Origin: Pseudomonadales bacterium
Lineage (GTDB): Bacteria; Pseudomonadota; Gammaproteobacteria; Pseudomonadales; Azotimanducaceae
Assembly (NCBI GenBank): GCA_028285415.1
Contig: JANQPF010000005.1
Location: 372,001 to 436,000 of the forward strand
Direction of reading: 5' to 3'
Length of the DNA: 64,000 nt
Shown here one piece after another: positions 1 through 64,000 of the stretch (its first letter is position 1; each line of letters starts with the position of its first letter). Under the pieces are notes generated by a model, which saw only the letters and a list, made by a program, of their open reading frames with translations, ran no database searches and had not been told where the DNA came from. The position numbers were made by a program, and so were the translations under genes.

Positions 1-228
1 ATGGAGGAGCCCGCCCAGCAGGGCTGCGACCGCAAGGCTTGCGATCCCCAGATAGAGCAGAAGTAGCGCTCGGCGCAGCAGCCTCAGCTGCCGCGTCAGC
101 GTCGCCGTGGCGCCGTTTTCTGTGAGGTGTACGAGCATCTGGCTGTAGCGATTCCCGGTGGAAATGACCAAGAGCGCCATTGCGGGCACGAGTAAAATGG
201 GTCCGATCCACACGCCGAGTTGTTCCAT
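1..228 (-). CDS. DUF2721-like small membrane protein (partial, C-terminus outside window)
   Basis: The minus strand opens with ATG at 228 behind a strong GGAGGAG site and runs 76 codons to the window edge without a stop. The visible part has a hydrophobic N-terminal segment (about residues 6-21), a basic amphipathic stretch rich in Arg and Leu, then a second hydrophobic segment (about 53-75), the pattern of DUF2721 proteins. It starts 41 bases after the sigma-factor gene on the same strand, so the two are probably co-transcribed. Function is unknown; the family name is my reading of the pattern. Confidence 0.55.
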   Translation of the reverse strand, partial: MEQLGVWIGPILLVPAMALLVISTGNRYSQMLVHLTENGATATLTRQLRLLRRALLLLYLGIASLAVAALLGGLLH

Positions 229-269
229 GGTTGATCTCCTCCAGGGATCGTTAGACGTCGAACGAGGCG

Positions 270-1166
270 TTATGTTTCCTTCGCGTCTTGCAGGGCGGCC
301 GTGACCGCCGCCAGCAGGTCCTCGGGAACCTCACTCATGTCGACGTCAGCGCTCGCTCTGCCGAGCGCCCGGGTGCGCTCGTAGGCGGCCAGGTATTCCC
401 GGCATTCGCGGCAGAAGCGAATGTGAAAGTCGAACTTTCTGCGCAACCCCGCCGGTAAGTCGCCTTCCAGATAGTCGGCGATGAAGCTCTCGAACTGCTC
501 GCAGGTGATCATGTAAGGCATGTTGGCCAGCATCAGACCTTTGATCTTGCGCATCATGGTGGGCCTCGTGTCGTCGGTTGGCGTCGTGTCGGCGATATCG
601 GTGACGGGACGGCCGCGCAGCAGCGGCTCCAGCAGCCGTTTGAGAGCGGCTCGAGCGCGATGGGTCCGCACTTTGACGTTCTCTTCGCTGATCTCGAGGG
701 CGTCGGCCACCTCTTTGACCGACAGCTCTTCGAAGTCGCGCAGCTGCAGGCAGATTCTGAATGCTTCCGGCAGTGCGGCGACGCTTTGCCGCACCAGGGC
801 CGCAAGCTCTGCTCGCTGCATGACCTCATCGACGGTCGGCATTTGTCCCCAGGGAGCTTCGATTCGGCACTCGTTGGCGTCGAAGAGCGGCTGCAGGTCG
901 TCGATGTCTACGGTGCGGACGGTGCGTTTGCGCTGGATGGCCAGCGCGGCGTTGATGGTAATCCGATGCAGCCATGTGCGCACCGCGGCCCGCCCCTCGA
1001 ACCGTTTGCTGTGCCGATACGCTGCGACGAAAGCGTCCTGCACCGCATCTTCAGCCAGCGCCGTATCCTGCAGCAGACGCTGTGCGAGCTGGTACATCCA
1101 GGGAGAGTGTGCCTCGACGAATGCGGTATCGATGACCAGCTGCGCCGATGCGTCTTCCGCGCTCAT
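270..1166 (-). CDS. ECF-type RNA polymerase sigma factor fused to a zinc-finger (zf-HC2) anti-sigma domain
   Basis: The 298-residue protein begins as an ECF sigma factor. Region 2 is at about residues 20-85 (LAEDAVQDAFVAAYRH and the RTWLHRI segment) and region 4 at about 115-180 (LPEAFRICLQLRDFEELSV and the ENVKVRTHRARAAL helix). A linker at 185-205 is followed by a compact zinc-finger anti-sigma module with C222 and the H248-x3-C252-x2-C255 motif, then a short acidic tail. Anti-sigma proteins with this motif are normally encoded by a separate downstream gene; here there is no stop between them. An ATG at codon 204 has GAGG six bases upstream, so the zinc-finger part could also be made separately. 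It is divergent from the flavodoxin operon. Confidence 0.85.
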   Translation of the reverse strand: MSAEDASAQLVIDTAFVEAHSPWMYQLAQRLLQDTALAEDAVQDAFVAAYRHSKRFEGRAAVRTWLHRITINAALAIQRKRTVRTVDIDDLQPLFDANECRIEAPWGQMPTVDEVMQRAELAALVRQSVAALPEAFRICLQLRDFEELSVKEVADALEISEENVKVRTHRARAALKRLLEPLLRGRPVTDIADTTPTDDTRPTMMRKIKGLMLANMPYMITCEQFESFIADYLEGDLPAGLRRKFDFHIRFCRECREYLAAYERTRALGRASADVDMSEVPEDLLAAVTAALQDAKET

Positions 1167-1200
1167 CCGGACGCCTTTCCAAAATGTTCACAAACCATTT

Positions 1201-1228
1201 GTAACCTTCTCCCCTCGGCGAGCATCTA
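1201..1228 (+). promoter_or_regulatory. Candidate ECF-sigma promoter for the flavodoxin operon
   Basis: In the divergent gap between the sigma gene and the flavodoxin gene, GTAACC (1201-1206) is followed after 16 bases by CATCTA (1223-1228), 65 bases before the ATG at 1294. The AAC-containing upstream box and the spacing resemble promoters of ECF sigma factors, which often control their neighbours. There is no other support, so this is a tentative call. Confidence 0.35.
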
Positions 1229-1293
1229 ACCCCAGAGTCAGATGGTTGTCGACCGCGGCAGCCGCGCACTACAACAAACAACAAGGAACGAAC

Positions 1294-2052
1294 ATGACAG
1301 AACAACTCGAGCGCATGACTGCCGCGCAGTGCGAAAACCCACCCGCTGCATACGACGACCTCAGCGTGCTCATGCTGAACTGCACCCTGACCCGCTCGCC
1401 AAATCTTTCCCACACCGAAGGGTTGCTGAGGGTTGCCGAGCGTATCTTTCAGGCAAACGGTGTACGGACGGAGATCCTGCGTCCCGTGGACTTCCAGATC
1501 CCGGCCGGTCTCGAACATGACTATGCGGGTGTCGACGGGTACGAGAAAGACGACTGGCCCGCTATCCAGGCAAAGATCGATGCGTGTGACATTTTGATCA
1601 TCGGGACTTCGGTCTGGCTCGGCGAGAAAAGCTCAGTCTGTAACCGCGTGCTGGAACGGATGTACGGTTACACCCACGATTTCAATGCAAAAGGTCAGTA
1701 CCGCGATTACGGCAAGGTGGGCGCTACGCTGATCACCGGCAACGAAGACGGCGTCAAGCACTGTGCAATGAACATTCTTTTCTCACTGTCGCACATCGGC
1801 TACACGGTGCCGCCCCAGGCTGACGCCGGGTGGATGGGCGAAGCCGGCCCGGGACCTTCTTACATGGATCCGGGATCTGGTGGCCCGGAGAACGACTTCA
1901 CCAACCGCAATACGACGTTTCTCGTCTGGAACTGTCTGCATCTTGCGCGCATGTTGAAAGATGCGGGTGGTGTTCCCGCGCACGGCAATCAACCCGAAGC
2001 CTGGGCGGCCGGATGTCACACCGACTTCCACAGCCCGGAGCACAAACGATGA
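1294..2052 (+). CDS. Flavodoxin-fold NAD(P)H-dependent FMN oxidoreductase
   Basis: The 252-residue protein has the flavodoxin-like alpha/beta fold of the NADPH-dependent FMN reductase family. A beta strand with an N-C-T-L-T-R-S-P loop (about residues 29-36) would bind the FMN phosphate, DILIIGTSVWLGEKSS (about 95-110) is the second flavin loop, and GATLITGNEDG lies at about 142-152. It probably reduces FMN or a quinone-like substrate in the cytoplasm. The ATG at 1294 is preceded by AAGGAA; an in-frame extension to 520 is antisense to the sigma gene and is not credible. The next gene overlaps it by four bases. Confidence 0.85.
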   Translation: MTEQLERMTAAQCENPPAAYDDLSVLMLNCTLTRSPNLSHTEGLLRVAERIFQANGVRTEILRPVDFQIPAGLEHDYAGVDGYEKDDWPAIQAKIDACDILIIGTSVWLGEKSSVCNRVLERMYGYTHDFNAKGQYRDYGKVGATLITGNEDGVKHCAMNILFSLSHIGYTVPPQADAGWMGEAGPGPSYMDPGSGGPENDFTNRNTTFLVWNCLHLARMLKDAGGVPAHGNQPEAWAAGCHTDFHSPEHKR

Positions 2053-2384
2053 TGAGCGAGCTGCTCGAATGGGCGGCGGTGGTGGTGGATGGCGCCGGTG
2101 TGCTTATCATGCTGCTCGGATTTGTGCTGGCCATCGTGCGCTTCGCGCCGATTGCGCTGCGCAACGCGGACAGTGCAATCGGTGAGATGCGGAAGATCCG
2201 CTGCAGCCTGGGGACATATCTGGTCTTCGCGCTGGAGCTCATGATCATCTCGGATCTGCTGCATTCACTGGTCAGCCGCACGCTCGAGGATCTCTACTTC
2301 CTCGCGGGCATTGTGGTGCTGAGGACGCTGATCGCGTATTTCTTGAACAAAGAAATTCAGGAGCTGCACGGGCAGCCAGCCTGA
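2049..2384 (+). CDS. DUF1622 family membrane protein
   Basis: A 111-residue integral membrane protein with three predicted hydrophobic helices (about residues 8-30, 56-74 and 82-99) and the short charged loop EMRKIRCSLGTYL typical of DUF1622. Its ATG overlaps the stop of the flavodoxin gene (ATGA), indicating translational coupling. The Rieske-TPP gene follows 23 bases later. The biochemical role of DUF1622 is unknown; a membrane partner of the upstream reductase is possible but unproven. Confidence 0.8.
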   Translation: MMSELLEWAAVVVDGAGVLIMLLGFVLAIVRFAPIALRNADSAIGEMRKIRCSLGTYLVFALELMIISDLLHSLVSRTLEDLYFLAGIVVLRTLIAYFLNKEIQELHGQPA

Positions 2385-2407
2385 ATAAACAAGGAGGAGC
2401 CCTCTAC

Positions 2408-4384
2408 GTGGCGACAACAACAACATGGCACAAAGTTGCCGAGCCGAACGAACTGCCCGACGGGCGCGTCAAGACCGTCACGGTTGGTACCCGATCTCTT
2501 GCGCTGGTGCATTTTGAAGGTCAGTACAGCGCAATGGACAACCGCTGCCCGCACCAGGGCGGACCGCTCGGCGAAGGTTCGATCGAAAGAGGGGTAGAGG
2601 GGCAGTGCTGGTTGCGCTGCCCGTGGCACGGCTGGGACTTCGACCCGCTTACGGGTAAACCGCCGGGTGGCCACGAGGATGCCGGCCAGGAGCTCTATGC
2701 AACTGAGCTGCGCGACGACGGCGTTTACGTCGCGGTCGAGGAGGAGGTTGCGCACATCCGCACGGTGACGGATGTCATGGCCGAGACCATGGTGAACTGG
2801 GGGGTAAAACGTATCTTCGGCATGGTCGGGCACTCGAATCTGGGGCTCGCGGACGCGCTTCGGCGCCAGACCGTCGACGGCAACATGAGTTACGTCGGCA
2901 TCCGGCACGAAGGCGCGGCGGCGTTTGCCTGCTCGGGTTACGCGAAGCTGAGCGGCCGTCCGGCAGCGTGCCTCACCATTGCGGGACCGGGTGCAACCAA
3001 CCTCATGACGGGACTCTGGGACGCCAAGGTGGATCGCGCACCGGTGCTCGCCCTGACCGGCCAGGTGCAGACGCAGGTGTTCGGCCCGGGCGCTTTCCAG
3101 GACATCGATCTGCATTCGGCATTCGAGGCGGTAACGCGGTTCAGTCAGGCTGTGTTGCCGAGCTCTGATCATGCGGAGCTTGCGTCGCTCGCCTGCAAGA
3201 ATGCGATCGTCGAGCGCGACGTGGCGCATTTGATTTTTCCCGACGACGTGCAGACCCTGCCTGCAGGAGATGCCGCTGCGCAGACCCCGAAAGGCCGGCT
3301 CGGGGCGATGGGATTGGCGCCCGATGAAGCCGCGAACGCTCGAGCGCTCGAAGCCATACAACAGGCGCGACGCCCGCTCATCGTGGTGGGTTATGGCGCG
3401 CGCGAGGCGATGGACGTGGTCGTCGAGCTGGCGGAACGGCTGCATGCGCCGGTGGTCACCACGTTCAAAGCCAAAGGTCAGATTTCCGACCATCATCCGA
3501 ACGCGGCCGGGGTGCTGGGGCGTTCGGGCACGCCAATTGCCTCGTGGTTCATGGCGGAAAGCGACCTCATCGTTGCGCTCGGTTCCTCGTTCTCCAACCA
3601 CACCGGCATCGAGAAGAAAAAGCCGATCCTGCAGGTGGACTTCGAAGCGATGCAGCTCGGTAAGTTTCATCCTGTCGACTACCCGGTGCTCGGCGAGATT
3701 GGACGCACGGTGAGGAGCTGGCTGGATGAGCTGCCTGCAGAGACTGCGGCTGAAGATCAGCTGGCTGAGCTGGCCGAACGCTGGCGCGCCTGGCGTGACG
3801 AGAAGGCGAGCCGGCGCGGCGACGATCTCGGCCATGGCGTCAATTCCGCCAGTGTGTTTGATGTTTTGTCGAAGGCTGCGCCTGCGGATGCGGTGTTAGC
3901 GGTGGACGTGGGCAACAATACGTATTCGTTTGGTCGCTATTTCGAGTGCCGCGAACAGCGCGTCCTCATGTCCGGTTACCTGGGCTCGATCGGTTTCAGT
4001 CTGCCCGCCGCCATGGGCGCCTGGTCGGCGATCCAGGACTTCGAAGACCTCCGTGGCCGCAAGGTCATTTCTATCTCCGGTGACGGCGGCTTCGGGCAGT
4101 ACCTGGCCGAACTGACGACGCTCGTCAAATACGACATGGACATCACTCACGTGCTGTTACACAACGGCGAGCTTGGCAAAATCTCGAAAGAACAGCGTGC
4201 GGGAGAATGGGACGTCTGGGAGACCGATCTGCACAATCCCAACTTTGCCGACTACGCGGAGCTCTGCGGAGCAAAGGGAACGCGGGTGACCGAGGCTCGG
4301 GAACTCGAATCCGCGCTGGCTGCAGCCATTGCGCATCCCGGTCCGGCGCTGGTTGAAATCATGACGGACGCAGAGCTCGTCTGA
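2408..4384 (+). CDS. Rieske [2Fe-2S] domain fused to a thiamine-diphosphate-dependent enzyme (pyruvate oxidase / acetolactate synthase family)
   Basis: A 658-residue two-part protein. Residues about 6-110 form a Rieske ferredoxin domain with both ligand pairs (C47-x-H49 and C71-x2-H74). From about 117 a complete ThDP enzyme follows: an N-terminal PYR domain with the activating Glu in RHEGAAAF (E168), a central domain, and a C-terminal PP domain with the metal/ThDP motif starting G558-D559-G560-G561. The family oxidises or ligates 2-oxoacids such as pyruvate. A built-in iron-sulfur domain suggests electrons leave the ThDP intermediate through the Rieske centre. The start is GTG with AAGGAGGAG upstream. 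The cytoplasmic location and substrate are inferred. Confidence 0.88.
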   Translation: MATTTTWHKVAEPNELPDGRVKTVTVGTRSLALVHFEGQYSAMDNRCPHQGGPLGEGSIERGVEGQCWLRCPWHGWDFDPLTGKPPGGHEDAGQELYATELRDDGVYVAVEEEVAHIRTVTDVMAETMVNWGVKRIFGMVGHSNLGLADALRRQTVDGNMSYVGIRHEGAAAFACSGYAKLSGRPAACLTIAGPGATNLMTGLWDAKVDRAPVLALTGQVQTQVFGPGAFQDIDLHSAFEAVTRFSQAVLPSSDHAELASLACKNAIVERDVAHLIFPDDVQTLPAGDAAAQTPKGRLGAMGLAPDEAANARALEAIQQARRPLIVVGYGAREAMDVVVELAERLHAPVVTTFKAKGQISDHHPNAAGVLGRSGTPIASWFMAESDLIVALGSSFSNHTGIEKKKPILQVDFEAMQLGKFHPVDYPVLGEIGRTVRSWLDELPAETAAEDQLAELAERWRAWRDEKASRRGDDLGHGVNSASVFDVLSKAAPADAVLAVDVGNNTYSFGRYFECREQRVLMSGYLGSIGFSLPAAMGAWSAIQDFEDLRGRKVISISGDGGFGQYLAELTTLVKYDMDITHVLLHNGELGKISKEQRAGEWDVWETDLHNPNFADYAELCGAKGTRVTEARELESALAAAIAHPGPALVEIMTDAELV

Positions 4385-4394
4385 GGGGAACAGG

Positions 4395-5204
4395 ATGTTG
4401 GATAGATCGCTGTTCGAGGTAGCCGCAACGGCGCTGGTGCCCGTCCGGGTAATGAGCCATCAGGCGGTGCAGTGGGCGTCGCGTGCCGCGCGTGCCAACC
4501 TCCCCGCACGGGACGACGACAGCCACTCCAGTCTCTCCTGGCATGCCGACCACCAATCGCTGGTCAGCCAGTTTCTGGATGATGCACAACGCATCCAGCT
4601 GGGGTTCAGCTTTGCGACGGGACAGCTCATCTGGCTGGAAGAGGGCGCCATCATCGATGCGTTGAGGCTGACTTCTGAGGATGAGGCACGGCGCTGGTGT
4701 GACGAACGCCTTATCGACCGGGCGCTCGCGCCAACCGGCCAGGCACGAATGCCTTACGAACTGGAGCCGGTCGACTATGGGGCGCTGGATGGGGACCACG
4801 CGGCGCTCGGCACATTGGGGGGCTGGTTTGGTGCCGCTCAGGAATTGCTCGACGGCCTCGTGGCGCTGCACGGAGACAGCGCGGTAGTGACGCCGGCCGT
4901 GCGGTGCTGGCCGCACCATTATGATCTGGCGACCCTCTTTGTCCTGGATCAAGGCAATCCTGAGACCGCGCGTTCGGTGGGTGTGGGGCTGTCCCCGGGT
5001 GACGGCAGCTATGCGGAGCCGTACCTCTACTGTACCCCCTGGCCGACGCCGGCAGTGCTACCCACGGCGAGTGAGCATTTCATCTGGCACACAGAGGGGT
5101 TCACCTCCCTCGTATGCCCGGCAAGCGCCGTCACGGTCGAAACCGATCTTGCTCACATCGCGGACGCGGCGGTGAGGCTCGCATTGCAGACGATCGTGGA
5201 ATGA
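4395..5204 (+). CDS. Conserved hypothetical protein
   Basis: I do not recognise this 269-residue protein. It has no signal peptide or membrane helix. The C-terminal half carries the most family-like stretches: RCWPHHYDLATL (about 175-186), a GVGLSPGDGSY segment and EPYLYCTPWP, with aromatic and His residues that could form a ligand or metal pocket. The ATG lies 11 bases after the Rieske-TPP gene behind GAGGGGAACAGG, so it is probably the last gene of that operon and may serve the same pathway. Confidence 0.7.
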   Translation: MLDRSLFEVAATALVPVRVMSHQAVQWASRAARANLPARDDDSHSSLSWHADHQSLVSQFLDDAQRIQLGFSFATGQLIWLEEGAIIDALRLTSEDEARRWCDERLIDRALAPTGQARMPYELEPVDYGALDGDHAALGTLGGWFGAAQELLDGLVALHGDSAVVTPAVRCWPHHYDLATLFVLDQGNPETARSVGVGLSPGDGSYAEPYLYCTPWPTPAVLPTASEHFIWHTEGFTSLVCPASAVTVETDLAHIADAAVRLALQTIVE

Positions 5205-5208
5205 CGTG

Positions 5209-5727
5209 CTATTGAGCTGCCCGCCCGGGCAGCTCAATCTGCGCATAGTCGTACTCGATCGTATCGTCTGGATCCAACGTTCCGGTCATCGCGTCTTCCA
5301 GCTTGTCCATGTAGAAATGCCAGCCTGCGAGCACCGAGTTGGTAATCTCGAAATCCCCGCGATGGTCCTGATTGAACCGCACGATGTCGGTGAACGTCAG
5401 CCGGCAACCTTCCGCAATCGCTTCCAGCTCCCAGCACATGCTGCCGCACTGCAGGAGCCGGGGTGGCTCGAACGCGTCCACGATGCCGTTGACGTGGGCA
5501 GGACCTTCACACTCGCCGCCGAACCAGATCTGGAAGGTGCCTCCTTCGCGGTGTTCGAGCTGGAAGCCCGGAAACCAGTCTGCCAGCGAAGCAGGATCGG
5601 TGATCGCCTGCCAGACTTTCTCCGGCGAAAAATTCAGGGTGCGCACGAACTGCACGTAGGTCTCGCCAGCCGCGTTTTTGCCGACGCTGCCCAGCCGATC
5701 CGTGGGTAGAGTGCTGATGTCTTTCAT
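5209..5727 (-). CDS. SRPBCC (AHSA1/START-like) domain protein
   Basis: The 172-residue product has the SRPBCC beta-barrel signature: an N-terminal strand leading to FSPEKVWQAITDPASLADWF (about residues 33-52), GGTFQIWFGG, and a C-terminal helix with GWHFYMDKLEDAM. Such proteins bind hydrophobic ligands in a cavity. ATG at 5727 has AAGGAGA upstream and shares an ATGA overlap with the ArsR gene, so the two are co-translated; longer in-frame starts would run into the regulator. ArsR-AHSA1 pairs are common and often respond to small molecules. Confidence 0.85.
   Translation of the reverse strand: MKDISTLPTDRLGSVGKNAAGETYVQFVRTLNFSPEKVWQAITDPASLADWFPGFQLEHREGGTFQIWFGGECEGPAHVNGIVDAFEPPRLLQCGSMCWELEAIAEGCRLTFTDIVRFNQDHRGDFEITNSVLAGWHFYMDKLEDAMTGTLDPDDTIEYDYAQIELPGRAAQ
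5211..5238. terminator. Perfect 13-bp inverted repeat between convergent genes (candidate bidirectional terminator)
   Basis: The arms 5211-5223 (ATTGAGCTGCCCG) and 5226-5238 are exact reverse complements separated by two bases. The repeat begins seven bases after the plus-strand gene ends (5204) and covers the last codons and part of the stop of the convergent SRPBCC gene. There is no clear U-tract on either side, so termination is inferred from the hairpin and position only. Confidence 0.55.
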
Positions 5728-6047
5728 GGCCTGTCTCCTTGATGGTCCTCTGCGTTGTGCAGATGTGCTTCGAGCGCGTCCAGCCGTCCTGCCCACAGCT
5801 CCCGGTATTTGGCCAGCCAGTCATCGAGCTCGCTCAGTGGCTCGGGATTGACGCTGTAGAGTCGGCGCTGGCCATCCGGCGTGACGTGCACCAGACCCGC
5901 ATCACGCAGGATCTTGAGGTGCTTCGAGACGACGGGCTGGCTCATGCCGATTGCGCCGACGAGTGCCGAAACGGATTGCGGCCCATCGACGAGTGCGTCG
6001 AGGAGCTTGCGTCGGTTCGGCTCGGCAAGGGTGTTGAAAGTGCTCAT
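5724..6047 (-). CDS. ArsR-family winged-helix transcriptional regulator
   Basis: A 107-residue winged-helix protein. The recognition part is at about residues 24-48 (VSALVGAIGMSQPVVSKHLKIL), followed by the wing DGQRRLYSVNPEPL and a C-terminal dimerisation helix around RELWAGRLDALEAHL. No metal-binding Cys pair typical of arsenic sensors is present, so it is probably the SRPBCC-linked subgroup that does not sense arsenite. An AT-rich stretch with an inverted repeat and a tandem 13-mer lies just upstream and is the likely operator. Confidence 0.88.
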   Translation of the reverse strand: MSTFNTLAEPNRRKLLDALVDGPQSVSALVGAIGMSQPVVSKHLKILRDAGLVHVTPDGQRRLYSVNPEPLSELDDWLAKYRELWAGRLDALEAHLHNAEDHQGDRP

Positions 6048-6062
6048 GGCTAGAAATATATC

Positions 6063-6115
6063 TATATGGACATATATCTGTCAAGGCATATATTGAGACA
6101 ACATATTGAGGCAAC
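6063..6115. promoter_or_regulatory. Candidate ArsR operator region: inverted repeat plus tandem 13-bp repeats
   Basis: In an unusually AT-rich patch upstream of the ArsR start (6047), TATATG-GA-CATATA (6063-6076) is an inverted repeat. ATATTGAGACAAC (6090-6102) is repeated directly, with one mismatch, at 6103-6115. Placement fits autoregulation by the ArsR protein; binding is inferred. Confidence 0.4.
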
Positions 6116-6157
6116 GAAAATCCGGTTTGTTGACGGGCAGGAAAGGGAGAGCAGCAG

Positions 6158-6177
6158 CCCGGCGCGTTGGCGCCGGG
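6158..6177 (-). terminator. Hairpin downstream of the GspG-like gene
   Basis: CCCGGCGC (6158-6165) and GCGCCGGG (6170-6177) form an 8-bp stem with a GTTG loop, 11 bases beyond the stop of the minus-strand GspG-like gene. On the minus strand it is followed by a pyrimidine-rich but not pure-T tract, consistent with a weak intrinsic terminator. Confidence 0.5.
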
Positions 6178-6187
6178 CGGGCTCGGA

Positions 6188-6562
6188 TCAGATGTAGATG
6201 TCGTCCTTGTTGTCCTGGATGCCGTCCGGACCTTTGGAGTAGATGAATATCTCGTACTCCTCTTTGTGAGCAGAGGTCTTCCTGCGCTCACTGCGGTACG
6301 CCAGCTCGTGGCCCCATGGGTCCTGCAGATCGCTCTGCTTGAGGAGTCCATAGTTGACCAGGTCAGAAAAACCCGTAGGGATTTCGCCCAGGTCAGAATT
6401 GTATTGATGGAGCGCCATCTGCACTTTGTGCAACTGTACTTCAACCCGGTTGAGGTCTTCACGGTCTGCAGTGCTGGTGTAGCCGTCGGCAATTCCGGTT
6501 TGCTTGACCACCACAATTCCGCCCAGGACAACGCCAATTGCTGCAACGAACAATTTATTCAT
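6188..6562 (-). CDS. Type II secretion GspG-like C-terminal domain protein without a prepilin leader
   Basis: A 124-residue protein with a hydrophobic N-terminus (about residues 4-20) and a C-terminal half like the major pseudopilin GspG: LLKQSDLQDPWGHELAYRS, then YEIFIYSKGPDGIQDNKDDI, matching the DPWG...Y and S-x-GPDG...DDI calcium-binding region. The G-F-T-L-I-E prepilin-peptidase motif is absent, so it is probably anchored or exported by an ordinary signal rather than processed as a pilin. No other secretion genes are nearby. The start is supported by the hydrophobic segment beginning at once. Confidence 0.7.
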   Translation of the reverse strand: MNKLFVAAIGVVLGGIVVVKQTGIADGYTSTADREDLNRVEVQLHKVQMALHQYNSDLGEIPTGFSDLVNYGLLKQSDLQDPWGHELAYRSERRKTSAHKEEYEIFIYSKGPDGIQDNKDDIYI

Positions 6563-6616
6563 AGCGATGCTCCGTTCTCGGTATGTGAAGTGAAGCAGAT
6601 ATCGTGATTTCGAGAA

Positions 6617-6630
6617 GTGATGGACATCAC
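6617..6630. promoter_or_regulatory. CRP/FNR-family-like inverted repeat
   Basis: GTGAT-GGAC-ATCAC (6617-6630) is a perfect inverted repeat and matches the core GTGA-N6-TCAC of CRP-type sites, with the outermost bases differing. It lies in the divergent gap between the GspG-like gene (start 6562) and the PhzF gene (start 6755). Confidence 0.4.
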
Positions 6631-6654
6631 GGTCGCAAAAATGTGTTGCGCCAT

Positions 6655-6670
6655 GTCACAGTTTTGTGAC
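6655..6670. promoter_or_regulatory. Perfect 6-bp inverted repeat upstream of the PhzF gene
   Basis: GTCACA (6655-6660) and TGTGAC (6665-6670) are separated by GTTT. It is the second symmetric element within 60 bases and may be a regulator-binding site or a short hairpin. No regulator can be assigned. Confidence 0.3.
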
Positions 6671-6754
6671 GCCGAAGGCGCGCCGGCGCAGGTTTTACAA
6701 GTCGATTGCGCGGGGTAAAGTGCGTCCCTCCCATCCCCAGCGAAGGAGCCGTCC

Positions 6755-7591
6755 GTGGCGCGTACCTACCCCATTACCATTGTCGACGTATTCGCGGAGG
6801 CCAAGCTTGCCGGTAACCAGCTGGCGATCGTCGATGAAGCAGACACGCTGAGCGGCGAGGAAATGCAGGCGATTGCGCTGGAGACGAATTACTCGGAAAC
6901 CACCTTCGTGATCGCGCGCAGCCCAGAGCGCGCCACGGTGAGAATTTTCACGCCCGCCTGGGAGCTCCCGTTTGCGGGCCACCCCACCGTAGGCACGGCC
7001 TGGCATCTCTGCGCTGGCGCGGGTTCGATTACGCTCGATCTGCCGGTAGGTCCGGTGGGCGTCGAATTTGTCGACGGGATTGGCTGGATGACGCCGCCCG
7101 AGGTGACCTTCAATGGCGATCTCGACCGGGAAACCGCGGCCCGCTTGATTGATCTACCGGTTGCAAGCCTCGCCGGTGACTTTCCCGTGACGCTGGCTGA
7201 AGTTGGCCCAAGGTTTGTGCTGATACCCGTCCATGGGTTGGATGCGCTGCGCAGCGCCCGGCTGAACGGTGACCTGCATGCCGAGCTCCTGGCGGAGGGG
7301 CTTGGCGTGCAGTGCGTGTTCGTTTTCAGCGCCGAAGCGTACGGGCCCGACGCCGATTTTGCCTCGCGGATGTTCTTCGATTCTGCCGGTATACGCGAAG
7401 ACCCGGCAACGGGCAGCGCCAATACGGCGTTTGCCGCGTATCTGCGCCGTGAGCGGGGAGCGTTGGGCGGCGTGGTGGTCGATCAAGGCGTGGAGATGAA
7501 CCGGCCGTCGCGGCTGTACCTGGATGTGGGTGAAACGCTGCGCGTTGGCGGCAAAGTACAGCCGGTCATCCACGGCACGCTGACGCTCTGA
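6755..7591 (+). CDS. PhzF family isomerase
   Basis: The 278-residue protein shows the PhzF double hot-dog fold: N-terminal VDVFAEAKLAGNQLAIV (about residues 10-26), the catalytic Glu in YSETTF (E48), ELPFAGHPTVGTAW (about 70-83) and the C-terminal RED-PATGSAN motif. PhzF enzymes are cofactor-independent isomerases or epimerases; without other phenazine genes nearby this is probably an orphan member acting on an unknown metabolite. The GTG start at 6755 has GAAGGAG upstream. Confidence 0.9.
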   Translation: MARTYPITIVDVFAEAKLAGNQLAIVDEADTLSGEEMQAIALETNYSETTFVIARSPERATVRIFTPAWELPFAGHPTVGTAWHLCAGAGSITLDLPVGPVGVEFVDGIGWMTPPEVTFNGDLDRETAARLIDLPVASLAGDFPVTLAEVGPRFVLIPVHGLDALRSARLNGDLHAELLAEGLGVQCVFVFSAEAYGPDADFASRMFFDSAGIREDPATGSANTAFAAYLRRERGALGGVVVDQGVEMNRPSRLYLDVGETLRVGGKVQPVIHGTLTL

Positions 7592-7595
7592 TCAC

Positions 7596-7615
7596 GGTCT
7601 GAGAGTACTCAGACC
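7596..7615 (+). terminator. Stem-loop after the PhzF gene
   Basis: GGTCTGAG (7596-7603) and CTCAGACC (7608-7615) pair perfectly around an AGTA loop, starting five bases after the PhzF stop codon. There is no strong T-run downstream, so efficiency is uncertain. Confidence 0.55.
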
Positions 7616-7647
7616 CGTCCGCCGGGTTTGTAATCCCCAAAGGGGTT

Positions 7648-7663
7648 CGTGAACCAGTTCACG
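7648..7663. promoter_or_regulatory. 16-bp palindromic operator-like site
   Basis: CGTGAAC (7648-7654) and GTTCACG (7657-7663) are exact reverse complements separated by CA, 35 bases upstream of the DUF6316 start codon. The compact 7+2+7 geometry is that of a dimeric repressor or activator site. The regulator is unknown. Confidence 0.4.
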
Positions 7664-7697
7664 TATTTCGTTGATCATCCTCAGTACAGTTGCTTTC

Positions 7698-7967
7698 ATG
7701 CGCGAAAGTGACAAAAAAGAATCTGCGGTTCGCTATTTCCGCTCCGGCCATCGCTACTTCTGCATGGACGGCAAGTGGTATTTCTCGACCCGCGAGTCCG
7801 AAGAAGGACCGTTCGGCAGCCGCGAGGCGGCTGAGGCGGCACTCGAGCGCTATTTGAACTCCCTGGAGATGCTGCAGAAGATGCAGACTCCGGAAAAGGT
7901 CGAGAAATCCAGTGATGCCGACCGCGGCGACCCCACCATCTGGGATCGTCAGATCGACGCGATCTAG
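7698..7967 (+). CDS. DUF6316 family protein
   Basis: An 89-residue protein with the short aromatic core RYFRSGHRYFCMDGKWYFST followed by REGPF-like spacing (SEEGPFGSREAAEAAL), as in small gammaproteobacterial DUF6316 proteins. No signal or membrane segment is visible, and function is unknown. ATG at 7698 is preferred over an in-frame TTG at 7671, though neither has a clear ribosome-binding site. A 16-bp palindrome just upstream may control it. Confidence 0.75.
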   Translation: MRESDKKESAVRYFRSGHRYFCMDGKWYFSTRESEEGPFGSREAAEAALERYLNSLEMLQKMQTPEKVEKSSDADRGDPTIWDRQIDAI

Positions 7968-8070
7968 CCCGTAAATCTCCCACAAAAGCGAGAAACGTCT
8001 CCGCAGAATGTTGAGTTGCGCCGTTGTTCGGTGCGCGGCACAGTGAGCGCTGTCGTTCGGGGAGGTTCGT

Positions 8071-8463
8071 GTGGTGAGACGTATTCTGTTACTGGCTGGT
8101 GTCTTCGTGGCGGGCTGCTCCGGTCCCTTCATGGTCTTCCCGGGAGGTGCAATCCCGGGAGACACCGCACCTTATGATCTGACGGTCGTGGACGCGGAAG
8201 TGAATGTCCTGCAGCTTGAAACCAATCCCGAAGACCCCTATTCGGTCAATCTCGGCTTCTTCCGGATTGGCGAGGACATCTACATCGATCCGGCTGAAGA
8301 TCGTCGCTGGTACCAGCACATCAAGGCCGATCCCAGAGTCAGGATTCGCTTTGATGGCGCATCGGTGGTGCACGAGATGCAGACGGAGGCAGTCACGGAC
8401 CCTGCCATCGTCTCGCAGTTCGAAGCGGACCGAATTGTGCTGCGGCTGGTGCCGCGGTCTTAG
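8071..8463 (+). CDS. Putative lipoprotein with a split-barrel (deazaflavin-nitroreductase-like) domain
   Basis: The 130-residue product begins with a lipoprotein signal: basic MVRR, a hydrophobic run and the lipobox V-A-G-C with C16. The mature part (DIYIDPAEDRRWYQHIKADPRVRIRF) resembles pyridoxamine-oxidase or F420-dependent nitroreductase split-barrel proteins, where the WYxHxxADPRVR-type segment lies near the flavin edge. No cofactor residues can be confirmed. GTG at 8071 or 8074 follows a GGGGAGG site. It probably sits at the inner or outer membrane. Confidence 0.65.
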   Translation: MVRRILLLAGVFVAGCSGPFMVFPGGAIPGDTAPYDLTVVDAEVNVLQLETNPEDPYSVNLGFFRIGEDIYIDPAEDRRWYQHIKADPRVRIRFDGASVVHEMQTEAVTDPAIVSQFEADRIVLRLVPRS

Positions 8464-8505
8464 CGCGCTACGTTTCGGATTGGGGCGAATTGGGGCAAAT
8501 CGGGG

Positions 8506-9045
8506 CTAATCGGGCGGATCCCACTGCTGCCAGAACTCGTCCGCGACCGGCATGAACGGCACGTCGGTGTCATCCGGCCGCGCACCGGCCTGGGTCAACA
8601 ACGCGTGCACCTGCCCGCGGTGATGCGTGCCATGGTTGAAGAGCTGCACAACGCAGACCGCGGTCGGGCGCTGCATGTCCCGCTGCATGGCGCCTGAAAA
8701 CCAGCTCACCGTGCCGTTCAGCTCCGCTGCCGTGACGCGTTCGCTCCAGGCACGCATGTTGGCATCGCAGATTGCGCGCGCCTCGCACAGTCCCTCCCAG
8801 TCGGCATAGGCGTCAACGGAATTCGGGATATCCGGGACGGCTGGCGCGGGCGTACCGGCAAGTCGGTGCAGCCACAGCTCGTCACCCCAGAGCAGGTGGG
8901 AGAGTGTCGCGTGAATCGAGCCGAAAAAAGCGCCTCTGTGCGCTTGCCGCTCGGCACCTGTCAGCGTGCCTGCGGCCGCGTAGATGCTGCGGTTCTGCCA
9001 CGACGTGTACGTACTCATGAGTTTGACATAAAGCGGGTCGATCAA
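8506..9045 (-). CDS. DinB family protein
   Basis: The 179-residue protein is a DinB-type four-helix bundle. It has [17 protein letters not shown] in the N-terminal third and [14 protein letters not shown] in the C-terminal third, giving the three-His metal site (first His in ATLSH, the others in THHRGQVH). The family includes metal-dependent thiol transferases and hydrolases; the substrate is unknown. I chose TTG at 9045 because GGAGG lies five bases upstream and TTG overlaps the rluE stop as TTGA; an in-frame GTG at 9057 is the alternative. Confidence 0.85.
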
Positions 9046-9578
9046 AGTTGCCTCCACTCGCCCGGCGCGAGGCCGTCAATGGTCCAGGAGCCGACACGAT
9101 AGCGAATGAGGCGGAGCACGGGAAAGCCGATGGCAGCGCACATGCGTCGTACCTGCCGATTGCGGCCCTCACTGATCGTGAGCTCCAGCCAGCTGTCCGG
9201 GATGGATTTGCGCACGCGAATCGGCGGCACGCGTGGCCAGAGGGTGGCAGGGGCTGCCATACCCCGCGCCTTGGCCGGCAACGTTGGCCCGTCTTTCAGC
9301 GTAATCCCCTCGCGCAGTGGCTCGAGGTCAGACTCTTGAGGGTTCCCTTCCACCTGCACCCAGTACGACTTACTCATCTTGTGTCGCGGATGCATGATCT
9401 TGTCGCGCAGAGCCTTGTCATCGGTCAAGACCAGGAGACCCTCACTGTCCCGGTCGAGGCGGCCCGCCGGATAGACGCCCTGCACCGGCAGGTAGTCCGT
9501 GAGCGTTGCACGACCTTCGCGATCGGTGAACTGGCTCAGAACGTCGTAGGGCTTGTTGAGGAGCACAAGGTTCGCCAC
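9042..9578 (-). CDS. rluE: 23S rRNA pseudouridine synthase RluE (RsuA/RluB/E/F family)
   Basis: A 178-residue enzyme with the pseudouridine-synthase motif [16 protein letters not shown], where the first Asp (about residue 43) is catalytic. Later motifs are KSYWVQVEG and the C-terminal [16 protein letters not shown] signature. It lacks the N-terminal S4 domain of RsuA or RluB, which with the short length fits RluE, the enzyme modifying U2457 of 23S rRNA in E. coli. It starts at GTG 9578 and overlaps the DinB gene by four bases downstream. Confidence 0.88.
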
Positions 9579-9590
9579 GCGGCGCTTCTC

Positions 9591-10391
9591 TCAGGATTCG
9601 AAATAGCGTTCGTGCGTGGCGCAGATCTCAGGCCATAGGCTGCTGAGATCTTCGTCGACGCCGAACGTGGTTGCCATGCGGTCGTTGAGTGCCGCCACCG
9701 AGTCGACGACCTCGGTCGTTTTGCCGTTGCGCGCAATGGTCGTTGCGACGCGCCCGAGCTGCACGTGGATGCGTTCGGGGTCGAACCGCTGGGCAATCAG
9801 GAGCTGTCGGAATGGGGAAGACGGATCGCTCTGCAGCCACGCGCATTTGCCCGCGAGCTCATCCTCATCCGCCGTTTCGTGCCTGAAGTCGAACGATGCC
9901 ACGTTGCTGTAACCGTGGTTGTGAAAACGCCAGAAACCGTCGTCCATCTGCTCCAGGCGGTAGTTCAGATAGCCCTGACGATGCTCACCCACGGCGAGCG
10001 GAACGGGTTCGCGCAGACCGTCTCCAAGCCCCACGTCGGCAAGGTAGGGTTCACCCAGATCAACCTCCAGCACCAGATGATTGCCGAGTTGAGTATCTCC
10101 CTGGGTTTCGCGCATGACCGCGCCAGACATGCGCCTTACGGTGAATCCGATCTCGCCGTACGCCCAGGCGAGCAGACCGTTCATCTCGTAACACCAGCCG
10201 CCGCGCCGCCGGGTGACGAGCTTGTCGAAAATGCGCGTCATGTCGAAGTCGAGAGGGCGGCCAAGCTGCACGTCGATGTTTTCGTAAGGGATGTGCAGCA
10301 CGTGCTGGTGGTGTACCGCCCGCAACGTGGTCAGGTCCGGCTGCACCGGACCGCGATAGTCGATGCGTTTGAAGTAGGCGTCGAGATCCAT
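9591..10391 (-). CDS. Arylamine N-acetyltransferase
   Basis: The 266-residue protein has the full NAT catalytic triad: C67 in RGGWCYEMN, H105 in GNHLVLEV and D119 in LADVGLGDG, at the family's usual spacing. It also has the N-terminal PYENIDVQLG segment. NAT enzymes transfer acetyl from acetyl-CoA to arylamines or hydrazines in the cytoplasm. It lies 12 bases upstream of rluE on the same strand, so the NAT-rluE-dinB genes may be one operon. Confidence 0.93.
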   Translation of the reverse strand: MDLDAYFKRIDYRGPVQPDLTTLRAVHHQHVLHIPYENIDVQLGRPLDFDMTRIFDKLVTRRRGGWCYEMNGLLAWAYGEIGFTVRRMSGAVMRETQGDTQLGNHLVLEVDLGEPYLADVGLGDGLREPVPLAVGEHRQGYLNYRLEQMDDGFWRFHNHGYSNVASFDFRHETADEDELAGKCAWLQSDPSSPFRQLLIAQRFDPERIHVQLGRVATTIARNGKTTEVVDSVAALNDRMATTFGVDEDLSSLWPEICATHERYFES

Positions 10392-10488
10392 GCCGCGAGT
10401 CTGGCAAAAGGCATTGAATGTTGCGATGCTTTATCCGGGTCGCACGCCGGCAAAGCATGCCGGACGCAAACCATGGGGAGGCAGCGCG

Positions 10489-11142
10489 ATGAACGAAATT
10501 GTGGATCGGGAAACCTGGCTCAAAGCCCGGGCTGAGCTCCTGGTCAGAGAAAAAGCACATACGCGGGCGCGCGCGGAGCTTGCTGCGGCGCGGCGTGAGC
10601 TGCCCTGGGTGAAGGTCGACAAAGCCTACGAGTTCACGGGCCCGGATGGACCGGTGACGTTCGCCGAGCTCTTCAAAGACCGTTCGCAGCTTGCGGTGTA
10701 CCACCTGATGTTCGGGCCCGGCTGGGAAGCGCCCTGTCCGGGCTGCACTCAGTGGGCGAATGCCCTGAACGGTACAACCCGGACGTTCGGACCGGCGGAT
10801 GCGCGGCTCATCTGCATCTCACGCGCGCCCTACCCGGAAATTGCGGAGCAAAAGTCCCGGCTCGGCTGGGGATTTTCCTGGGTCTCTTCGTTCGGCTCCG
10901 ATTTCAACTACGACTTTCACGCCTCAGCGCTCGACACCACCGGTGAAAGCGCTGTCGCCATCGGCGGCGAAGGTGGAGAGGAGGTGCGCTTTGACCGTGG
11001 CGAAAACCACGGCGTCAGTGTCTTCTGTAAGGACGAAGCCGGGCAGATTTATCATACCTACAGCGCCTACAACCGCGGCATCGAAGCCTTGAACGGCGCG
11101 TTTGGCTACTACGACCTGCTGCCGAAAGGTCGCCCGTGGTAG
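10489..11142 (+). CDS. DUF899 family thioredoxin-like protein
   Basis: The 217-residue product is a DUF899 protein: an N-terminal helix (VDRETWLKARAELLVREKA), then ELPWVKVDKAYEF, then a thioredoxin-like domain with LAVYHLMFGPGWEAPCPGCTQWAN, where the CPGC cysteines replace the thioredoxin CxxC. It ends with the HTYSAYNRG and YYDLLPKGR segments. The role is unknown, probably redox-related. ATG at 10489 has GGGGAGG seven bases upstream; longer in-frame starts overlap the divergent NAT gene. Confidence 0.88.
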   Translation: MNEIVDRETWLKARAELLVREKAHTRARAELAAARRELPWVKVDKAYEFTGPDGPVTFAELFKDRSQLAVYHLMFGPGWEAPCPGCTQWANALNGTTRTFGPADARLICISRAPYPEIAEQKSRLGWGFSWVSSFGSDFNYDFHASALDTTGESAVAIGGEGGEEVRFDRGENHGVSVFCKDEAGQIYHTYSAYNRGIEALNGAFGYYDLLPKGRPW

Positions 11143-11149
11143 CGCTCCG

Positions 11150-11767
11150 CTAGCGCGGCTTGAACTCGAAAAACCAGATGTCCCGCGGCCCTTCGCTGGG
11201 CGGGGGACCGAGCTCTGCGGGCGCCACCCAGCTGCGCGCCATGTCCTCGAGCTGGGTCTTGAGATCAGCCACGAGGGTTGGATCGGTCACGCGGGCAAGC
11301 TGACCGGTGTAGCGGGTGTCCTCGATACGGATGACCGCGCGCCCGTCTGCCATGGCGTCTTCGTGCCAGCGTTTGAACACGTAAATGAGATTCAGGATCC
11401 AGCGCTGGGTTCCCTCAAAACGGCCCCACATGAAACCGAGATCGCAGGGCACGTAGAGCTTGTCGTCGCGGACCATGATGCCGGTCCAGCGTGACGTTGC
11501 CGGTGATACGAGTTGCAGCGCAACGGGTTCCATCGGCGCGCAGACCCCCTCGCTGCAGCCGCCGGCTTCACCCAGAACGTCTGGCCAAACCACCCCACGG
11601 CTGCTGAGCTCGGTGCCGGATTTGAGCTCGCCGCCGGGCAGCATGTCGTTCAGGGGACCGTCGGAGCGGGCCTGCGCCACTTTGAGCGCGATGAAACCGG
11701 CCCCACCCAGTGCAACGAGAAAGACGATGATGCGCAGAGCAATCGAACCGGTTTGATGGTGAGACAC
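11150..11767 (-). CDS. Membrane-anchored hypothetical protein
   Basis: I do not recognise this 205-residue protein. A short N-terminus is followed by a single membrane helix (about residues 8-28), then a soluble periplasmic part. Two close cysteines (GCSEGVC, about 70-76) could form a disulfide or metal site, and EDTRYTGQLARVTDPTL is a notable stretch. The GTG start at 11767 has GAGG five bases before it; longer starts read into the regulator region. It follows the LytT gene by 58 bases and may be its target or the last gene of that operon. Confidence 0.65.
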   Translation of the reverse strand: MSHHQTGSIALRIIVFLVALGGAGFIALKVAQARSDGPLNDMLPGGELKSGTELSSRGVVWPDVLGEAGGCSEGVCAPMEPVALQLVSPATSRWTGIMVRDDKLYVPCDLGFMWGRFEGTQRWILNLIYVFKRWHEDAMADGRAVIRIEDTRYTGQLARVTDPTLVADLKTQLEDMARSWVAPAELGPPPSEGPRDIWFFEFKPR

Positions 11768-11825
11768 GGCGACCTCTTTTATGTGGACGTACTCCAGGGT
11801 CGCCGCCGCTCCCGAAATAGTTTGG

Positions 11826-12566
11826 CTACATCTGTTTGAACAGGTGGCCGTAGCTCTGGCTGCTGCGTAGTTTCTCGTCGCGATCTTTGAGCGTGAGGGT
11901 GTAGCGTCCGCGGATGTCACGCCTGGCGCTCTGAATCTGATCCACGCTGACGATGATGCCGCGGTGGATGCGCCAGAATTTGTTCGGATCGAGCTGGGAT
12001 TCGAGCTCCTTGATGCTGCGCCGCACCAGATGTTCAGCTTGGGCCGTCATCACGGAGGTATATTTTTGATCTGCCTGGAAGTAGACCACCTCTTCGACGG
12101 GAATGAGCGTTGTCGTATCGTCGAGCCCGGCGCGTATCCAGCTGAGGTATGAAGCCTGGTCGGGCTGAATCCCGTTCAAGAGCTCGAGCAGCTTGTCGCG
12201 GTTGGCATCGTCCATCCGTTTGAGGCGCGCGATGGTCTGCGTGAGCCGGTCTTCGCTGACGGGCTTGAGGACGTAGTCCACAGCCGCACGCTCGAAGGCG
12301 GCAACCGCAAACTGATCGTACGCCGTGACGAACACGATCCGGGTGTCCCGCGGCAGCGCTTCGGCAACCTCGAGACCACTCAAGCCCGGCATGTGTATGT
12401 CCAGGAAGGCAATGTCCGGCTGGGTCTCTCTGGCAAGCGCAATGGCCTGCCTGCCGTTCTGTGCGGTGCCGAGGATCTCGAGCTCGGGCCAGAGCGCTGT
12501 CAGCTTGTCGCCGAGCGAGGTCAGCAGGTTTTCTTCATCGTCGACCAGAATGGCGGTAGCGGTCAT
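11826..12566 (-). CDS. LytTR-family response regulator (LytT/AlgR type)
   Basis: The 246-residue protein has a receiver domain at about 1-120, with acidic pocket D9-D10-E11, phosphoacceptor D56 (FLDIHMPG), the VTAYDQ Thr and the LKP lysine. A LytTR DNA-binding domain follows at about 145-245 (VYFQADQKYT, WRIHRGIIVSVDQI, YTLTLKD). It overlaps the sensor kinase stop by four bases, so kinase and regulator are made together. Phosphorylated regulators of this type bind direct repeats upstream of targets; no target is evident in the sequence. Confidence 0.93.
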   Translation of the reverse strand: MTATAILVDDEENLLTSLGDKLTALWPELEILGTAQNGRQAIALARETQPDIAFLDIHMPGLSGLEVAEALPRDTRIVFVTAYDQFAVAAFERAAVDYVLKPVSEDRLTQTIARLKRMDDANRDKLLELLNGIQPDQASYLSWIRAGLDDTTTLIPVEEVVYFQADQKYTSVMTAQAEHLVRRSIKELESQLDPNKFWRIHRGIIVSVDQIQSARRDIRGRYTLTLKDRDEKLRSSQSYGHLFKQM

Positions 12567-13618
12567 GGTGGCGGGGGTTCCGGCGATCTCGGCAGCGTGA
12601 TCGTGGCAATCATGCCTTGCGGGCTGTTCTCTGCCAAATCGAGGCGTGCGCTGCCATCGTAAAGCGTTCTCAAGCGCTCGCGCACGTTGGTCAGACCCGT
12701 GCCGCTGCCGGTGCTGCCTTGCTCATGGATACCCTGCCCGGTGTCTTTGACGGAAATAACGAGTGCGTCTGCATGTGCATCGACCTCGATGACAACTTCT
12801 CCGCCTTCCTCCGTCGGCTCGAGACCGTGCTTGATGGCGTTTTCAACCAGCGGCTGCACGAGCAGCGGAGGCAGCGGCAGAGGCCCAAGCGATTCGTCCC
12901 AGATGATGTCGTAGCGAAGCCTCGACTGCATGCGTGTTTTCTGTATCTCCAGGTAGGCTCGGGCAATGGCTATTTCCTCGGCCAGCGTCGTCACGGCTTC
13001 GCGCGTGCGGTTCAGCGTGGCGCGCAGCAGGGTGGTCAGATTCAGCAACGTATGCTCGGCCGCGTCCGGGTCGCGGTGGATCAAACCGGCGATATTCGAC
13101 AGGGTATTGAAGAGGAAGTGGGGTTCTATTTGCGCCTGCAGCAGGCGCAGTTCCGTCTGCATCAGCAGCTTCTCCTGCCGTTCCCGCTGCGCCTCGGCGT
13201 CGACCAGCGCTGCGTTGATGCTGAGGAGCCGTGCGCGGGTGCCGAAGATCGCGAAGCCGACAATGCCAAAAAAGATGCCGGTCAGAAGCGTGCCGTTGTT
13301 CTGCGTGAAAAAGAACAACGGATTGCCGCTGACGTAGGTCCCTCCGATGAGGAGACCCACACCCAGGCCGAAGGCGGTGAGAGGGATCGGCACAATATAT
13401 GGACTCATGACTTTATGACTCGCCGCGCTGAAGAGGATGAAACTCAGGCTGATCGAAAGGCCAATCGCAAAAGACACCACAAGGTTTGCCGTGAGATGTT
13501 GAAAGCCATTTCTCCAACCAAAGAAGAGCCCAATGGCGAGACAGAAAACGCCGGTATAGGCGAGGAGCTTCCAGGGCTGCTCGACCATGCTGCGGGGTTG
13601 GCGAACCCCCTCAGCCAT
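12563..13618 (-). CDS. LytS-type sensor histidine kinase
   Basis: The 351-residue kinase has several N-terminal membrane helices (about residues 18-130), a coiled-coil linker, the His_kinase box QIEPHFLFNTLSNIAG with phosphorylated H167, and a HATPase domain with LVENAIKHGLEP (N box) and GTGLTNVRERL (G box). It is the partner of the downstream LytTR regulator. ATG at 13618 overlaps the carotenoid oxygenase stop by eight bases; ATG at 13588 is an alternative. No periplasmic sensor domain is visible, so the signal is probably sensed within the membrane. Confidence 0.92.
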   Translation of the reverse strand: MAEGVRQPRSMVEQPWKLLAYTGVFCLAIGLFFGWRNGFQHLTANLVVSFAIGLSISLSFILFSAASHKVMSPYIVPIPLTAFGLGVGLLIGGTYVSGNPLFFFTQNNGTLLTGIFFGIVGFAIFGTRARLLSINAALVDAEAQRERQEKLLMQTELRLLQAQIEPHFLFNTLSNIAGLIHRDPDAAEHTLLNLTTLLRATLNRTREAVTTLAEEIAIARAYLEIQKTRMQSRLRYDIIWDESLGPLPLPPLLVQPLVENAIKHGLEPTEEGGEVVIEVDAHADALVISVKDTGQGIHEQGSTGSGTGLTNVRERLRTLYDGSARLDLAENSPQGMIATITLPRSPEPPPP

Positions 13619-15125
13619 GCACGAACCGGCCGTGCAAACCGAGCGGCAGCCCGTAGGGGAGTCGTGCCGTTGCCAGCGGGCCATCAGCCAGCGCGCGGGC
13701 GTCGAAGACGTTCAGAAGGGTTTGATCCGTTTTCCAGTCGAACGCGGTGCCGATGACCCAGCCGTCAGTCTCGGCGGCCCGGGACGGATCTGCCACATAG
13801 ATGTGCTCCTCAGGGATCTCGGTGTCCGGGTAGCGGTAGACGGCGCGCGCGCCGCTGTCGTAGTCGAAGTGGCTCACTTCATTCAGGTGGCCGTGCACCG
13901 GTGGCGTGAGCGTGTTGCTGCTCATCATCGTCAGACGCCGATTGCGTTGACCGCTGACCCGCGGATCGACGCTCGGGAACTCGGTTTCGAGATTCATCCC
14001 GAACATTGGCGCTTCAGCAACCTTGCGCGTGCGGGTATCAATCCGATATTCGTGATGATGGCTGCCACCCGACGGCGTCAGATTGCCGCGCATGACCTCC
14101 CGGAAGCTGTCGATCATGGCCATGGGATCACCCGCGCGGGCTGCGTCGAAGTGGATGACACCGTTGTCGTCCTCCCAGCCGTTGCCATAGTGAAATACCC
14201 ACTGCGAGGGCAGCTCTACCCAGAAGTGGTTGTCGAAGTTGTTCTTGTCGACAACGAGGAGGCGGGTGGGGTCGTCCGGGCGCCATTTGTGGGCGTCCAG
14301 AAACGAGCTTGCCGCCCCGTCCGGCGAGTAGTGCAGCGGGGGTACCATCAACACCAGGTGGCGGCGGGTGACAACAAAGTCGTGCACCATGGAAATGGGG
14401 TCTGCTTTGACCTTACCCGCTTTGACGAGCTTGCCGTTCTTGTCCACGTGCCACAGGACCAGCAGTTTCGCCGAGGACAGATAACCAAAATTCCACAGGG
14501 TGCCATCGGGCTCGATGCGTGGATGGGCTGAGAACGGTACGCCACGCATTTCGGGTGAGAACGCGTAGGCACCGCGGGTGGAGAGGTCCTCCGGGTCCAT
14601 CTCCCAGGGTGAGCCTGCTTCCCACAATGCCAGCAGCTTGCCGTGATGATGCAGCACGCTGATGTTGGCTACGTTGACGGCATCGGGACTCGTCACGGGT
14701 GCGGGATCTGGTGGTGTGGAGGCAAAGCCCGGATACAGCGCCCGCCCGGCACGACGCTCCGCCTGCACTTTGTAAGTTTCGATCAACGCGGCCTGGTGAT
14801 TGACGCCGTCGGCGCCCACGCGATAAGCCTGCAACATACCGTCGCCGGCAAACCAGTGACGGTATCGATAGTCGCCAATTTCGTGCTGGGCGGGTCCGTT
14901 GCGGTAGAACGTGCCCGTCAAATCCTTCGGCCAGCTGCCGCTGACCTCGGCATCTGCGGCGAAACGGGGCTGCTGTACGGTACGGTAGCCGAGCAGCCAG
15001 GGGCGATCGGCCAGTGCGCTTTTGAATTGCTGGGCCCAGGAAGGGTTGCCGACGCCGGCAACGGCCGGGAGCCCGGCAGCGGCGGAAAGGCCGGCGATGA
15101 GCTGGGTGAACTGACGGCGGCGCAT
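13611..15125 (-). CDS. Tat-exported carotenoid oxygenase (retinal pigment epithelial membrane protein family)
   Basis: The 504-residue enzyme is a carotenoid or stilbene cleavage dioxygenase with all four iron-binding histidines visible: H201 (FSAHPRIEPDG), H248 (MVHDFVVT), H312 (VFHYGNGWED) and H498 (GLHGRF). It starts with a twin-arginine signal (RRRQFTQL then a hydrophobic stretch and A-V-A-G), so it probably works in the periplasm after folding with iron. ATG at 15125 lies two bases after the DUF2141 stop. The substrate could be a carotenoid, retinoid or lignin-derived stilbene; this cannot be read from the sequence. Confidence 0.92.
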   Translation of the reverse strand: MRRRQFTQLIAGLSAAAGLPAVAGVGNPSWAQQFKSALADRPWLLGYRTVQQPRFAADAEVSGSWPKDLTGTFYRNGPAQHEIGDYRYRHWFAGDGMLQAYRVGADGVNHQAALIETYKVQAERRAGRALYPGFASTPPDPAPVTSPDAVNVANISVLHHHGKLLALWEAGSPWEMDPEDLSTRGAYAFSPEMRGVPFSAHPRIEPDGTLWNFGYLSSAKLLVLWHVDKNGKLVKAGKVKADPISMVHDFVVTRRHLVLMVPPLHYSPDGAASSFLDAHKWRPDDPTRLLVVDKNNFDNHFWVELPSQWVFHYGNGWEDDNGVIHFDAARAGDPMAMIDSFREVMRGNLTPSGGSHHHEYRIDTRTRKVAEAPMFGMNLETEFPSVDPRVSGQRNRRLTMMSSNTLTPPVHGHLNEVSHFDYDSGARAVYRYPDTEIPEEHIYVADPSRAAETDGWVIGTAFDWKTDQTLLNVFDARALADGPLATARLPYGLPLGLHGRFVHG

Positions 15126-15127
15126 GA

Positions 15128-15559
15128 TCAGCGGTTCAGGTTCAGTGACTGGGTCACGGAACCCTCCAGCTGGAACTTCACGTCTTCCCACTTGGGCGGA
15201 CCAAAGTTTCCTGCGGCGTTGTTGGAAAACGCCCAGGGTTCGGTGGGCATGCCGACGAAGTTGGCGTCCAGATCTCCGTTTGCGTTGAGGTCGTGCATGA
15301 TGCGCACGGCGTATTCACCGGCCGGCAAGCTCGTGGTGGTAAAGGACATCTCCCCTTCGCTGGCACGCTGCATTACCGAAGCGATCGGTGTGGCGTCTCC
15401 TTTGAACTCAGCCTCACCGGCCAGGACCTGCAGCATGATGGTGCCTTTGCTTTCGGATACGTTGGTTATGACGACGGTAAGCGTTTCCGCTGAGATCAGC
15501 TGGGTCATCAAGCAGGCGTAGACGGCGGCACCTGTCGTCAGGAGGGTTTTCAACGGCAT
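15128..15559 (-). CDS. DUF2141 domain secreted protein
   Basis: The 143-residue protein has a signal peptide (hydrophobic about residues 6-22, cut after I-S-A) and the DUF2141 beta-sandwich pattern: LTVVITNVSESKGTIMLQV, LPAGEYAVRIMHDLNANGDLDANFVGMP and the EPWAFSNNA motif. DUF2141 genes often sit next to carotenoid-processing genes, which fits the downstream oxygenase two bases away. It is the first gene of the minus-strand operon. Function is unknown. Confidence 0.9.
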   Translation of the reverse strand: MPLKTLLTTGAAVYACLMTQLISAETLTVVITNVSESKGTIMLQVLAGEAEFKGDATPIASVMQRASEGEMSFTTTSLPAGEYAVRIMHDLNANGDLDANFVGMPTEPWAFSNNAAGNFGPPKWEDVKFQLEGSVTQSLNLNR

Positions 15560-15767
15560 GTCGGTTTCCTCGCGTTGTGTTGCGGCTCAGATTACCGGTT
15601 TTTCGCGTTCGATTCGGCGGTGGCGATGAATTGGTAAATACGAGGATGAAGATGACGGAGAGGTGAGCGGCTCGGATGCTCGTTTGAGCACCCGATGAGC
15701 GCCGAAGCGCAGAAGGCTCTGACGCTGCCCGGATAGGAACCGCGGCAGCGCTGCAGAGGGGCGGGCG

Positions 15768-16262
15768 TCAGCTGACCGAGCGTTTGCGGCCCGGTGCGCG
15801 CTGTTCGCCGATGACGGGTCCCCAGTCGGCCATCAGCGCATTGCGCAGCTGGCTGACCGTTTCGTAACCGAGGCGCATAGCGAGCGTCTGCTCAGCGCCG
15901 CGGAGCGTTGCCATAGCCTGATTGATCAACGCCGAGCCTCGCTCGCTGAAAACGATGCGATTGGCACGCTTGTCAGTCGGATCGGGAATCTGCGTGACCA
16001 GGTCGTCGCTCTCGAGATCGTTGATCTGTTGTTGTATCGCCTGCCGGCTGACACCGAGGGCGCGGGCGAGCTCGGCGGCTCGGGTAACGCCGTTCGAAAT
16101 ATGGATGAGAATCATGGTCTGTGTGCGAGTGCGGGGCCGGTAGCCAGCGCGCTGCAAACCATTCTGCAGGCTCTCGTCCATCCAGTAGTACGCGCGCAGC
16201 AGACCGCGCATGAGCACTTCCGGGGGTAGTTCGTCGGGGTTGTCGCTGTCGTAACCGTTCAT
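15768..16262 (-). CDS. MarR-family transcriptional regulator
   Basis: A 164-residue winged-helix regulator: RTRTQTMILIHISNGVTRAAELARALGVSRQAIQQQINDLE spans the DNA-binding helices (about residues 42-82), then the wing DPTDKRANRIVFSERG. The start ATG at 16262 has AAGGA upstream. It is divergent from the nitroreductase gene, and the shared 196-base gap contains an inverted repeat, so it probably controls the nitroreductase and itself. The inducer is unknown. The 208-base gap downstream (15560-15767) shows nothing identifiable. Confidence 0.88.
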   Translation of the reverse strand: MNGYDSDNPDELPPEVLMRGLLRAYYWMDESLQNGLQRAGYRPRTRTQTMILIHISNGVTRAAELARALGVSRQAIQQQINDLESDDLVTQIPDPTDKRANRIVFSERGSALINQAMATLRGAEQTLAMRLGYETVSQLRNALMADWGPVIGEQRAPGRKRSVS

Positions 16263-16323
16263 AGTTTTCCTTGAATCCATGCAGGTTATCGACGTCGCGG
16301 CCTCTAGTCCTTTTACCGAGGTT

Positions 16324-16339
16324 CTGTGAAGTGTCACAG
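16324..16339. promoter_or_regulatory. Inverted repeat in the MarR/nitroreductase divergent gap
   Basis: CTGTGA (16324-16329) and TCACAG (16334-16339) are exact reverse complements separated by AGTG. It lies between the divergent MarR (start 16262) and nitroreductase (start 16459) genes and is a reasonable operator for the MarR dimer. The TGTGA/TCACA halves recall CRP, but the four-base spacer is too short for that. Confidence 0.4.
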
Positions 16340-16458
16340 GCGACGTCAATACGCTATTGTTCCGAAAAGCCGCCACTCAGGCAAGGTGCTTGTCCACAAA
16401 TTTAACGTTTTGGTAAACAGATCCCATTAGGGGCACTTGCCCGGGAAAAGGAGAAATC

Positions 16459-17133
16459 ATGGATCTCTACGAGGTAATGCGCACAACTTTCGCAGCTCGG
16501 GACTTCACCACCGATGAGGTGTCCGACGAGCAGCTGCACCGAATCCTGGAGAATGCACGCTTTGCGCCAAGCGGCGGCAACCGCCAGGGCTGGCGCGTTG
16601 TTGTCGTACGCAGCGCCGAGACCAAGGCGGCACTGGGCCCCATCATTGCGCCGACGTTTCAGCGTTATGTCGCGCAGGTCCAGGCGGGTGAAGCTCCCTG
16701 GAACACCATCAACCCGACGCGGCTGTCTGACGACGAGATCGCCTCAGCCCCGGTGCCACAGGAGATGATCGACAAAATCACCCACGCGCCTGTTCTATTG
16801 ATGGTTTTTGTCGATCTTTCGGTCGTCGCGTCGTTTGACAGTGGCCTCGATCGGGTAGGCGTGATCTCCGGCGGCTCTATCTATCCTTTTGTGTGGAACA
16901 TATTGTTGGCTGCGCGCAATGAGGGTCTGGGGGGCACGTTGACGACGTTTGCCGGGGGGCTCGAGCCCGATCTCAAGGCACTGCTGGGCGTGCCTGATGA
17001 ATACGCCTTTGCGGCCATGCTTCCTCTAGGTAAGCCCGTGAAACAGCTGACCAGACTGCGGCGCAAGTCCGTCGCGGACTTTGCTGTCCATGAAACCTTT
17101 GACGGTGCGCCGCTGGATCCCGCGTCAGATTGA
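16459..17133 (+). CDS. Nitroreductase family protein
   Basis: The 224-residue flavoenzyme has the nitroreductase fold: MRTTFAARDFTTDEVS at the N-terminus (FMN phosphate-binding Arg region), RFAPSGGNRQGWRVVVV (about residues 35-51, the SGGN flavin loop) and the dimer-core helix near PFVWNILLAARNEGLGG. Typical activities are NAD(P)H-dependent reduction of nitro compounds, quinones or enones. ATG at 16459 has AAAAGGAGA upstream. It is divergent from a MarR regulator that may control it. Confidence 0.92.
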   Translation: MDLYEVMRTTFAARDFTTDEVSDEQLHRILENARFAPSGGNRQGWRVVVVRSAETKAALGPIIAPTFQRYVAQVQAGEAPWNTINPTRLSDDEIASAPVPQEMIDKITHAPVLLMVFVDLSVVASFDSGLDRVGVISGGSIYPFVWNILLAARNEGLGGTLTTFAGGLEPDLKALLGVPDEYAFAAMLPLGKPVKQLTRLRRKSVADFAVHETFDGAPLDPASD

Positions 17134-17250
17134 GCGGGTCGTCGGGTAAACCAGGGGGTTTGTCGTAGTCCTGATGTGACGTAGTTCTCGTGCTGGACCT
17201 GCCGTAAGCCGGCTTGGGCGGCGCCAGCGGCTGCCTTTCTATACTTAGGA

Positions 17251-19761
17251 ATGGCTTTTTCGGCACGATTAGGATTGCTGCTGGCCGTCTTGTGTCTCTC
17301 AAATGCCCAGATCGCGGTGGCGATGGACGGGGCAGCCGCGACCGTCGTGGATGCAACTGGCGCGGGCACGCAGACCGTATTCAAGCAGCTCGAGTATGCC
17401 CCGGCGCAGAACGCGCCGGGAACGGCGCCCGTTGTGTCCGATTTCAATGCGTATGACGGCCGCGTGTTGCCGGAAGGCGACTTCTGGTTCCGCTTCAGCG
17501 TGCGTCTGCCGGCCGAGGACAGCGCCACGCGTTTTCTGCAGATCGAAAATCCTCGTTTGCGACACACCGAGATCTGGGTCTTCGACGGTGAGGATTGGCG
17601 GTGGTTATCGCTCGAAGCCCCGGGGTTGGGGCTTGGCTCGCACATCAGCAAGGCCCCCCGCGTGTCCGTGCTGGTGCCGCGGGAAGGCGAAGTTGTCGAT
17701 GTGATGGTGCGCATGGAAGACCCCAACGCGTTTGTCCCGCGAATGCACGTGCTCGATGCCCCGGCGCTGCGCCAGGATGGTTTCCTGAGCCTCTTTGTGG
17801 GTGGACTTGCGCTCGGCATGATGCTGCTGCTGGTCGCGTTCAACGCGGTGATATCGGTGTACACGCGCGACGCTCGCTACCTCACGCTCAGCGTCTACAT
17901 GGGGGCAAGCCTGCTGTTTCTGCTCCACTATCTCGGGTATGCGCAGATGCTGTTCTGGGGTGAGCGGATCGACTGGGATCAGAGCATGACGCACGCCGCA
18001 GGTATGTTCACGTTTGCGGCGTATGTGCCATTTGTGGCGCGCATGCTGTCTCTGCGCGACACCTGGTACTCGCGCGTCTACGTTCGCCTCATGTGGGTGT
18101 GCGGTTTTGTTGAACTCTTCGTCGGCCTGGGGGCGCTGGCACCGGTGGTGCAGATTACCGGCGGCATCGTATCCATTGCGATGCACCCGCTGGCGCTCTA
18201 CGTGGCTTTGCGCGGCAATCGGGAGGGCTGGTTGTTCATCGGCGCCACGTTCTTCGTTTTGATCGGCGGCACGACCACGTGGACGGAACAGCTCTGGGGT
18301 TTTGGGGGTGGCACGGCAAGCCACATGTTCTTCCTCTGGGGCAACGCCATTACCTCGCTGGCGCTGGTGATGTTGCTGGCCCGGCACATCGTCACCCTGC
18401 GTGCCGAGCGCCTGCAGTCGGAGATCACGGCGCGGCGCGCGCAGGCTTCGGCTTCGGATGCGCGCCAGGAAGCCGAGACCAAAGGGGCGTTCCTCGCGAC
18501 CATGAGCCATGAGATCCGCACGCCGCTGAACGGCGTGCTCGGGATGGCTGAGCTCCTGTCCAAGACCCGACTTTCCGCGGAGCAGGAGTCCCAGGTCTCG
18601 ACGATCCTCCGCTCTGGACAGGGTCTCATGGCCATTCTGAACGACATTCTCGATTACTCGAAATTCGAAAGCGGGCAGCTCGTACTCGAGCAGGAACGGT
18701 GCGACCTTTATGTGCTCTTTGACGATCTGGCGATGGTGTCGGCGGACCGCATCAAGGACAAAGACGTTTCCTTCGAGCTGCGAATCGACCCGGAAGTACC
18801 GGAAGTGGTCATCACGGATCCCACCCGGCTGCGCCAGATACTCGAAAATCTTCTGAGCAATGCCGCCAAGTTCACCGCAACCGGACACATTACGCTCGAG
18901 GCGCGCACGCGCGACGACAAGTTGGTAATACGCGTGCTCGACACGGGAATTGGCATCCGCGAAGCGGATGTGGTCGGGCTTTTCGAGCGGTTCCGACAGG
19001 CGGACTCATCGATCACCCGCAAATTCGGCGGCACGGGACTCGGTCTTGCGATCTGCAAGCTTCTCTGTGACGCCCTGGGCGGCACCCTCTCGGTTGCGTC
19101 GGAGTATGGTCAGGGTTCGACGTTTGAAATCACGCTACCCTGCCACACCAGCCGGCGTTACCTGGGAGAACCCGGCAACGCGACGATTGCGCTGCGCGGC
19201 AGTGACGCCGCGCGTCGCGCGGCTGTGGCGAAACTGGTCGAACGCTGGGGTGCGACCATTGATCCCGACGCGCCCGTGAGCTACGACGTCGACTCAGGGA
19301 TCCGCCTTGTCGAGTTGCGCAGGCTCTGCTGCACCATCGAGCAGGACCCGCTCGAAGAAACCAGTACGCCGCTCAATGGTTACAGGTTGCTGGTTGCCGA
19401 GGACAATCAAACCAACCAGTTGATTGCGCGTAAGACGTTGACCCTGTTCGGTGCGGAGGTCGACATTGCGAACAACGGCCAGGAAGCGCTCGAAAAATGC
19501 GCCGCAAAACGTTACGACCTCATTCTCATGGATTGTGACATGCCCGTCATGGACGGCTACACGGCGTCGCAGACCATCCGTGAAGAGGAAGCTCAATCGG
19601 GTCGCTCGGCCACACCGATCATTGCGTTGACTGCGCACGCCGGTGCTGAGTATCGCGAGCGTGCGGAAGCTTCGGGCATGGACGCGTACCTTGCCAAACC
19701 GCTCCGTCAGAGAGTGCTGCTCGAGACCATTCTCCAGGTGGCGAGCGTGGCGCACCGCTGA
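17251..19761 (+). CDS. 7TMR-DISM hybrid sensor histidine kinase / response regulator
   Basis: The 836-residue protein has a signal peptide, a periplasmic 7TMR-DISM extracellular domain (about residues 40-165), seven membrane helices (about 180-380), a coiled linker, HisKA with H420 in the MSHEIRTPLNG box, HATPase (about 525-635; N box ILENLLSNAAKF, G box FGGTGLGLAICK) and a C-terminal receiver with D761 (ILMDCDMPVMDGY) and the LAKPL lysine. It is an intramolecular phosphorelay that needs an external Hpt protein, none of which is encoded next to it. The extracellular domain type often binds carbohydrates or other small ligands. Confidence 0.93.
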   Translation: MAFSARLGLLLAVLCLSNAQIAVAMDGAAATVVDATGAGTQTVFKQLEYAPAQNAPGTAPVVSDFNAYDGRVLPEGDFWFRFSVRLPAEDSATRFLQIENPRLRHTEIWVFDGEDWRWLSLEAPGLGLGSHISKAPRVSVLVPREGEVVDVMVRMEDPNAFVPRMHVLDAPALRQDGFLSLFVGGLALGMMLLLVAFNAVISVYTRDARYLTLSVYMGASLLFLLHYLGYAQMLFWGERIDWDQSMTHAAGMFTFAAYVPFVARMLSLRDTWYSRVYVRLMWVCGFVELFVGLGALAPVVQITGGIVSIAMHPLALYVALRGNREGWLFIGATFFVLIGGTTTWTEQLWGFGGGTASHMFFLWGNAITSLALVMLLARHIVTLRAERLQSEITARRAQASASDARQEAETKGAFLATMSHEIRTPLNGVLGMAELLSKTRLSAEQESQVSTILRSGQGLMAILNDILDYSKFESGQLVLEQERCDLYVLFDDLAMVSADRIKDKDVSFELRIDPEVPEVVITDPTRLRQILENLLSNAAKFTATGHITLEARTRDDKLVIRVLDTGIGIREADVVGLFERFRQADSSITRKFGGTGLGLAICKLLCDALGGTLSVASEYGQGSTFEITLPCHTSRRYLGEPGNATIALRGSDAARRAAVAKLVERWGATIDPDAPVSYDVDSGIRLVELRRLCCTIEQDPLEETSTPLNGYRLLVAEDNQTNQLIARKTLTLFGAEVDIANNGQEALEKCAAKRYDLILMDCDMPVMDGYTASQTIREEEAQSGRSATPIIALTAHAGAEYRERAEASGMDAYLAKPLRQRVLLETILQVASVAHR

Positions 19762-19770
19762 TCCGACGGT

Positions 19771-19787
19771 GCGCGGCTTCCCCGCGC
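19771..19787 (+). terminator. GC-rich stem-loop after the hybrid kinase gene
   Basis: GCGCGG (19771-19776) and CCGCGC (19782-19787) pair around a CTTCC loop nine bases after the kinase stop codon. The following bases are not a T-run, so this is a modest-confidence terminator. Confidence 0.4.
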
Positions 19788-19927
19788 GAGGCGAGTGCCG
19801 TTGATTTGAGAATTGACTTTGCCTGGCGAGTTCGGCCTAACTGTCCGCGGAGGCGGGGGCCGCGCCGATCGTGGCGTGACGACATCTCCCACGCACGGAA
19901 AAATCAGACCAAGAAAGGCCGGGCACC

Positions 19928-21532
19928 ATGAGCGATACATCAGACCACGACCTCGAAAAAGCGCGCGCAGAGATCAACGGCGGCTACGCGAAGTACGTGC
20001 TCTTCGTTCTCATCATCGTTTATATCTTCAATTTCATCGATCGACAGATCATTTCCATTCTGGCGGAGGAGATCAAAGCGGACCTCGGGATCGGGGATGC
20101 GGAGATTGGTTTCCTGTACGGCACGGCGTTTGCGATTTTCTACGCCGTGTTCGGCATTCCCCTCGGCAAGCTCGCTGACGTCTGGAACCGCAAGAGCCTG
20201 ATTTCCATTGGACTGGCATTCTGGAGCCTGATGACGGCCCTCTCCGGCTTTGCCAAAAACTATGCGAGCCTTGCCGCCTGCCGCTTCGGTGTGGGCGTGG
20301 GCGAGGCGAGCGCCACGCCGGCCGCTTTCTCGATGCTGTCCGACTACTTTTCGCCCAAGGTCAGAGCGACCGTGCTGGCGGTGTACTCCAGCGGCATCTA
20401 TCTCGGTGCCGGGATCGGGCTTTTCCTCGGCGGCGCAATCGTCGAAGCCTGGTACGCCTGGTATCCGGACCCTGCCGCGGCGCCGCTCGGCATTAAACCA
20501 TGGCAGGCAGCGTTTCTGGCGGTGGGCATTCCCGGCATCCTCATGGCGATCTGGGTCTGGACGCTGCGCGAGCCCATTCGCGGTGTCAGCGAAGGACTTT
20601 TGAGCACGCGGCATCCTCATCCGTTCAAGGCGACCCAGAGCACCATGATGAGCGTACTGCCCGGACTCTCACTCATAGTGCTCTTCCGGGCGGGCGGCAT
20701 GGCGGCCGTAGCGCGGAACCTCGTCTATCTTGCTGGCGTGTGCCTCCTCTTCTACGGCCTTTATGCACTCATGCCGACGCCCTTGCAGTGGATTGCGCTC
20801 GGCGCGGGTGCCTACATCACCGTCACCTGGGTGCAGTATCTCAAGCTCACGGATCCCGCCTGCTTTGGCATGATGTTCCAATCAAAAGCGTTTGTGCTCG
20901 CCTCGGTCGGCTTCCCCAGTATCTCGTTCGTCACTTACGGCGTGGGCTTCTGGTCTCCACCCTTCATGCAGCGCGTCCACGGCGAGTCGATTGCCGACGC
21001 GGGCCTCTATCTTGGCCTCGGTGCCGCCGTTGGCGGTTTCATAGGCATTGTGCTCGGCGGTTTTCTCGCCGATATGTGGAAATCGAAAACGGTCAACGCG
21101 CGGCTCTATATTGGTCTCGCGATTCCGGTGCTGGCGGTCCCCTTTGCGCTTGGCTTTCTCTATACCGACAGCGTGCTGGTCGCCTACCTGTGCAGCTTTG
21201 TGTTCAGCATTTTGTCACCAGCGTGGATCGGGTCCGGTGCCAGCACAATCAACGACCTGGTGATGCCGCGTATGCGCGCCACCGCATCCGCCTACTACGT
21301 GCTCATGAATACGTTCGTTGGTCTGGCGCTGGGACCCTATCTCATGGGCCAGATCAGTGATCTCAACGCGCACTCCATGGGCAGTGGCGAAGCGCTCCGC
21401 AGCGCGATGACCTGGGGTTTGCTGATGTTTGGCGTCAGCGCCGCGTTCCTGCTCGCGGCGCTACGGTATCTCGGCCGAGACGAGGCGAGTCGCGTGCAGC
21501 GGGCCGAAGCGCTTGGCGAGAGCGCGGCTTAA
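19928..21532 (+). CDS. MFS transporter (spinster-like)
   Basis: The 534-residue protein has 12 hydrophobic helices and major-facilitator signatures: YIFNFIDRQIISIL in helix 1, the GKLADVWNRKSLI loop (G-x-L-A-D-x-x-x-R-K) between helices 2 and 3, and RFGVGVGEASATPAAFSML in helix 4. This sequence group matches spinster-type carriers of lipids or organic anions. The substrate is unknown. ATG at 19928 follows AAAGGCC-GGGCACC. It precedes the cox cluster on the same strand by 89 bases; a shared function is possible but not shown. Confidence 0.9.
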   Translation: MSDTSDHDLEKARAEINGGYAKYVLFVLIIVYIFNFIDRQIISILAEEIKADLGIGDAEIGFLYGTAFAIFYAVFGIPLGKLADVWNRKSLISIGLAFWSLMTALSGFAKNYASLAACRFGVGVGEASATPAAFSMLSDYFSPKVRATVLAVYSSGIYLGAGIGLFLGGAIVEAWYAWYPDPAAAPLGIKPWQAAFLAVGIPGILMAIWVWTLREPIRGVSEGLLSTRHPHPFKATQSTMMSVLPGLSLIVLFRAGGMAAVARNLVYLAGVCLLFYGLYALMPTPLQWIALGAGAYITVTWVQYLKLTDPACFGMMFQSKAFVLASVGFPSISFVTYGVGFWSPPFMQRVHGESIADAGLYLGLGAAVGGFIGIVLGGFLADMWKSKTVNARLYIGLAIPVLAVPFALGFLYTDSVLVAYLCSFVFSILSPAWIGSGASTINDLVMPRMRATASAYYVLMNTFVGLALGPYLMGQISDLNAHSMGSGEALRSAMTWGLLMFGVSAAFLLAALRYLGRDEASRVQRAEALGESAA

Positions 21533-21621
21533 CACGGCTCTCCCAACAAAAGGCGGCCCAGGCGTTGCCCTTGCCGTGGCTTTGATGCAACCTTCCGAGT
21601 CCAGTTCGGGGGGTGGTTTTT

Positions 21622-22197
21622 TTGGAACAATCAGGCGAATACCGCATTGCCGCCAGCCGCGAAGCGGTCTGGGAGGCGCTCAACGATCCGCAGGTTCTCG
21701 GCGAGTGCATTGAAGGTTGCCAGAACATAGAGAAGGTCGACGAGCAGCACTTCAACGTGGCGGTCAAGGCCAAGATTGGCCCGGTAAGCGCGACCTTCAA
21801 TGCCGAGCTGGAGCTCTCGGATCTGAATCCCCCTGCAAGCTATGTCATCAACGGCAACGCCAAAGGAGGCGCTGCGGGTTTTGCCAAAGGCGGCGCTGAG
21901 GTTGAGCTCGCCGAAGACGGCGACGCGACGCTGCTGCGCTACGCGGTCAAAGCCAATGTCGGCGGCAAGCTTGCGCAGGTCGGCAGCCGTCTGGTGGACG
22001 GCGCTGCCCGCAAGATGGCGGACGACTTTTTTGCTGCCTTCTCGACCCGACTCGACCCCGGTGCCGCGTCGACCGGTGAATCTGAATCCGAAGAAGAAAA
22101 CAAAGACGAGGTACCGCGCTATGAGTCGAGTGGCTCGCGCAGTATCTGGCTGATTGCATTTGTGGTGCTGATCCTGGCGGTGCTGTTTGCAATCTGA
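21622..22197 (+). CDS. CoxG-like SRPBCC protein with C-terminal membrane anchor
   Basis: The 191-residue protein matches carbon monoxide dehydrogenase subunit G: GEYRIAASREAVWEALNDPQVLGECIEGC at the N-terminus, KIGPVSATFNAELEL, and a linker ending in one membrane helix (IWLIAFVVLILAVLFAI). CoxG-type proteins help attach molybdenum hydroxylases to the membrane. TTG at 21622 fits the family's start and has a G-rich site five bases upstream; GTG at 21613 is the alternative. It leads the S-L-M genes, 43 bases before coxS. Confidence 0.88.
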   Translation: MEQSGEYRIAASREAVWEALNDPQVLGECIEGCQNIEKVDEQHFNVAVKAKIGPVSATFNAELELSDLNPPASYVINGNAKGGAAGFAKGGAEVELAEDGDATLLRYAVKANVGGKLAQVGSRLVDGAARKMADDFFAAFSTRLDPGAASTGESESEEENKDEVPRYESSGSRSIWLIAFVVLILAVLFAI

Positions 22198-22240
22198 GTA
22201 AGACCCGCAGAACGAAACAAAACGAGGAAGGTGGGACCCA

Positions 22241-22699
<459 letters not shown>

Positions 22700-22708
22700 G
22701 AGGGCACC

Positions 22709-25066
22709 ATGAGCGAAGCGATCGCTGAAGACACTGGCATCGGCGCACCGGTAAGGCGCCGCGAAGATGCGCGATTCATCACGGGTACGGGTAGATATAC
22801 GGACGACCTCAACCAGCCGGGACAGGTCTACGGTGTTTTCTGCCGGAGTCCACACGCCCGCGCGAAAATCAATGGCGTCGACGCCGAAGAGGCTTTAGGT
22901 ATTCCTGGCGTTCTGGGTGTGTACACCGGGACCGAGATGGTTGCCGACGGCATTGGCGACTTACCCTGCGGCTGGCTGGTCAAAGACAAAGCGGGCAACG
23001 ACATGCGCTCAGCGCCGCACCCACCGCTGGCGGCAACTCAGGTCAACTATGTGGGTGAGCCGTACGCGCTGGTGGTTGCGGACTCGCTGCAGGCTGCGCG
23101 CCAGGGCGCAGAATCGGTAAACGCGGAGTTCGAAGAGCTCCACGCGGTCGTCGAGCTCGGCTCCGCGACTGTCTCCGAACAGATTTACGAAGGGATCGAT
23201 CACAATCTCGCTTATGAGTGGGCACTTGGTGAGGAAGACGCGACCCGCATGGCGTTTGCCCGCGCCGCGCACGTCACGACGCTTGAGTTGACGAACAATC
23301 GCCTCATCCCGAATGCAATGGAGCCGCGTGCCTGCCTTGGCGTGCACGATGCTGCAACAGGCGACTACACGCTCTACACCACGAGCCAGAATCCGCATCT
23401 GGAACGCCTGGTGCTGAGCGCGTTTGTCCAGGTTGCACCCGAGCACAAACTGCGGGTCGTGGCACCGGATGTCGGCGGTGGATTTGGCTCGAAGATTTTC
23501 ATCTACGCCGAAGAAACCGCTGTGATCTGGGCCGCGGCAAAGGTTGGCAGGCCCATCAAGTGGGTTGCCGACCGTAGCGAATCCTTTCTTGCCGACGCTC
23601 ATGGTCGCGATCACATCACCAGGGCGGAACTTGCCCTCGATGAGCAGGGGCGTTTCACCGGGCTGCGTGTCAAGACAACCGCCAACCTCGGCGCGTATCT
23701 TTCGACCTTCGGTTCGTCCGTACCCACGTATCTTTACGGCACGCTGCTCGCGGGGCAGTACAAGACACCGAACATCTACGTCGAAGTGCAGGGCGTTTAT
23801 ACCAACACGGCGCCCGTGGACGCCTATCGCGGTGCCGGACGGCCGGAGGCGACCTACGTCGTGGAGCGCATCGTCGAGCAGGCTGCGCGTGAGCTCGGCA
23901 AGGACCCGGCAGATCTGCGCCGTATGAACATGATTCAGCCGGAAGATTTCCCCTACGAAACGCCGGTGGCGCTCACCTATGACACCGGCAACTACGAGGC
24001 GAGCCTGGACAAGGCGCTGGAACTCATCGACTACGCGGGCTTCGAAGGTCGCCGCGCCGCGGCGGCGGAGCAGAACAAGCGGCGCGGGATCGGTTTTGCC
24101 TGTTATATCGAGGCCTGCGGACTGGCGCCGTCCAAGCTTGCCATTGAGCTGGGCGCCGGCGTGGGACTCTATGAGAGCGGTGAAATTCGCATGAATCCGA
24201 CCGGCAACGTGAGCGTTTTCACGGGTTCTCACAGCCACGGACAGGGGCACGAGACAACCTTCGCACAGGTTGTCTCGGACAAGCTCGGCGTCCCCTACGA
24301 CGACGTCGACATCGTGCACGGTGACACCGGACGCATGGAATTTGGCCTCGGCACCTACGGCTCGCGCTCGCTTGCGGTTGGTGGCTCGGCCCTCATTGCC
24401 GCTGCGGAGAAGATCATTGAGAAGGGTAAGAAGATTGCTGCGCACATGATGCAGACAACGCCTGAGCAGGTCGACTTCGACGATGGCACCTTCAGCCTGC
24501 AGGACAGCAACCAGTCGGTCACGATTCAGGAGGTGGCGTTTGCGGCCTACGTGCCGGCCGACTATCCGGAGGATCTCGAACCGGGACTCACGGAGAAAGC
24601 GTTTTACGATCCGAACAATTTCACCTACCCGGCAGGTACGCATATCGCCGAGGTGGAAGTGGACATCGAAACCGGCGTCGTCGAGCTGGTCAACTTTGTT
24701 GCGGTCGACGACTTTGGCCACATCATCAATCCGCTCATCGTGCATGGACAGGTTCACGGCGGCGTCGCTCAGGGGGCGGGCCAGGCCCTCATGGAGCACG
24801 GCATCTATGATGAGTACGGCCAGCTGCAGACCGGCTCGATGATGGACTACTGTCTGCCGCGAGCAGACGACCTGCCCGACTTTCAGGTCGATACCACCGT
24901 CACGCCGTGCACGCACAATCCGCTGGGAGTCAAAGGCTGTGGGGAAGCAGGCGCCATCGGCTCACCGGCTGCCATCATGAACGCCGTCACACATGCACTC
25001 GGTACCAAGGACATTGCAATGCCGGCAACGCCGGAGAAAGTCTGGCGCGCCGTGCGGGGCGAATAG
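22709..25066 (+). CDS. CoxL-like molybdopterin-binding large subunit, form II (AYRGAGR)
   Basis: The 785-residue catalytic subunit of the xanthine oxidase / CO dehydrogenase family. The active-site loop reads A372-Y-R-G-A-G-R378, the form II signature; true CO dehydrogenases (form I) carry AYxCSFR instead. The general-base glutamate is E746 in the GVKGCGEAG motif, and the molybdopterin-contact segments DVGGGFGSK and GSHSHGQGHETT are present. The substrate is therefore uncertain: form II enzymes may hydroxylate other small molecules. Requires Mo-molybdopterin cytosine dinucleotide; no maturation gene such as coxD or coxF is in the window. Confidence 0.95.
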   Translation: MSEAIAEDTGIGAPVRRREDARFITGTGRYTDDLNQPGQVYGVFCRSPHARAKINGVDAEEALGIPGVLGVYTGTEMVADGIGDLPCGWLVKDKAGNDMRSAPHPPLAATQVNYVGEPYALVVADSLQAARQGAESVNAEFEELHAVVELGSATVSEQIYEGIDHNLAYEWALGEEDATRMAFARAAHVTTLELTNNRLIPNAMEPRACLGVHDAATGDYTLYTTSQNPHLERLVLSAFVQVAPEHKLRVVAPDVGGGFGSKIFIYAEETAVIWAAAKVGRPIKWVADRSESFLADAHGRDHITRAELALDEQGRFTGLRVKTTANLGAYLSTFGSSVPTYLYGTLLAGQYKTPNIYVEVQGVYTNTAPVDAYRGAGRPEATYVVERIVEQAARELGKDPADLRRMNMIQPEDFPYETPVALTYDTGNYEASLDKALELIDYAGFEGRRAAAAEQNKRRGIGFACYIEACGLAPSKLAIELGAGVGLYESGEIRMNPTGNVSVFTGSHSHGQGHETTFAQVVSDKLGVPYDDVDIVHGDTGRMEFGLGTYGSRSLAVGGSALIAAAEKIIEKGKKIAAHMMQTTPEQVDFDDGTFSLQDSNQSVTIQEVAFAAYVPADYPEDLEPGLTEKAFYDPNNFTYPAGTHIAEVEVDIETGVVELVNFVAVDDFGHIINPLIVHGQVHGGVAQGAGQALMEHGIYDEYGQLQTGSMMDYCLPRADDLPDFQVDTTVTPCTHNPLGVKGCGEAGAIGSPAAIMNAVTHALGTKDIAMPATPEKVWRAVRGE

Positions 25067-25087
25067 CGGCTTAGCGGGAGAACAACA

Positions 25088-25885
25088 ATGTATCCATTTA
25101 ATTATCACAAACCCGAAACGGTTGCCGACGCCGTGGCACTCTTCAACGATGCCGATGACGCGATGTATCTGAGCGGCGGCATGACGTTGATTCCCACGAT
25201 GAAGCAGCGTCTTGCTGCGCCTACCGACCTGATCGATCTGTCGGGCATCGCGGAAATGACGGGCATCGACGTCGCTGCGGACAAAGTGACGGTAGGTGCG
25301 TTTACCCGCCACAACGACGTCGCCACGTCCGGTGCAATTGGCGAGACATTGCCGGTGCTCGCGCAGCTGGCCGGGCTGATTGGTGACAATCAGGTCCGTA
25401 ACCGCGGCACCATCGGTGGCAGCCTCGCCAACAGCGATCCGGCCGCCGACTATCCGGCGGCGGTCATCGGCCTCGGTGCCACGGTGCATACGCAGGAGCG
25501 CGCCATAGCCGGTGACGAGTTCTTTCAGGATCTCTTCGAAACCGCCCTGCAACCGGGTGAGATCGTCACCCGTATCGAGTTCCCGGTACCTACCCGCGCG
25601 GCCTACCGTAAATTTCCCAATCCCGCGTCGCGCTATGCGGTGGTCGGCGTTCTCATCGCCGACTTCAACGGCGCCATACGCGTGGGGGTCACCGGTGCGG
25701 GACCGTGCGCGTTTCGCGCGAGCGGGCTCGAGGAGGTGCTCAATCAGAACCTCGACCCTGAGGCCCTTGAAGGCGTTGAAGTCCCGGATGCCGGGTTCAA
25801 CAGCGATCTGCACGCCTCCGCTGAGTACCGGGCGCATCTGGTCAAAGTCATGGCGCGCCGTGCGCTGAACGACCTCTTATCCTGA
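25088..25885 (+). CDS. CoxM-like FAD-binding medium subunit
   Basis: The 265-residue flavoprotein subunit has FAD-pyrophosphate motifs: AMYLSGGMTLIPTMKQ (about residues 29-44) and RNRGTIGGSLANSDPAADYPA (around 103-123). A C-terminal CO_deh_flav_C domain follows (RYAVVGVLIADFNG onwards). It accepts electrons from the CoxS clusters and passes them to a quinone or cytochrome. The ATG lies 21 bases after coxL with GCGGGAG upstream. It ends the cox cluster. Confidence 0.95.
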   Translation: MYPFNYHKPETVADAVALFNDADDAMYLSGGMTLIPTMKQRLAAPTDLIDLSGIAEMTGIDVAADKVTVGAFTRHNDVATSGAIGETLPVLAQLAGLIGDNQVRNRGTIGGSLANSDPAADYPAAVIGLGATVHTQERAIAGDEFFQDLFETALQPGEIVTRIEFPVPTRAAYRKFPNPASRYAVVGVLIADFNGAIRVGVTGAGPCAFRASGLEEVLNQNLDPEALEGVEVPDAGFNSDLHASAEYRAHLVKVMARRALNDLLS

Positions 25886-26000
25886 ACCCATCGCAGACGC
25901 CGTCGGGGCCGCGTGCTGAAGTGCACGGGTACGCGGTCTGAAGCAGCAAAACGCTTGCATCTGAGCGGTCGACACGCCTCGTTCCGGGTGGTAATTTCCT

Positions 26001-26020
26001 GCCTCGGCTTCGATCGAGGC
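26001..26020 (+). terminator. Weak hairpin downstream of the cox cluster
   Basis: GCCTCG (26001-26006) and CGAGGC (26015-26020) can pair around an 8-base loop, 115 bases after the CoxM stop. It may end the cox transcript before the pan leader. No T-run follows. Confidence 0.3.
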
Positions 26021-26063
26021 TGCCATTCAGCCGGACGAAGACCGAACGGTGTTCGATTATTCA

Positions 26064-26155
26064 GCGTCTAAAACGCAAAGGACTTGATCCAGAGGGACAG
26101 GTACCGATAGCGCAAAGCGTTTCGTCCAGTCCCTCCCAGTATTGGGAGGTAATAT
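26064..26155 (+). promoter_or_regulatory. Structured 5' leader of panB with a hairpin over the ribosome-binding site (candidate riboswitch or thermosensor)
   Basis: CCTCCCA (26132-26138) and TGGGAGG (26143-26149) form a 7-bp hairpin with a GTAT loop; its 3' arm is the panB Shine-Dalgarno sequence, six bases from the ATG. Upstream, GAGGGAC (26092-26098) can pair with GTCCCTC (26129-26135), which would break that hairpin. AAACGC (26071-26076) pairs with GCGTTT (26117-26122). An 18-nt element is present twice, at 26075-26092 and 26112-26129, both starting GCAAAG and ending TCCAG, 13 of 18 bases identical. Mutually exclusive folds next to a Shine-Dalgarno sequence are the architecture of a translational switch. 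A pantothenate-linked 'pan' RNA motif is known from other phyla; a match was not tested. Confidence 0.5.
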
Positions 26156-26944
26156 ATGAACGTGCTCGATTTTGCCCGGCGCAAGCAAGCCGGCGAAAAG
26201 CTCTCCATGGTGACGTGTTACGACTTCTGGTCGGCGCGTATTCTCAATGACACTTCCGTAGATACCCTGCTCGTCGGCGACAGCCTGGCAATGGTCATGC
26301 ATGGCCACGACAGCACGGTGCACGCCACGGTCGACATGATGGCCACCCACGTGGCGGCGGTGCGGCGGGGTGCGCCGGATAAGTTTGTGGTCGGTGACAT
26401 GCCGTTTCTATCCGTACGCCGCGGTTTGTCGGAGGCGATGGATGCTGTTGCCGCGCTCATGCAGGCAGGCAGCAACTGCGTCAAGATTGAAGGGGCAGCG
26501 GGCCAGCTCGACCTCATGGCGCACATCGTCGAGTCGGGTGTGCCGGTGATGGGTCACCTAGGTCTCACGCCGCAAAGCGTAGAGGCTCTGGGTGGTCACC
26601 GCGTACAAGGTCGTAACGAAGGTGAAGCCGCTGAGATTCTGACGGCGGCGAAGGCGCTCGAAGACGCCGGCTGCTTTGCGCTGGTGCTCGAGTGTGTGCC
26701 GGCAGCGCTGGGCGCCGCCGTGACCGAGCAGCTTGATATCCCGACAATTGGCATTGGCGCGGGTGCTGACTGCGACGGCCAGGTGCTCGTCCTCCAGGAC
26801 ATGCTGGGCATGGACGATGCGTTCAAACCCAGATTCCTGCGTCACTATGCGGACGGCAAACACCTGGTCGGGGACGCCGTCAATCGCTACCACGAAGACG
26901 TGTTGAGCGGCGTGTTTCCGGCGCCGCAGGAGACGTACGCATGA
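26156..26944 (+). CDS. panB: 3-methyl-2-oxobutanoate hydroxymethyltransferase
   Basis: PanB (262 residues) makes ketopantoate from 2-oxoisovalerate and methylene-tetrahydrofolate, the first committed step of pantothenate synthesis. Family motifs are MVTCYDFWSARI, LVGDSLAMVMHGHDST (metal and substrate region), VVGDMPF, VKIEGA, MGHLGLTPQSV and TIGIGAG. The length is normal. ATG at 26156 has GGGAGG six bases upstream, which sits in a hairpin (see the leader). panC overlaps by four bases. Confidence 0.97.
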   Translation: MNVLDFARRKQAGEKLSMVTCYDFWSARILNDTSVDTLLVGDSLAMVMHGHDSTVHATVDMMATHVAAVRRGAPDKFVVGDMPFLSVRRGLSEAMDAVAALMQAGSNCVKIEGAAGQLDLMAHIVESGVPVMGHLGLTPQSVEALGGHRVQGRNEGEAAEILTAAKALEDAGCFALVLECVPAALGAAVTEQLDIPTIGIGAGADCDGQVLVLQDMLGMDDAFKPRFLRHYADGKHLVGDAVNRYHEDVLSGVFPAPQETYA

Positions 26945-27723
26945 AAGTGGTCGAGGATATGCAGGCCTGGCGGGAGCTGCGGCGGCAGCTGAGAGGCAGC
27001 GTCGGCTTCGTGCCGACCATGGGCGCACTACACGACGGTCATGCTTCACTGTTGCGCCGCAGCAAGGGGATGGACGATGTGACGGTCCTCTCGATCTACG
27101 TCAACCCGACGCAGTTCAACGACCCCGGAGACCTGGCCAACTACCCGGATACGCTCGACCGTGACCTGGAGCTCGCTGCGGAGTTGGGGGTGGACTACGT
27201 GTTGCTGCCGGCGTATGCGGATCTTTATGCCGATGGCTACCGCTACAAGATCGAAGAGACAGATTTCAGCACCGCGCTTTGTGGCGCGAATCGCCCCGGT
27301 CATTTCACCGGCGTGTTGACGGTTGTCATGAAGCTACTCAACCTGGTTCGGCCCCACAGGGCGTACTTCGGTAAGAAGGACTACCAGCAGTACCTGTTGG
27401 TGAAAGACATGTGCGAGACTTTCTTCATGGACGTGAAGATTGTCGGTTGTGAGACAGTCCGCGAGTGTGACGGGCTTGCCATGAGTTCGCGGAACAAGCT
27501 GCTCGACAGAAAAGGCCGCATCGCTGCCGGACAGTTCAACGCGGCTCTGCAACGAGCTGGCTCCGATGCGGAGGTGGCCGCCCGTCTGCGTCAATACGGA
27601 TTTGCGGTAGATTATGTCGAAACGCGTGGCGACCGGCGTTTTGGTGCGATCGTGGTTGCGTGTGGAGAAAATACCGTGCGACTGATAGATAACGTGCCGG
27701 TTGCAGCAGCTGGAGCCGTCTGA
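26941..27723 (+). CDS. panC: Pantothenate synthetase
   Basis: PanC (260 residues) joins pantoate and beta-alanine with ATP in the cytoplasm. The ATP-binding motif VPTMGALHDGHASLL (about residues 23-37) is complete; VSIYVNPTQFN-type (LSIYVNPTQFND), YFGKKDYQQ and MSSRNKLL follow. It is slightly shorter than the usual 280 or so at the C-terminal subdomain. It overlaps panB by ATGA and coaX by one base (TGATG), so all three are coupled. No panD is in the window. Confidence 0.97.
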   Translation: MKVVEDMQAWRELRRQLRGSVGFVPTMGALHDGHASLLRRSKGMDDVTVLSIYVNPTQFNDPGDLANYPDTLDRDLELAAELGVDYVLLPAYADLYADGYRYKIEETDFSTALCGANRPGHFTGVLTVVMKLLNLVRPHRAYFGKKDYQQYLLVKDMCETFFMDVKIVGCETVRECDGLAMSSRNKLLDRKGRIAAGQFNAALQRAGSDAEVAARLRQYGFAVDYVETRGDRRFGAIVVACGENTVRLIDNVPVAAAGAV

Positions 27724-28508
27724 TGATTCTTGCGCTCGATGTGGGTAACAGTCAGATTTATTGCGGCGTGTTCGATGGGGCTGAGCTCAAAACACAGTTC
27801 CGTCATGCCTCTTCGGCGCGCAGTTCGTCAGATGAGATTGGCGTCTTCCTGCGCGGCGCGCTGCGCGAAAACGGCGTGAATCCCGAAGAGATCAAAACCA
27901 TCGCCATCTCGTCGGTCGTGCCGGAGCTCAACTACTCGCTCCGCGCCTGCTGTCAGAAATACTTCGACATTGAACCCATGTTGATGCGTCCCGGTGTCAA
28001 AACCGGGCTGAAGATTGCCTACAAAGATCCCAAGGAAGTAGGCAGCGACCGCATCGCGGATGCGATGGGTGCCGTCAAGCTCTTCCCCGACCGCAATCTC
28101 ATTGTCGTGGACTTTGGTACGGCGACGACGGTTTGTGCCATCAGCAAAGATCGAACGTTTCTCGGCGGCAACATCATGCCTGGCGTGCGTCTGGCCATGG
28201 AGGCGCTGGAAGCCAAAACGGCAAAGCTGCCGTCGGTTGAGATCAAGCCTTCGCGGACTGCCATCGGCAAAACGACCGTTGACAGTATTCAGAGCGGCTT
28301 GTATTGGAGCAACGTGGGCATGGTGCGTGAGCTGACCGCGCGCATCACGGCGGAGGCGTTTCCGGACGAGCAGCCGTTGATCATCGCAACGGGCGGATTC
28401 GCTCACCTCTTTGATCGAGAAGCGCTCTTTGATCACGTGGTTTCGGACCTGATTCTGACCGGACTGCTCGAAGCATTGCGTCTCAATGGATATCTGGCGC
28501 AATCGTGA
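27723..28508 (+). CDS. coaX: Type III pantothenate kinase
   Basis: CoaX (261 residues) phosphorylates pantothenate, the first step to coenzyme A. The ASKHA-fold motifs are clear: DVGNSQIYCGVFDG (phosphate 1), KEVGSDRIADAMGA and VVDFGTATTVCAI (phosphate 2), with LGGNIMPGV downstream. The type III enzyme is insensitive to CoA feedback, so control of this pathway may lie in expression, which fits the structured panB leader. It shares one base with panC and ends the operon. Confidence 0.96.
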   Translation: MILALDVGNSQIYCGVFDGAELKTQFRHASSARSSSDEIGVFLRGALRENGVNPEEIKTIAISSVVPELNYSLRACCQKYFDIEPMLMRPGVKTGLKIAYKDPKEVGSDRIADAMGAVKLFPDRNLIVVDFGTATTVCAISKDRTFLGGNIMPGVRLAMEALEAKTAKLPSVEIKPSRTAIGKTTVDSIQSGLYWSNVGMVRELTARITAEAFPDEQPLIIATGGFAHLFDREALFDHVVSDLILTGLLEALRLNGYLAQS

Positions 28509-28559
28509 GCCGTGGGGTACCGTAGCTAAGATTGAATGTAGTGAAGTATATTGATCAGG

Positions 28560-28913
28560 ATGGAAAGCCCCCGAGTATTGGTCGTCGATGACGATGAGGC
28601 TGTCCGTGCGGTAACGCGAGAAATGTTGCGGCGCGGGAACTATGAAGTGGAGTGCGTCGGCAGCGGGCCAGCAGCGCTTGGTGCGCTCGAAGCGGAGCGT
28701 TTTGATCTGGTGATGCTCGATGTCGGAATGCCGGGCATGTCGGGTGCCGACGTGTACGAGGTGATCCGCCAGCACTGGCCGGACCAGAAAGTCCTCTTCA
28801 TGACCGGGTACGCAGAAGAGGAAATCAAAGGCCTCGACCACGAGTTTACCTGGGTGCTTCCGAAACCATTCAAGCTGCAGGCGCTCAACGATACCGTGGC
28901 CGCCATTGTCTGA
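28560..28913 (+). CDS. Single-domain response regulator receiver
   Basis: The 117-residue protein is a lone receiver domain: acidic pair in LVVDDDEAV, phosphoacceptor D54 (MLDVGMPGMSG), the MTGYAEE Thr and the LPKPF lysine. There is no output domain, so it probably acts by protein contact in a phosphorelay; the hybrid kinase at 17251 is a possible but distant partner. ATG at 28560 is preferred; a TTG at 28551 would add three residues. It is 51 bases after coaX. Confidence 0.88.
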   Translation: MESPRVLVVDDDEAVRAVTREMLRRGNYEVECVGSGPAALGALEAERFDLVMLDVGMPGMSGADVYEVIRQHWPDQKVLFMTGYAEEEIKGLDHEFTWVLPKPFKLQALNDTVAAIV

Positions 28914-28934
28914 ACCGTTCCACCGCATAGATCG

Positions 28935-30146
28935 ATGAAAGCGCCCGCTGCGGCGCGCTACGGCTGGGTGATCGTCGGCGCTATGCTGTTCATCCAGACC
29001 GTAAGCTCCGGTCTGGGTTTCTACAACATGTCGGTCTACATGACGGAGTTTGCGCGGCTTCTGGAAGTTCCGCTTGCGCACGTTTCTTTTGCCGTCAGCC
29101 TCTTTTTTATCGTCGGTGGTGTTGCCGGTATGTCCGTTGCGCGTCTGCTCGGAGTCGTCGACATCCGCCTCATCATGGTTCTGGGTACGCTGCTTGCCGG
29201 TGCTTCCCTGGCGGCGGTCTACTACGCCGATACGCTGTGGCAGATCTATGCGTTGTTCACCTTGTTTGGCATTGGCAACACAGGGGTCTCTCTGGTTGTG
29301 GCGACCACCCTGGTGACCCAGTGGTTTCCGGGTCCGAATCGCTCGATCGCGCTGTCCATTGCCTCGACGGGTCTGTCGCTGGGCGGCGTTGTGATCACGC
29401 CGCTCACCGCATACCTCTTTCACACGAGCGGGGTGATACCGACGATGCCCTGGCTGGGATTGGCGTTCGTCGTATTGATCCTGCCGGTGGCGCTCTGGGT
29501 GGTTAAGCCGGCGCCTCTCCCGGCCGCTGAGGGGTTGCTGCCGGGCACCTCGGACTGGAGCTACGGCGATGCGATTCGGACGCGCTTTTTTGTGCTGCTT
29601 GCAGTGGGCTACGTATTTTGTCAGGGCGCCCAGGTTGGCGGCATCTCACACTTGTATCACCGCGTGGAGGAGCTGGGAGGCTACGCCGCGGCGGCGACGG
29701 CAGTGCAGATTCTCACCCTCTGCAGCATTACCTTCCGGTTCATAGGCGGCTGGCTGGTCACGCGCGTTTCCATACGGGCGTTTACGCTCCTGAATGTGCT
29801 GGTGCAGATTTCGGGGCTTGCAATCATCAGCGCTGCCACCGATACGACCACCGCCCTCGTTGGTGCTGCGGTGCTTGGCTCGAGCATTGGTAATCTTCTC
29901 ATGCTGCAACCGCTCTGGCTTGCCGAAGCTTTTTCCGGTCCTGTCTATCCCCGGGTGTTTGCGCTGGCCAATGCCGCGGCGGTGCTCGGCGTGGCTGGTG
30001 GTCCTTACCTGCTGGGGCTCATCTACGATGTGAACGGCTACGGCAGCGCCTACGCCATCGCCGGCGCCACTTCGCTTCTCGCGGGTGTCTGTATCATGAG
30101 CGCAGGCCGCGGGCCTGCAGACCGGGAACCCCGGCCGGTGTCCTAG
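28935..30146 (+). CDS. MFS transporter
   Basis: The 403-residue protein has 12 hydrophobic helices in the major-facilitator pattern. Helix 1 contains GWVIVGAMLFIQTVSSGLGFYNMSVYM, similar to oxalate/formate-antiporter-type and monocarboxylate-like MFS proteins, and helix 4-5 reads GNTGVSLVVATTLVTQWFPGPNRSIAL. The substrate is unknown, probably an organic acid. The start ATG is 21 bases after the receiver gene, so they are probably co-transcribed. Confidence 0.88.
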   Translation: MKAPAAARYGWVIVGAMLFIQTVSSGLGFYNMSVYMTEFARLLEVPLAHVSFAVSLFFIVGGVAGMSVARLLGVVDIRLIMVLGTLLAGASLAAVYYADTLWQIYALFTLFGIGNTGVSLVVATTLVTQWFPGPNRSIALSIASTGLSLGGVVITPLTAYLFHTSGVIPTMPWLGLAFVVLILPVALWVVKPAPLPAAEGLLPGTSDWSYGDAIRTRFFVLLAVGYVFCQGAQVGGISHLYHRVEELGGYAAAATAVQILTLCSITFRFIGGWLVTRVSIRAFTLLNVLVQISGLAIISAATDTTTALVGAAVLGSSIGNLLMLQPLWLAEAFSGPVYPRVFALANAAAVLGVAGGPYLLGLIYDVNGYGSAYAIAGATSLLAGVCIMSAGRGPADREPRPVS

Positions 30147-30188
30147 TGTCTTACCTACAAAATGACAAATCGATTAGAAGTACCTGAA

Positions 30189-31535
30189 ATGCGTTTGAGT
30201 CCCATTGTTTTCGTTCTTGTTGCCCTTGGTCTGCCGTTACCGGCCGTCGCCGCGCTACCGCTCGAGGTTCCAGGGGAAGGGCAGTTACCCAGCCTTGCGG
30301 GTATGCTGGAGCGCGTCAATCCAGCGGTGGTCAACATCGCCACTTACACGGCTGCGCGCAGCTCCAATCCACTCCTGGATGATCCGTTCTTCCGCCGATT
30401 TTTCCGCGTTCCACGGGGACGCACGCAAAGCTCCGGCTCCGGGGTCGTGGTTGATGCCGCGGCAGGCTACATCGTCACCAACAACCATGTGATCGAGCGC
30501 GCGGACGAAATTGCGATTGGGCTTGCTGATGGGCGCATCCTGCAGGCAGAGCTGGTCGGACGCGACCCGCAGGTGGATCTGGCGGTGTTGAAGGTTGACC
30601 CCGAGGCGCTCGTGGAAATTGGTTTCGCCAACAGTGCGAATGTTCGAGTTGGCGATTTTGTCGTCGCCATTGGTAACCCGTTTGGTCTCAATCAGACGGT
30701 TACCAGCGGCATTGTCAGTGCGCTGGGACGATCCGGATTGGGGATAGAGGGTTATGAAGACTTCATTCAGACGGACGCGCCCATCAACCCGGGGAATTCG
30801 GGCGGCGCCCTGGTCGATCTCCGCGGCGATCTGGTCGGCATCAACACCGCCATACTTGCGCCGAGTGGGGGTAATGTCGGTATCGGTTTCGCGATTCCAG
30901 CGAATATGGTCCGGGCTGTGATGCAGGAGCTCATCGACCACGGTGAAGTGAATCGCGGCCTCATAGGCGTAGTCGTCCAGAACCTCAATCCGGAGCTGGC
31001 CAGAGCGTTTGACGTCGAGGGCAATGACGGTGTGGTGGTCGTGGAAGTCGAGCCGGAAACGCCTGCCGCTGCTGCAGGGCTGCAGCCGGGTGACATCATC
31101 ACTCAGGTGGGAGAACGGAATATCCGCAGGATTGCCGATTTCCACAGCCAGGCTGCCGTCATGTTCGTCGGCGACGAAGTGGACGTTGAACTCGTGCGTG
31201 AGGGTCGCAGCCGCACCGTTGAACTGGAGATCGTCGACAACCGGCAGCAGCGCGTCGTTGGACGCCTCGTTGACCCGCGCCTGGCAGGCGCCGAGCTCGA
31301 GAATTTCTGGAATCCGGACGAGCCCGGCTTGAGTTCCGGCGTGTTGACCACCTTTATCGATCCCGCGAGCAACGTGCACGCCTATGGACTCAGAACCGGC
31401 GACGTCATTGTTGCCGTTAACCGCCGCTCGGTGCGGGATGTCAATGAACTGCGCGAGGCGGTCAAACTCAGCGCGCGTCAAATCGTGTTGCGGGTTTACC
31501 GCAACGGTCGCTTCGGTAACGTCATTCTTCGTTAA
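30189..31535 (+). CDS. Periplasmic serine endoprotease DegQ/DegP (HtrA) family
   Basis: The 448-residue protease has a signal peptide (cut after A-V-A-A), a trypsin-like domain with triad H100 (TNNHVIE), D130 (VDLAVLKV) and S204 (GNSGGALV), and two PDZ domains (from about 255 and 365). It degrades or holds misfolded periplasmic proteins. ATG at 30189 gives a normal signal peptide; an in-frame ATG at 30162 adds nine polar residues and is less likely. The length and two PDZ domains fit DegQ/DegP rather than the one-PDZ DegS. Confidence 0.95.
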   Translation: MRLSPIVFVLVALGLPLPAVAALPLEVPGEGQLPSLAGMLERVNPAVVNIATYTAARSSNPLLDDPFFRRFFRVPRGRTQSSGSGVVVDAAAGYIVTNNHVIERADEIAIGLADGRILQAELVGRDPQVDLAVLKVDPEALVEIGFANSANVRVGDFVVAIGNPFGLNQTVTSGIVSALGRSGLGIEGYEDFIQTDAPINPGNSGGALVDLRGDLVGINTAILAPSGGNVGIGFAIPANMVRAVMQELIDHGEVNRGLIGVVVQNLNPELARAFDVEGNDGVVVVEVEPETPAAAAGLQPGDIITQVGERNIRRIADFHSQAAVMFVGDEVDVELVREGRSRTVELEIVDNRQQRVVGRLVDPRLAGAELENFWNPDEPGLSSGVLTTFIDPASNVHAYGLRTGDVIVAVNRRSVRDVNELREAVKLSARQIVLRVYRNGRFGNVILR

Positions 31536-31664
31536 CCGCGGCGAATGCGCCTCGATAACGTAAAGTTCATTGCATTAATTTGATTCTTTCCCCAAGATAA
31601 AAGTCTTGCGCCAGGGAGTATGCGGTCGGTGCAACTGAACATGTAACAGGGAGAGAGAGCATCC

Positions 31665-33587
31665 ATGTCCAAACGCCCCTTAGTATCGTGTCTTGCGATC
31701 CTGACATCAGTATTGACTGCCTTTTCTGCATACGCCGACCCAGTGCGGCAGAAACAGATCCTGAGCGTCGAGCAATTTAACTCGCTTCCAGCTCACGTCA
31801 TGTCAGTGGAAGCAAAGACGCGCGCGGTGACCCATATTCAGACCAGTCGGGCGGCCAAAATCGCATCCGCACCAAAAGTCGGTGAAATTCTGCGCAACTT
31901 CGCTGACAGGGCTGCTGGAGATGCCTCCGTCAGGCATCCCCTTCTGAAGATCAAGGATGGGAACATCCATCTTCGTATGCGGATGGCTGACTCCGTTGCT
32001 GACGTCAGCGGAATGCTGACAAACATGGGATTGCATGTTCACCGAATTGAAGGCCAGATTGCACACATCAGCTGTCCCGTCGACGGTCTTGCAGACGCGC
32101 TTACCGGCGCAGAAACAAACGGTGCAATCGTGCGAATCGAACCGGTGCTGGGTGAGCTGGTGCATACTGGCAGCGTGTTGAGCGAGGGGGATGCCGCGCT
32201 CGGCGTGGACTTTGCTCGCGGTGCGTTCGGGGTGGACGGCACTGGTGTCTCGGTATGTGTCATATCGGACGGTACGGCGGGTACGGAACAATCAATACTT
32301 AGCGGTGACCTACCTAGCGACAAAGATGGTAATCCTGCGATTGACCTCTGCGACCCGAATGTCGTACCAACCGAAAACTCCGGCGCTGAAGGCACCGCTA
32401 TGCTGGAGATTATTCATGATCTTGCCCCTGGAGCGAGGTTGGGTTTCTGCCCGGCATTTGGCCCGGCAGCCGAAGACGGTCTTGCGGATGCAATTCTTTA
32501 TCTGTCCAGGGATGCATTCGACGGCGAAGGCTGTGACATTGTTGTCGACGATGTCGCCTACCTAACAGAACCCTACTTCGAAGATGGCGTCGTTGCACGT
32601 GCGGTAAACACCGCGGTTAAGGACCACAACACACTTTACTTCTCATCTGCAGGCAACAGTGGCGACAACCACTACGAAAGTGACTTTGTGGACAGTTTCC
32701 CGTTTGCGGACTTGCCAATTCCGCTGCTCAATCTACACGATTTTGGTCTTGCCTCAGGTGGCACGTCCGACGTTGATTGGGCGGGTGTTGTAGGTGGCGC
32801 GGGCAACTTTTTTGCGGTGTTCATGCAATGGAGCGATAAGTTTGGTGCGGCGGGGAACGACTACGATGTGTATCTATTTGATATAAATGGTTTCCCGGCT
32901 GGCGACCCGGCTGGAGAATTTCCTATAGGCGGCAATGGTGTTGCAGCGCAAGACGGCGACGATGATCCGTTGGAGATAGCATTTATCGTCAATGAGGACG
33001 GAGCGCCCCCGATTGGTGATGTAAAACCGTTTTTCATTGTGGTAGACCGCTTTGCTGGAGACCCGGCTAAAGTGCTGGAGATGAATTTCAATGGATTGTT
33101 TGCCGTAGATCCAGCCTACAATGTTGCTGAGGGCAGCATTTGGGGCCATGCCGCAGCGCGAAGAGCGTTCTCTGTAGCGGCTACCGGGGCGGTCTTCAAT
33201 CTTGATGGTACCCCCAACCCGCTGTTGGACATCATCGAACCTTTCAGCTCTCAAGGGCCTTCGCGGATATTCTGGGACCGTAAGGGCCGTCCGCTTGAGC
33301 TGTCTCGCAGAACGCCAACCGTCACAGCCACGGACGGCGTGAGCGTGACGGGATTTGGAGGTTTCCCCTCAGTTTTTTATGGAACTTCAGCGTCGGCGCC
33401 GCATGCAGCCGCAATCGCGGCCTTGGTCAAGCAGGCCGATCCATCGATGGATTTTAGGAAGTTTACTCTTCTCATCAGACGTACATCTGATGATCGTGGT
33501 GCTAGGAAATTTGATAACGTTTGGGGCAACGGCCTCATCGATGTCGTCGAGTTACTCGGGATTGCCAGCGACGGAGACGATAAGTAG
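31665..33587 (+). CDS. Secreted subtilisin-like (S8) peptidase with the catalytic His replaced by Glu
   Basis: The 640-residue protein has a signal peptide (cut near A-Y-A-D), a long N-terminal propeptide-like region and a subtilisin domain. D202 is in VSVCVISDG, the oxyanion Asn is N331 (SSAGNSGD) and the nucleophile is S575 in FYGTSASAPHAAA. Where subtilisins have H-G-T, this protein has E242-G-T before AMLEIIHDLAPGA. A Ser-Glu-Asp set recalls sedolisins. Codons are visibly more A+T-rich than in neighbours, suggesting separate origin. GGGAGAGAGAG precedes the ATG. Substrate unknown; it may be active or a binding protein. Confidence 0.85.
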   Translation: MSKRPLVSCLAILTSVLTAFSAYADPVRQKQILSVEQFNSLPAHVMSVEAKTRAVTHIQTSRAAKIASAPKVGEILRNFADRAAGDASVRHPLLKIKDGNIHLRMRMADSVADVSGMLTNMGLHVHRIEGQIAHISCPVDGLADALTGAETNGAIVRIEPVLGELVHTGSVLSEGDAALGVDFARGAFGVDGTGVSVCVISDGTAGTEQSILSGDLPSDKDGNPAIDLCDPNVVPTENSGAEGTAMLEIIHDLAPGARLGFCPAFGPAAEDGLADAILYLSRDAFDGEGCDIVVDDVAYLTEPYFEDGVVARAVNTAVKDHNTLYFSSAGNSGDNHYESDFVDSFPFADLPIPLLNLHDFGLASGGTSDVDWAGVVGGAGNFFAVFMQWSDKFGAAGNDYDVYLFDINGFPAGDPAGEFPIGGNGVAAQDGDDDPLEIAFIVNEDGAPPIGDVKPFFIVVDRFAGDPAKVLEMNFNGLFAVDPAYNVAEGSIWGHAAARRAFSVAATGAVFNLDGTPNPLLDIIEPFSSQGPSRIFWDRKGRPLELSRRTPTVTATDGVSVTGFGGFPSVFYGTSASAPHAAAIAALVKQADPSMDFRKFTLLIRRTSDDRGARKFDNVWGNGLIDVVELLGIASDGDDK

Positions 33588-33607
33588 TTGTTTACCTGAA
33601 CCCAAAA

Positions 33608-33718
33608 TCAGGCCAAACGCCTGGTCACGCTGGCGTGTCCGATGACGCCGCGCTGAGTAGTGTCGATCGCAAGGTTGATGGCAAGAATGTTGAATCCTCT
33701 CAGCATTTCAGCTGCCAA
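33608..33718 (-). pseudogene. Possible remnant of a chemotaxis-receptor signalling tip
   Basis: A 36-codon minus-strand frame starts TTG at 33718 with GGGAGG five bases upstream and ends TGA at 33608. The peptide contains F-N-I-L-A-I-N-L-A-I-D-T-T-Q-R-G, close to the conserved N-I-L-A-L-N-A-A-[IV]-E-A-A-R-A-G hairpin tip of methyl-accepting proteins, and ends A-S-V-T-R-R-L-A, echoing the A-x-x-V-R-x-L-A that follows. It is far too short to be a receptor, so it is at best a decayed fragment; chance similarity is possible. The rest of the 289-base gap before folK shows nothing identifiable. Confidence 0.25.
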
Positions 33719-33876
33719 GCTATCCTCCCGTCTTGGTTTCGGTTTAAAGTGTCGTTTGATGGTTTGCCACAAGCGGCTCGCTGAATACTACTGTCGTGTT
33801 TCGAGCTAGAGTGACGAAGTAAGAACCTTTGCCGATGCGGATGCTCGGGATGGGCCATGTCGAGATGGGCGATGGG

Positions 33877-34398
33877 ATGAGCTTGGTACTGGTTGGATTG
33901 GGTAGCAATCAAGGCGAGTCCGTGGCGATTGTCGAGGCGGCGATACAGCGCCTGCAGGCATATGCCGCAGCCGGCTCGATGCGCCGGTCGAGCCTGTATC
34001 GGACCTCGCCCGTCGATTGTCCACCAGACACCGGTGACTTCATCAACGCCGCCGTTGGTTTCCACCCGCGCGCGGGCCTGACGCCAGAGACGCTGCTGGC
34101 GGACCTGAAAGCGCTCGAGCAGGAGTTTGGACGCCCGGCCGTGTCACCGCGCAACGCGCCGCGGCCGCTCGACCTCGATCTCCTTGCGTTTGGCGACGAG
34201 CGTCGAGACACGCCGCGTTTTCAACTGCCACACCCTCGGGCTGCGGACAGGTTGTTTGTCCTGGCACCGTTGACTGAAATAGCCCCCGAATTCGAGTGGC
34301 CGGGAAATGCCTGCACCGTGCAGACGCTTCTCGAGGCCCTGCAGACGGATGAACACGTTGAGCGCTTGTCGCCCGCTGTTGCTACTGAGCGCACTTAG
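33877..34398 (+). CDS. folK: 2-amino-4-hydroxy-6-hydroxymethyldihydropteridine pyrophosphokinase
   Basis: FolK (173 residues) transfers pyrophosphate from ATP to 6-hydroxymethyl-dihydropterin in folate synthesis. The N-terminal LVGLGSNQGES, SSLYRTSPVDCPPDTGDFINAA and the NAPRPLDLDLLAFGDE metal motif, followed by LPHPRAADRLFVLAPL, are diagnostic. ATG at 33877 is chosen because it directly precedes the first conserved strand; earlier in-frame ATGs add unrelated residues. It overlaps the next gene by 50 bases in another frame. No folB is visible in the window (see the PTPS-like gene at 42074). Confidence 0.94.
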   Translation: MSLVLVGLGSNQGESVAIVEAAIQRLQAYAAAGSMRRSSLYRTSPVDCPPDTGDFINAAVGFHPRAGLTPETLLADLKALEQEFGRPAVSPRNAPRPLDLDLLAFGDERRDTPRFQLPHPRAADRLFVLAPLTEIAPEFEWPGNACTVQTLLEALQTDEHVERLSPAVATERT

Positions 34399-35254
34399 TT
34401 TTGCGTTAGCTGGCGGCGTCCCGGCGAACGCCTACGAACCGCAAATTCACCAGCAGCTCACCTTCATGGCGGCTCGGCAGTACAACCGCTGCGCGGAGCG
34501 CCGGTCCGATCTGGAGACGCTTTCCGCATTGGACACGCGCTACGTGGTGAAGGCCAACGTCGGGCAGGCGGACCCAAATGTGTTTGTCCGCATGTTTCGC
34601 TGGGACTACTACAACCGGCTGGATCAGGAAAACCGCTCGACGCTGGGCTTCATCGACACCCGCTTTCATGACCATTTCAAGAGCCTCAGCCGTAATATCC
34701 AACGTGCCGACAAGCGTCAGGAACGCCTGCGCCACCTCGGGCGTCTGATCAACTACGTGCAGAAGGTGTCGTCTCCTGCACATGCAGTACCGGTCTATAC
34801 GGGGCGCTGGTGGCGGCTGTCTTTCAGCGACCGGTTCAACAGGTATCCCGTGGACGCGGTGCAGACCGAAGAGGCCCTGCAGGACAGCTGTGCTTACCTC
34901 GATGCACCTGCCAGCTACCAGGAGGTGCTGGTCGAGGTGGCGTCGGATACCATCACGTCGGTGCAGGGCCAGATTTATGGTTTTCCGGTGACCTGGGAAG
35001 CCTACTGGACGTTAGCTGACGATGCGGAAGACTTCGGCGAATACGGTCCGGCCGGCAATACCTTTGGTGAGCGGACGGAATTCCGCTGTGGCGAAGGCAG
35101 CCGGTGCCTGTTGCTGGAAGACGATCCGCTTTATCACGGCTTTGCTCTGGACCGTCACGTTGCGGCCGTCATCGCAACCATGCGGGCGATGGCGTTGCTT
35201 CAGCGCATCGACGCGGATCCAGAAGGACAGGTGGCAGAGATTGAGGATTCTTAA
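34349..35254 (+). CDS. Secreted protein, possibly zinc phospholipase C / S1-P1-nuclease-like fold
   Basis: The 301-residue product has a clear signal peptide (hydrophobic about 8-24, cut after N-A) and a helical mature domain. Regularly spaced His/Asp residues (QIHQQL, DTRFHDHF, VSSPAHAVPVYTG) recall trinuclear-zinc enzymes of the phospholipase C / P1 nuclease fold, with PAH-A-x-P the best local match. I cannot confirm the full ligand set. Four cysteines could form disulfides. It starts inside folK (ATG at 34349) and overlaps the beta-lactamase-fold gene by 14 bases. Confidence 0.65.
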   Translation: MNTLSACRPLLLLSALSFALAGGVPANAYEPQIHQQLTFMAARQYNRCAERRSDLETLSALDTRYVVKANVGQADPNVFVRMFRWDYYNRLDQENRSTLGFIDTRFHDHFKSLSRNIQRADKRQERLRHLGRLINYVQKVSSPAHAVPVYTGRWWRLSFSDRFNRYPVDAVQTEEALQDSCAYLDAPASYQEVLVEVASDTITSVQGQIYGFPVTWEAYWTLADDAEDFGEYGPAGNTFGERTEFRCGEGSRCLLLEDDPLYHGFALDRHVAAVIATMRAMALLQRIDADPEGQVAEIEDS

Positions 35255-37100
35255 ACGCTGCGTTGGGTTGTGTCTGCTGACGCTCAGCCCGTTTGCCCTT
35301 TCAGCATCCGTGACAGCATCCTCGATCGAACGTTTCGTCGACGGCGTCGTGGAACGCTCGATCGTGGCGCGCGAGACCGCAGGCGCCACCGTTTCGATTG
35401 TTGCGAATGGCCGGCTGGTCATGGCGAAAGGTTACGGCCTGGCCGACGTCGAACGCGCGCGCCCGGTCGCCGGACGAGTGACTCAGTTTCGGATCGGGAG
35501 CATCACCAAAGTGCTCACCTGGATCAGCGTGTTGCAGCTGGTGGAAGCAGGCAAGCTGGATCTCGATGCCGACGTCAATACGTATCTGAGTGACTTTGCG
35601 GTACCGCGTGATTTCAGCGACGCGATTACGCTGCGACATCTGATGACGCACACGCCTGGGTTCGAGGACAATCTGGTTGATCTTTTTGTTACAGGCCCGC
35701 GGCAGGTGGGTACGCTTGCCGCGACGCTGGCGCAATCGATGCCGCGACGGGTTGCGCCGCCCGGCGTGCAGGTGAGCTATTCGAACTATGGCGTTGGTCT
35801 TGCCGGGCATGTTGTCGCCCAGGTTTCGGGTATGGATTGGCATGACTATGTGGAAACCAGCATCCTGCGGCCCCTGGGAATGACAGACGCGACAACGCGT
35901 CAGCCGGTCAGCGAAACCATCGAGGCCAGCCGCGCAAGGGGTTACACCAGACCGGCAGAAGGGTTCGAAGAGCAGGGATTTGTATTTGTGCCACTTGCAC
36001 CCGCAGGCGCTGCAACCGCTTCCGCGCTGGATATGGCGCGGTTGATGGTGGAGCTACTGAATCCGGAAAGCACCAGCGTGCTGTCCGCGTCGTCCAAAAC
36101 GCAGCTCTTGAGCGGAGCGTACGTCACCCACCCGGAAGTCAATGGGATGACGCTCGGCATGTATGAAATGTCTCAGGGGGGTGCCCGGGCTGTGGGCCAT
36201 GGCGGGAACACCATTCTCTTTGAATCGCTCATGGTGCTCTGGCCGGAAGAACGGCTCGGGCTCTTCGTGTCGACCAATACCGCGGGTGGCGGCGTGCTGG
36301 CCAACGCGCTTGCTGACACGTTCGCCCACGAGCTTGGTCTGGCAGGTGAACGGCCCAGGCTGGAGGGCGTGGATGACGCCAGGGGGTACGTCGGTACCTA
36401 TGTCAGCGCGCGGCGCAATCACAGCAACTTTACGAAGCTCATGGCCCTGACCAATACCGTCTCGATCAGATTTGACGAGTACGAGAGCACGTTGTGGGTC
36501 ACCGATGCGGGCGGTCCGCGGCCTTTCAAGAAGCTGGACCGAGGGCTTTATCAAGAGGTGAATGGCTCGGAACGGATTGTGTTTCAGGATGGCGACACCC
36601 TGCGTCTCTACTTCAGCGCGCAGCCGGTGTTTGCATTCACGCGTGTGCGGACCTCCGAGTCGCTGCCGTTGAACGGCACGCTGCTGGCCATCTGGCTGCT
36701 CCTGGCCGTTGGGGTGTTGATTCTATGGCCGCTCAGCTATGTGATCGGCAGCGGCAGAGCACGGGGGCGAGGGCAGACGATGCCGGTTGTGCTCACCATC
36801 TTGACGATTCTAATCACGCTCTTTTTCATTCTACAGGTGGCCAACGCTGCCGGTGGAGATGGTTATCACCTGTTGATGCACGGCTTCAGGGAGGTTCCTG
36901 ACCTGTTGTGGTTCCCGGTTGCTGTGGCTGGTCTGGTGCTGATGCGTCTCCTCTATGTCTATCGTGTCTGGGCGGATGGGTTCTGGTGGTTCAGCCGGCG
37001 GCTGCATTTCAGCCTGATGGTGCTGGCTGACGTTGCGCTCGTATGGTGGTTCTGGCAGTGGAATCTGCTACCTGAACAGATGCTCGCTTTCGTCAAATAG
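35241..37100 (+). CDS. Beta-lactamase-fold serine hydrolase with C-terminal membrane domain
   Basis: The 619-residue protein has a signal peptide (cut after L-S-A), a class C beta-lactamase / penicillin-binding-like domain with the S87-x-x-K90 motif (GSITK) and Y180-S-N182, a HGG-type third motif at GHGGNT, then a C-terminal region with four membrane helices (about residues 470-615). Such proteins are D-aminopeptidases, esterases or PBP-like enzymes facing the periplasm. The start is TTG at 35241 by the signal peptide; the longer open frame upstream reads through the previous gene. It overlaps the convergent gene at 37068. Confidence 0.9.
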   Translation: MRILKRCVGLCLLTLSPFALSASVTASSIERFVDGVVERSIVARETAGATVSIVANGRLVMAKGYGLADVERARPVAGRVTQFRIGSITKVLTWISVLQLVEAGKLDLDADVNTYLSDFAVPRDFSDAITLRHLMTHTPGFEDNLVDLFVTGPRQVGTLAATLAQSMPRRVAPPGVQVSYSNYGVGLAGHVVAQVSGMDWHDYVETSILRPLGMTDATTRQPVSETIEASRARGYTRPAEGFEEQGFVFVPLAPAGAATASALDMARLMVELLNPESTSVLSASSKTQLLSGAYVTHPEVNGMTLGMYEMSQGGARAVGHGGNTILFESLMVLWPEERLGLFVSTNTAGGGVLANALADTFAHELGLAGERPRLEGVDDARGYVGTYVSARRNHSNFTKLMALTNTVSIRFDEYESTLWVTDAGGPRPFKKLDRGLYQEVNGSERIVFQDGDTLRLYFSAQPVFAFTRVRTSESLPLNGTLLAIWLLLAVGVLILWPLSYVIGSGRARGRGQTMPVVLTILTILITLFFILQVANAAGGDGYHLLMHGFREVPDLLWFPVAVAGLVLMRLLYVYRVWADGFWWFSRRLHFSLMVLADVALVWWFWQWNLLPEQMLAFVK

Positions 37101-37895
37101 AGGTTCGCAGATCAGGCCACGCGGCTTCGGCTGCGGACCGGGTGATGATGCAGGACAGATATAAAGCGGGAGCGTCGGCCAGAGTGGTACTGGTGCAGCG
37201 ATTGCCAGCATCGTGGGCTCAGCCACGTCGCTCGTCACCTGTCCGGACCGTATCTCGGAATCCGCAGATTGCCGCGATCGGGTTTGTTCCGCCATCCGGT
37301 TGTCGGACGCCGCTTCTATCATCATCCCGCCTTCGCCTGCCGGTTGCCTGTCCGCTGGCGCTACCGTGGCGTTGTTTCGAGGTGTCGTGGTCGCGTCGAT
37401 GGTTTGTGCAGGTGGTGCTCTGTCGACCTGATCGCGCTCCGCTTCCCTGTTAGCGGTGCTCGTCTGGGTCAGACCATAGAGACCCAGTGCTATCAACGCC
37501 AGCACACCGAGCGCAATCAGGTTATTGCGATCGAAGCGCCGCTTACCGGCATCCGGGTCCGGTGCGGTTTCCTTCCGTCCCGTGCGCAGCGCGCTGGCCA
37601 GACGCCGAACATCTTTGTCGGAAGAGCGCGCCGGCCAGGCGGGTATCTGGAAGTTGAGATCGCCGCCGATCGGCTCGGCGTTGTGGTCGAGATAGAGGAC
37701 GACGCTGGTGTATTCGGCTTTCGCAACGTCGGCCAGAGGTGATCGGCTGGCACGTGGCACCAGCAGCACGCAGCCTGCCTGGCGGTCCGCTTCTTCGACG
37801 AGCTTGAGACGGATGCCGAGGGTTTGCATGTGGCCCATGAGCAGGCGTACGCGCGGGAGGTGCTCGGCGTCGCACAATACGGGTATATCGATCAT
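37068..37895 (-). CDS. Hypothetical single-pass membrane protein
   Basis: I do not recognise this 275-residue protein. Residues 1-110 form a soluble alpha/beta domain (IDIPVLCDAEHLPRVRLLM, ACVLLVPRAS-like strand CVLLVP, then SVVLYLDHN), loosely like a TIR or receiver-type fold. One membrane helix follows at about 125-143, then a low-complexity Pro/Ala/Thr-rich outer region to the end. AAGGAGCG precedes the ATG. Its last 33 bases overlap the convergent beta-lactamase-fold gene. The layout suggests a cytoplasmic sensor domain joined to a periplasmic tail. Confidence 0.6.
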   Translation of the reverse strand: MIDIPVLCDAEHLPRVRLLMGHMQTLGIRLKLVEEADRQAGCVLLVPRASRSPLADVAKAEYTSVVLYLDHNAEPIGGDLNFQIPAWPARSSDKDVRRLASALRTGRKETAPDPDAGKRRFDRNNLIALGVLALIALGLYGLTQTSTANREAERDQVDRAPPAQTIDATTTPRNNATVAPADRQPAGEGGMMIEAASDNRMAEQTRSRQSADSEIRSGQVTSDVAEPTMLAIAAPVPLWPTLPLYICPASSPGPQPKPRGLICEPLFDESEHLFR

Positions 37896-38018
37896 GGCAC
37901 GCGCTCCTTGTCTTAAGACTAGCAGCCGGGAGATTTAATGTAGGGCAGCTTGAGGAGAGCGCTTGCGGGGTGGACTGCGGGAGGCTTTAATCGGCGGCTG
38001 CATTTAAGGAAGTAGATT

Positions 38019-38954
38019 TTGCCAGGTTTGCACCTTGGATTGACGCCGTGGAACTTTGCCGATTTATCGGCGGCAAGTTTGTGTGAGCAGGCCCGGTTTG
38101 CGGAGGCCTGTGGCTATGAATCGATCTGGCTGCCGGAGAACCACTTCGGTGAAAACGCCCTCCCTGATCCGCTGACGCTGCTGGCGAGCGTGGCTGGTGC
38201 CACGGAGACGATCCGGCTCGGCACGACGTCTTATCTTTTGACGCTACGCAATCCGCTGCAGGCAGCAGAGCAGGTCGCCGTCCTGGATCAGTTGAGCAAC
38301 GGGCGGCTCATTCTCGGTGTGGGTCGCGGCTATGCGCCGGAAATGCTGCGCGCCTTCCACGTGCCTCCGAAAGAAAAGCGGCGCATCTTCGCCTGGACGC
38401 TCGAGCTCATGCGCGACGCATGGGCGGGCAAAGCTATCGCGCTCGACGGCGAAGTTGAGCATGCCGTTGAGGTGCATCCTCGACCCCACCAGGATCCACA
38501 CCCGCCGCTCTGGGTGGCTGCGTTCGGACCAAAAGCCCTGGCCCAGGCAGGCAGGCTCGGTCTGCCTTACCTCTGCTCTCCGATGGAGAGTATTGCGACG
38601 CTGGAGCAGAACTACGCCGCCCATGCCGAAGCCGCGGCTGAGGCCGATGTCAGCCTCGACGGCGTCGTGCCGCTCATGCGAACCGTGTTCGTATCGACGG
38701 ACAGCGCGGTGCTGGCGGACGTGAAGCGGATGATGGCGGAGCGCAGCGATAATGCCCGCCTGGCAGAACACGAAAACGTGGACGACTGGACGATCATTGG
38801 TACCCCGGATGAGGTGTCCGGCAAAATTGATGAATACCAGGCGCGCCTCGGAATGACTCATCTGGTCGCAACGCGGCTGCGTATTGGCGGTCTGGATGCG
38901 CGGCTCATGCGCGACAGCGTTGCCCTTCTGGCGGAAACCGTGGGTGCCAGGTAA
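38019..38954 (+). CDS. LLM-class flavin-dependent oxidoreductase (luciferase-like)
   Basis: The 311-residue enzyme has the bacterial-luciferase TIM-barrel pattern: GYESIWLPENHFGENALPDPLTLLA, TIRLGTTSYLLTLRNPLQAAEQVAVLDQLSNGRLILGVGRGY and the C-terminal GTPDEVSGKIDEYQ. It uses reduced FMN or F420 to oxidise an unknown substrate. It starts at TTG 38019 with AAGGAAG upstream. The next gene starts 43 bases later on the same strand. Confidence 0.9.
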   Translation: MPGLHLGLTPWNFADLSAASLCEQARFAEACGYESIWLPENHFGENALPDPLTLLASVAGATETIRLGTTSYLLTLRNPLQAAEQVAVLDQLSNGRLILGVGRGYAPEMLRAFHVPPKEKRRIFAWTLELMRDAWAGKAIALDGEVEHAVEVHPRPHQDPHPPLWVAAFGPKALAQAGRLGLPYLCSPMESIATLEQNYAAHAEAAAEADVSLDGVVPLMRTVFVSTDSAVLADVKRMMAERSDNARLAEHENVDDWTIIGTPDEVSGKIDEYQARLGMTHLVATRLRIGGLDARLMRDSVALLAETVGAR

Positions 38955-38997
38955 CATCAAAACGCATGCGGCGCGGCCGCTCTGATCCGGGGGACAT

Positions 38998-40005
38998 GTG
39001 ACTTTCAATATTCTGTGGCCGGCCATGCGCTGGCCCGATAACCGTGAAATCGAAGTGGCGAGCGTGGCTGAGCACAGCGCTCAGTTTTGCGAACGCTTTG
39101 CCGACGTGACGCCTGAGCAATGGGCCAGCTGCGACGCCATCGTCAGCGTCAACGATGTCCCGCAGGAATATCGCGAGCAGATGACCAACTGCCGCATCTT
39201 CGTCACGCCCAAGGTGGGCTTCGACAATATCAACCTCCGCGAGTGGGCGGAAATTGGCATCCCGGTTTGTAACGTTCCCGACTACGGTACGCAGGAGGTA
39301 GCCGACCACGCCATGGCGCTGATGCTGTCGCTCATGAAAGGCATTACTTTTCATACCCGCGAGCTGAAGCAGGACCCGCGTGGCCTGTGGCGCCCCGCGC
39401 TGAATCCATACGGCAAGCGCCTGTCAGTTTGCGTGTGCGGTATTGTCGGTCTGGGCCGAATTGGTACTGCGGCGGCGCTGCGTGCCAAAGCGTTCGGCAT
39501 GGATGTGGTCATGTACGATCCGTATCGGGAAAACGGTGCGGAGCTGAGTCTGGGCATTCGGCGTGTGCACTCTCTGGAAGCGCTTTTTGCCGAATCCGAT
39601 GTCGTGAGCCTGCACGCGCCCCTGTCTGGAGAGACGGAAAAGCTCATCAACGCCGAAGTGCTTGCCGCCAGCAAACCCGGATTGGTGCTCATCAACACGG
39701 CGCGCGGACCGATCATCGATCTCGATGCGCTGCATGATGCAATGAAGGAAGGTAAGGTGCAGGCTGCAGGACTCGACGTGCTGCCGGAAGAGCCGGCCAA
39801 TCCCGATCATCCACTGATCAAAGCCTGGGCTGCCGACGAAGAGTGGATTGATCACCGCCTGGTGCTGACCCCCCACTCCGCGTTTTTCACGCCCGAAAGC
39901 GTTTACGACATGCGCTTCAAAGGCGGTGAAGTTGCAGTGACTTACCTGAGCGGTGGACGCCTCAACAACTGTGTCAACGAGGAATGGCTGACCAATCCGC
40001 GTTGA
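38998..40005 (+). CDS. D-isomer-specific 2-hydroxyacid dehydrogenase
   Basis: The 335-residue NAD-dependent enzyme has the Rossmann motif GLGRIGTAAALRAKAFG (around residue 149) and the catalytic set: Arg in INTARGPIID, Glu in VLPEEPAN and His in LTPHSAFF. It interconverts 2-oxoacids and D-2-hydroxyacids such as glyoxylate or hydroxypyruvate. The GTG start at 38998 follows GGGGGACAT. It overlaps the queuosine-precursor transporter gene by 22 bases. Confidence 0.93.
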   Translation: MTFNILWPAMRWPDNREIEVASVAEHSAQFCERFADVTPEQWASCDAIVSVNDVPQEYREQMTNCRIFVTPKVGFDNINLREWAEIGIPVCNVPDYGTQEVADHAMALMLSLMKGITFHTRELKQDPRGLWRPALNPYGKRLSVCVCGIVGLGRIGTAAALRAKAFGMDVVMYDPYRENGAELSLGIRRVHSLEALFAESDVVSLHAPLSGETEKLINAEVLAASKPGLVLINTARGPIIDLDALHDAMKEGKVQAAGLDVLPEEPANPDHPLIKAWAADEEWIDHRLVLTPHSAFFTPESVYDMRFKGGEVAVTYLSGGRLNNCVNEEWLTNPR

Positions 40006-40772
40006 GTACTCCCGTGCAGCCTGATTACCACAAGCGCCGTCAGCGTGTGTTTCTCGTGCTGTCCGGGATTTTCCTGGGCACGCTTGCGCTTCTGAACGTG
40101 CTCGGCATCAGCCGGTTCATAGATCTTTCTTTTGACGTGTTCGGGGTGAGCATTCCGATGGTGGTCGCAGTTGGCGTCTTACCCTATCCCGTGACGTTCA
40201 TGTGCACGGATCTCATCAGCGAGCTCTATGGTGAAAAGAAGGCCCGCGACATGGTCTGGGTGGGGGTGCTCCTGAACGGTTGGGTCATTTTCCTTCTGTG
40301 GCTCGGTGGCGCGCTGCCCGGATTTGAGCCTATGGATCCGAGCACCGGCACGCCGATGCTCGATGAAGCGGGGCGGTTGCCGGTGTTCTTTGAAGTGCGC
40401 GAACTTGCCTTCGGCGCGGTTGCCGCGTCCATGCTTGCCTATCTGGTTGCGCAGTTCTGCGACGTGCGCCTGTTTCACTTCTGGAAGAAGATCACCCGGG
40501 GCAGGCACTTGTGGCTGCGCAACAACGCTTCGACCATGGTCAGCCAGATCGTCGACACAACCGCGGTGATTCTGATTACGCATTTCTACGCGTCAGCGTT
40601 GCCCATCAACGACGCCGAGGCGCTGTGGCCGCAGCTGCTCACGTTCATCGCCTCCGGGTACGTCTTCAAGCTGCTGGTGGCGTTTCTCGACACAGGCCCG
40701 ATTTATCTTGCGGTGCGCTATCTCAGGCCTTATCTGGGACTCCAGGGAACCGAGGAAGCGCGCGACGACTGA
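39984..40772 (+). CDS. yhhQ: Queuosine precursor transporter, VUT family
   Basis: The 262-residue membrane protein belongs to the YhhQ/VUT family, which imports 7-cyano-7-deazaguanine-type precursors of queuosine. Six or so helices are visible, with the conserved PYPVTFMCTDLISELYGEKKARDMVWVG region (about residues 67-94) and a later HFWKKITRGRHLWLRNNASTMVSQIVDT segment. The start overlaps the dehydrogenase. Its 3' end overlaps the convergent gene at 40730 by 43 bases. No queuosine biosynthesis gene is adjacent; the PTPS-like gene at 42074 lacks the QueD cysteine. Confidence 0.88.
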   Translation: MADQSALSTPVQPDYHKRRQRVFLVLSGIFLGTLALLNVLGISRFIDLSFDVFGVSIPMVVAVGVLPYPVTFMCTDLISELYGEKKARDMVWVGVLLNGWVIFLLWLGGALPGFEPMDPSTGTPMLDEAGRLPVFFEVRELAFGAVAASMLAYLVAQFCDVRLFHFWKKITRGRHLWLRNNASTMVSQIVDTTAVILITHFYASALPINDAEALWPQLLTFIASGYVFKLLVAFLDTGPIYLAVRYLRPYLGLQGTEEARDD

Positions 40773-41410
40773 GGGTGCGCGGTTGTGATGTTGGCCGGTG
40801 GCACGCCCTCGTAGAAAAGTTCGAACTGCACGGCCCCGGGCATTGCCGAGCGGGTGACTTTGCCTTCCCCGTCTATCTGTAACCACTGAAAGCCCGCGTC
40901 GCTGAACGTCGCATCAACCTCAAAGCGTTCACCCGCGATGACTTCCGTGCCGTACAGGCGACACGGTCGATCGACGTAGACGAGAATCAGGTCCAGACCC
41001 TCGTGCACCGAGCGGAAACCGCCTCCCAGAATCCTCGTCGGGTCACCGCTCAGCACGCCGCCCGTGGCCACGCGCACAATCCGCGTTTCCGGTGGTGCTG
41101 CAGCGATGCCGTTGGCTGGTGGTTCGGCCAGCAGGTTGTATATCGGTTCGGCAAGATATAGCGGGAATGACACCTCCGTTCTGCCCATGCTGGACACGGG
41201 CAGCCTGGTTTCCTCCATCGGCACACCGAACAGGGCGCCGGGCACGGCACCCAGCGTGGCGGTCACGCGTTCAACCGCCGCGGGCGGCTGGGTTGGAACA
41301 AGCTGGACGGTGGCGTCGAGGAAGGCGAGCGTTTGGGCGTGACTGAGCCCTGTGGTGCTCAGAAGCGCAAGCAGCAGGTACCTAGCGCTCAACCTGTCCG
41401 AGGTTCGCAT
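40730..41410 (-). CDS. Exported hypothetical protein at the end of the CULT operon
   Basis: The 226-residue protein has a signal peptide (hydrophobic about 10-22, cut after S-H-A). The mature part is beta-rich, with PTQPPAAVERVTATLGAVPG and GGGFRSVHEGLDLILVYVDRPCRLYG. I do not recognise the family. It is the last gene of the minus-strand run; its start lies 29 bases inside the SDR gene. The convergent 3' end overlaps the transporter gene. Why an exported protein follows pterin-type enzymes is unclear, and it may be a separate unit. Confidence 0.65.
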   Translation of the reverse strand: MRTSDRLSARYLLLALLSTTGLSHAQTLAFLDATVQLVPTQPPAAVERVTATLGAVPGALFGVPMEETRLPVSSMGRTEVSFPLYLAEPIYNLLAEPPANGIAAAPPETRIVRVATGGVLSGDPTRILGGGFRSVHEGLDLILVYVDRPCRLYGTEVIAGERFEVDATFSDAGFQWLQIDGEGKVTRSAMPGAVQFELFYEGVPPANITTAHPQSSRASSVPWSPR

Positions 41411-42077
41411 GCAGCACTGCTCCATTGATGACGGGATTTTGTGCAGCCCACAGGAGTGTGTTGGCGATTTCGTCAGGATGTACCAGCCTTTCGAACGCAC
41501 TCATTGCGCTGATCTGTGGCATGACGTCCTCGGGAACGTGCTGGCGCAGCATCTCGGTATCGGTGAAGCCGGGGCAGACACAGGCTGTGTGAATATTGCG
41601 TCCAGCAAGGTCCTGGCACGTGGCGCGCATCATCCCGACCATTGCGTGTTTAGTCGTGACATAGCTGTAAGAGTTGGGAACGGCTTTCTCCGATAGCGTG
41701 GAACCCACGTACAGCACGCTGGACCCTGCCTGCATGTACGGGATGACGAAGTAGTTGAGCGTGTTGGGGGCCACCAGATTGGTTTCGATGATCTCGCGAA
41801 AGTGGTTGCTGGGTGTTTCCACCGCGCTGTCATTCAGCAGACGGGCTGCGTTGTGTATCAGCACGGTCTCTTCCGCGGACTGCAGGGCGCTGGACAACTG
41901 CGGACCAATCGATTCGATAAAGCCGGGTTCAGACAGGTCGCAGTTGATGTGCGTCACGCTGTCCAGCGGGCAGCGACGACGCGACAGGTTGACGACCTGG
42001 TAGCCGGCTTTGACGAACGCGTCTGCGGTATGCAGCCCGATACCGGCGCTGGCGCCGGTGATGATCAAACACTTCAT
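41382..42077 (-). CDS. Short-chain dehydrogenase/reductase
   Basis: The 231-residue SDR has the NAD(P) motif TGASAGIG (about residues 7-14) and the catalytic YxxxK in SYSYVTTKH, with a preceding Ser region (YVGSTLSEKA). CPGFTDTEM follows the active site as usual. It overlaps the PTPS-like gene by four bases, so it may reduce the pterin product, as pteridine, sepiapterin and dihydromonapterin reductases do; this is inference from context, since SDRs cannot be assigned by sequence alone. Confidence 0.9.
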   Translation of the reverse strand: MKCLIITGASAGIGLHTADAFVKAGYQVVNLSRRRCPLDSVTHINCDLSEPGFIESIGPQLSSALQSAEETVLIHNAARLLNDSAVETPSNHFREIIETNLVAPNTLNYFVIPYMQAGSSVLYVGSTLSEKAVPNSYSYVTTKHAMVGMMRATCQDLAGRNIHTACVCPGFTDTEMLRQHVPEDVMPQISAMSAFERLVHPDEIANTLLWAAQNPVINGAVLHANLGQVER

Positions 42078-42574
42078 TCACTTTTCTCCGCTTGCGACCA
42101 TTCCGCTCTGGCCCACTGCCCGTCTCCGGACGCACACCGCAGCGTGAGCCGCTCAATTTCCAGTTCCTTGATCTCGTTTCTTGCGCGCAGCGAGTCGAGA
42201 AAATACTGAGCCAGCTCCTCGACGGTCACGTTGCGCAGCGGCAGCACGGTAATGTCCCTGTGCAGAAACGGAATGCGTTCTCCGGCGAAAACCACCGTCA
42301 CGTAGTCGTCGCTGTCTTCGACCTCCAGGTACGGCGATTCGCCCGGCATGAGTACCTGTTCATCCAGGGCGTCGCACATGGCCTTCAAGGCCGTCTTCAG
42401 TACATTGTAGTCGAAGGTGAGTCCGTCACAGCCGACGGGCGCGGTTGCGTCGAGTTGGACATGAAAATTGTGACCGTGGAGGTTTTCCCGCTCGGTGGCG
42501 CTGAACAAGGTGAAGTGTGCCGCCGCGAAGTGCAGATACTCCTTGCTGATCTCGATTGTCGTGCGCTGTGTCAT
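42074..42574 (-). CDS. 6-pyruvoyl-tetrahydropterin synthase family protein, PTPS-III-like (ExxHGH)
   Basis: The 166-residue enzyme has the PTPS zinc site: H20 in FAAAHF and H33-G-H35. QueD and canonical PTPS have a catalytic Cys four residues before the first HGH His; here that position is Arg, and the motif reads E30-N-L-H-G-H, the ExxHGH pattern described for PTPS-III. PTPS-III enzymes can convert dihydroneopterin triphosphate to 6-hydroxymethyl-dihydropterin, bypassing FolB. With folK in this window and no folB seen, a folate or tetrahydromonapterin role is likely. It overlaps HAD and SDR genes by four bases each. Confidence 0.85.
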   Translation of the reverse strand: MTQRTTIEISKEYLHFAAAHFTLFSATERENLHGHNFHVQLDATAPVGCDGLTFDYNVLKTALKAMCDALDEQVLMPGESPYLEVEDSDDYVTVVFAGERIPFLHRDITVLPLRNVTVEELAQYFLDSLRARNEIKELEIERLTLRCASGDGQWARAEWSQAEKSE

Positions 42575-43260
42575 GTCTCAATGGCGTCGGCAAACGCCTG
42601 CAGGCTGTCGAAGGTCCAGGTTGGGTTTGCTTCGACAGGCCGGGCGGCGCCGCGACTCGGGCGGTTTATCCATACGGTGTCCCAGCCTAGCTCGGTGGCT
42701 GGCAAAATATCGTGAAAGCGGCTCTGCGCAACGTGCAGGATAGGACCCTCGACCGCCGCCGCTGCGGCATCGAACATCGCGCGGTCCGGTTTGTACACGC
42801 CAACGTCACCGGCGGTGATGACATGGCTGAACGCGACGCCCAGCGTCTGCTGGCTGTGGGCAAATAGATCCGTGTCCACGTTCGAGACGATGGCCAGATC
42901 AAAGTGCTGTTCGAGCTGGCGCAGCGCATGGTGACTGTCGGCAAAGGCCGGCCAGTATTGAATGCTGTCGGCAAGCCCGGCCAGCACGTCGTCGGTCGGC
43001 GTAAAGCCGAGGCGCGTGGCGAAGCTCTGCATGACGCGGGACAGCACCTCAGCGTAGCTGCCGCCCTCAGCCTGTGCGGCGGGCTCGAGTTCGCTGAAGT
43101 AGGTCAGCACCCATTCGTCGATCACGTTGGCGTAGTAGCTCTGCAGCAGCGGCTGCAGATAGCCGAGGATACCGGTTTCCCAGTCGATGAGCGTCCCGTA
43201 GCAGTCGAACGTCAGAGATTTGTAGTCTGCGGCTTTGATTACCCTGTCCGCATTGCTCAC
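42571..43260 (-). CDS. HAD-superfamily hydrolase, haloacid-dehalogenase type II-like
   Basis: The 229-residue protein has the HAD motifs: nucleophile D19 in LTFDCYGTLIDWE, the IVSNVDT Ser/Asn, the GVYKPDRAMF lysine and a C-terminal acidic motif. The first motif has Tyr two residues after the Asp (D-C-Y-G-T), as in 2-haloacid dehalogenases and some phosphatases. Its position between the CULT and PTPS genes, with four-base overlaps on both sides, suggests it removes a phosphate or similar group from the same metabolite. Confidence 0.9.
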   Translation of the reverse strand: MSNADRVIKAADYKSLTFDCYGTLIDWETGILGYLQPLLQSYYANVIDEWVLTYFSELEPAAQAEGGSYAEVLSRVMQSFATRLGFTPTDDVLAGLADSIQYWPAFADSHHALRQLEQHFDLAIVSNVDTDLFAHSQQTLGVAFSHVITAGDVGVYKPDRAMFDAAAAAVEGPILHVAQSRFHDILPATELGWDTVWINRPSRGAARPVEANPTWTFDSLQAFADAIET

Positions 43261-43646
43261 GGTTCCTCCTGTATGCGATCAATGATGAGCCCGTAAAAAA
43301 AATCGTCCGTGTTGGCGAAATACCAGCCCAGGTGCGTATGGCACTCGCTGCAGCTCGCCAGGCGCCAGAAATAGCCCATGAACCAGGTGTCCGCCGCCTC
43401 TGCAGCGCCGGATATGTCGCACCCCAGAGCGTTGGCAAAACACCCTACATGAAAGCGGATGCCATGTGGATTCGTGAAGTGATGGGCGTGACTGCCGTTG
43501 ACCTCGATGCGCTCGGTGGCTTTCGAGATGACGTTCGAGCAAGTGGCGCAATAGATGAAACTTTTGTCATCTGTCTCCTCGATCTCTAACATCGACTTCA
43601 AACTGGGATCCAGCGTTGAAGCAGGCGGGTTGTCGACTTCGCTCAT
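43257..43646 (-). CDS. Single-domain CULT (cereblon/thalidomide-binding-like) protein
   Basis: The 129-residue protein has the cereblon CULT domain in full. Zinc-site cysteines are C33, C36, C99 and C102. The three cage tryptophans are W88, W94 and W108, spaced 6 and 14 residues as in human cereblon (W380, W386, W400), and F110 matches F402. N59-P60-H61-G62 falls at the place of human N351-P-H-G, 29 residues before the first Trp. The residue at human H378 is D86. Bacterial single-domain CULT proteins are known to bind cyclic imides and uridine; their role is unknown. It is the first gene of the operon and overlaps the HAD gene by ATGA. Confidence 0.88.
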   Translation of the reverse strand: MSEVDNPPASTLDPSLKSMLEIEETDDKSFIYCATCSNVISKATERIEVNGSHAHHFTNPHGIRFHVGCFANALGCDISGAAEAADTWFMGYFWRLASCSECHTHLGWYFANTDDFFYGLIIDRIQEEP

Positions 43647-43698
43647 GTTTCGTTACCAGCTGGCAGGACTGACAAATTACGTCTGCTCGGGCAAATAT

Positions 43699-44373
43699 AT
43701 GGCTCTGCAAACATTCTCTAGCATCTTCGAGCGCGCTGCCGAGCGCAAGGGTGGCGTATCTGCGCTGGAAGATTTGCTGGGCAAACCAAAAACCGCGGCT
43801 CAGTTGAAAAAGGTTGCCGACGGCGAGGTGCTGGCGGAAATGACCAAGTGTGTTTTCCGCTCGGGATTCGTCTGGAAGGTGATTGAAAACAAGTGGCCGG
43901 GATTCGAGAAGGCATTCCATGGTTTCGACGTGACCCGCTGCGCGATGCTCTCTGACGAAGAGATGGAAGCGTTGGCCGACAATGCGGAAATTGTGCGTAA
44001 CGCCAAGAAAATAGAAAGCGTCCGCAGGAACGCCCAGTATGTGCTCGACGTCAGGGGTGAGCACGGCAGCTTCGGTAATTACCTTGCCGCCTGGCCGGAG
44101 GATGACTTTATCGGTCTCTGGGATGAGCTCAAGAAGCGTGGCGACCGTCTGGGCGGGCAGACGGGACGGTTTTTCCTCCGTTTCATAGGCCGCGATACGC
44201 CGATGTTCTCGAAAGACGTTGTCAAGGCAATGATCGGTGCCGGCGTGGTCGACAAAGAGCCGACCGGGAAAGCTGCGCTCAACGCCACCCAGGAGGCGTT
44301 CAATCAATGGCGCGCGGAGAGCGGCCGTACATACACCGAAATCTCCCGCGTTCTCGCTTTGTCTGTGGACTGA
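43699..44373 (+). CDS. tag: DNA-3-methyladenine glycosylase I family protein
   Basis: The 224-residue protein has the Tag helical fold: FSSIFERAAERKGG, the central CVFRSGFVWKVIENKWPGFEKAFHGF region (the Trp-rich base pocket) and the later LRFIGRDTPMFSKDVVKAMIGAGV. It removes 3-methyladenine from DNA. Some key residues differ from E. coli Tag and the C-terminal zinc-finger cysteines are not seen, so it is a divergent member. ATG at 43699 is preferred because earlier in-frame ATGs would overlap the divergent CULT gene. map follows four bases after the stop. Confidence 0.85.
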   Translation: MALQTFSSIFERAAERKGGVSALEDLLGKPKTAAQLKKVADGEVLAEMTKCVFRSGFVWKVIENKWPGFEKAFHGFDVTRCAMLSDEEMEALADNAEIVRNAKKIESVRRNAQYVLDVRGEHGSFGNYLAAWPEDDFIGLWDELKKRGDRLGGQTGRFFLRFIGRDTPMFSKDVVKAMIGAGVVDKEPTGKAALNATQEAFNQWRAESGRTYTEISRVLALSVD

Positions 44374-44377
44374 ACCC

Positions 44378-45118
44378 ATGAATGCACGAACTCAAGCTCA
44401 CGTCGAAGGTATGCGATCTGCAGGCCGGGCCGTCCGCGCGGCGTTCGAAGAGATGGTATCGGCCTGTGAGCCGGGAATCACAACGGCAGCGCTGGATCGC
44501 GTCGGTGCGGCGGTGCTGGCGGAGCATGGCGCGCGCTCTGCGCCACAGCTCTATTACGATTTCCCCGGGGCCACGTGTATCTCTGTCAACGAAGAGGCGG
44601 CACATGGGATACCGGGGGAGCGAGAGATTCGCGAGGGTGACATGGTCAATATCGACGTCTCGGCAAACTTGAACGGATTTGTCGCCGATATGGGGCAGTC
44701 GTTTGTCGTGGGTCACGCCAGCGCAGAGCAGGCCCGACTTTGCGCTGCGGTCAGAGAGGCGGTGGAAAAAGCCATCAAGAAGGTGAGGAGCGGGCGGCCG
44801 CTGAACGTCATTGGAGCCACGGTGCAGCAGGTGGCCGACCGGGAAGGGTACGTGATCGTGCAAAACCTCGGCAGCCACGGCGTGGGACGCTCGATCCACG
44901 AGGAACCCTCCTACGTGCCGTTCGACAACCCCAGTGAAAGGCGCGTTCTCGAACGCGGGATGGTGCTCACGATCGAGCCTTTCTTCAGCACCGGTCCCGA
45001 ATGGGTCCACGAAGAGGACGACGGGTGGACGTTGTCCGTCCCGGAAGGGCAGATGGTTGCACAGTTTGAACACACGCTGATCGTGACTGATGCCGGGGCG
45101 GTGGTCGTCACGCAATAA
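44378..45118 (+). CDS. map: Type I methionine aminopeptidase
   Basis: The 246-residue enzyme removes initiator methionine. All five metal ligands are visible: D93 and D104 (NIDVSANLNGFVADMG), H167 (LGSHGVG), E200 (LTIEPFF) and E231 (QFEHT), together with substrate-contacting H76 (AAHGIP). It is a probable paralogue, since map usually sits beside rpsB, which is not here. The start is four bases after tag, suggesting a two-gene unit. Confidence 0.93.
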   Translation: MNARTQAHVEGMRSAGRAVRAAFEEMVSACEPGITTAALDRVGAAVLAEHGARSAPQLYYDFPGATCISVNEEAAHGIPGEREIREGDMVNIDVSANLNGFVADMGQSFVVGHASAEQARLCAAVREAVEKAIKKVRSGRPLNVIGATVQQVADREGYVIVQNLGSHGVGRSIHEEPSYVPFDNPSERRVLERGMVLTIEPFFSTGPEWVHEEDDGWTLSVPEGQMVAQFEHTLIVTDAGAVVVTQ

Positions 45119-45140
45119 ACCACAGAAATCCGGGGGGGAC

Positions 45141-46319
45141 ATGCGTTATCAGCTGAACGACGAACAGGCTGCGTTCAAATCTGAAGTGGAAGCGTTTCTG
45201 GCTGCTGAGCTGCCTGCAGAGATTGCCGGCAAGGTTCGCAGCGGAGCCGGGGTCAGTAAGGCGGAGCTGGCCGACTGGACGCGAACCTTGAACGCCCGCG
45301 GCTGGGCGGCGCCGAACTGGCCGGTTGCACATGGCGGCACGGGCTGGAATCTCATGCAGCGCCACATCTTCGACGTGGCCTGCCGGCAGGCGCATGCGCC
45401 GCAGCTCTCGGGTTTCGGCTTTAACATGGTTGGCCCCGCGATCATCAAGTATGGCACCCCGGCACAGCATGAGATGTTTCTGCCGAAGATCCTCAATGCG
45501 GATCTCTGGTTCTGCCAGGGGTACTCGGAGCCGCAGGCGGGGTCGGATCTTGCCAGCCTCGGCACGCGCGCTGAGCGCGACGGTGATGAATATGTCGTCA
45601 ACGGCCAGAAAATCTGGACGAGCGCTGCGGAAGATGCGGACTGGATTTTCTGCCTGGTGCGCACGAATTTCGACGTGCAGCAGCAGAAAGGAATCAGTTT
45701 CCTCCTGGTCGACATGACCTCGCCCGGAATCACCGTCGAGCCGCTGTATGCGTTCAACGGTAAAAGGCTGTGGAACCAGGTGTTTTTCGATGACGTGCGA
45801 GTGCCTGTGGATCAGCGGCTGGGAGAAGAAGACAAAGGCTGGACGGTTGCAAAGAGCCTCCTGGGGGATGAGCGGCTGCTCGTGTCCCGTGTCGCGGAGA
45901 ACAAGCGTGTTCTGAGTATCCTGCGCGCGGCACTTCAGGAGCAGCGTGCTGCCGGTATCAACCTGCCTGCGGGGCTCGATGCGGAAGCAGACGCCGTTGA
46001 GATTCGTCTACAGGCGTTGGAAATGACAAGCCTCAGAATTTTGAGCGAGGCAGATGCCGGTGGCCAGATTGGCGCAGAGCCTTCCATGCTGAAGCTCAAG
46101 GGTTCTGAGCTGGTGCAGGACCAGGATGAGCTTCTGTTTCGCCTGGCGGATCATCTGGCGCTGCCGAGTGACCGTAAGAATGCGCCGCGGGAGGGCTTTG
46201 GTCCGGCGTTTGCGGAGTACGCGGCGTCCGGACGCTACCACCACCGGGGATACACCATTGCCGGTGGCTCCTCTGAGGTGCAGCACAACATCATTGCCAA
46301 ACAGGTATTGGGATTATGA
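45141..46319 (+). CDS. Acyl-CoA dehydrogenase
   Basis: The 392-residue flavoenzyme oxidises an acyl-CoA thioester. FAD/substrate motifs are QGYSEPQAGSDLASLGTRAERDGDEYVVNGQKIWTSA in the middle domain and the C-terminal YTIAGGSSEVQHNIIAKQVLGL segment, where G-G-S-S-E-V-Q is the family's FAD-contact motif. ATG at 45141 has GGGGGGGAC upstream. The YeeE/YedE gene overlaps its stop by four bases, an unusual partner. Confidence 0.93.
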   Translation: MRYQLNDEQAAFKSEVEAFLAAELPAEIAGKVRSGAGVSKAELADWTRTLNARGWAAPNWPVAHGGTGWNLMQRHIFDVACRQAHAPQLSGFGFNMVGPAIIKYGTPAQHEMFLPKILNADLWFCQGYSEPQAGSDLASLGTRAERDGDEYVVNGQKIWTSAAEDADWIFCLVRTNFDVQQQKGISFLLVDMTSPGITVEPLYAFNGKRLWNQVFFDDVRVPVDQRLGEEDKGWTVAKSLLGDERLLVSRVAENKRVLSILRAALQEQRAAGINLPAGLDAEADAVEIRLQALEMTSLRILSEADAGGQIGAEPSMLKLKGSELVQDQDELLFRLADHLALPSDRKNAPREGFGPAFAEYAASGRYHHRGYTIAGGSSEVQHNIIAKQVLGL

Positions 46320-46714
46320 TTTCAGCGGTAATAGGTGGCAGCCTGATCGGGCTTGCCGCGGTGTGGCTGTATTTGAGCCTCGGGCGTATCGCAGGCATCA
46401 GCGGGATTGCCGCGAACGCGCTGAAGGCAAATGCCTGGCCGCTGATGTTTGTTGTCGGGTTGGGCGCCGGTGGCTGGCTCGCCTATGCGTTGACGGGCGG
46501 TCGGCCTCAAGTCAGCCTCGACGAGAACCAGGCGCTCTGGCTGATCGCGGCCGGTATTATCGTAGGCATTGGCACCCGGCTGGGTTCCGGCTGCACCAGC
46601 GGTCACGGTGTGTGCGGAGTGTCCCGGCTTTCCAGGCGTTCAATCGTCGCTACCCTGGTGTTTCTTGGCGTGGGCATGCTTGTTGCAACAACCGTTGCCG
46701 GGGTGCTCTCATGA
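46316..46714 (+). CDS. YeeE/YedE family membrane protein (N-terminal half type)
   Basis: The 132-residue protein has three or four membrane helices and the conserved RLGSGCTSGHGVCGVSRLSRRS motif (about residues 88-110), whose Cys residues are linked to thiosulfate or sulfur-compound transport in the YeeE family. It forms a pair with the next gene, which holds the second half motif. ATG overlaps the acyl-CoA dehydrogenase stop. Confidence 0.9.
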   Translation: MISAVIGGSLIGLAAVWLYLSLGRIAGISGIAANALKANAWPLMFVVGLGAGGWLAYALTGGRPQVSLDENQALWLIAAGIIVGIGTRLGSGCTSGHGVCGVSRLSRRSIVATLVFLGVGMLVATTVAGVLS

Positions 46715-47145
46715 AAAACGTCAGCGCGCTCGTGGCAGGTATGCTCTTTGGCGCGGGGCTCGTGATTGCAGGTATGACCAATCCGGCAAAAGTGCTGGCC
46801 TTTCTCACGCTCGGTGCGGGCTGGGATGCCACGCTGATTTTTGTGCTGGGCGCCGCCGTGATCGTGGCCGCCACGGGTTACGCGCTGGTCGGTCGCCGCG
46901 CCTCTCCGCTTTTCGATGACGAGTTCCATGCGCCTGCAAGCACTGTGATCGATGCGCGGCTCATAGGCGGAGCCGCGCTTTTTGGCGTCGGGTGGGGGCT
47001 TTCCGGTTTCTGTCCAGGGCCGGCTATTGTCGGCGCGCTGACGCTGGATATTCGAGCGGTCGTTTTTCTGATCGCCTTTGTGGTCGGCGTTCTGGCCTAC
47101 GAGCGCCTGCTGGCACCGCCCGTGGCAACCCGCGTCGACGGCTGA
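46711..47145 (+). CDS. YeeE/YedE (DUF6691-like) family membrane protein
   Basis: The 144-residue protein has four membrane helices and the matching half motif GWGLSGFCPGPAIVGAL (about residues 97-113), plus LFGAGLVIAGMTNPAKV at the N-terminus. Together with the upstream gene it would form a sulfur-compound channel or transporter, split over two genes. ATGA overlap with the upstream stop shows they are co-translated. Confidence 0.9.
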   Translation: MKNVSALVAGMLFGAGLVIAGMTNPAKVLAFLTLGAGWDATLIFVLGAAVIVAATGYALVGRRASPLFDDEFHAPASTVIDARLIGGAALFGVGWGLSGFCPGPAIVGALTLDIRAVVFLIAFVVGVLAYERLLAPPVATRVDG

Positions 47146-47571
47146 TCAGCGCTCCAGGTTACGGTCCGCGAGGGGCAGAATACGGGAATCCCACACGGCT
47201 GCCGTGCGGTGTCCCACGCCGGCCAGGTACGCCTCGTTGGTGGCAAAGGCGATGAAGTCTTCGACGGACGCCTGGCGTACCAGCATCGCCACGTCCCATC
47301 CCTCACCCTCGGGCCCGATGAAGTAGTCGCCGCCATCGCCGAGGTACATGAGCTCACCACCGGTTGCCTCGAGGTAGGGCAGCGTGTGCGCAATGTAGCG
47401 ATCGTAAGCCTCATGCCCCGAGATGGAGTTTTGCGGTGCAAGCTCGGGGAAGCCCGTGTAGTCCGCTACCTCTCTGAGACGGAGCAGGTTCAGCATGGTG
47501 AGCGGCCCGGCAAACTGGCGCCCGAAGAGGGCTACTGCCGTAGCGTCGGTGGGGTCGAGATAGGTGGTCAT
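47146..47571 (-). CDS. DUF1330-like alpha-beta barrel protein
   Basis: The 141-residue product resembles dimeric ferredoxin-like DUF1330 proteins: GPLTMLNLLRLREVADY, GHEAYDRYIAHTLPYLEATGGELMYLG and a C-terminal RQASVEDFIAFATNEAYLAGVGHR helix. Function is unknown. The ATG overlaps the upstream SRPBCC gene (ATGA), making it the last gene of a three-gene run 48139 to 47146. It ends one base from the convergent YeeE/YedE gene. Confidence 0.8.
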   Translation of the reverse strand: MTTYLDPTDATAVALFGRQFAGPLTMLNLLRLREVADYTGFPELAPQNSISGHEAYDRYIAHTLPYLEATGGELMYLGDGGDYFIGPEGEGWDVAMLVRQASVEDFIAFATNEAYLAGVGHRTAAVWDSRILPLADRNLER

Positions 47572-47969
47572 GACCCGCCGGTCCGAGCCTCGACGTGTTC
47601 GACAAATCCATTCACGTAGCTGTCCCACCCCGTCGCGTGGTTGTCGAAGGCTTCCTGCGTCGTGAACTCACCGTGGACGATGTGCACTGCCGTGCCATCG
47701 GCGTTTTCGGTGAAGGTGACCGACACGACGCTTTCGGCGTCATCACCGTCCCATAACCACGAGTATTTGAGCGCTTTGCCCGGGTCAACCTCGGCAAACG
47801 TGCCGTTCATGCTGAAACCTCCGGGCATGACGAGCTGGTAGACGCCGCCAACGCGCGGGTCGATGTTCATGGACGCCGCCGGGGCGATAACGGTCTCATT
47901 CGAAATCCAGTGGGCGTAGGTGGTTGCGGCATCAAATGGGACTTGGTAGGTCTTCTCAAACGTGCTCAT
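47568..47969 (-). CDS. SRPBCC (AHSA1) domain protein
   Basis: The 133-residue protein has the AHSA1 pattern: VPFDAATTYAHWISNETVIAPAA, RVGGVYQLVMPGGFSMNGTFAEVDPGKALKYSW and a C-terminal helix GWDSYVNGFVEHVEA. It is probably a ligand-binding cavity protein. ATG at 47969 overlaps the stop of a short upstream gene (ATGA) and its own stop overlaps the DUF1330-like gene, so the three are coupled. Confidence 0.88.
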   Translation of the reverse strand: MSTFEKTYQVPFDAATTYAHWISNETVIAPAASMNIDPRVGGVYQLVMPGGFSMNGTFAEVDPGKALKYSWLWDGDDAESVVSVTFTENADGTAVHIVHGEFTTQEAFDNHATGWDSYVNGFVEHVEARTGGS

Positions 47970-48139
47970 GGTCCGGGCTCCCGGTTGTGACGAATACAGA
48001 AATAGGCCAGTGGGATGGCCAGCGGACCGAAGAGCACCGCTGCGGCGATCCATGGCGCGGCACTTGCGCCCCGGCGCTTTGCAATCCAGTGACAGACTCC
48101 GGCGGAAACGATGCAGAGGATGACGAGGGCGTAGATCAT
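47966..48139 (-). CDS. Small hydrophobic protein (57 residues)
   Basis: A minus-strand frame from ATG 48139 to TGA 47966 encodes 57 residues with two hydrophobic helices (YALVILCIVSAGVCHWIA and APWIAAAVLFGPLAIPLAYF) split by a basic K-R-R-G loop. AAGGA lies nine bases before the ATG and the stop overlaps the SRPBCC start by ATGA, both good signs of a real gene. It is probably a small inner-membrane protein; function unknown. Confidence 0.65.
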   Translation of the reverse strand: MIYALVILCIVSAGVCHWIAKRRGASAAPWIAAAVLFGPLAIPLAYFCIRHNREPGP

Positions 48140-48210
48140 GTCGCCGGTTCCTTGTCGTGCAGCTATACAAAGTGTGCCATGATTTCAGCAAGACGGTGCG
48201 GAATTTGAGC

Positions 48211-48627
48211 ATGAGCAAAAACCCACCAACCGGCATGCCGCGGGTGCTGGCGCGGGTCACCTATGACAACGTAGAGGCTGCCTGTGCGTATCTGTGTCGC
48301 ACGTTTGGCTTTTCGGAACACACGGAAAGCCGCGTGCTCGGCGCCGATGGCACGCTGAGTCTGACCGAGCTTGTCGTGGCTGACAGCCGCATCATGCTCG
48401 GGAAAAGCGGCAATCACGGTCAGCGAAGTCCGCAACAGATCAATGGCAACACGCAGATGCTCATCGTGTACATCGATGACGTCGATGGGCACCATGATCG
48501 AGCGGTGCGTGCCGGCGCCAAAATCCTGATGGCGCTGAATGATGCACCCTGGGGTGATCGACGCTACGAAACGGAAGATTGTGAAGGTCATCGCTGGGCG
48601 TTTCATGAACATCTCGGCGGTGGTTAG
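48211..48627 (+). CDS. VOC (glyoxalase/bleomycin-resistance) family protein
   Basis: The 138-residue protein has the VOC paired beta-alpha-beta fold: VLARVTYDNVEAACAYLCRTFGFSE, then MLIVYIDDVDGHHDRAVRAGAKILMALNDAPWGDRRYETEDCEGHRWAFHEHL, the C-terminal DxEGHxWxF pattern of this group. Metal ligands cannot be fixed with certainty. It lies 72 bases from the divergent small membrane-protein gene and four bases before the P450. Confidence 0.88.
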   Translation: MSKNPPTGMPRVLARVTYDNVEAACAYLCRTFGFSEHTESRVLGADGTLSLTELVVADSRIMLGKSGNHGQRSPQQINGNTQMLIVYIDDVDGHHDRAVRAGAKILMALNDAPWGDRRYETEDCEGHRWAFHEHLGGG

Positions 48628-48630
48628 CGC

Positions 48631-49833
48631 GTGGGTCTAGAGGATTTCGATTTCGGCAATCTGCCGGATGCTTTCTATGACGATCCGTACCCAACGTATT
48701 GCCTGCTCCGACAGGAGAGCCCGACGTTGAGACTGCCCGACGGCGGATTGCTGCTGACGCGTTATGACGATCTGAATCGTGTTTATCGAGACGCGCGTGG
48801 ATTCAGCTCGGACAAGCGCACCCAGTTTGCACCGGTTTTCGGCGAAGATTCGCCGCTTTTTGAGCACCATACGACGAGCCTCGTCTTCAATGATCCACCG
48901 CTGCACACACGCGTGCGGAAAGCCATTGGCAACGCGCTCTCCATGCGCATGGTGGAAATCATGCGGCTGGATCTCGAGCGTCTGGTGGATGGCCTGCTGG
49001 ATCAGTTCAGCACTGGTGCGGAAGTGGACCTCATTGCGGACTTTGCGGCGGCAATCCCGGTGGCGATCATCGGCGATCTTCTGGGCGTGCCCGTTGACGA
49101 GCGTGGACCGTTGAGGCGCTGGTCGCTGGCGATCCTGGGTGCGCTGGAGGCGGCACCCGGCGCATCACAGCTCGACGAAGGCAATGCCTGCGTGCGCGAG
49201 TTCCTCGATTACCTGGAAGAACTCGTTCGCGATCGGCGCGAACGCATGCGCTCTGCGGATGACGACATCATGGCGCGTCTCATCCGCTACGAGGCTGACG
49301 GCTACCGCCTTGACGGTGCGGAACTTTATCACCAGTGCATCTTTCTGCTGAACGCGGGACACGAAACCACCACCAATCTCATTGGCAACAGCGCGGAGCT
49401 CCTGCTCAGACTGGGGCACGTGCGGGCCGCGCTCGAAGCGGATCCACACCTCATCGACACTTTCATCGAAGAGGCGCTGCGCTTTGAAAGCCCCAATCAG
49501 CTCGGCAACCGCACGGCGGTTGCCGACTGCCGTATCGCAGATGTTGATGTGCCGGCGGGTACCGTTTTGACGCTCTGTATTGGCGCTGCCAATCGTGATC
49601 CGCTGCAGTTTGACGCCGCCGATACGTTCGACATCGAGCGCAATCCGAATCCCCATCTCGCCTTCGGCGCCGGTATTCACACTTGTGCAGGGTTGCACGT
49701 GGCCAGGCTCGAAGCCCGCACGGCGCTACTGCGCTTGATGGAGAGATTTCCGGGTTTCCAGGCGGCAGGGCAGCCGGAGCGGGCCCGCCGCGCACGTTTT
49801 CGCGGTTTTGCCACATTGCCGGTGCGGCTTTAG
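48631..49833 (+). CDS. Cytochrome P450
   Basis: The 400-residue haem enzyme has all P450 marks: the I-helix AGHETTTN oxygen-activation motif (about residues 248-255), ExxR at E281-A-L-R284, and the haem loop FGAGIHTCAGLH with C352 as the iron ligand. It is soluble, bacterial class I, and needs a ferredoxin and ferredoxin reductase. A matching reductase is at 51124, but no ferredoxin is encoded in between. GTG start at 48631, four bases after the VOC gene. Confidence 0.95.
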   Translation: MGLEDFDFGNLPDAFYDDPYPTYCLLRQESPTLRLPDGGLLLTRYDDLNRVYRDARGFSSDKRTQFAPVFGEDSPLFEHHTTSLVFNDPPLHTRVRKAIGNALSMRMVEIMRLDLERLVDGLLDQFSTGAEVDLIADFAAAIPVAIIGDLLGVPVDERGPLRRWSLAILGALEAAPGASQLDEGNACVREFLDYLEELVRDRRERMRSADDDIMARLIRYEADGYRLDGAELYHQCIFLLNAGHETTTNLIGNSAELLLRLGHVRAALEADPHLIDTFIEEALRFESPNQLGNRTAVADCRIADVDVPAGTVLTLCIGAANRDPLQFDAADTFDIERNPNPHLAFGAGIHTCAGLHVARLEARTALLRLMERFPGFQAAGQPERARRARFRGFATLPVRL

Positions 49834-49839
49834 AGCAAA

Positions 49840-50367
49840 CTAGTCCAGCTCGTGCAGCCAGCTTGCGTGACGGGGCGCGCGTCTGGTCCGGGACCACTCT
49901 TCCAGCATGTCGTCGGCAACCTCGTGCAGCATCTGCATCTGCTCGGGTGTGCCTTTGTCTGCGGCAAGCTCCAGGCGGTGCCCGTTCGGGTCGAAGAAAT
50001 AGATGCTGTCGAAGATGCCGTGGTTCACCGGTCCAAGCACGTCGATGCCGGCTGCCGTGAGGCGCTCTCTGGCGGCCATCAGCTCATCGTGGCTCGCCAC
50101 GCGAAAGGCAATGTGCTGTACCCATTCCGGCGTATTCCGGTCGCGGTCCATGTCCGGTGAGTTGGGCAGCTCAAAAAAAGCCAGGACGTTGCCGTTGCCG
50201 ACGTCCATGAAGACGTGCATGTAAGGATCGTCCTCGCCGGTGGAGGGCACACGATCCTCTGCAATGGCCAGTTGAAAATCCATGTTGAGCATGTCGCGAT
50301 AAAAGCGCACGGTCTCCGCCGCGTCGTTGCAGCGGTAGGCGACGTGATGAAAACCCTCTGTCTGCAT
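49840..50367 (-). CDS. VOC family dioxygenase-like protein
   Basis: The 175-residue protein is an extradiol-dioxygenase-type VOC member: FHHVAYRCNDAAETVRFYRDMLN at the N-terminus, WVQHIAFRVASHDELMAARERLTAAGIDVLGPVNHG, and SIYFFDPNGHRLELAAD, giving a 2-His-1-Glu metal site (His in FHHVA, His in WVQHIAF, Glu in HRLELA). It probably cleaves or isomerises an aromatic ring or similar. ATG at 50367 has AGGGG upstream; a TTG at 50391 is less likely. It is convergent with the P450 gene. Confidence 0.88.
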   Translation of the reverse strand: MQTEGFHHVAYRCNDAAETVRFYRDMLNMDFQLAIAEDRVPSTGEDDPYMHVFMDVGNGNVLAFFELPNSPDMDRDRNTPEWVQHIAFRVASHDELMAARERLTAAGIDVLGPVNHGIFDSIYFFDPNGHRLELAADKGTPEQMQMLHEVADDMLEEWSRTRRAPRHASWLHELD

Positions 50368-50387
50368 TCGATGCCCCTTGTCTTCAG

Positions 50388-50714
50388 TCAATCTGCCAGC
50401 CAGCGCTCGGCGGCGTTGATATCCGGAAAGAAGCGGATGACCGGGTGACTGCGGTGATCGACCATGAGCTCATCGAGACGCGGCCCGTATGGATGATCCG
50501 GTTTGACGACAAACGCGACGCGGAATCCGTAGTTCACGAACTTCTGCATGATCTCCCCGGCGATGCCGTTGCGAAGCTCAAAAAACTCTGGATGCAGATC
50601 GGTCTCTTCGAAAACACAGCCCGGCAGCCCCAGCGCCATGGCGTCCAGCGCGTTGCTGGCATCGTGGAGCTCGAGATTGTGGTCGCTCGCGCGCAGCGAG
50701 GCCGTATCGTTCAT
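50388..50714 (-). CDS. DUF4180 domain protein
   Basis: The 108-residue protein matches DUF4180: an N-terminal segment, CVFEETDLHPEFFELRNGIAGEIMQKFVNYGFRVAFVV, then SHPVIRFFPDINAAERWL. It has no known function. It begins three bases after the DUF2784 gene and ends 20 bases before the VOC gene's ATG, all on the minus strand, so the set 51092-49840 is probably one transcript. Confidence 0.85.
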   Translation of the reverse strand: MNDTASLRASDHNLELHDASNALDAMALGLPGCVFEETDLHPEFFELRNGIAGEIMQKFVNYGFRVAFVVKPDHPYGPRLDELMVDHRSHPVIRFFPDINAAERWLAD

Positions 50715-50717
50715 CTG

Positions 50718-51092
50718 CTAACCCTCCTCAGTGGAGCGACGCCGCCGGCGCCACAGCAGATAGTAGAGGATCGCGTTGAACGAGACGAGCAGCGTGCCGA
50801 GGAGGATCTGTACATCGTGGCTGAGGCTGGGTGGATACACGACAGGTATCAGGTAGTGCTCGATGAAGGTGGTCTCAATGGTCGGTCCGCCGGCAGCAGC
50901 GCGCAGGTGGTTCTCAAGATAGGTGAGGGGGCAGATGATGGCGCAGAACTCGGTGGCTGCACCCCAGACGACTGCGGGCAGGTGCAGGAAGATCACCCAG
51001 GGGTAGCGCCACACGAGCAGCGCGCCGAACACGACAAAGAGGATGAAGCCGAAATGCAGCACCACCACCAGATCCGCAAGTGCGCTGTACAC
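50718..51092 (-). CDS. DUF2784 family membrane protein
   Basis: The 124-residue protein has the DUF2784 layout with four membrane helices: LADLVVVLHFGFILFVVFGALLVW, FLHLPAVVWGAATEF, the CPLTYLENHLRAAAGGP loop and a last helix ILLGTLLVSFNAILYYLLW. The GTG start at 51092 places the first helix at the N-terminus. It lies 31 bases after the ferredoxin reductase gene. Function unknown. Confidence 0.85.
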   Translation of the reverse strand: MYSALADLVVVLHFGFILFVVFGALLVWRYPWVIFLHLPAVVWGAATEFCAIICPLTYLENHLRAAAGGPTIETTFIEHYLIPVVYPPSLSHDVQILLGTLLVSFNAILYYLLWRRRRRSTEEG

Positions 51093-51123
51093 GTCAGAGC
51101 GGGCCGGTGGCGTGCCGCACGGG

Positions 51124-52329
51124 TCAGGCCAGCAGGTCTTTGAGCTCGGTTTCCGGATTGGCAAGCAGCGCCGGGTCAACTTCCTTGCCAACCAGCTGTT
51201 TGCACACCATGAACTCTTTCGGGCTGTTGACGGCGTCAGCGGCCACGACTTTGCCGTTGTTCAGATAAAACACGGCAAACTGATTGTCTTCGACGCTGCC
51301 GCGCAGGACGTGTTCGTCACCGTCGGCTGAGAAGCCGACCATCTGCAGCTTGAGCTCGTACTGGTCGGACCAGAACCATGGCATCGCAGAATAGACTTTG
51401 TCACCGCCCAGCATATTGGTCACGCAGACTCTGGCCTGCTCCATGGCGTTGGGCACGGACTCCAGGCGCAAACGACGGTTCAGAAGCGGGTTCGGGTGGT
51501 TGGTGCAGTCACCGGCGGCATAGATGTCCGGATCCGACGTGCAGCAGTGATCGTCGACCACAATGCCGTTGTCACATTCCAGGCCGGCTGCTTCGGCCAG
51601 CTCGACGTTAGGGATGATGCCTATACCAACGATAACCAGATCCGCATCGAATGCCTGGTCGCCGCAGAGGACCTGTTGCACGCTGCCATCACCAGCAAAT
51701 CCCGTGACCGCTGTGTCGACGTGGATGTTTACGCCCCGACCCTCGTGCAGGTTGTGATAGTAGTGAGACATTTCGGGCGTGGTCACGCGTTGCAGGATAC
51801 GGGACTCCATTTCCAGAACGTGGACGTTGAGGCCCTGCTCGATGCCGACGGATGCCACTTCGAGCCCGATGTAGCCGCCGCCGACAATGACGAGGTTTTT
51901 GCCCGCCTGCATTTCCGCGCGGATGGCATCCACGTCGGCAATGGTGCGCAGGTAGTGGATACCGGTCAGATCGGAGCCTTCGATGTTCAGGATGCGCGGG
52001 CGGCTGCCCGTGCTGATGATCAGTTTGTCGTAGGCCACGGTTTCGCCGTTGTCGAGGCTCACCGTTTTGTCGTCACGGTTGATTGCCGTGGCGGTGACGC
52101 CGAGTTTCAGGGTGACGTCTTTGTCGTCGTAGAACTTTTCGGGGCGGAGATAAACGCGTTCGATGCCTTGTTCTCCGGAAAGGTACTGCTTCGACAAAGG
52201 CGGGCGCTGGTAAGGCACGTGGGATTCGTCACCGATGATGGTGATGGGACCCTCGTATTTTTCCTGTCTCAGGCTGGCCGCAGCTTGTCCCGCTGCGTGA
52301 CCGGCGCCGATGATGACCATTCCCGACAT
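51124..52329 (-). CDS. FAD/NAD-dependent ferredoxin reductase
   Basis: The 401-residue flavoprotein is a putidaredoxin-reductase-type enzyme with the FAD motif VIIGAGHAAGQAAASL at the N-terminus, the NAD motif VIVGGGYIGLEVA (about residues 148-160), the second FAD contact YAAGDCTNHPNP and a C-terminal reductase domain. It reduces a [2Fe-2S] ferredoxin that would feed a P450 or a ring-hydroxylating oxygenase. The P450 at 48631 is the natural candidate. The Rieske domain at 2408 is too distant to judge. Confidence 0.92.
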   Translation of the reverse strand: MSGMVIIGAGHAAGQAAASLRQEKYEGPITIIGDESHVPYQRPPLSKQYLSGEQGIERVYLRPEKFYDDKDVTLKLGVTATAINRDDKTVSLDNGETVAYDKLIISTGSRPRILNIEGSDLTGIHYLRTIADVDAIRAEMQAGKNLVIVGGGYIGLEVASVGIEQGLNVHVLEMESRILQRVTTPEMSHYYHNLHEGRGVNIHVDTAVTGFAGDGSVQQVLCGDQAFDADLVIVGIGIIPNVELAEAAGLECDNGIVVDDHCCTSDPDIYAAGDCTNHPNPLLNRRLRLESVPNAMEQARVCVTNMLGGDKVYSAMPWFWSDQYELKLQMVGFSADGDEHVLRGSVEDNQFAVFYLNNGKVVAADAVNSPKEFMVCKQLVGKEVDPALLANPETELKDLLA

Positions 52330-52412
52330 TGCAGGTCTCCTCTCGTGTGCGTGCAAACCGCTAGTTTACCCTCTCGTGGTAAGCTTCTTAAGGCACATTT
52401 GTGGGGAGCATC

Positions 52413-53486
52413 GTGGCTCGATTTCTTACCTTGCACGAAATCGCCAGGAAGGCGCGGCAGAACCTGGACCAGGGTGCGTGGGATTACCTGGTTGGAGGCG
52501 CGGACACCGAAAGTTCGCTGCGGCGCAACCGCGCCGGCGTGGAATCCTGGGTGTTCAAACCGCGGATACTGAACGAAGTCACCGAGGTGAGCTGCGCGAC
52601 AGAGCTCCTGGGTCATGAGCTCAGGATGCCCGTCATCATGCCGCCCATCGGCTCGATCCAGGTGTTCGAGGAAAGCGGTGCCGCAGGCGTCGCCCGGGCC
52701 GTGCAGGAGTTTGGCCTGCTGCAGGTGCTCAGCTCCGTCTGCCTGCCGGATTTCGAGGCGCTGGCCGAGCAGTACCCGGGGCCGCGCGTCTATCAGCTGT
52801 ACCTCATCGGCGACCAGGCCTGGATGGATGACATCATCGAACGCGCAATAGCCGCGGGCTACACTGGTTTCTGCCTGACAGCCGATACGCAGACTTACTC
52901 ACGCCGGGAGCGCGATATCCTCAAACGCTACGTCCCGTTGTCCGGGCGCGTCGCCGGCGGCGGTGACTTCAACTACCAGGCTTCCATGACCTGGGATACG
53001 GTTGCGCACATTAAGGACAAGTTCGACATTCCGCTCTACATCAAGGGCGTCGCCACCGGTGAAGATGCCGCCCGTTGCGCGGAGTTGGGTGTGGATGTCG
53101 TCTGGGTGAGCAATCACGGTGGTCGTCAGCTCGACCATACGAGGGCCTGTATTGACGCGTTGCCCGAGGTGGCGGCCGCGGTCGATGGGCGCGCGCCGAT
53201 CATCGTCGACGGTGGATTCATGCGTGGCGCGGACGTCGTCAAAGCGCGGTGTCTGGGCGCCACGGCCGTGGCGATGGGCCGTATCGAGGGGCTGGCGATG
53301 GCCGCCGGCGGTTACGATGCCCTGATGGATGCTTTTACGATTCTCGAGCAGGAGGTACGCACCAGCATGGCGCTGGCGGGCGTCAATCAGCTCGATCAAC
53401 TGACGCCGGATCTGGTGACGAAAGACGTCTCGATCGGGCCGGCGCACGTGCTGTCGGCGTTTCCATTTCTCTCAGAAGGGTATTGA
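52413..53486 (+). CDS. FMN-dependent alpha-hydroxyacid dehydrogenase
   Basis: The 357-residue enzyme belongs to the lactate/mandelate/glycolate oxidase family. It has RRNRAGVESWVFKPRIL, the catalytic SNHGGRQLDHTRA segment (His base and substrate Arg) and the phosphate-binding IIVDGGFMRGADVVKARCLGATAVAMGR. It oxidises an L-2-hydroxyacid to the oxoacid with FMN. GTG at 52413 follows a GGGGAG site; GTG at 52401 is the alternative. Divergent from the ferredoxin reductase. The 180-base gap downstream holds only a small CGAGA...TCTCG hairpin (53545-53560). Confidence 0.93.
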   Translation: MARFLTLHEIARKARQNLDQGAWDYLVGGADTESSLRRNRAGVESWVFKPRILNEVTEVSCATELLGHELRMPVIMPPIGSIQVFEESGAAGVARAVQEFGLLQVLSSVCLPDFEALAEQYPGPRVYQLYLIGDQAWMDDIIERAIAAGYTGFCLTADTQTYSRRERDILKRYVPLSGRVAGGGDFNYQASMTWDTVAHIKDKFDIPLYIKGVATGEDAARCAELGVDVVWVSNHGGRQLDHTRACIDALPEVAAAVDGRAPIIVDGGFMRGADVVKARCLGATAVAMGRIEGLAMAAGGYDALMDAFTILEQEVRTSMALAGVNQLDQLTPDLVTKDVSIGPAHVLSAFPFLSEGY

Positions 53487-53666
53487 ACACAACGGGCGTG
53501 TGAGCTTGAAATTAGGATGAAATTTACCGTTTGTTCGGATCAACGAGATAGTAGTCTCGATTGGAAGCGGATAAGCGTGATGTTTGCAACCTAATCCCTC
53601 TGCGGCGTGCCTAAACTCGTCTGACGTGCCGATCATTCAGGCGCGCTTAGCAGTAGGACGAGATCG

Positions 53667-54752
53667 ATGATGAACATGCCCCCGTTTGCGCACGAACGCG
53701 TGGAAATCCGTCATGACGAAGCCACCAACCTCACGGCAATCATTGCCATGCACTCGACGCGCCTGGGACCGGCGGCGGGTGGCTGCCGGCGCTGGCGGTA
53801 CGCAGATGTGGGCGAGGCGATCACCGACGCGCTGCGTCTGAGCGAAGGTATGACGCTCAAGAACGCGCTGGCGGGGCTGCCGTTCGGCGGCGGTAAAAGT
53901 GTCATTCTGGCGGACGACCAACCGCGGCCCACGGCTGAGCAGCTTGCGGTATTTGCGGGGTGGCTCAACGAGCTCAACGGTCGATACGTCACGGCTGAAG
54001 ACGTTGGCATGGGGGTTGCCGAGATGCGCAGCATGGCTGCGACGAGCCCGTACGTGTCAGGACTTGGTGCGGATGGTATCGGCGGCGATCCATCGCCGAA
54101 AACAGCCTATGGGGTGTTCGTTGGTCTGAAGACCGCGGTGCAGTTTGCACTCGGGGTGGAGCATCTGCACGGGGTTCGGGTTGGGGTGCAGGGGCTCGGC
54201 GCGGTGGGTATGTCGCTGTGTCACTGGCTCGTGCGTGCCGGTGCGGAAGTCACGGCCACGGACATCAATCCCGCACGCGTTCGCGAGGCGCGTGAGCGTT
54301 ACAGGGTGCGCGGGGTTGGTCCTGATGAGTTACTCAAAGCCGAAATGGACGTGTTTGCCCCCTGCGCTCTGGGGGGTGTCATTGACGACGAGGTGGCCTC
54401 TATCCTTGAGGTGCGGGTCGTCGCCGGCGCAGCAAATAACCAGCTTCTGGACGCAACCGCGGGGGAGATCCTCGCAGAGCGGGGTGTCGTTTACGCGCCC
54501 GATTTTGTCATCAATGCCGGTGGCGTGATCAGCGTTGCGCACGAGTATCTGTTGCAGCGCGGGCAGTTCACCGAGACGGTCGATCACAGCGTCGAACGCT
54601 GGGTCGGTGAACGTATCGATGCAATCTCGCACCGGCTGCTGGACATTCTGCAGCAGGCCGCTGCAAGCGGCACATCAACGGATGGGGTTGCGCGGAGGCT
54701 CGCGAGAGAAGCTGTCGCGGCTGGACGCGCGAATCCGGCGAGGGCTGCCTGA
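53667..54752 (+). CDS. Leucine dehydrogenase-type Glu/Leu/Phe/Val dehydrogenase
   Basis: The 361-residue NAD-dependent amino-acid dehydrogenase has the catalytic region MTLKNALAGLPFGGGKSVI with lysines K65 and K77, the HSTRLGPAAGG substrate stretch, and a Rossmann domain starting VGVQGLGAVGMSLCHWLVRAGAEVTATDI. It converts branched-chain amino acids to 2-oxoacids and ammonia. The N-terminus and length fit the leucine/phenylalanine group, not glutamate dehydrogenase. Specificity is not certain. Confidence 0.92.
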   Translation: MMNMPPFAHERVEIRHDEATNLTAIIAMHSTRLGPAAGGCRRWRYADVGEAITDALRLSEGMTLKNALAGLPFGGGKSVILADDQPRPTAEQLAVFAGWLNELNGRYVTAEDVGMGVAEMRSMAATSPYVSGLGADGIGGDPSPKTAYGVFVGLKTAVQFALGVEHLHGVRVGVQGLGAVGMSLCHWLVRAGAEVTATDINPARVREARERYRVRGVGPDELLKAEMDVFAPCALGGVIDDEVASILEVRVVAGAANNQLLDATAGEILAERGVVYAPDFVINAGGVISVAHEYLLQRGQFTETVDHSVERWVGERIDAISHRLLDILQQAAASGTSTDGVARRLAREAVAAGRANPARAA

Positions 54753-54771
54753 GTTTCTTAATTAGCTGGGA

Positions 54772-55107
54772 TCAGCTCGAGTCTTTCGGCAGCGGCATGG
54801 GAAACGGGGTGACCTTTTCGCCGTGGCTGTCGGTGATCTTAGCGACGCCTTCCTTTTCCACCTCGTCGATGCGCACGATCGCGTGCATCGGGATAAACGA
54901 GCGCTGTACCCCTTCAAACTCGGTGCGCAGCTTGTCTTCGGAAGGGTCGATGACCATGCCGGAGCGGTTGCCGAACGTGTAATCCTCTACCTCGACGAAG
55001 CCGTAGAGCTCACTTTGATAGATGGCGTGAGCGTAGAGCTCGTAGATCTGGCCCTGGTTGTGGAAGAGCACCCGGTAAATATGTTGTGTCACGTGGCTTT
55101 CGGTCAT
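54772..55107 (-). CDS. DUF1820 family protein
   Basis: The 111-residue protein has the DUF1820 pattern: HIYRVLFHNQGQIYELYAHAIYQSELYGFVEVEDYTFG, then the LRTEFEGVQRSFIPMHAIVRIDEVEKEG stretch. It is common in gammaproteobacteria beside miaB; function unknown. ATG at 55107 is chosen because the conserved part starts at once; an in-frame extension to 55167 is not needed. It is divergent from miaB, 169 bases away. Confidence 0.9.
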   Translation of the reverse strand: MTESHVTQHIYRVLFHNQGQIYELYAHAIYQSELYGFVEVEDYTFGNRSGMVIDPSEDKLRTEFEGVQRSFIPMHAIVRIDEVEKEGVAKITDSHGEKVTPFPMPLPKDSS

Positions 55108-55224
55108 GGGATGTGTTGAAAATGTGGAACTGCGTGGCAGATATGCGGGCAGTTTGCCAGGTTTCAAGGGGCGGGGATATGCCCGGTATCACGCCACGGG
55201 TGTCGCGCTCGGCGCTTGAACGCC

Positions 55225-55230
55225 TATAAT
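55225..55230 (+). promoter_or_regulatory. Candidate -10 box of miaB
   Basis: A perfect TATAAT (55225-55230) lies 46 bases before the miaB ATG, followed by a GC-rich stretch. No good -35 hexamer is found at 16-18 bases upstream, so the promoter may be activator-dependent or the match may be chance. Confidence 0.35.
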
Positions 55231-55276
55231 GCGCGCCCCGCGGAGGAGAATGCCCGCGCGGAAGCAATGAAGACTT

Positions 55277-56617
55277 ATGAACGAACCGACCAGAAAGAAG
55301 CTTTTCGTCAAAACGCACGGCTGCCAGATGAACGAGTACGACTCGGCCAGGATGCACGACGTCCTGCGCGAGGAGGGCAGCTATGAGCTGGTGCATGACG
55401 CCGCTGATGCGGATGTCATTCTGCTGAATACCTGCTCGATTCGCGAGAAAGCTCAGGAAAAGGTGTTTCATCAGCTGGGTCGGTGGCGGACGTTGAAGGA
55501 CGCGAACCCGGATCTGGTCATTGGCGTTGGCGGGTGCGTGGCGAGCCAGGAAGGGGAAGCCATTCGCGAGCGGGCACCCTATGTCGACATGGTTTTCGGC
55601 CCGCAGACGATTCACCGGCTGCCGGAAATGGTGTCTTCGGCGCAGGTTCGCAAGTTACCCGTCGTGGACGTCACTTTCCCGGAAGTCGAGAAATTCGACC
55701 GGCTGCCGGAGCCACGCATGGAAGGTCCCGCCGCGTATGTCTCGATCATGGAAGGGTGCAGCAAGTACTGCTCATTCTGTGTCGTGCCGTACACGAGAGG
55801 CGAAGAGGTCAGCCGTTCGGTAGGGTCGGTGATGCAGGAAGTAGTGGCGCTGGCTCGTCAGGGCGTACGGGAAATCCATCTGCTCGGACAGAACGTCAAT
55901 TCCTACCGTGGTGCCATCGACGACGACTTCGCGGATCTCGCAGAGCTCGTTCATTACGTCGCGGAGATTGAGGGCGTCGAGCGTATCCGCTACACGACTT
56001 CGCACCCGATGGACTTCACTGACACCCTGCTCGAGGCGTATGCCGCTACGCCCAAGCTCGTGAACCATCTGCATCTGCCGGTGCAGTCCGGATCCGACCG
56101 AGTCCTCGCTGCCATGAAGCGCGGGCACACGCGAGCCGAGTATCTCGAGAAGATCCGCCGCCTGCGTCAGATCCGTCCGGACATCAGCCTGTCTTCGGAC
56201 TTCATCGTTGGCTTTCCGGGCGAAACCCAGGAAGATTTCGACGCCACCATGGCGTTGATAGATGAGGTTGTCTTCGACGTCTCCTTCAGCTTTATCTACA
56301 GCGCGCGTCCCGGCACGCCCGCCGCTGCGTTGGCGGATCCGGTGTCCATGAGCACCAAGAAACGCTGGCTGGCTGAGCTGCAGGAAAAGCTCAGGGGACA
56401 GGCGCTGGAAATTTCCGAAGACATGGTCGGGAAAGAATTTGACGTGCTCGTTACCGGGACTTCGCGCAAGGATCGGACGCAGTTGGCCGGACGCACGGAA
56501 AACAACCGTGTGGTGAACTTCGATGGGCCGGAAAGTCTGGTTGGCACGATCACGCCAGTGTTCGTGACCGCAGCGCTGCCGAACTCGCTGCGAGGCCGGC
56601 GTGTTGCCGCACGTTGA
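55277..56617 (+). CDS. miaB: tRNA (N6-isopentenyl adenosine(37)-C2)-methylthiotransferase
   Basis: MiaB (446 residues) adds the 2-methylthio group to i6A37 of tRNA. The N-terminal UPF0004 domain has C16, C53 and C87 for the auxiliary [4Fe-4S] cluster, the radical-SAM domain has C161-x3-C165-x2-C168 (CSKYCSFC), and a C-terminal TRAM domain starts near [10 protein letters not shown]. Length is normal. It is a standalone gene with a TATAAT box upstream. Confidence 0.97.
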
Positions 56618-56620
56618 TTG

Positions 56621-57001
56621 CTAGGGGTTGGTGGCTCGGCGAGCCCACAATTCTGCCGTACGCATCGACTGGAATACCTGCCACTGCGATGGCCAGGGGT
56701 AGCTTTGATAGAAATGTTCGATGACGGCTTCACTGAAATGGTAATTGACAACCCAAGCCACGTGCCGTGCGGGCTCGTGGAGCGGGGTCAGCCGCAGAAA
56801 CGCGGGCACCATTGCAGCGAGCCCCTCGTAGTTCACGTCGAAATCACCACTTCTCAAATCCCACAGCGAGACCCGGATCTCAGCGAACCTGGCGTCGCGA
56901 ACCGTTGCGGAGAGCGTTTCGAACAGGTCGGCAAAGCTGACGTTCCCGATGCACGTGTGGCGCACGAGTTGCTGCTCGACAATCCACTGTGTCTCTATCA
57001 T
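56621..57001 (-). CDS. Hypothetical protein
   Basis: I do not recognise this 126-residue protein. It has no signal or membrane helix. It begins with a strand-helix unit (IETQWIVEQQLVRHTCIG then SFADLFETLSATVRDARFAEIRVSLWDLRSG) reminiscent of STAS- or SpoIIAA-like domains, with YHFSEAVIEHFYQSYPWPSQWQVF near the end. It is convergent with miaB, three bases apart. The 263-base gap to phoH contains a promoter-like pair only. Confidence 0.6.
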   Translation of the reverse strand: MIETQWIVEQQLVRHTCIGNVSFADLFETLSATVRDARFAEIRVSLWDLRSGDFDVNYEGLAAMVPAFLRLTPLHEPARHVAWVVNYHFSEAVIEHFYQSYPWPSQWQVFQSMRTAELWARRATNP

Positions 57002-57182
57002 TCACGCCGTCCAGATAGCATGTCTGGGAGAATAACCCGAGTTTGTCCGGGAAACTGTAAAAAATTTGTGTACGTTGACTTGCTAATGCACGTATCTATG
57101 GACGCCGTCGACACCTGCCACACCCGTCGCAAGTTTGCGGCCCCCGGGCCGGGCGAAGCGATTGCCTGAGTGGAAAGTTCAT

Positions 57183-57210
57183 TTGACTCTGACTTCGAGG
57201 GGCATATCCT
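57183..57210 (+). promoter_or_regulatory. Candidate sigma-70 promoter of the phoH-ybeY-corC-lnt operon
   Basis: TTGACT (57183-57188) and TATCCT (57205-57210) are separated by 16 bases, 54 bases before the phoH start. The -35 matches the consensus at five positions and the -10 at four. A second TTGACT at 57075 has no good -10. Confidence 0.4.
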
Positions 57211-57264
57211 TTGCCGCAGGAAGGTACTGAGGGTGACTCTCTACAGCAAACGACATGGTGAAAT

Positions 57265-58323
57265 TTGGAAGATAAGACAACACCTGCCAGCCCAGGTGAA
57301 GATGCGCAGGTTATCGCGCTAACCCGCCGCGTAATCCTCGAACCGAACGATTCGCAACGTCTCGCCGCTCTGTGCGGTCCCTATGATCAGAACTTGAAAC
57401 ACCTCGAACGCCGCCTTGCGGTGCACATCCGTAATCGTGGTAACGAGTTTCAGGTCAGCGGTGGTGAGCCACGAGTCGAGGCGGCTGCGGCGCTGCTGCG
57501 TCAGCTCTACCGGGAAACCCAGGATCGAGATGCGATTGAGCCGGATTTTGTGCACCTGTACCTGCAGGAGGCCGGGGTGGAAGAACTGCTGCAGACGACG
57601 GACAAAGACAGCGATGCGACCGGCGAAGACGACGGTGAGATCATCATCCGCACCTATAAGAAGCCGATAAAACCCCGCGGCGGGAATCAGCATACCTATA
57701 CTGAACGCATTCGCCGCCACGACATCAACTTCGGCATCGGTCCTGCGGGAACGGGTAAAACCTATCTTGCGGTCGCGTGCGCCGTGGAGGCGTTGGAATC
57801 TCAGCGAGTGGCGCGGATCCTGTTGGTACGCCCTGCAGTCGAAGCCGGCGAGAAGCTTGGGTTTCTGCCGGGTGACCTTGCGCAGAAGATCGACCCGTAT
57901 CTACGCCCGCTCTACGATGCGCTCTACGAGATGATGGGGATCGAGCGGGTGAACAAGTTCATCGAGCGCAACATCATAGAGGTGGCGCCACTCGCCTACA
58001 TGCGGGGGCGCACGCTCAACAATGCCTTCATCATTCTCGATGAAAGTCAGAACACCACCATAGCCCAGATGAAGATGTTCCTAACGCGCATCGGCTTTGG
58101 CTCAACGGCGGTCATAACAGGCGACATCACGCAAATTGACCTGCCGCGCGGTGAAAGCTCGGGGCTCATCAACGTGCGCAACGTGTTGCGTAATATCGAC
58201 GGCATCAGCTTCACCCACTTCGGCTCGAAAGACGTGGTCCGTCATCCGCTCGTGCAGCGAATCGTAGACGCCTACGCCGCGGCGGATGACAGTAAAGGCG
58301 GTTCCGACCGAGATGCCGGTTGA
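57265..58323 (+). CDS. phoH: PhoH-family ATPase
   Basis: The 352-residue protein (YbeZ type) has an N-terminal KH-like segment and a P-loop ATPase domain: Walker A G159-P-A-G-T-G-K-T166, LLVRPAVEAGEKLGFLPGDL, and Walker B AFIILDESQNTT, then VITGDITQIDLPRG. It works with YbeY in rRNA handling and RNA metabolism. The start is TTG at 57265, since the nearby ATG frame stops at once. ybeY overlaps by 11 bases. This is the first gene of the block to lnt. Confidence 0.94.
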   Translation: MEDKTTPASPGEDAQVIALTRRVILEPNDSQRLAALCGPYDQNLKHLERRLAVHIRNRGNEFQVSGGEPRVEAAAALLRQLYRETQDRDAIEPDFVHLYLQEAGVEELLQTTDKDSDATGEDDGEIIIRTYKKPIKPRGGNQHTYTERIRRHDINFGIGPAGTGKTYLAVACAVEALESQRVARILLVRPAVEAGEKLGFLPGDLAQKIDPYLRPLYDALYEMMGIERVNKFIERNIIEVAPLAYMRGRTLNNAFIILDESQNTTIAQMKMFLTRIGFGSTAVITGDITQIDLPRGESSGLINVRNVLRNIDGISFTHFGSKDVVRHPLVQRIVDAYAAADDSKGGSDRDAG

Positions 58324-58777
58324 CGTCCAGGTTGACGTCGCCCTCGATGTCAGCCCGGTCATCGACAACGTCTCTATGGAACGCATCGTCAATTGCGTGG
58401 CGGACGCTGTCGGCGATGAGCGTGCCCGCCGCGAGATGTGCATTCGTATTTGTGACGCGGACGAGTCGCGCCAGCTGAACGCAACCTATCGCGACGTAGA
58501 CAAGCCTACCAACGTATTGAGCTTCGCAGCAGATCTCGGTCTGCCGGAGCCGGCACCGCTGGGTGACCTTGCCATCTGCTGGCCGGTGGTGGTGGAAGAA
58601 GCGGAACTGCAGGGCAAATCCGTTCAGGATCACTTCTGCCACCTTGTTGTACATGGCCTTCTGCACCTGCTCGGCTACGACCACATAAAGGACGCGGATG
58701 CCGAGGAAATGGAACGTCTCGAAGTATCAGTGCTGCGTCAGCTGGATATCGATGACCCCTATCTGATCGCCGAATGA
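58313..58777 (+). CDS. ybeY: Endoribonuclease YbeY (rRNA maturation factor)
   Basis: YbeY (154 residues) is a single-strand endoribonuclease for 16S rRNA 3'-end maturation and ribosome quality control. The zinc site HGLLHLLGYDH gives H114, H118 and H124, preceded by the conserved YRDVDKPTNVLSFA. ATG at 58313 lies inside the phoH 3' end, implying coupled translation. Confidence 0.97.
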   Translation: MPVDVQVDVALDVSPVIDNVSMERIVNCVADAVGDERARREMCIRICDADESRQLNATYRDVDKPTNVLSFAADLGLPEPAPLGDLAICWPVVVEEAELQGKSVQDHFCHLVVHGLLHLLGYDHIKDADAEEMERLEVSVLRQLDIDDPYLIAE

Positions 58778-58842
58778 GCCTTGCGACGCAGCCTCACCTT
58801 TGTGGTATACATGCACCTCAAGGACACTTCTCTAACTGCTAA

Positions 58843-59724
58843 ATGAGCGACACTTCCGAGCGGCGCGACCTGAGCCAACAGGACGACGGCCGTGATGACT
58901 CGGTCGAACCTGCGCGACGCGGTTTGCGCGAATGGTTGGCTGATCTGTTTTCCGACGAGCCGGAGGACATTGCCGAACTGATGGACATGCTGCGTGACGC
59001 AGCGAACCGCCGCATGTTCGACGACGAGGCGCTCAATATCATCTTCGGCGCGCTGCACGTCGGCGACATGCACGCCCGCGACATCATGATCCCCCGTTCC
59101 TCTCTCATTGTCGTGCACGAGGGGCAGGAGCCGGACGAACTGCTGCCCATAGTGATCGAGTCGCAACACTCGCGGTTCCCTGTCATCGGTGACGACATGG
59201 ACGACATCAAGGGCATACTGCACGCAAAGGATCTGCTGCCGCTGGTGCTCGAGCAGGATCGCAATCGGTTTTACATGAAAGACTGCATACGGCCGGCAAC
59301 AATCATTCCCGAGAGCAAGCGGTTGAATGTGCTGCTGCAGGAGTTTCGCGCAACGCGCAATCACATGGCGCTGGTGGTCGACGAATACGGACAAATATCC
59401 GGTGCGGTGACCATCGAGGACGTGCTCGAGCAGATTGTCGGAGAGATAGAGGACGAGCACGACATCGACGACGAAAGCGCCATCAAACAGATGGAGCCCA
59501 ACAGCTTTCACGTCAAAGCGAATCTGCCCATCGAGGATTTCAACGAGCACTTCGACACCAGCATCGACGACGACGAGTTCGACACCATTGGCGGCATTGT
59601 GCTGCACGCCTTCGGGCACGTGCCTGAGCGCGGCGAGGCGGTGGAGATCGAGAATCTTCACTTTGAGGTGCTGCACGCGGATTCCAAGCGCCTGCGCCTT
59701 CTGCGTGTGAACATCGCTTCATGA
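58843..59724 (+). CDS. corC: CorC/HlyC-family CBS-domain protein
   Basis: The 293-residue protein has an N-terminal linker, VHDARDIMIPRSS-type start (DMHARDIMIPRSS), two CBS domains (about residues 70-195) with VVDEYGQISGAVTIEDVLEQIVGEIEDE at the junction, and a C-terminal CorC_HlyC domain (MEPNSFHVKANLPIEDFNEHF). Its E. coli homologue YbeX is linked to ribosome assembly and divalent cation effects. It lacks the membrane DUF21 part of larger relatives. lnt overlaps the stop by four bases. Confidence 0.95.
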   Translation: MSDTSERRDLSQQDDGRDDSVEPARRGLREWLADLFSDEPEDIAELMDMLRDAANRRMFDDEALNIIFGALHVGDMHARDIMIPRSSLIVVHEGQEPDELLPIVIESQHSRFPVIGDDMDDIKGILHAKDLLPLVLEQDRNRFYMKDCIRPATIIPESKRLNVLLQEFRATRNHMALVVDEYGQISGAVTIEDVLEQIVGEIEDEHDIDDESAIKQMEPNSFHVKANLPIEDFNEHFDTSIDDDEFDTIGGIVLHAFGHVPERGEAVEIENLHFEVLHADSKRLRLLRVNIAS

Positions 59725-61199
59725 CCCACCTTCTGGCGCTGGTCCTGGGTGCCATATACGTCCTGGGATTCGCGCCGTTTGATCTCTGGCCGCTGGTGTT
59801 TATCGCCATTGGGGGTTTGTTCTGGCTGCTGCAGCAGCCCGACGCAAACCCGCTGCTGCTGACGTATGTCTTCGGTATCGGCAAGTACGCCGTTGGCGCT
59901 TCCTGGGTATACGTCAGTATCCACGTTTACGGGAATGCGCCACCGTGGCTGGCGGGATCGCTTGTTGTCCTCTTTGTGTTGCTCCTGGCGTTTCTCTTCA
60001 CACTGCCGGTCGGCTGGCTCTATCGCACGCTGCGCGATGAAGCTGCCTGGTCTCTCCAGAACGTGCTGGTGTTCACGGCGGCATGGATTGCAGTTGACTG
60101 GGTATCCACGTGGCTCCTCACGGGCTTTCCGTGGCTGCTGCCCGGGTATGCCGTCATGCAGACGTGGGCGGGTGGCTGGATTCCGGTGCTCGGCGTGCTT
60201 GGCACCGGTGCAGGTGTCGTGCTGAGCGCCGCAGCGGCTGTCGCTCTGGTCGGACAGAGGCGTTGGATCTGGGTGGGCGCGGTCATGGCCGTTGCGGTCT
60301 GGCTCGGCGGGGCCCTCATCAGCACGGCAACCTGGGTCCAGGTTGCCAGCACGCACTCCGTTGCTCTGGTGCAGGGCAACATCGACCAGAACTTGAAATG
60401 GCTGCGGGAGCAGGCGGTGCCTAACATCGAGTCCCACGTGACCCTGTCACAGGCACATTGGGACGCGGACATCCTGGTCTGGCCGGAAGGCGCAATCACG
60501 CTGTTCCCGCAGCAGGTTCAGGGTTTGCTGAATCAGCTCAACGCCAGAGGGCAGGCAACGGCTACCAACGTCGTTGTCGGTATTCCCGACCTTACCGTTT
60601 TGCCGGGTGATCAATACGAGTTCCGCAATACCGCCATTGGGCTCGGTCAAGCATCGGGTAAGTTTGCGAAGATTCATCTGGTGCCTTTCGGCGAATACGT
60701 GCCGTTGGAGTCTGTGCTGAGAGGGCTCATCGAGTTTTTCGATCTACCCATGTCTTCGTCAGTGCCGGGAGACGTGGATCAGGAAAATCTAAGTCTCAGC
60801 ATGGGCGAAGCGGCCATGGCCATCTGCTATGAAGTGGCCTATCCGGAAACGATGCGGCGTCAGGCAGCAACCGCCGCCCTCTTGATGACCATATCCAACG
60901 ACACCTGGTTCGGGGAGAGCATTGGCCCGCACCAACACATGCAGATCGCGCAGGCACGTGCCCGGGAAAATGGCCGCTGGATGTTGCGCGGGACGAATAA
61001 CGGCGTGACGGCGATCGTCGATCACGAAGGAGTCGTCCAGGATCAGCTACCTCAATTCGAAGCGGGCGTGCTGCGGGGTGAAGTGTCGGTCATGCAGGGC
61101 CGTACGCCTTTCAGCTACGTTGGCCATTGGCCGGTTCTCGCGCTCCTGATCATGGCCCTGGCGTGGCGGCTCATGGCGCGCCGCGCACAGCGTTCATGA
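59721..61199 (+). CDS. lnt: Apolipoprotein N-acyltransferase
   Basis: Lnt (492 residues) adds the third acyl chain to lipoproteins at the outer face of the inner membrane. Six or so N-terminal helices precede a nitrilase-fold domain with the catalytic set E256 (VWPEGAI), K317 (KFAKIHLVPFGEYVP) and C369 (AICYEVAYPE), followed by SNDTWFGESIGPHQHMQ. Ends with a last helix. ATGA overlap with corC; its 3' end overlaps the convergent TrpF-like gene by 29 bases. Confidence 0.97.
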   Translation: MTHLLALVLGAIYVLGFAPFDLWPLVFIAIGGLFWLLQQPDANPLLLTYVFGIGKYAVGASWVYVSIHVYGNAPPWLAGSLVVLFVLLLAFLFTLPVGWLYRTLRDEAAWSLQNVLVFTAAWIAVDWVSTWLLTGFPWLLPGYAVMQTWAGGWIPVLGVLGTGAGVVLSAAAAVALVGQRRWIWVGAVMAVAVWLGGALISTATWVQVASTHSVALVQGNIDQNLKWLREQAVPNIESHVTLSQAHWDADILVWPEGAITLFPQQVQGLLNQLNARGQATATNVVVGIPDLTVLPGDQYEFRNTAIGLGQASGKFAKIHLVPFGEYVPLESVLRGLIEFFDLPMSSSVPGDVDQENLSLSMGEAAMAICYEVAYPETMRRQAATAALLMTISNDTWFGESIGPHQHMQIAQARARENGRWMLRGTNNGVTAIVDHEGVVQDQLPQFEAGVLRGEVSVMQGRTPFSYVGHWPVLALLIMALAWRLMARRAQRS

Positions 61200-61827
61200 A
61201 CGCGATGAGCTTGTCCGCATCCAACTGGTTTTCGCTGCGGATACCCGAACAGAGGTCCAGGCCGTAGGGCTGGACCGTTGCAATCGCTTCTGCCGCGTTC
61301 TCGGGCCGCAGGCCACCCGCCAGGAATACAGGCTTTGCGGCGCGGGCGACAAATTCTCTGCTGATGGACCAGTCATGGGGGCGACCTGTGCCACCAAGCT
61401 CGGCCACCGCGGCGGACGGCCGCCCGCTGTCCAGGAGAAACGCATGTACGTGCGGAGCGTAGGCTTCAATGAGATCGAGCGCGCTTTCGTCTTCCACGTG
61501 AATGACCTGCACCCGCCGTACCTCAGGCAGCGCGCGGACAATGGTTTCGTATTCGGCAGGATCAATGTGACTCACCACCTGGACGGTGTTGGTACCGCAG
61601 AAGCGGGCGTGATCCACGATGTCCCTTCCGCGTTCGCGCGAAGTGAGGAGAAACGTCGCCACTGGCGGCGGCGTTGCTGCCGCGATTGTGCGGATACGCT
61701 CGTCATCGATGGGGCCGGGTCCCGACGGCATTTCCGCAACCAGACCGAGCGCGTCCGCGCCGGCTGCAATGGCCATCTGCGCCTCGTCGATTGAGGCGAT
61801 ACAACAGACTTTGACGCGGGTTCTCAC
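61171..61827 (-). CDS. Phosphoribosylanthranilate isomerase (TrpF)-family protein, divergent
   Basis: The 218-residue TIM barrel keeps the TrpF catalytic pair C8 (KVCCIAS, usually KICG) and D133 (FLLDSGRP), plus GGTG, FLAGGLRPENA and LDLCSGIRSE (usually D-x-S-S-G-V-E). The S-P-R-Y substrate-binding loop is replaced by MPSGPGPI, so the anthranilate-pocket Arg is missing. It may be a true but variant isomerase or a paralogue for another phosphosugar isomerisation. No other trp gene is nearby. It is convergent with lnt and divergent from leuS. Confidence 0.75.
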   Translation of the reverse strand: MRTRVKVCCIASIDEAQMAIAAGADALGLVAEMPSGPGPIDDERIRTIAAATPPPVATFLLTSRERGRDIVDHARFCGTNTVQVVSHIDPAEYETIVRALPEVRRVQVIHVEDESALDLIEAYAPHVHAFLLDSGRPSAAVAELGGTGRPHDWSISREFVARAAKPVFLAGGLRPENAAEAIATVQPYGLDLCSGIRSENQLDADKLIAFMNAVRGAP

Positions 61828-61914
61828 ATGGACTCCTGAACAAACGAGCGGCTACGACACGCGCCGCGGCGTGGCGCCTGTCGTGGGCCTGAAGGGGTTG
61901 TAGTGGTATCCTAG

Positions 61915-64000
<2,086 letters not shown>

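Follow-up and report, generated by a model that had tools for sequence, protein, structure and literature searches.

In the family of Gammaproteobacteria to which the sequenced genome belongs, a small relative of the thalidomide-binding domain of human cereblon (CULT) is often encoded directly ahead of a HAD-superfamily hydrolase that almost never occurs without it. The window, a stretch of 64,000 nucleotides from a Pseudomonadales bacterium (GenBank assembly GCA_028285415.1, contig JANQPF010000005.1, positions 372,001 to 436,000), carries this pair at the head of a four-gene run on the minus strand, CULT, HAD, PTPS and SDR, with a 4-base overlap at every junction (Table 1). This overlapping operon, absent from the first-pass annotation, is the informative part of the locus. 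The predicted fold and cage residues of CULT, the overlapping genes, a one-way dependence of HAD on CULT and a single HAD clade are all seen directly; the chemistry proposed below would follow by analogy. The natural role of the CULT domain, thalidomide's target, is unsettled, and the accessible text of PMC4287342 and PMC4449219 assigns no role to bacterial CULTs, in agreement with the first-pass annotation; the main text of PMC4287342 makes no mention of an operon, neighbouring genes or genomic context. A HAD family nearly confined to genomes with CULT, and encoded in a gene that overlaps or adjoins it, offers a first concrete lead to the function of a bacterial cereblon relative, and the pair (129 and 229 residues) makes that question testable as an enzyme-plus-binder problem. 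The family of the window CULT is already described. In the literature searched, which took in few subscription papers, no match among those listed dealt with the dedicated HAD partner, with the four-gene operon or with the Anbu link described below.

Table 1. Features of the CULT operon and its surroundings, in window coordinates
Feature	Position	Strand	Remark
CULT protein CDS	43257..43646	minus	129 aa; start ATG 43646
First zinc pair C33-x-x-C36	43539..43550	minus	zinc site predicted from residues
N59-P60-H61-G62 loop	43461..43472	minus	alignment of CULTs
D86, equivalent of human H378 and MsCI4 F77	43389..43391	minus	alignment and numbering in the accessible text of PMC8900816
Cage tryptophans W88 to W94	43365..43385	minus	alignment of CULTs
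Second zinc pair C99-x-x-C102	43341..43352	minus	zinc site predicted from residues
Cage W108-x-F110	43317..43325	minus	alignment of CULTs
AGGAGG, Shine-Dalgarno-like	43265..43270	minus	inside CULT 3' end, just before HAD GTG; read from sequence
HAD-superfamily hydrolase	42571..43260	minus	229 aa; GTG start; 4-base overlap with CULT stop; PF00702
PTPS-like protein	42074..42574	minus	166 aa; 4-base overlap with HAD; PF01242
Short-chain dehydrogenase/reductase (SDR)	41382..42077	minus	231 aa; 4-base overlap with PTPS; PF13561
Vut_1 family (YhhQ-type) transporter	39984..40772	plus	convergent with operon; near PTPS-SDR in many relatives
3-methyladenine glycosylase (Tag)-like gene	43651..44373	plus	divergent; start 43651 inferred

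The first-pass annotation had placed the CULT gene correctly at 43257-43646 and gave no strand, which is minus. The reading frame encodes a true single-domain CULT protein, a new member of the known family. Its best PDB match is MsCI4 (phmmer, E 2.5e-21), and cereblon chains match at E 5e-9 to 1.9e-7. These E values, the matches in relatives and the excess of synonymous change against the closest relative compared (54 changed codons synonymous and 31 non-synonymous; third codon positions account for 68 of the 109 base differences) put the match far beyond chance. The sole Pfam match is Yippee-Mis18 (PF03226), which at 22.2 bits and E 1.7e-4 lies below the gathering score of 26.6. The protein has two CxxC motifs predicted to hold one zinc (C33, C36, C99, C102), three cage tryptophans and a basal aromatic at fixed spacing (W88, W94, W108, F110) and an NPxG loop (N59-P60-H61-G62), behind an N-terminus, MSEV..LDP.L, that is similar in close relatives. 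It is not a cereblon proper, as the 129-residue single-domain frame has no LON domain and DDB1-binding region before the CULT domain. The first-pass annotation held that these elements are spaced exactly as in human cereblon. By the human numbering C323, C326 and N351, the first CxxC and NPHG are two residues further apart in human cereblon than in the window protein, so that the exact match does not extend to every human element. The tryptophan spacing is the human one, and against MsCI4 all intervals are identical (C36-N59 23, N59-W88 29, W88-W94 6, W94-W108 14, W108-F110 2). The equivalence of the cage tryptophans and D86 to human W380, W386, W400 and H378 is taken from the accessible text of PMC8900816.

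Structure prediction points the same way. An AlphaFold2 model, made from an alignment of 56 sequences (the window CULT and CULT loci from the contig search), has a mean pLDDT of 86.9. Block means reach 92-98 once past residue 30, whereas residues 1-30 form a low-confidence tail (pLDDT 51-63). With this model as the query, Foldseek ranks MsCI4 structures top in the PDB and cereblon next; nine of the ten best rows have an rmsd of 1.4-1.6 A, and the target-normalised TM is about 0.9. The predicted fold is a beta-tent like that of MsCI4, with cage and zinc residues present, rather than the fold lacking cage or zinc site that would have told against the first-pass annotation. Its description, a CULT protein of bacterial type whose ligand cage is intact, is supported by the phmmer match, the aligned cage residues and this predicted fold. 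In the alignments and tree MsCI4 is represented by the 4v32 chain, a Y101F mutant whose cage-base F is not wild type.

How is CULT distributed? A match was found in 34 of 97 relative genomes and in 29 of 369 genomes sampled from the class, two sets that both contain the window's genome. Within the family, 96 of 206 genomes have a match, and these belong to 24 of its 37 genera. The CULT clade takes in a contig of Candidatus Azophilus lithoversatilis (Candidatus Azotimanducaceae, Pseudomonadales). Carriage by plasmids or phages was dropped as an explanation, since 72,556 plasmid and 50,697 phage records gave no CULT match at E 1e-3.

In the family, the HAD gene is almost always accompanied by CULT. 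A profile of 11 CULT-linked HADs at E <= 1e-25 matched 62 of the 206 family genomes; one match (G494, 161.8 bits, on a contig other than that of its CULT) was excluded, and the others score at least 296 bits. Sixty genomes have both HAD and CULT, 36 have CULT alone, 109 have neither, and only one of the 61 HAD-bearing genomes, which span 11 genera, is without CULT (Fisher p 2.6e-25, a value that ignores kinship). That genome, G527, has no CULT trace in the 10 kb around its HAD (L232). In 56 of the 60 genomes with both, HAD shares the strand of CULT and lies no more than 200 bases downstream; in the four exceptions the two are 482, 1204 or 2210 bases apart or on different contigs. HAD is also downstream of CULT in 51 of 97 contig stretches with D-type CULTs, a count that is not independent of the family set, as many of these stretches come from the same genomes. 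Among 58 relatives, HAD matches above 40 bits occur only in the two genomes G000 and G009, both next to CULT, and the next best HADs of the 369 class genomes score at most 203 bits. Among 37 CULT loci fetched from other families, not one has this HAD next to CULT; four of the loci (L089, L091, L094, L102) do have other HAD-superfamily genes a few genes away, which are weakly similar and were left out of the HAD tree. The HAD tree places 37 CULT-linked HADs on one side of a branch with support 92/96 (92% of bootstrap trees) and, on the other, nine HADs of other genomes and PDB 3smv, with a long-branch warning; those nine were drawn from the non-clade class matches, with matches of 156 bits or less left out.

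The dependence runs one way, since CULT occurs without HAD in 36 of its 96 family genomes; in the window's own genus HAD is absent from 8 of the 10 CULT-bearing genomes. CULT must then have a use without HAD. On the CULT tree, 41 HAD-linked and 56 PTPS-linked rows lie within one clade of 72 of the 119 rows (support 98/100); some members of this clade have neither HAD nor PTPS. HAD is patchy inside this operon clade, with at least 10 changes forced by the starred branches, as expected of one old CULT-HAD pair with repeated loss; incomplete contigs contribute to the patchiness. The tree omits the incomplete CULTs L110 and L111 and near-duplicate contig rows, carries a few-columns warning, and counts as HAD-linked L030 and L038, whose HAD matches are in pieces and were left out of the HAD tree. 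At both of these loci the HAD downstream of CULT looks broken and the CULT frame is still open.

A short motif, LDPxL, lies in the CULT N-terminal tail. Of the contig CULTs, 52 of the 76 in the operon clade carry it, against 0 of the 14 D-type CULTs that fall elsewhere (membership assigned by hand); it is also seen in 21 of 24 family loci vs 1 of 37 other loci. A role as a HAD docking peptide was dropped, because close relatives without HAD also keep the motif.

Taken with these counts, the HAD directly downstream is, tentatively, the nearest functional partner of CULT in this lineage. What might the enzyme do? Its closest PDB entry is 3smv, L-azetidine-2-carboxylate hydrolase (E 4.7e-41; 42% identity, 83 of 197 columns). 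By alignment its nucleophile is D19, a position that is Asn in PDB 8yvw, an entry of nearly the same sequence as the azetidine hydrolase chain. HAD phosphatases have a second Asp two residues after the nucleophile; Y21 stands there instead, making a dehalogenase-type hydrolase likelier than a phosphatase. The match to the type II haloacid dehalogenase model TIGR01428 reaches 113.3 bits, below the cut-off of 125.4. A Pseudomonas enzyme of the azetidine-hydrolase kind converts azetidine-2-carboxylate to 2-hydroxy-4-aminobutyrate, and a fungal orthologue is required for use of azetidine-2-carboxylate, according to the accessible text of PMC8016842.

A possible reading, tentative and by analogy with these systems, is that CULT captures a small compound resembling a cyclic imide, and that this compound, or one derived from it, is the substrate of HAD hydrolysis. 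MsCI4 binds glutarimides and uridine in the accessible literature, and the title of PDB 5ohb describes a bound lactam; by likeness to it, the cage of the window CULT would take small cyclic imides, lactams or uridine. In this scheme the cage would capture a small cyclic imide, lactam or uracil-like compound, whether a metabolite or a damage product. The HAD aspartate would then act as a nucleophile, as HAD homology suggests, and cleave a C-N or C-X bond adjacent to a carboxyl or amide group, much as in L-azetidine-2-carboxylate hydrolase, so opening, detoxifying or recycling the compound or its derivative. The two proteins would also meet. That they share a compound is the weakest step: azetidine cleavage is not imide hydrolysis, so any chemical tie between what the cage binds and what HAD cleaves is guesswork.

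The rest of the operon could suggest another ligand. The third gene matches the PTPS family (PF01242) at 55.8 bits against a gathering score of 22.4 and falls short of QueD (TIGR03367) at 48.9 bits against a cut-off of 89.25. Its product is no simple FolB replacement, because FolB is present in the window's genome; replacement of FolB in folate synthesis was dropped for that reason, FolB having been found in 50 of 58 genomes, the window's included. CULT could be part of a pterin-type unit of PTPS and SDR, with or without the YhhQ transporter, in which it would bind a pterin or lumazine intermediate and D86 would read the pterin 2-amino group. The overlap of CULT, HAD, PTPS and SDR in the window fits such a unit, as does the position of PTPS downstream of CULT, seen in 61 of the 97 stretches with D-type CULTs and at 21 of the first 24 loci fetched from the family. 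However, PTPS is commoner than CULT among the 97 relatives (62, of which 58 score above 100 bits, vs 34), and the PTPS-SDR pair is present in all nine CULT-less genomes fetched (L117-L124 and genomes such as G046, where PTPS and SDR stand alone, distant from any CULT). A YhhQ-type transporter is often with PTPS-SDR, with or without CULT. HAD occurs without a PTPS match in 15 of the 97 D-type stretches, 13 of which have at least 1.5 kb downstream. Gene order around the operon is largely conserved in the family, so that part of the linkage between PTPS and CULT is inherited order; for this reason, and because PTPS-SDR stands without CULT, the PTPS link carries less weight than the HAD link. D86, too, occurs in CULTs without PTPS. 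A pterin role for CULT is on balance unlikely.

D86 itself had been proposed in the first-pass annotation to alter ligand choice. An Asp does replace human H378, and it may shape the mouth of the pocket, yet several observations weaken the proposal. Among 61 aligned CULTs this position is H, F, Y, W, A, N or D, whereas the three cage tryptophans are invariant in all complete sequences. In MsCI4 the equivalent residue, F77, bonds the glutarimide NH through its backbone (accessible text of PMC8900816). D is the usual residue of the operon clade, being present in 22 of 24 family loci, with H in L042 and L047; L052, inside the operon clade, has H as well. D is also found in delta-proteobacterial, Kistimonas, Schekmanbacteria and other CULTs without the operon, and on the CULT tree D is gained or lost about 10 times, with at least five of these changes forced by well supported branches. 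Neither HAD, PTPS nor SDR lies downstream in 21 of the 97 D-type stretches, 13 of which are among the 81 with at least 1.5 kb downstream. These 13 and the tree changes are why D86 was dropped as a pterin-binding marker; it marks no known function.

Upstream of the pair, one genus points in a different direction. In genus g8 the gene before CULT-HAD is Anbu, a proteasome homologue (PDB 5loy, E 7.6e-70; 5nyw, E 1.5e-58; Pfam Proteasome). All ten Anbu-bearing g8 genomes have it on the strand of CULT, upstream and at most about 250 bases away; in G481 the Anbu match is split into two pieces. Loci with Anbu upstream of CULT-HAD are L233, L242, L243, L128, L138, L142, L178, L181, L192 and L221. Human cereblon recognises C-terminal cyclic imides (accessible text of PMC11974815 and PMC12117711). 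This, with the Anbu neighbour, would suit a CULT that reads C-terminal cyclic imides as protein or peptide damage and passes the proteins to repair or proteolysis. The window genome, however, has no Anbu match, and neither do 8 of the 18 CULT-bearing g8 genomes. Anbu is matched in 100 of the 206 family genomes, ten of them in g8, and genomes of other genera with both genes have them on separate contigs or far apart. Such a damage reader is quite unlikely. The Anbu operon partners named in the accessible text of PMC5666114 are a transglutaminase, ATP-grasp and Alpha-E, with no mention of cereblon there, and a full-text search returned no literature joining Anbu and cereblon. Broader still would be a bacterial counterpart of cereblon surveillance, in which CULT reads damage-made cyclic imide ends or free imides, HAD processes them, and one genus has wired the pair to Anbu. 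We regard this as very improbable; were it true, CULT recognition and proteasome-type proteolysis would be linked in bacteria without ubiquitin.

Other lineages place other genes beside CULT. A TauE/SafE-type permease gene lies just upstream on the same strand at six loci in five other families (L089, L091, L094, L097, L109, L110), with a gap under 25 bases in four of the six; the Pfam identification was made on the L094 protein. An RluA-type pseudouridine synthase gene lies 8-92 bases downstream of CULT in three other families (L044, L048, L051; identified by Pfam on the L048 protein), which is of interest since MsCI4 binds uridine. The maps of these loci, and of some g8 loci, come from simple ORF calling rather than annotation. 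In the window, a methionyl aminopeptidase gene, like the Tag-like gene, is divergent from the operon, and a promoter and terminator scan gave 1 and 3 sites, about the level of shuffled sequence.

Could CULT be a general binder of pyrimidines, uridine or small rings, a sensor or buffer whose neighbours are lineage-specific for no functional reason? Its partners do vary by lineage (HAD, PTPS and SDR, Anbu, TauE-type permeases at 6 loci in 5 families, RluA-type genes at 3 loci in 3), and MsCI4 binds uridine in the accessible literature. Random neighbours, however, would not be expected to include a HAD clade that depends on CULT almost strictly, nor reading frames of CULT and HAD that overlap or adjoin. 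A general binder is a serious alternative, though a rather unlikely one.

The closest known system is MsCI4 of Magnetospirillum gryphiswaldense (PDB 4v2y, 4v32), a single domain with the same fold, zinc cysteines, three cage tryptophans and NPxG loop. The two proteins are 35-39% identical, and the window has D86 for F77, F110 for Y101 and H61 for A52. The window gene sits in a HAD/PTPS/SDR operon, while the comparison with MsCI4 covers the protein alone. The PTPS-like protein has as its nearest PDB entries 1y13 and 2a0s, 6-pyruvoyl-tetrahydropterin synthases of Plasmodium; it shares with them the PTPS family and the R-E-x-L-H-G-H active-site region, in which Glu stands where PTPS enzymes usually carry Cys. 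The window HAD shares the Asp nucleophile region FDCYGTLIDWETG with L-azetidine-2-carboxylate hydrolase (PDB 3smv, 8ywo, 9v14), a likeness of sequence, and 3smv stands outside the clade formed by the CULT-linked HADs. The thalidomide-binding domain of cereblon has the same fold and cage residues at about 24% identity in the fold search. The window's F110 and H61 are those of the human protein, where H353 corresponds to MsCI4 A52 (accessible text of PMC8900816), whereas D86 replaces H378, and the LON domain and DDB1-binding region of cereblon have no counterpart in the window.
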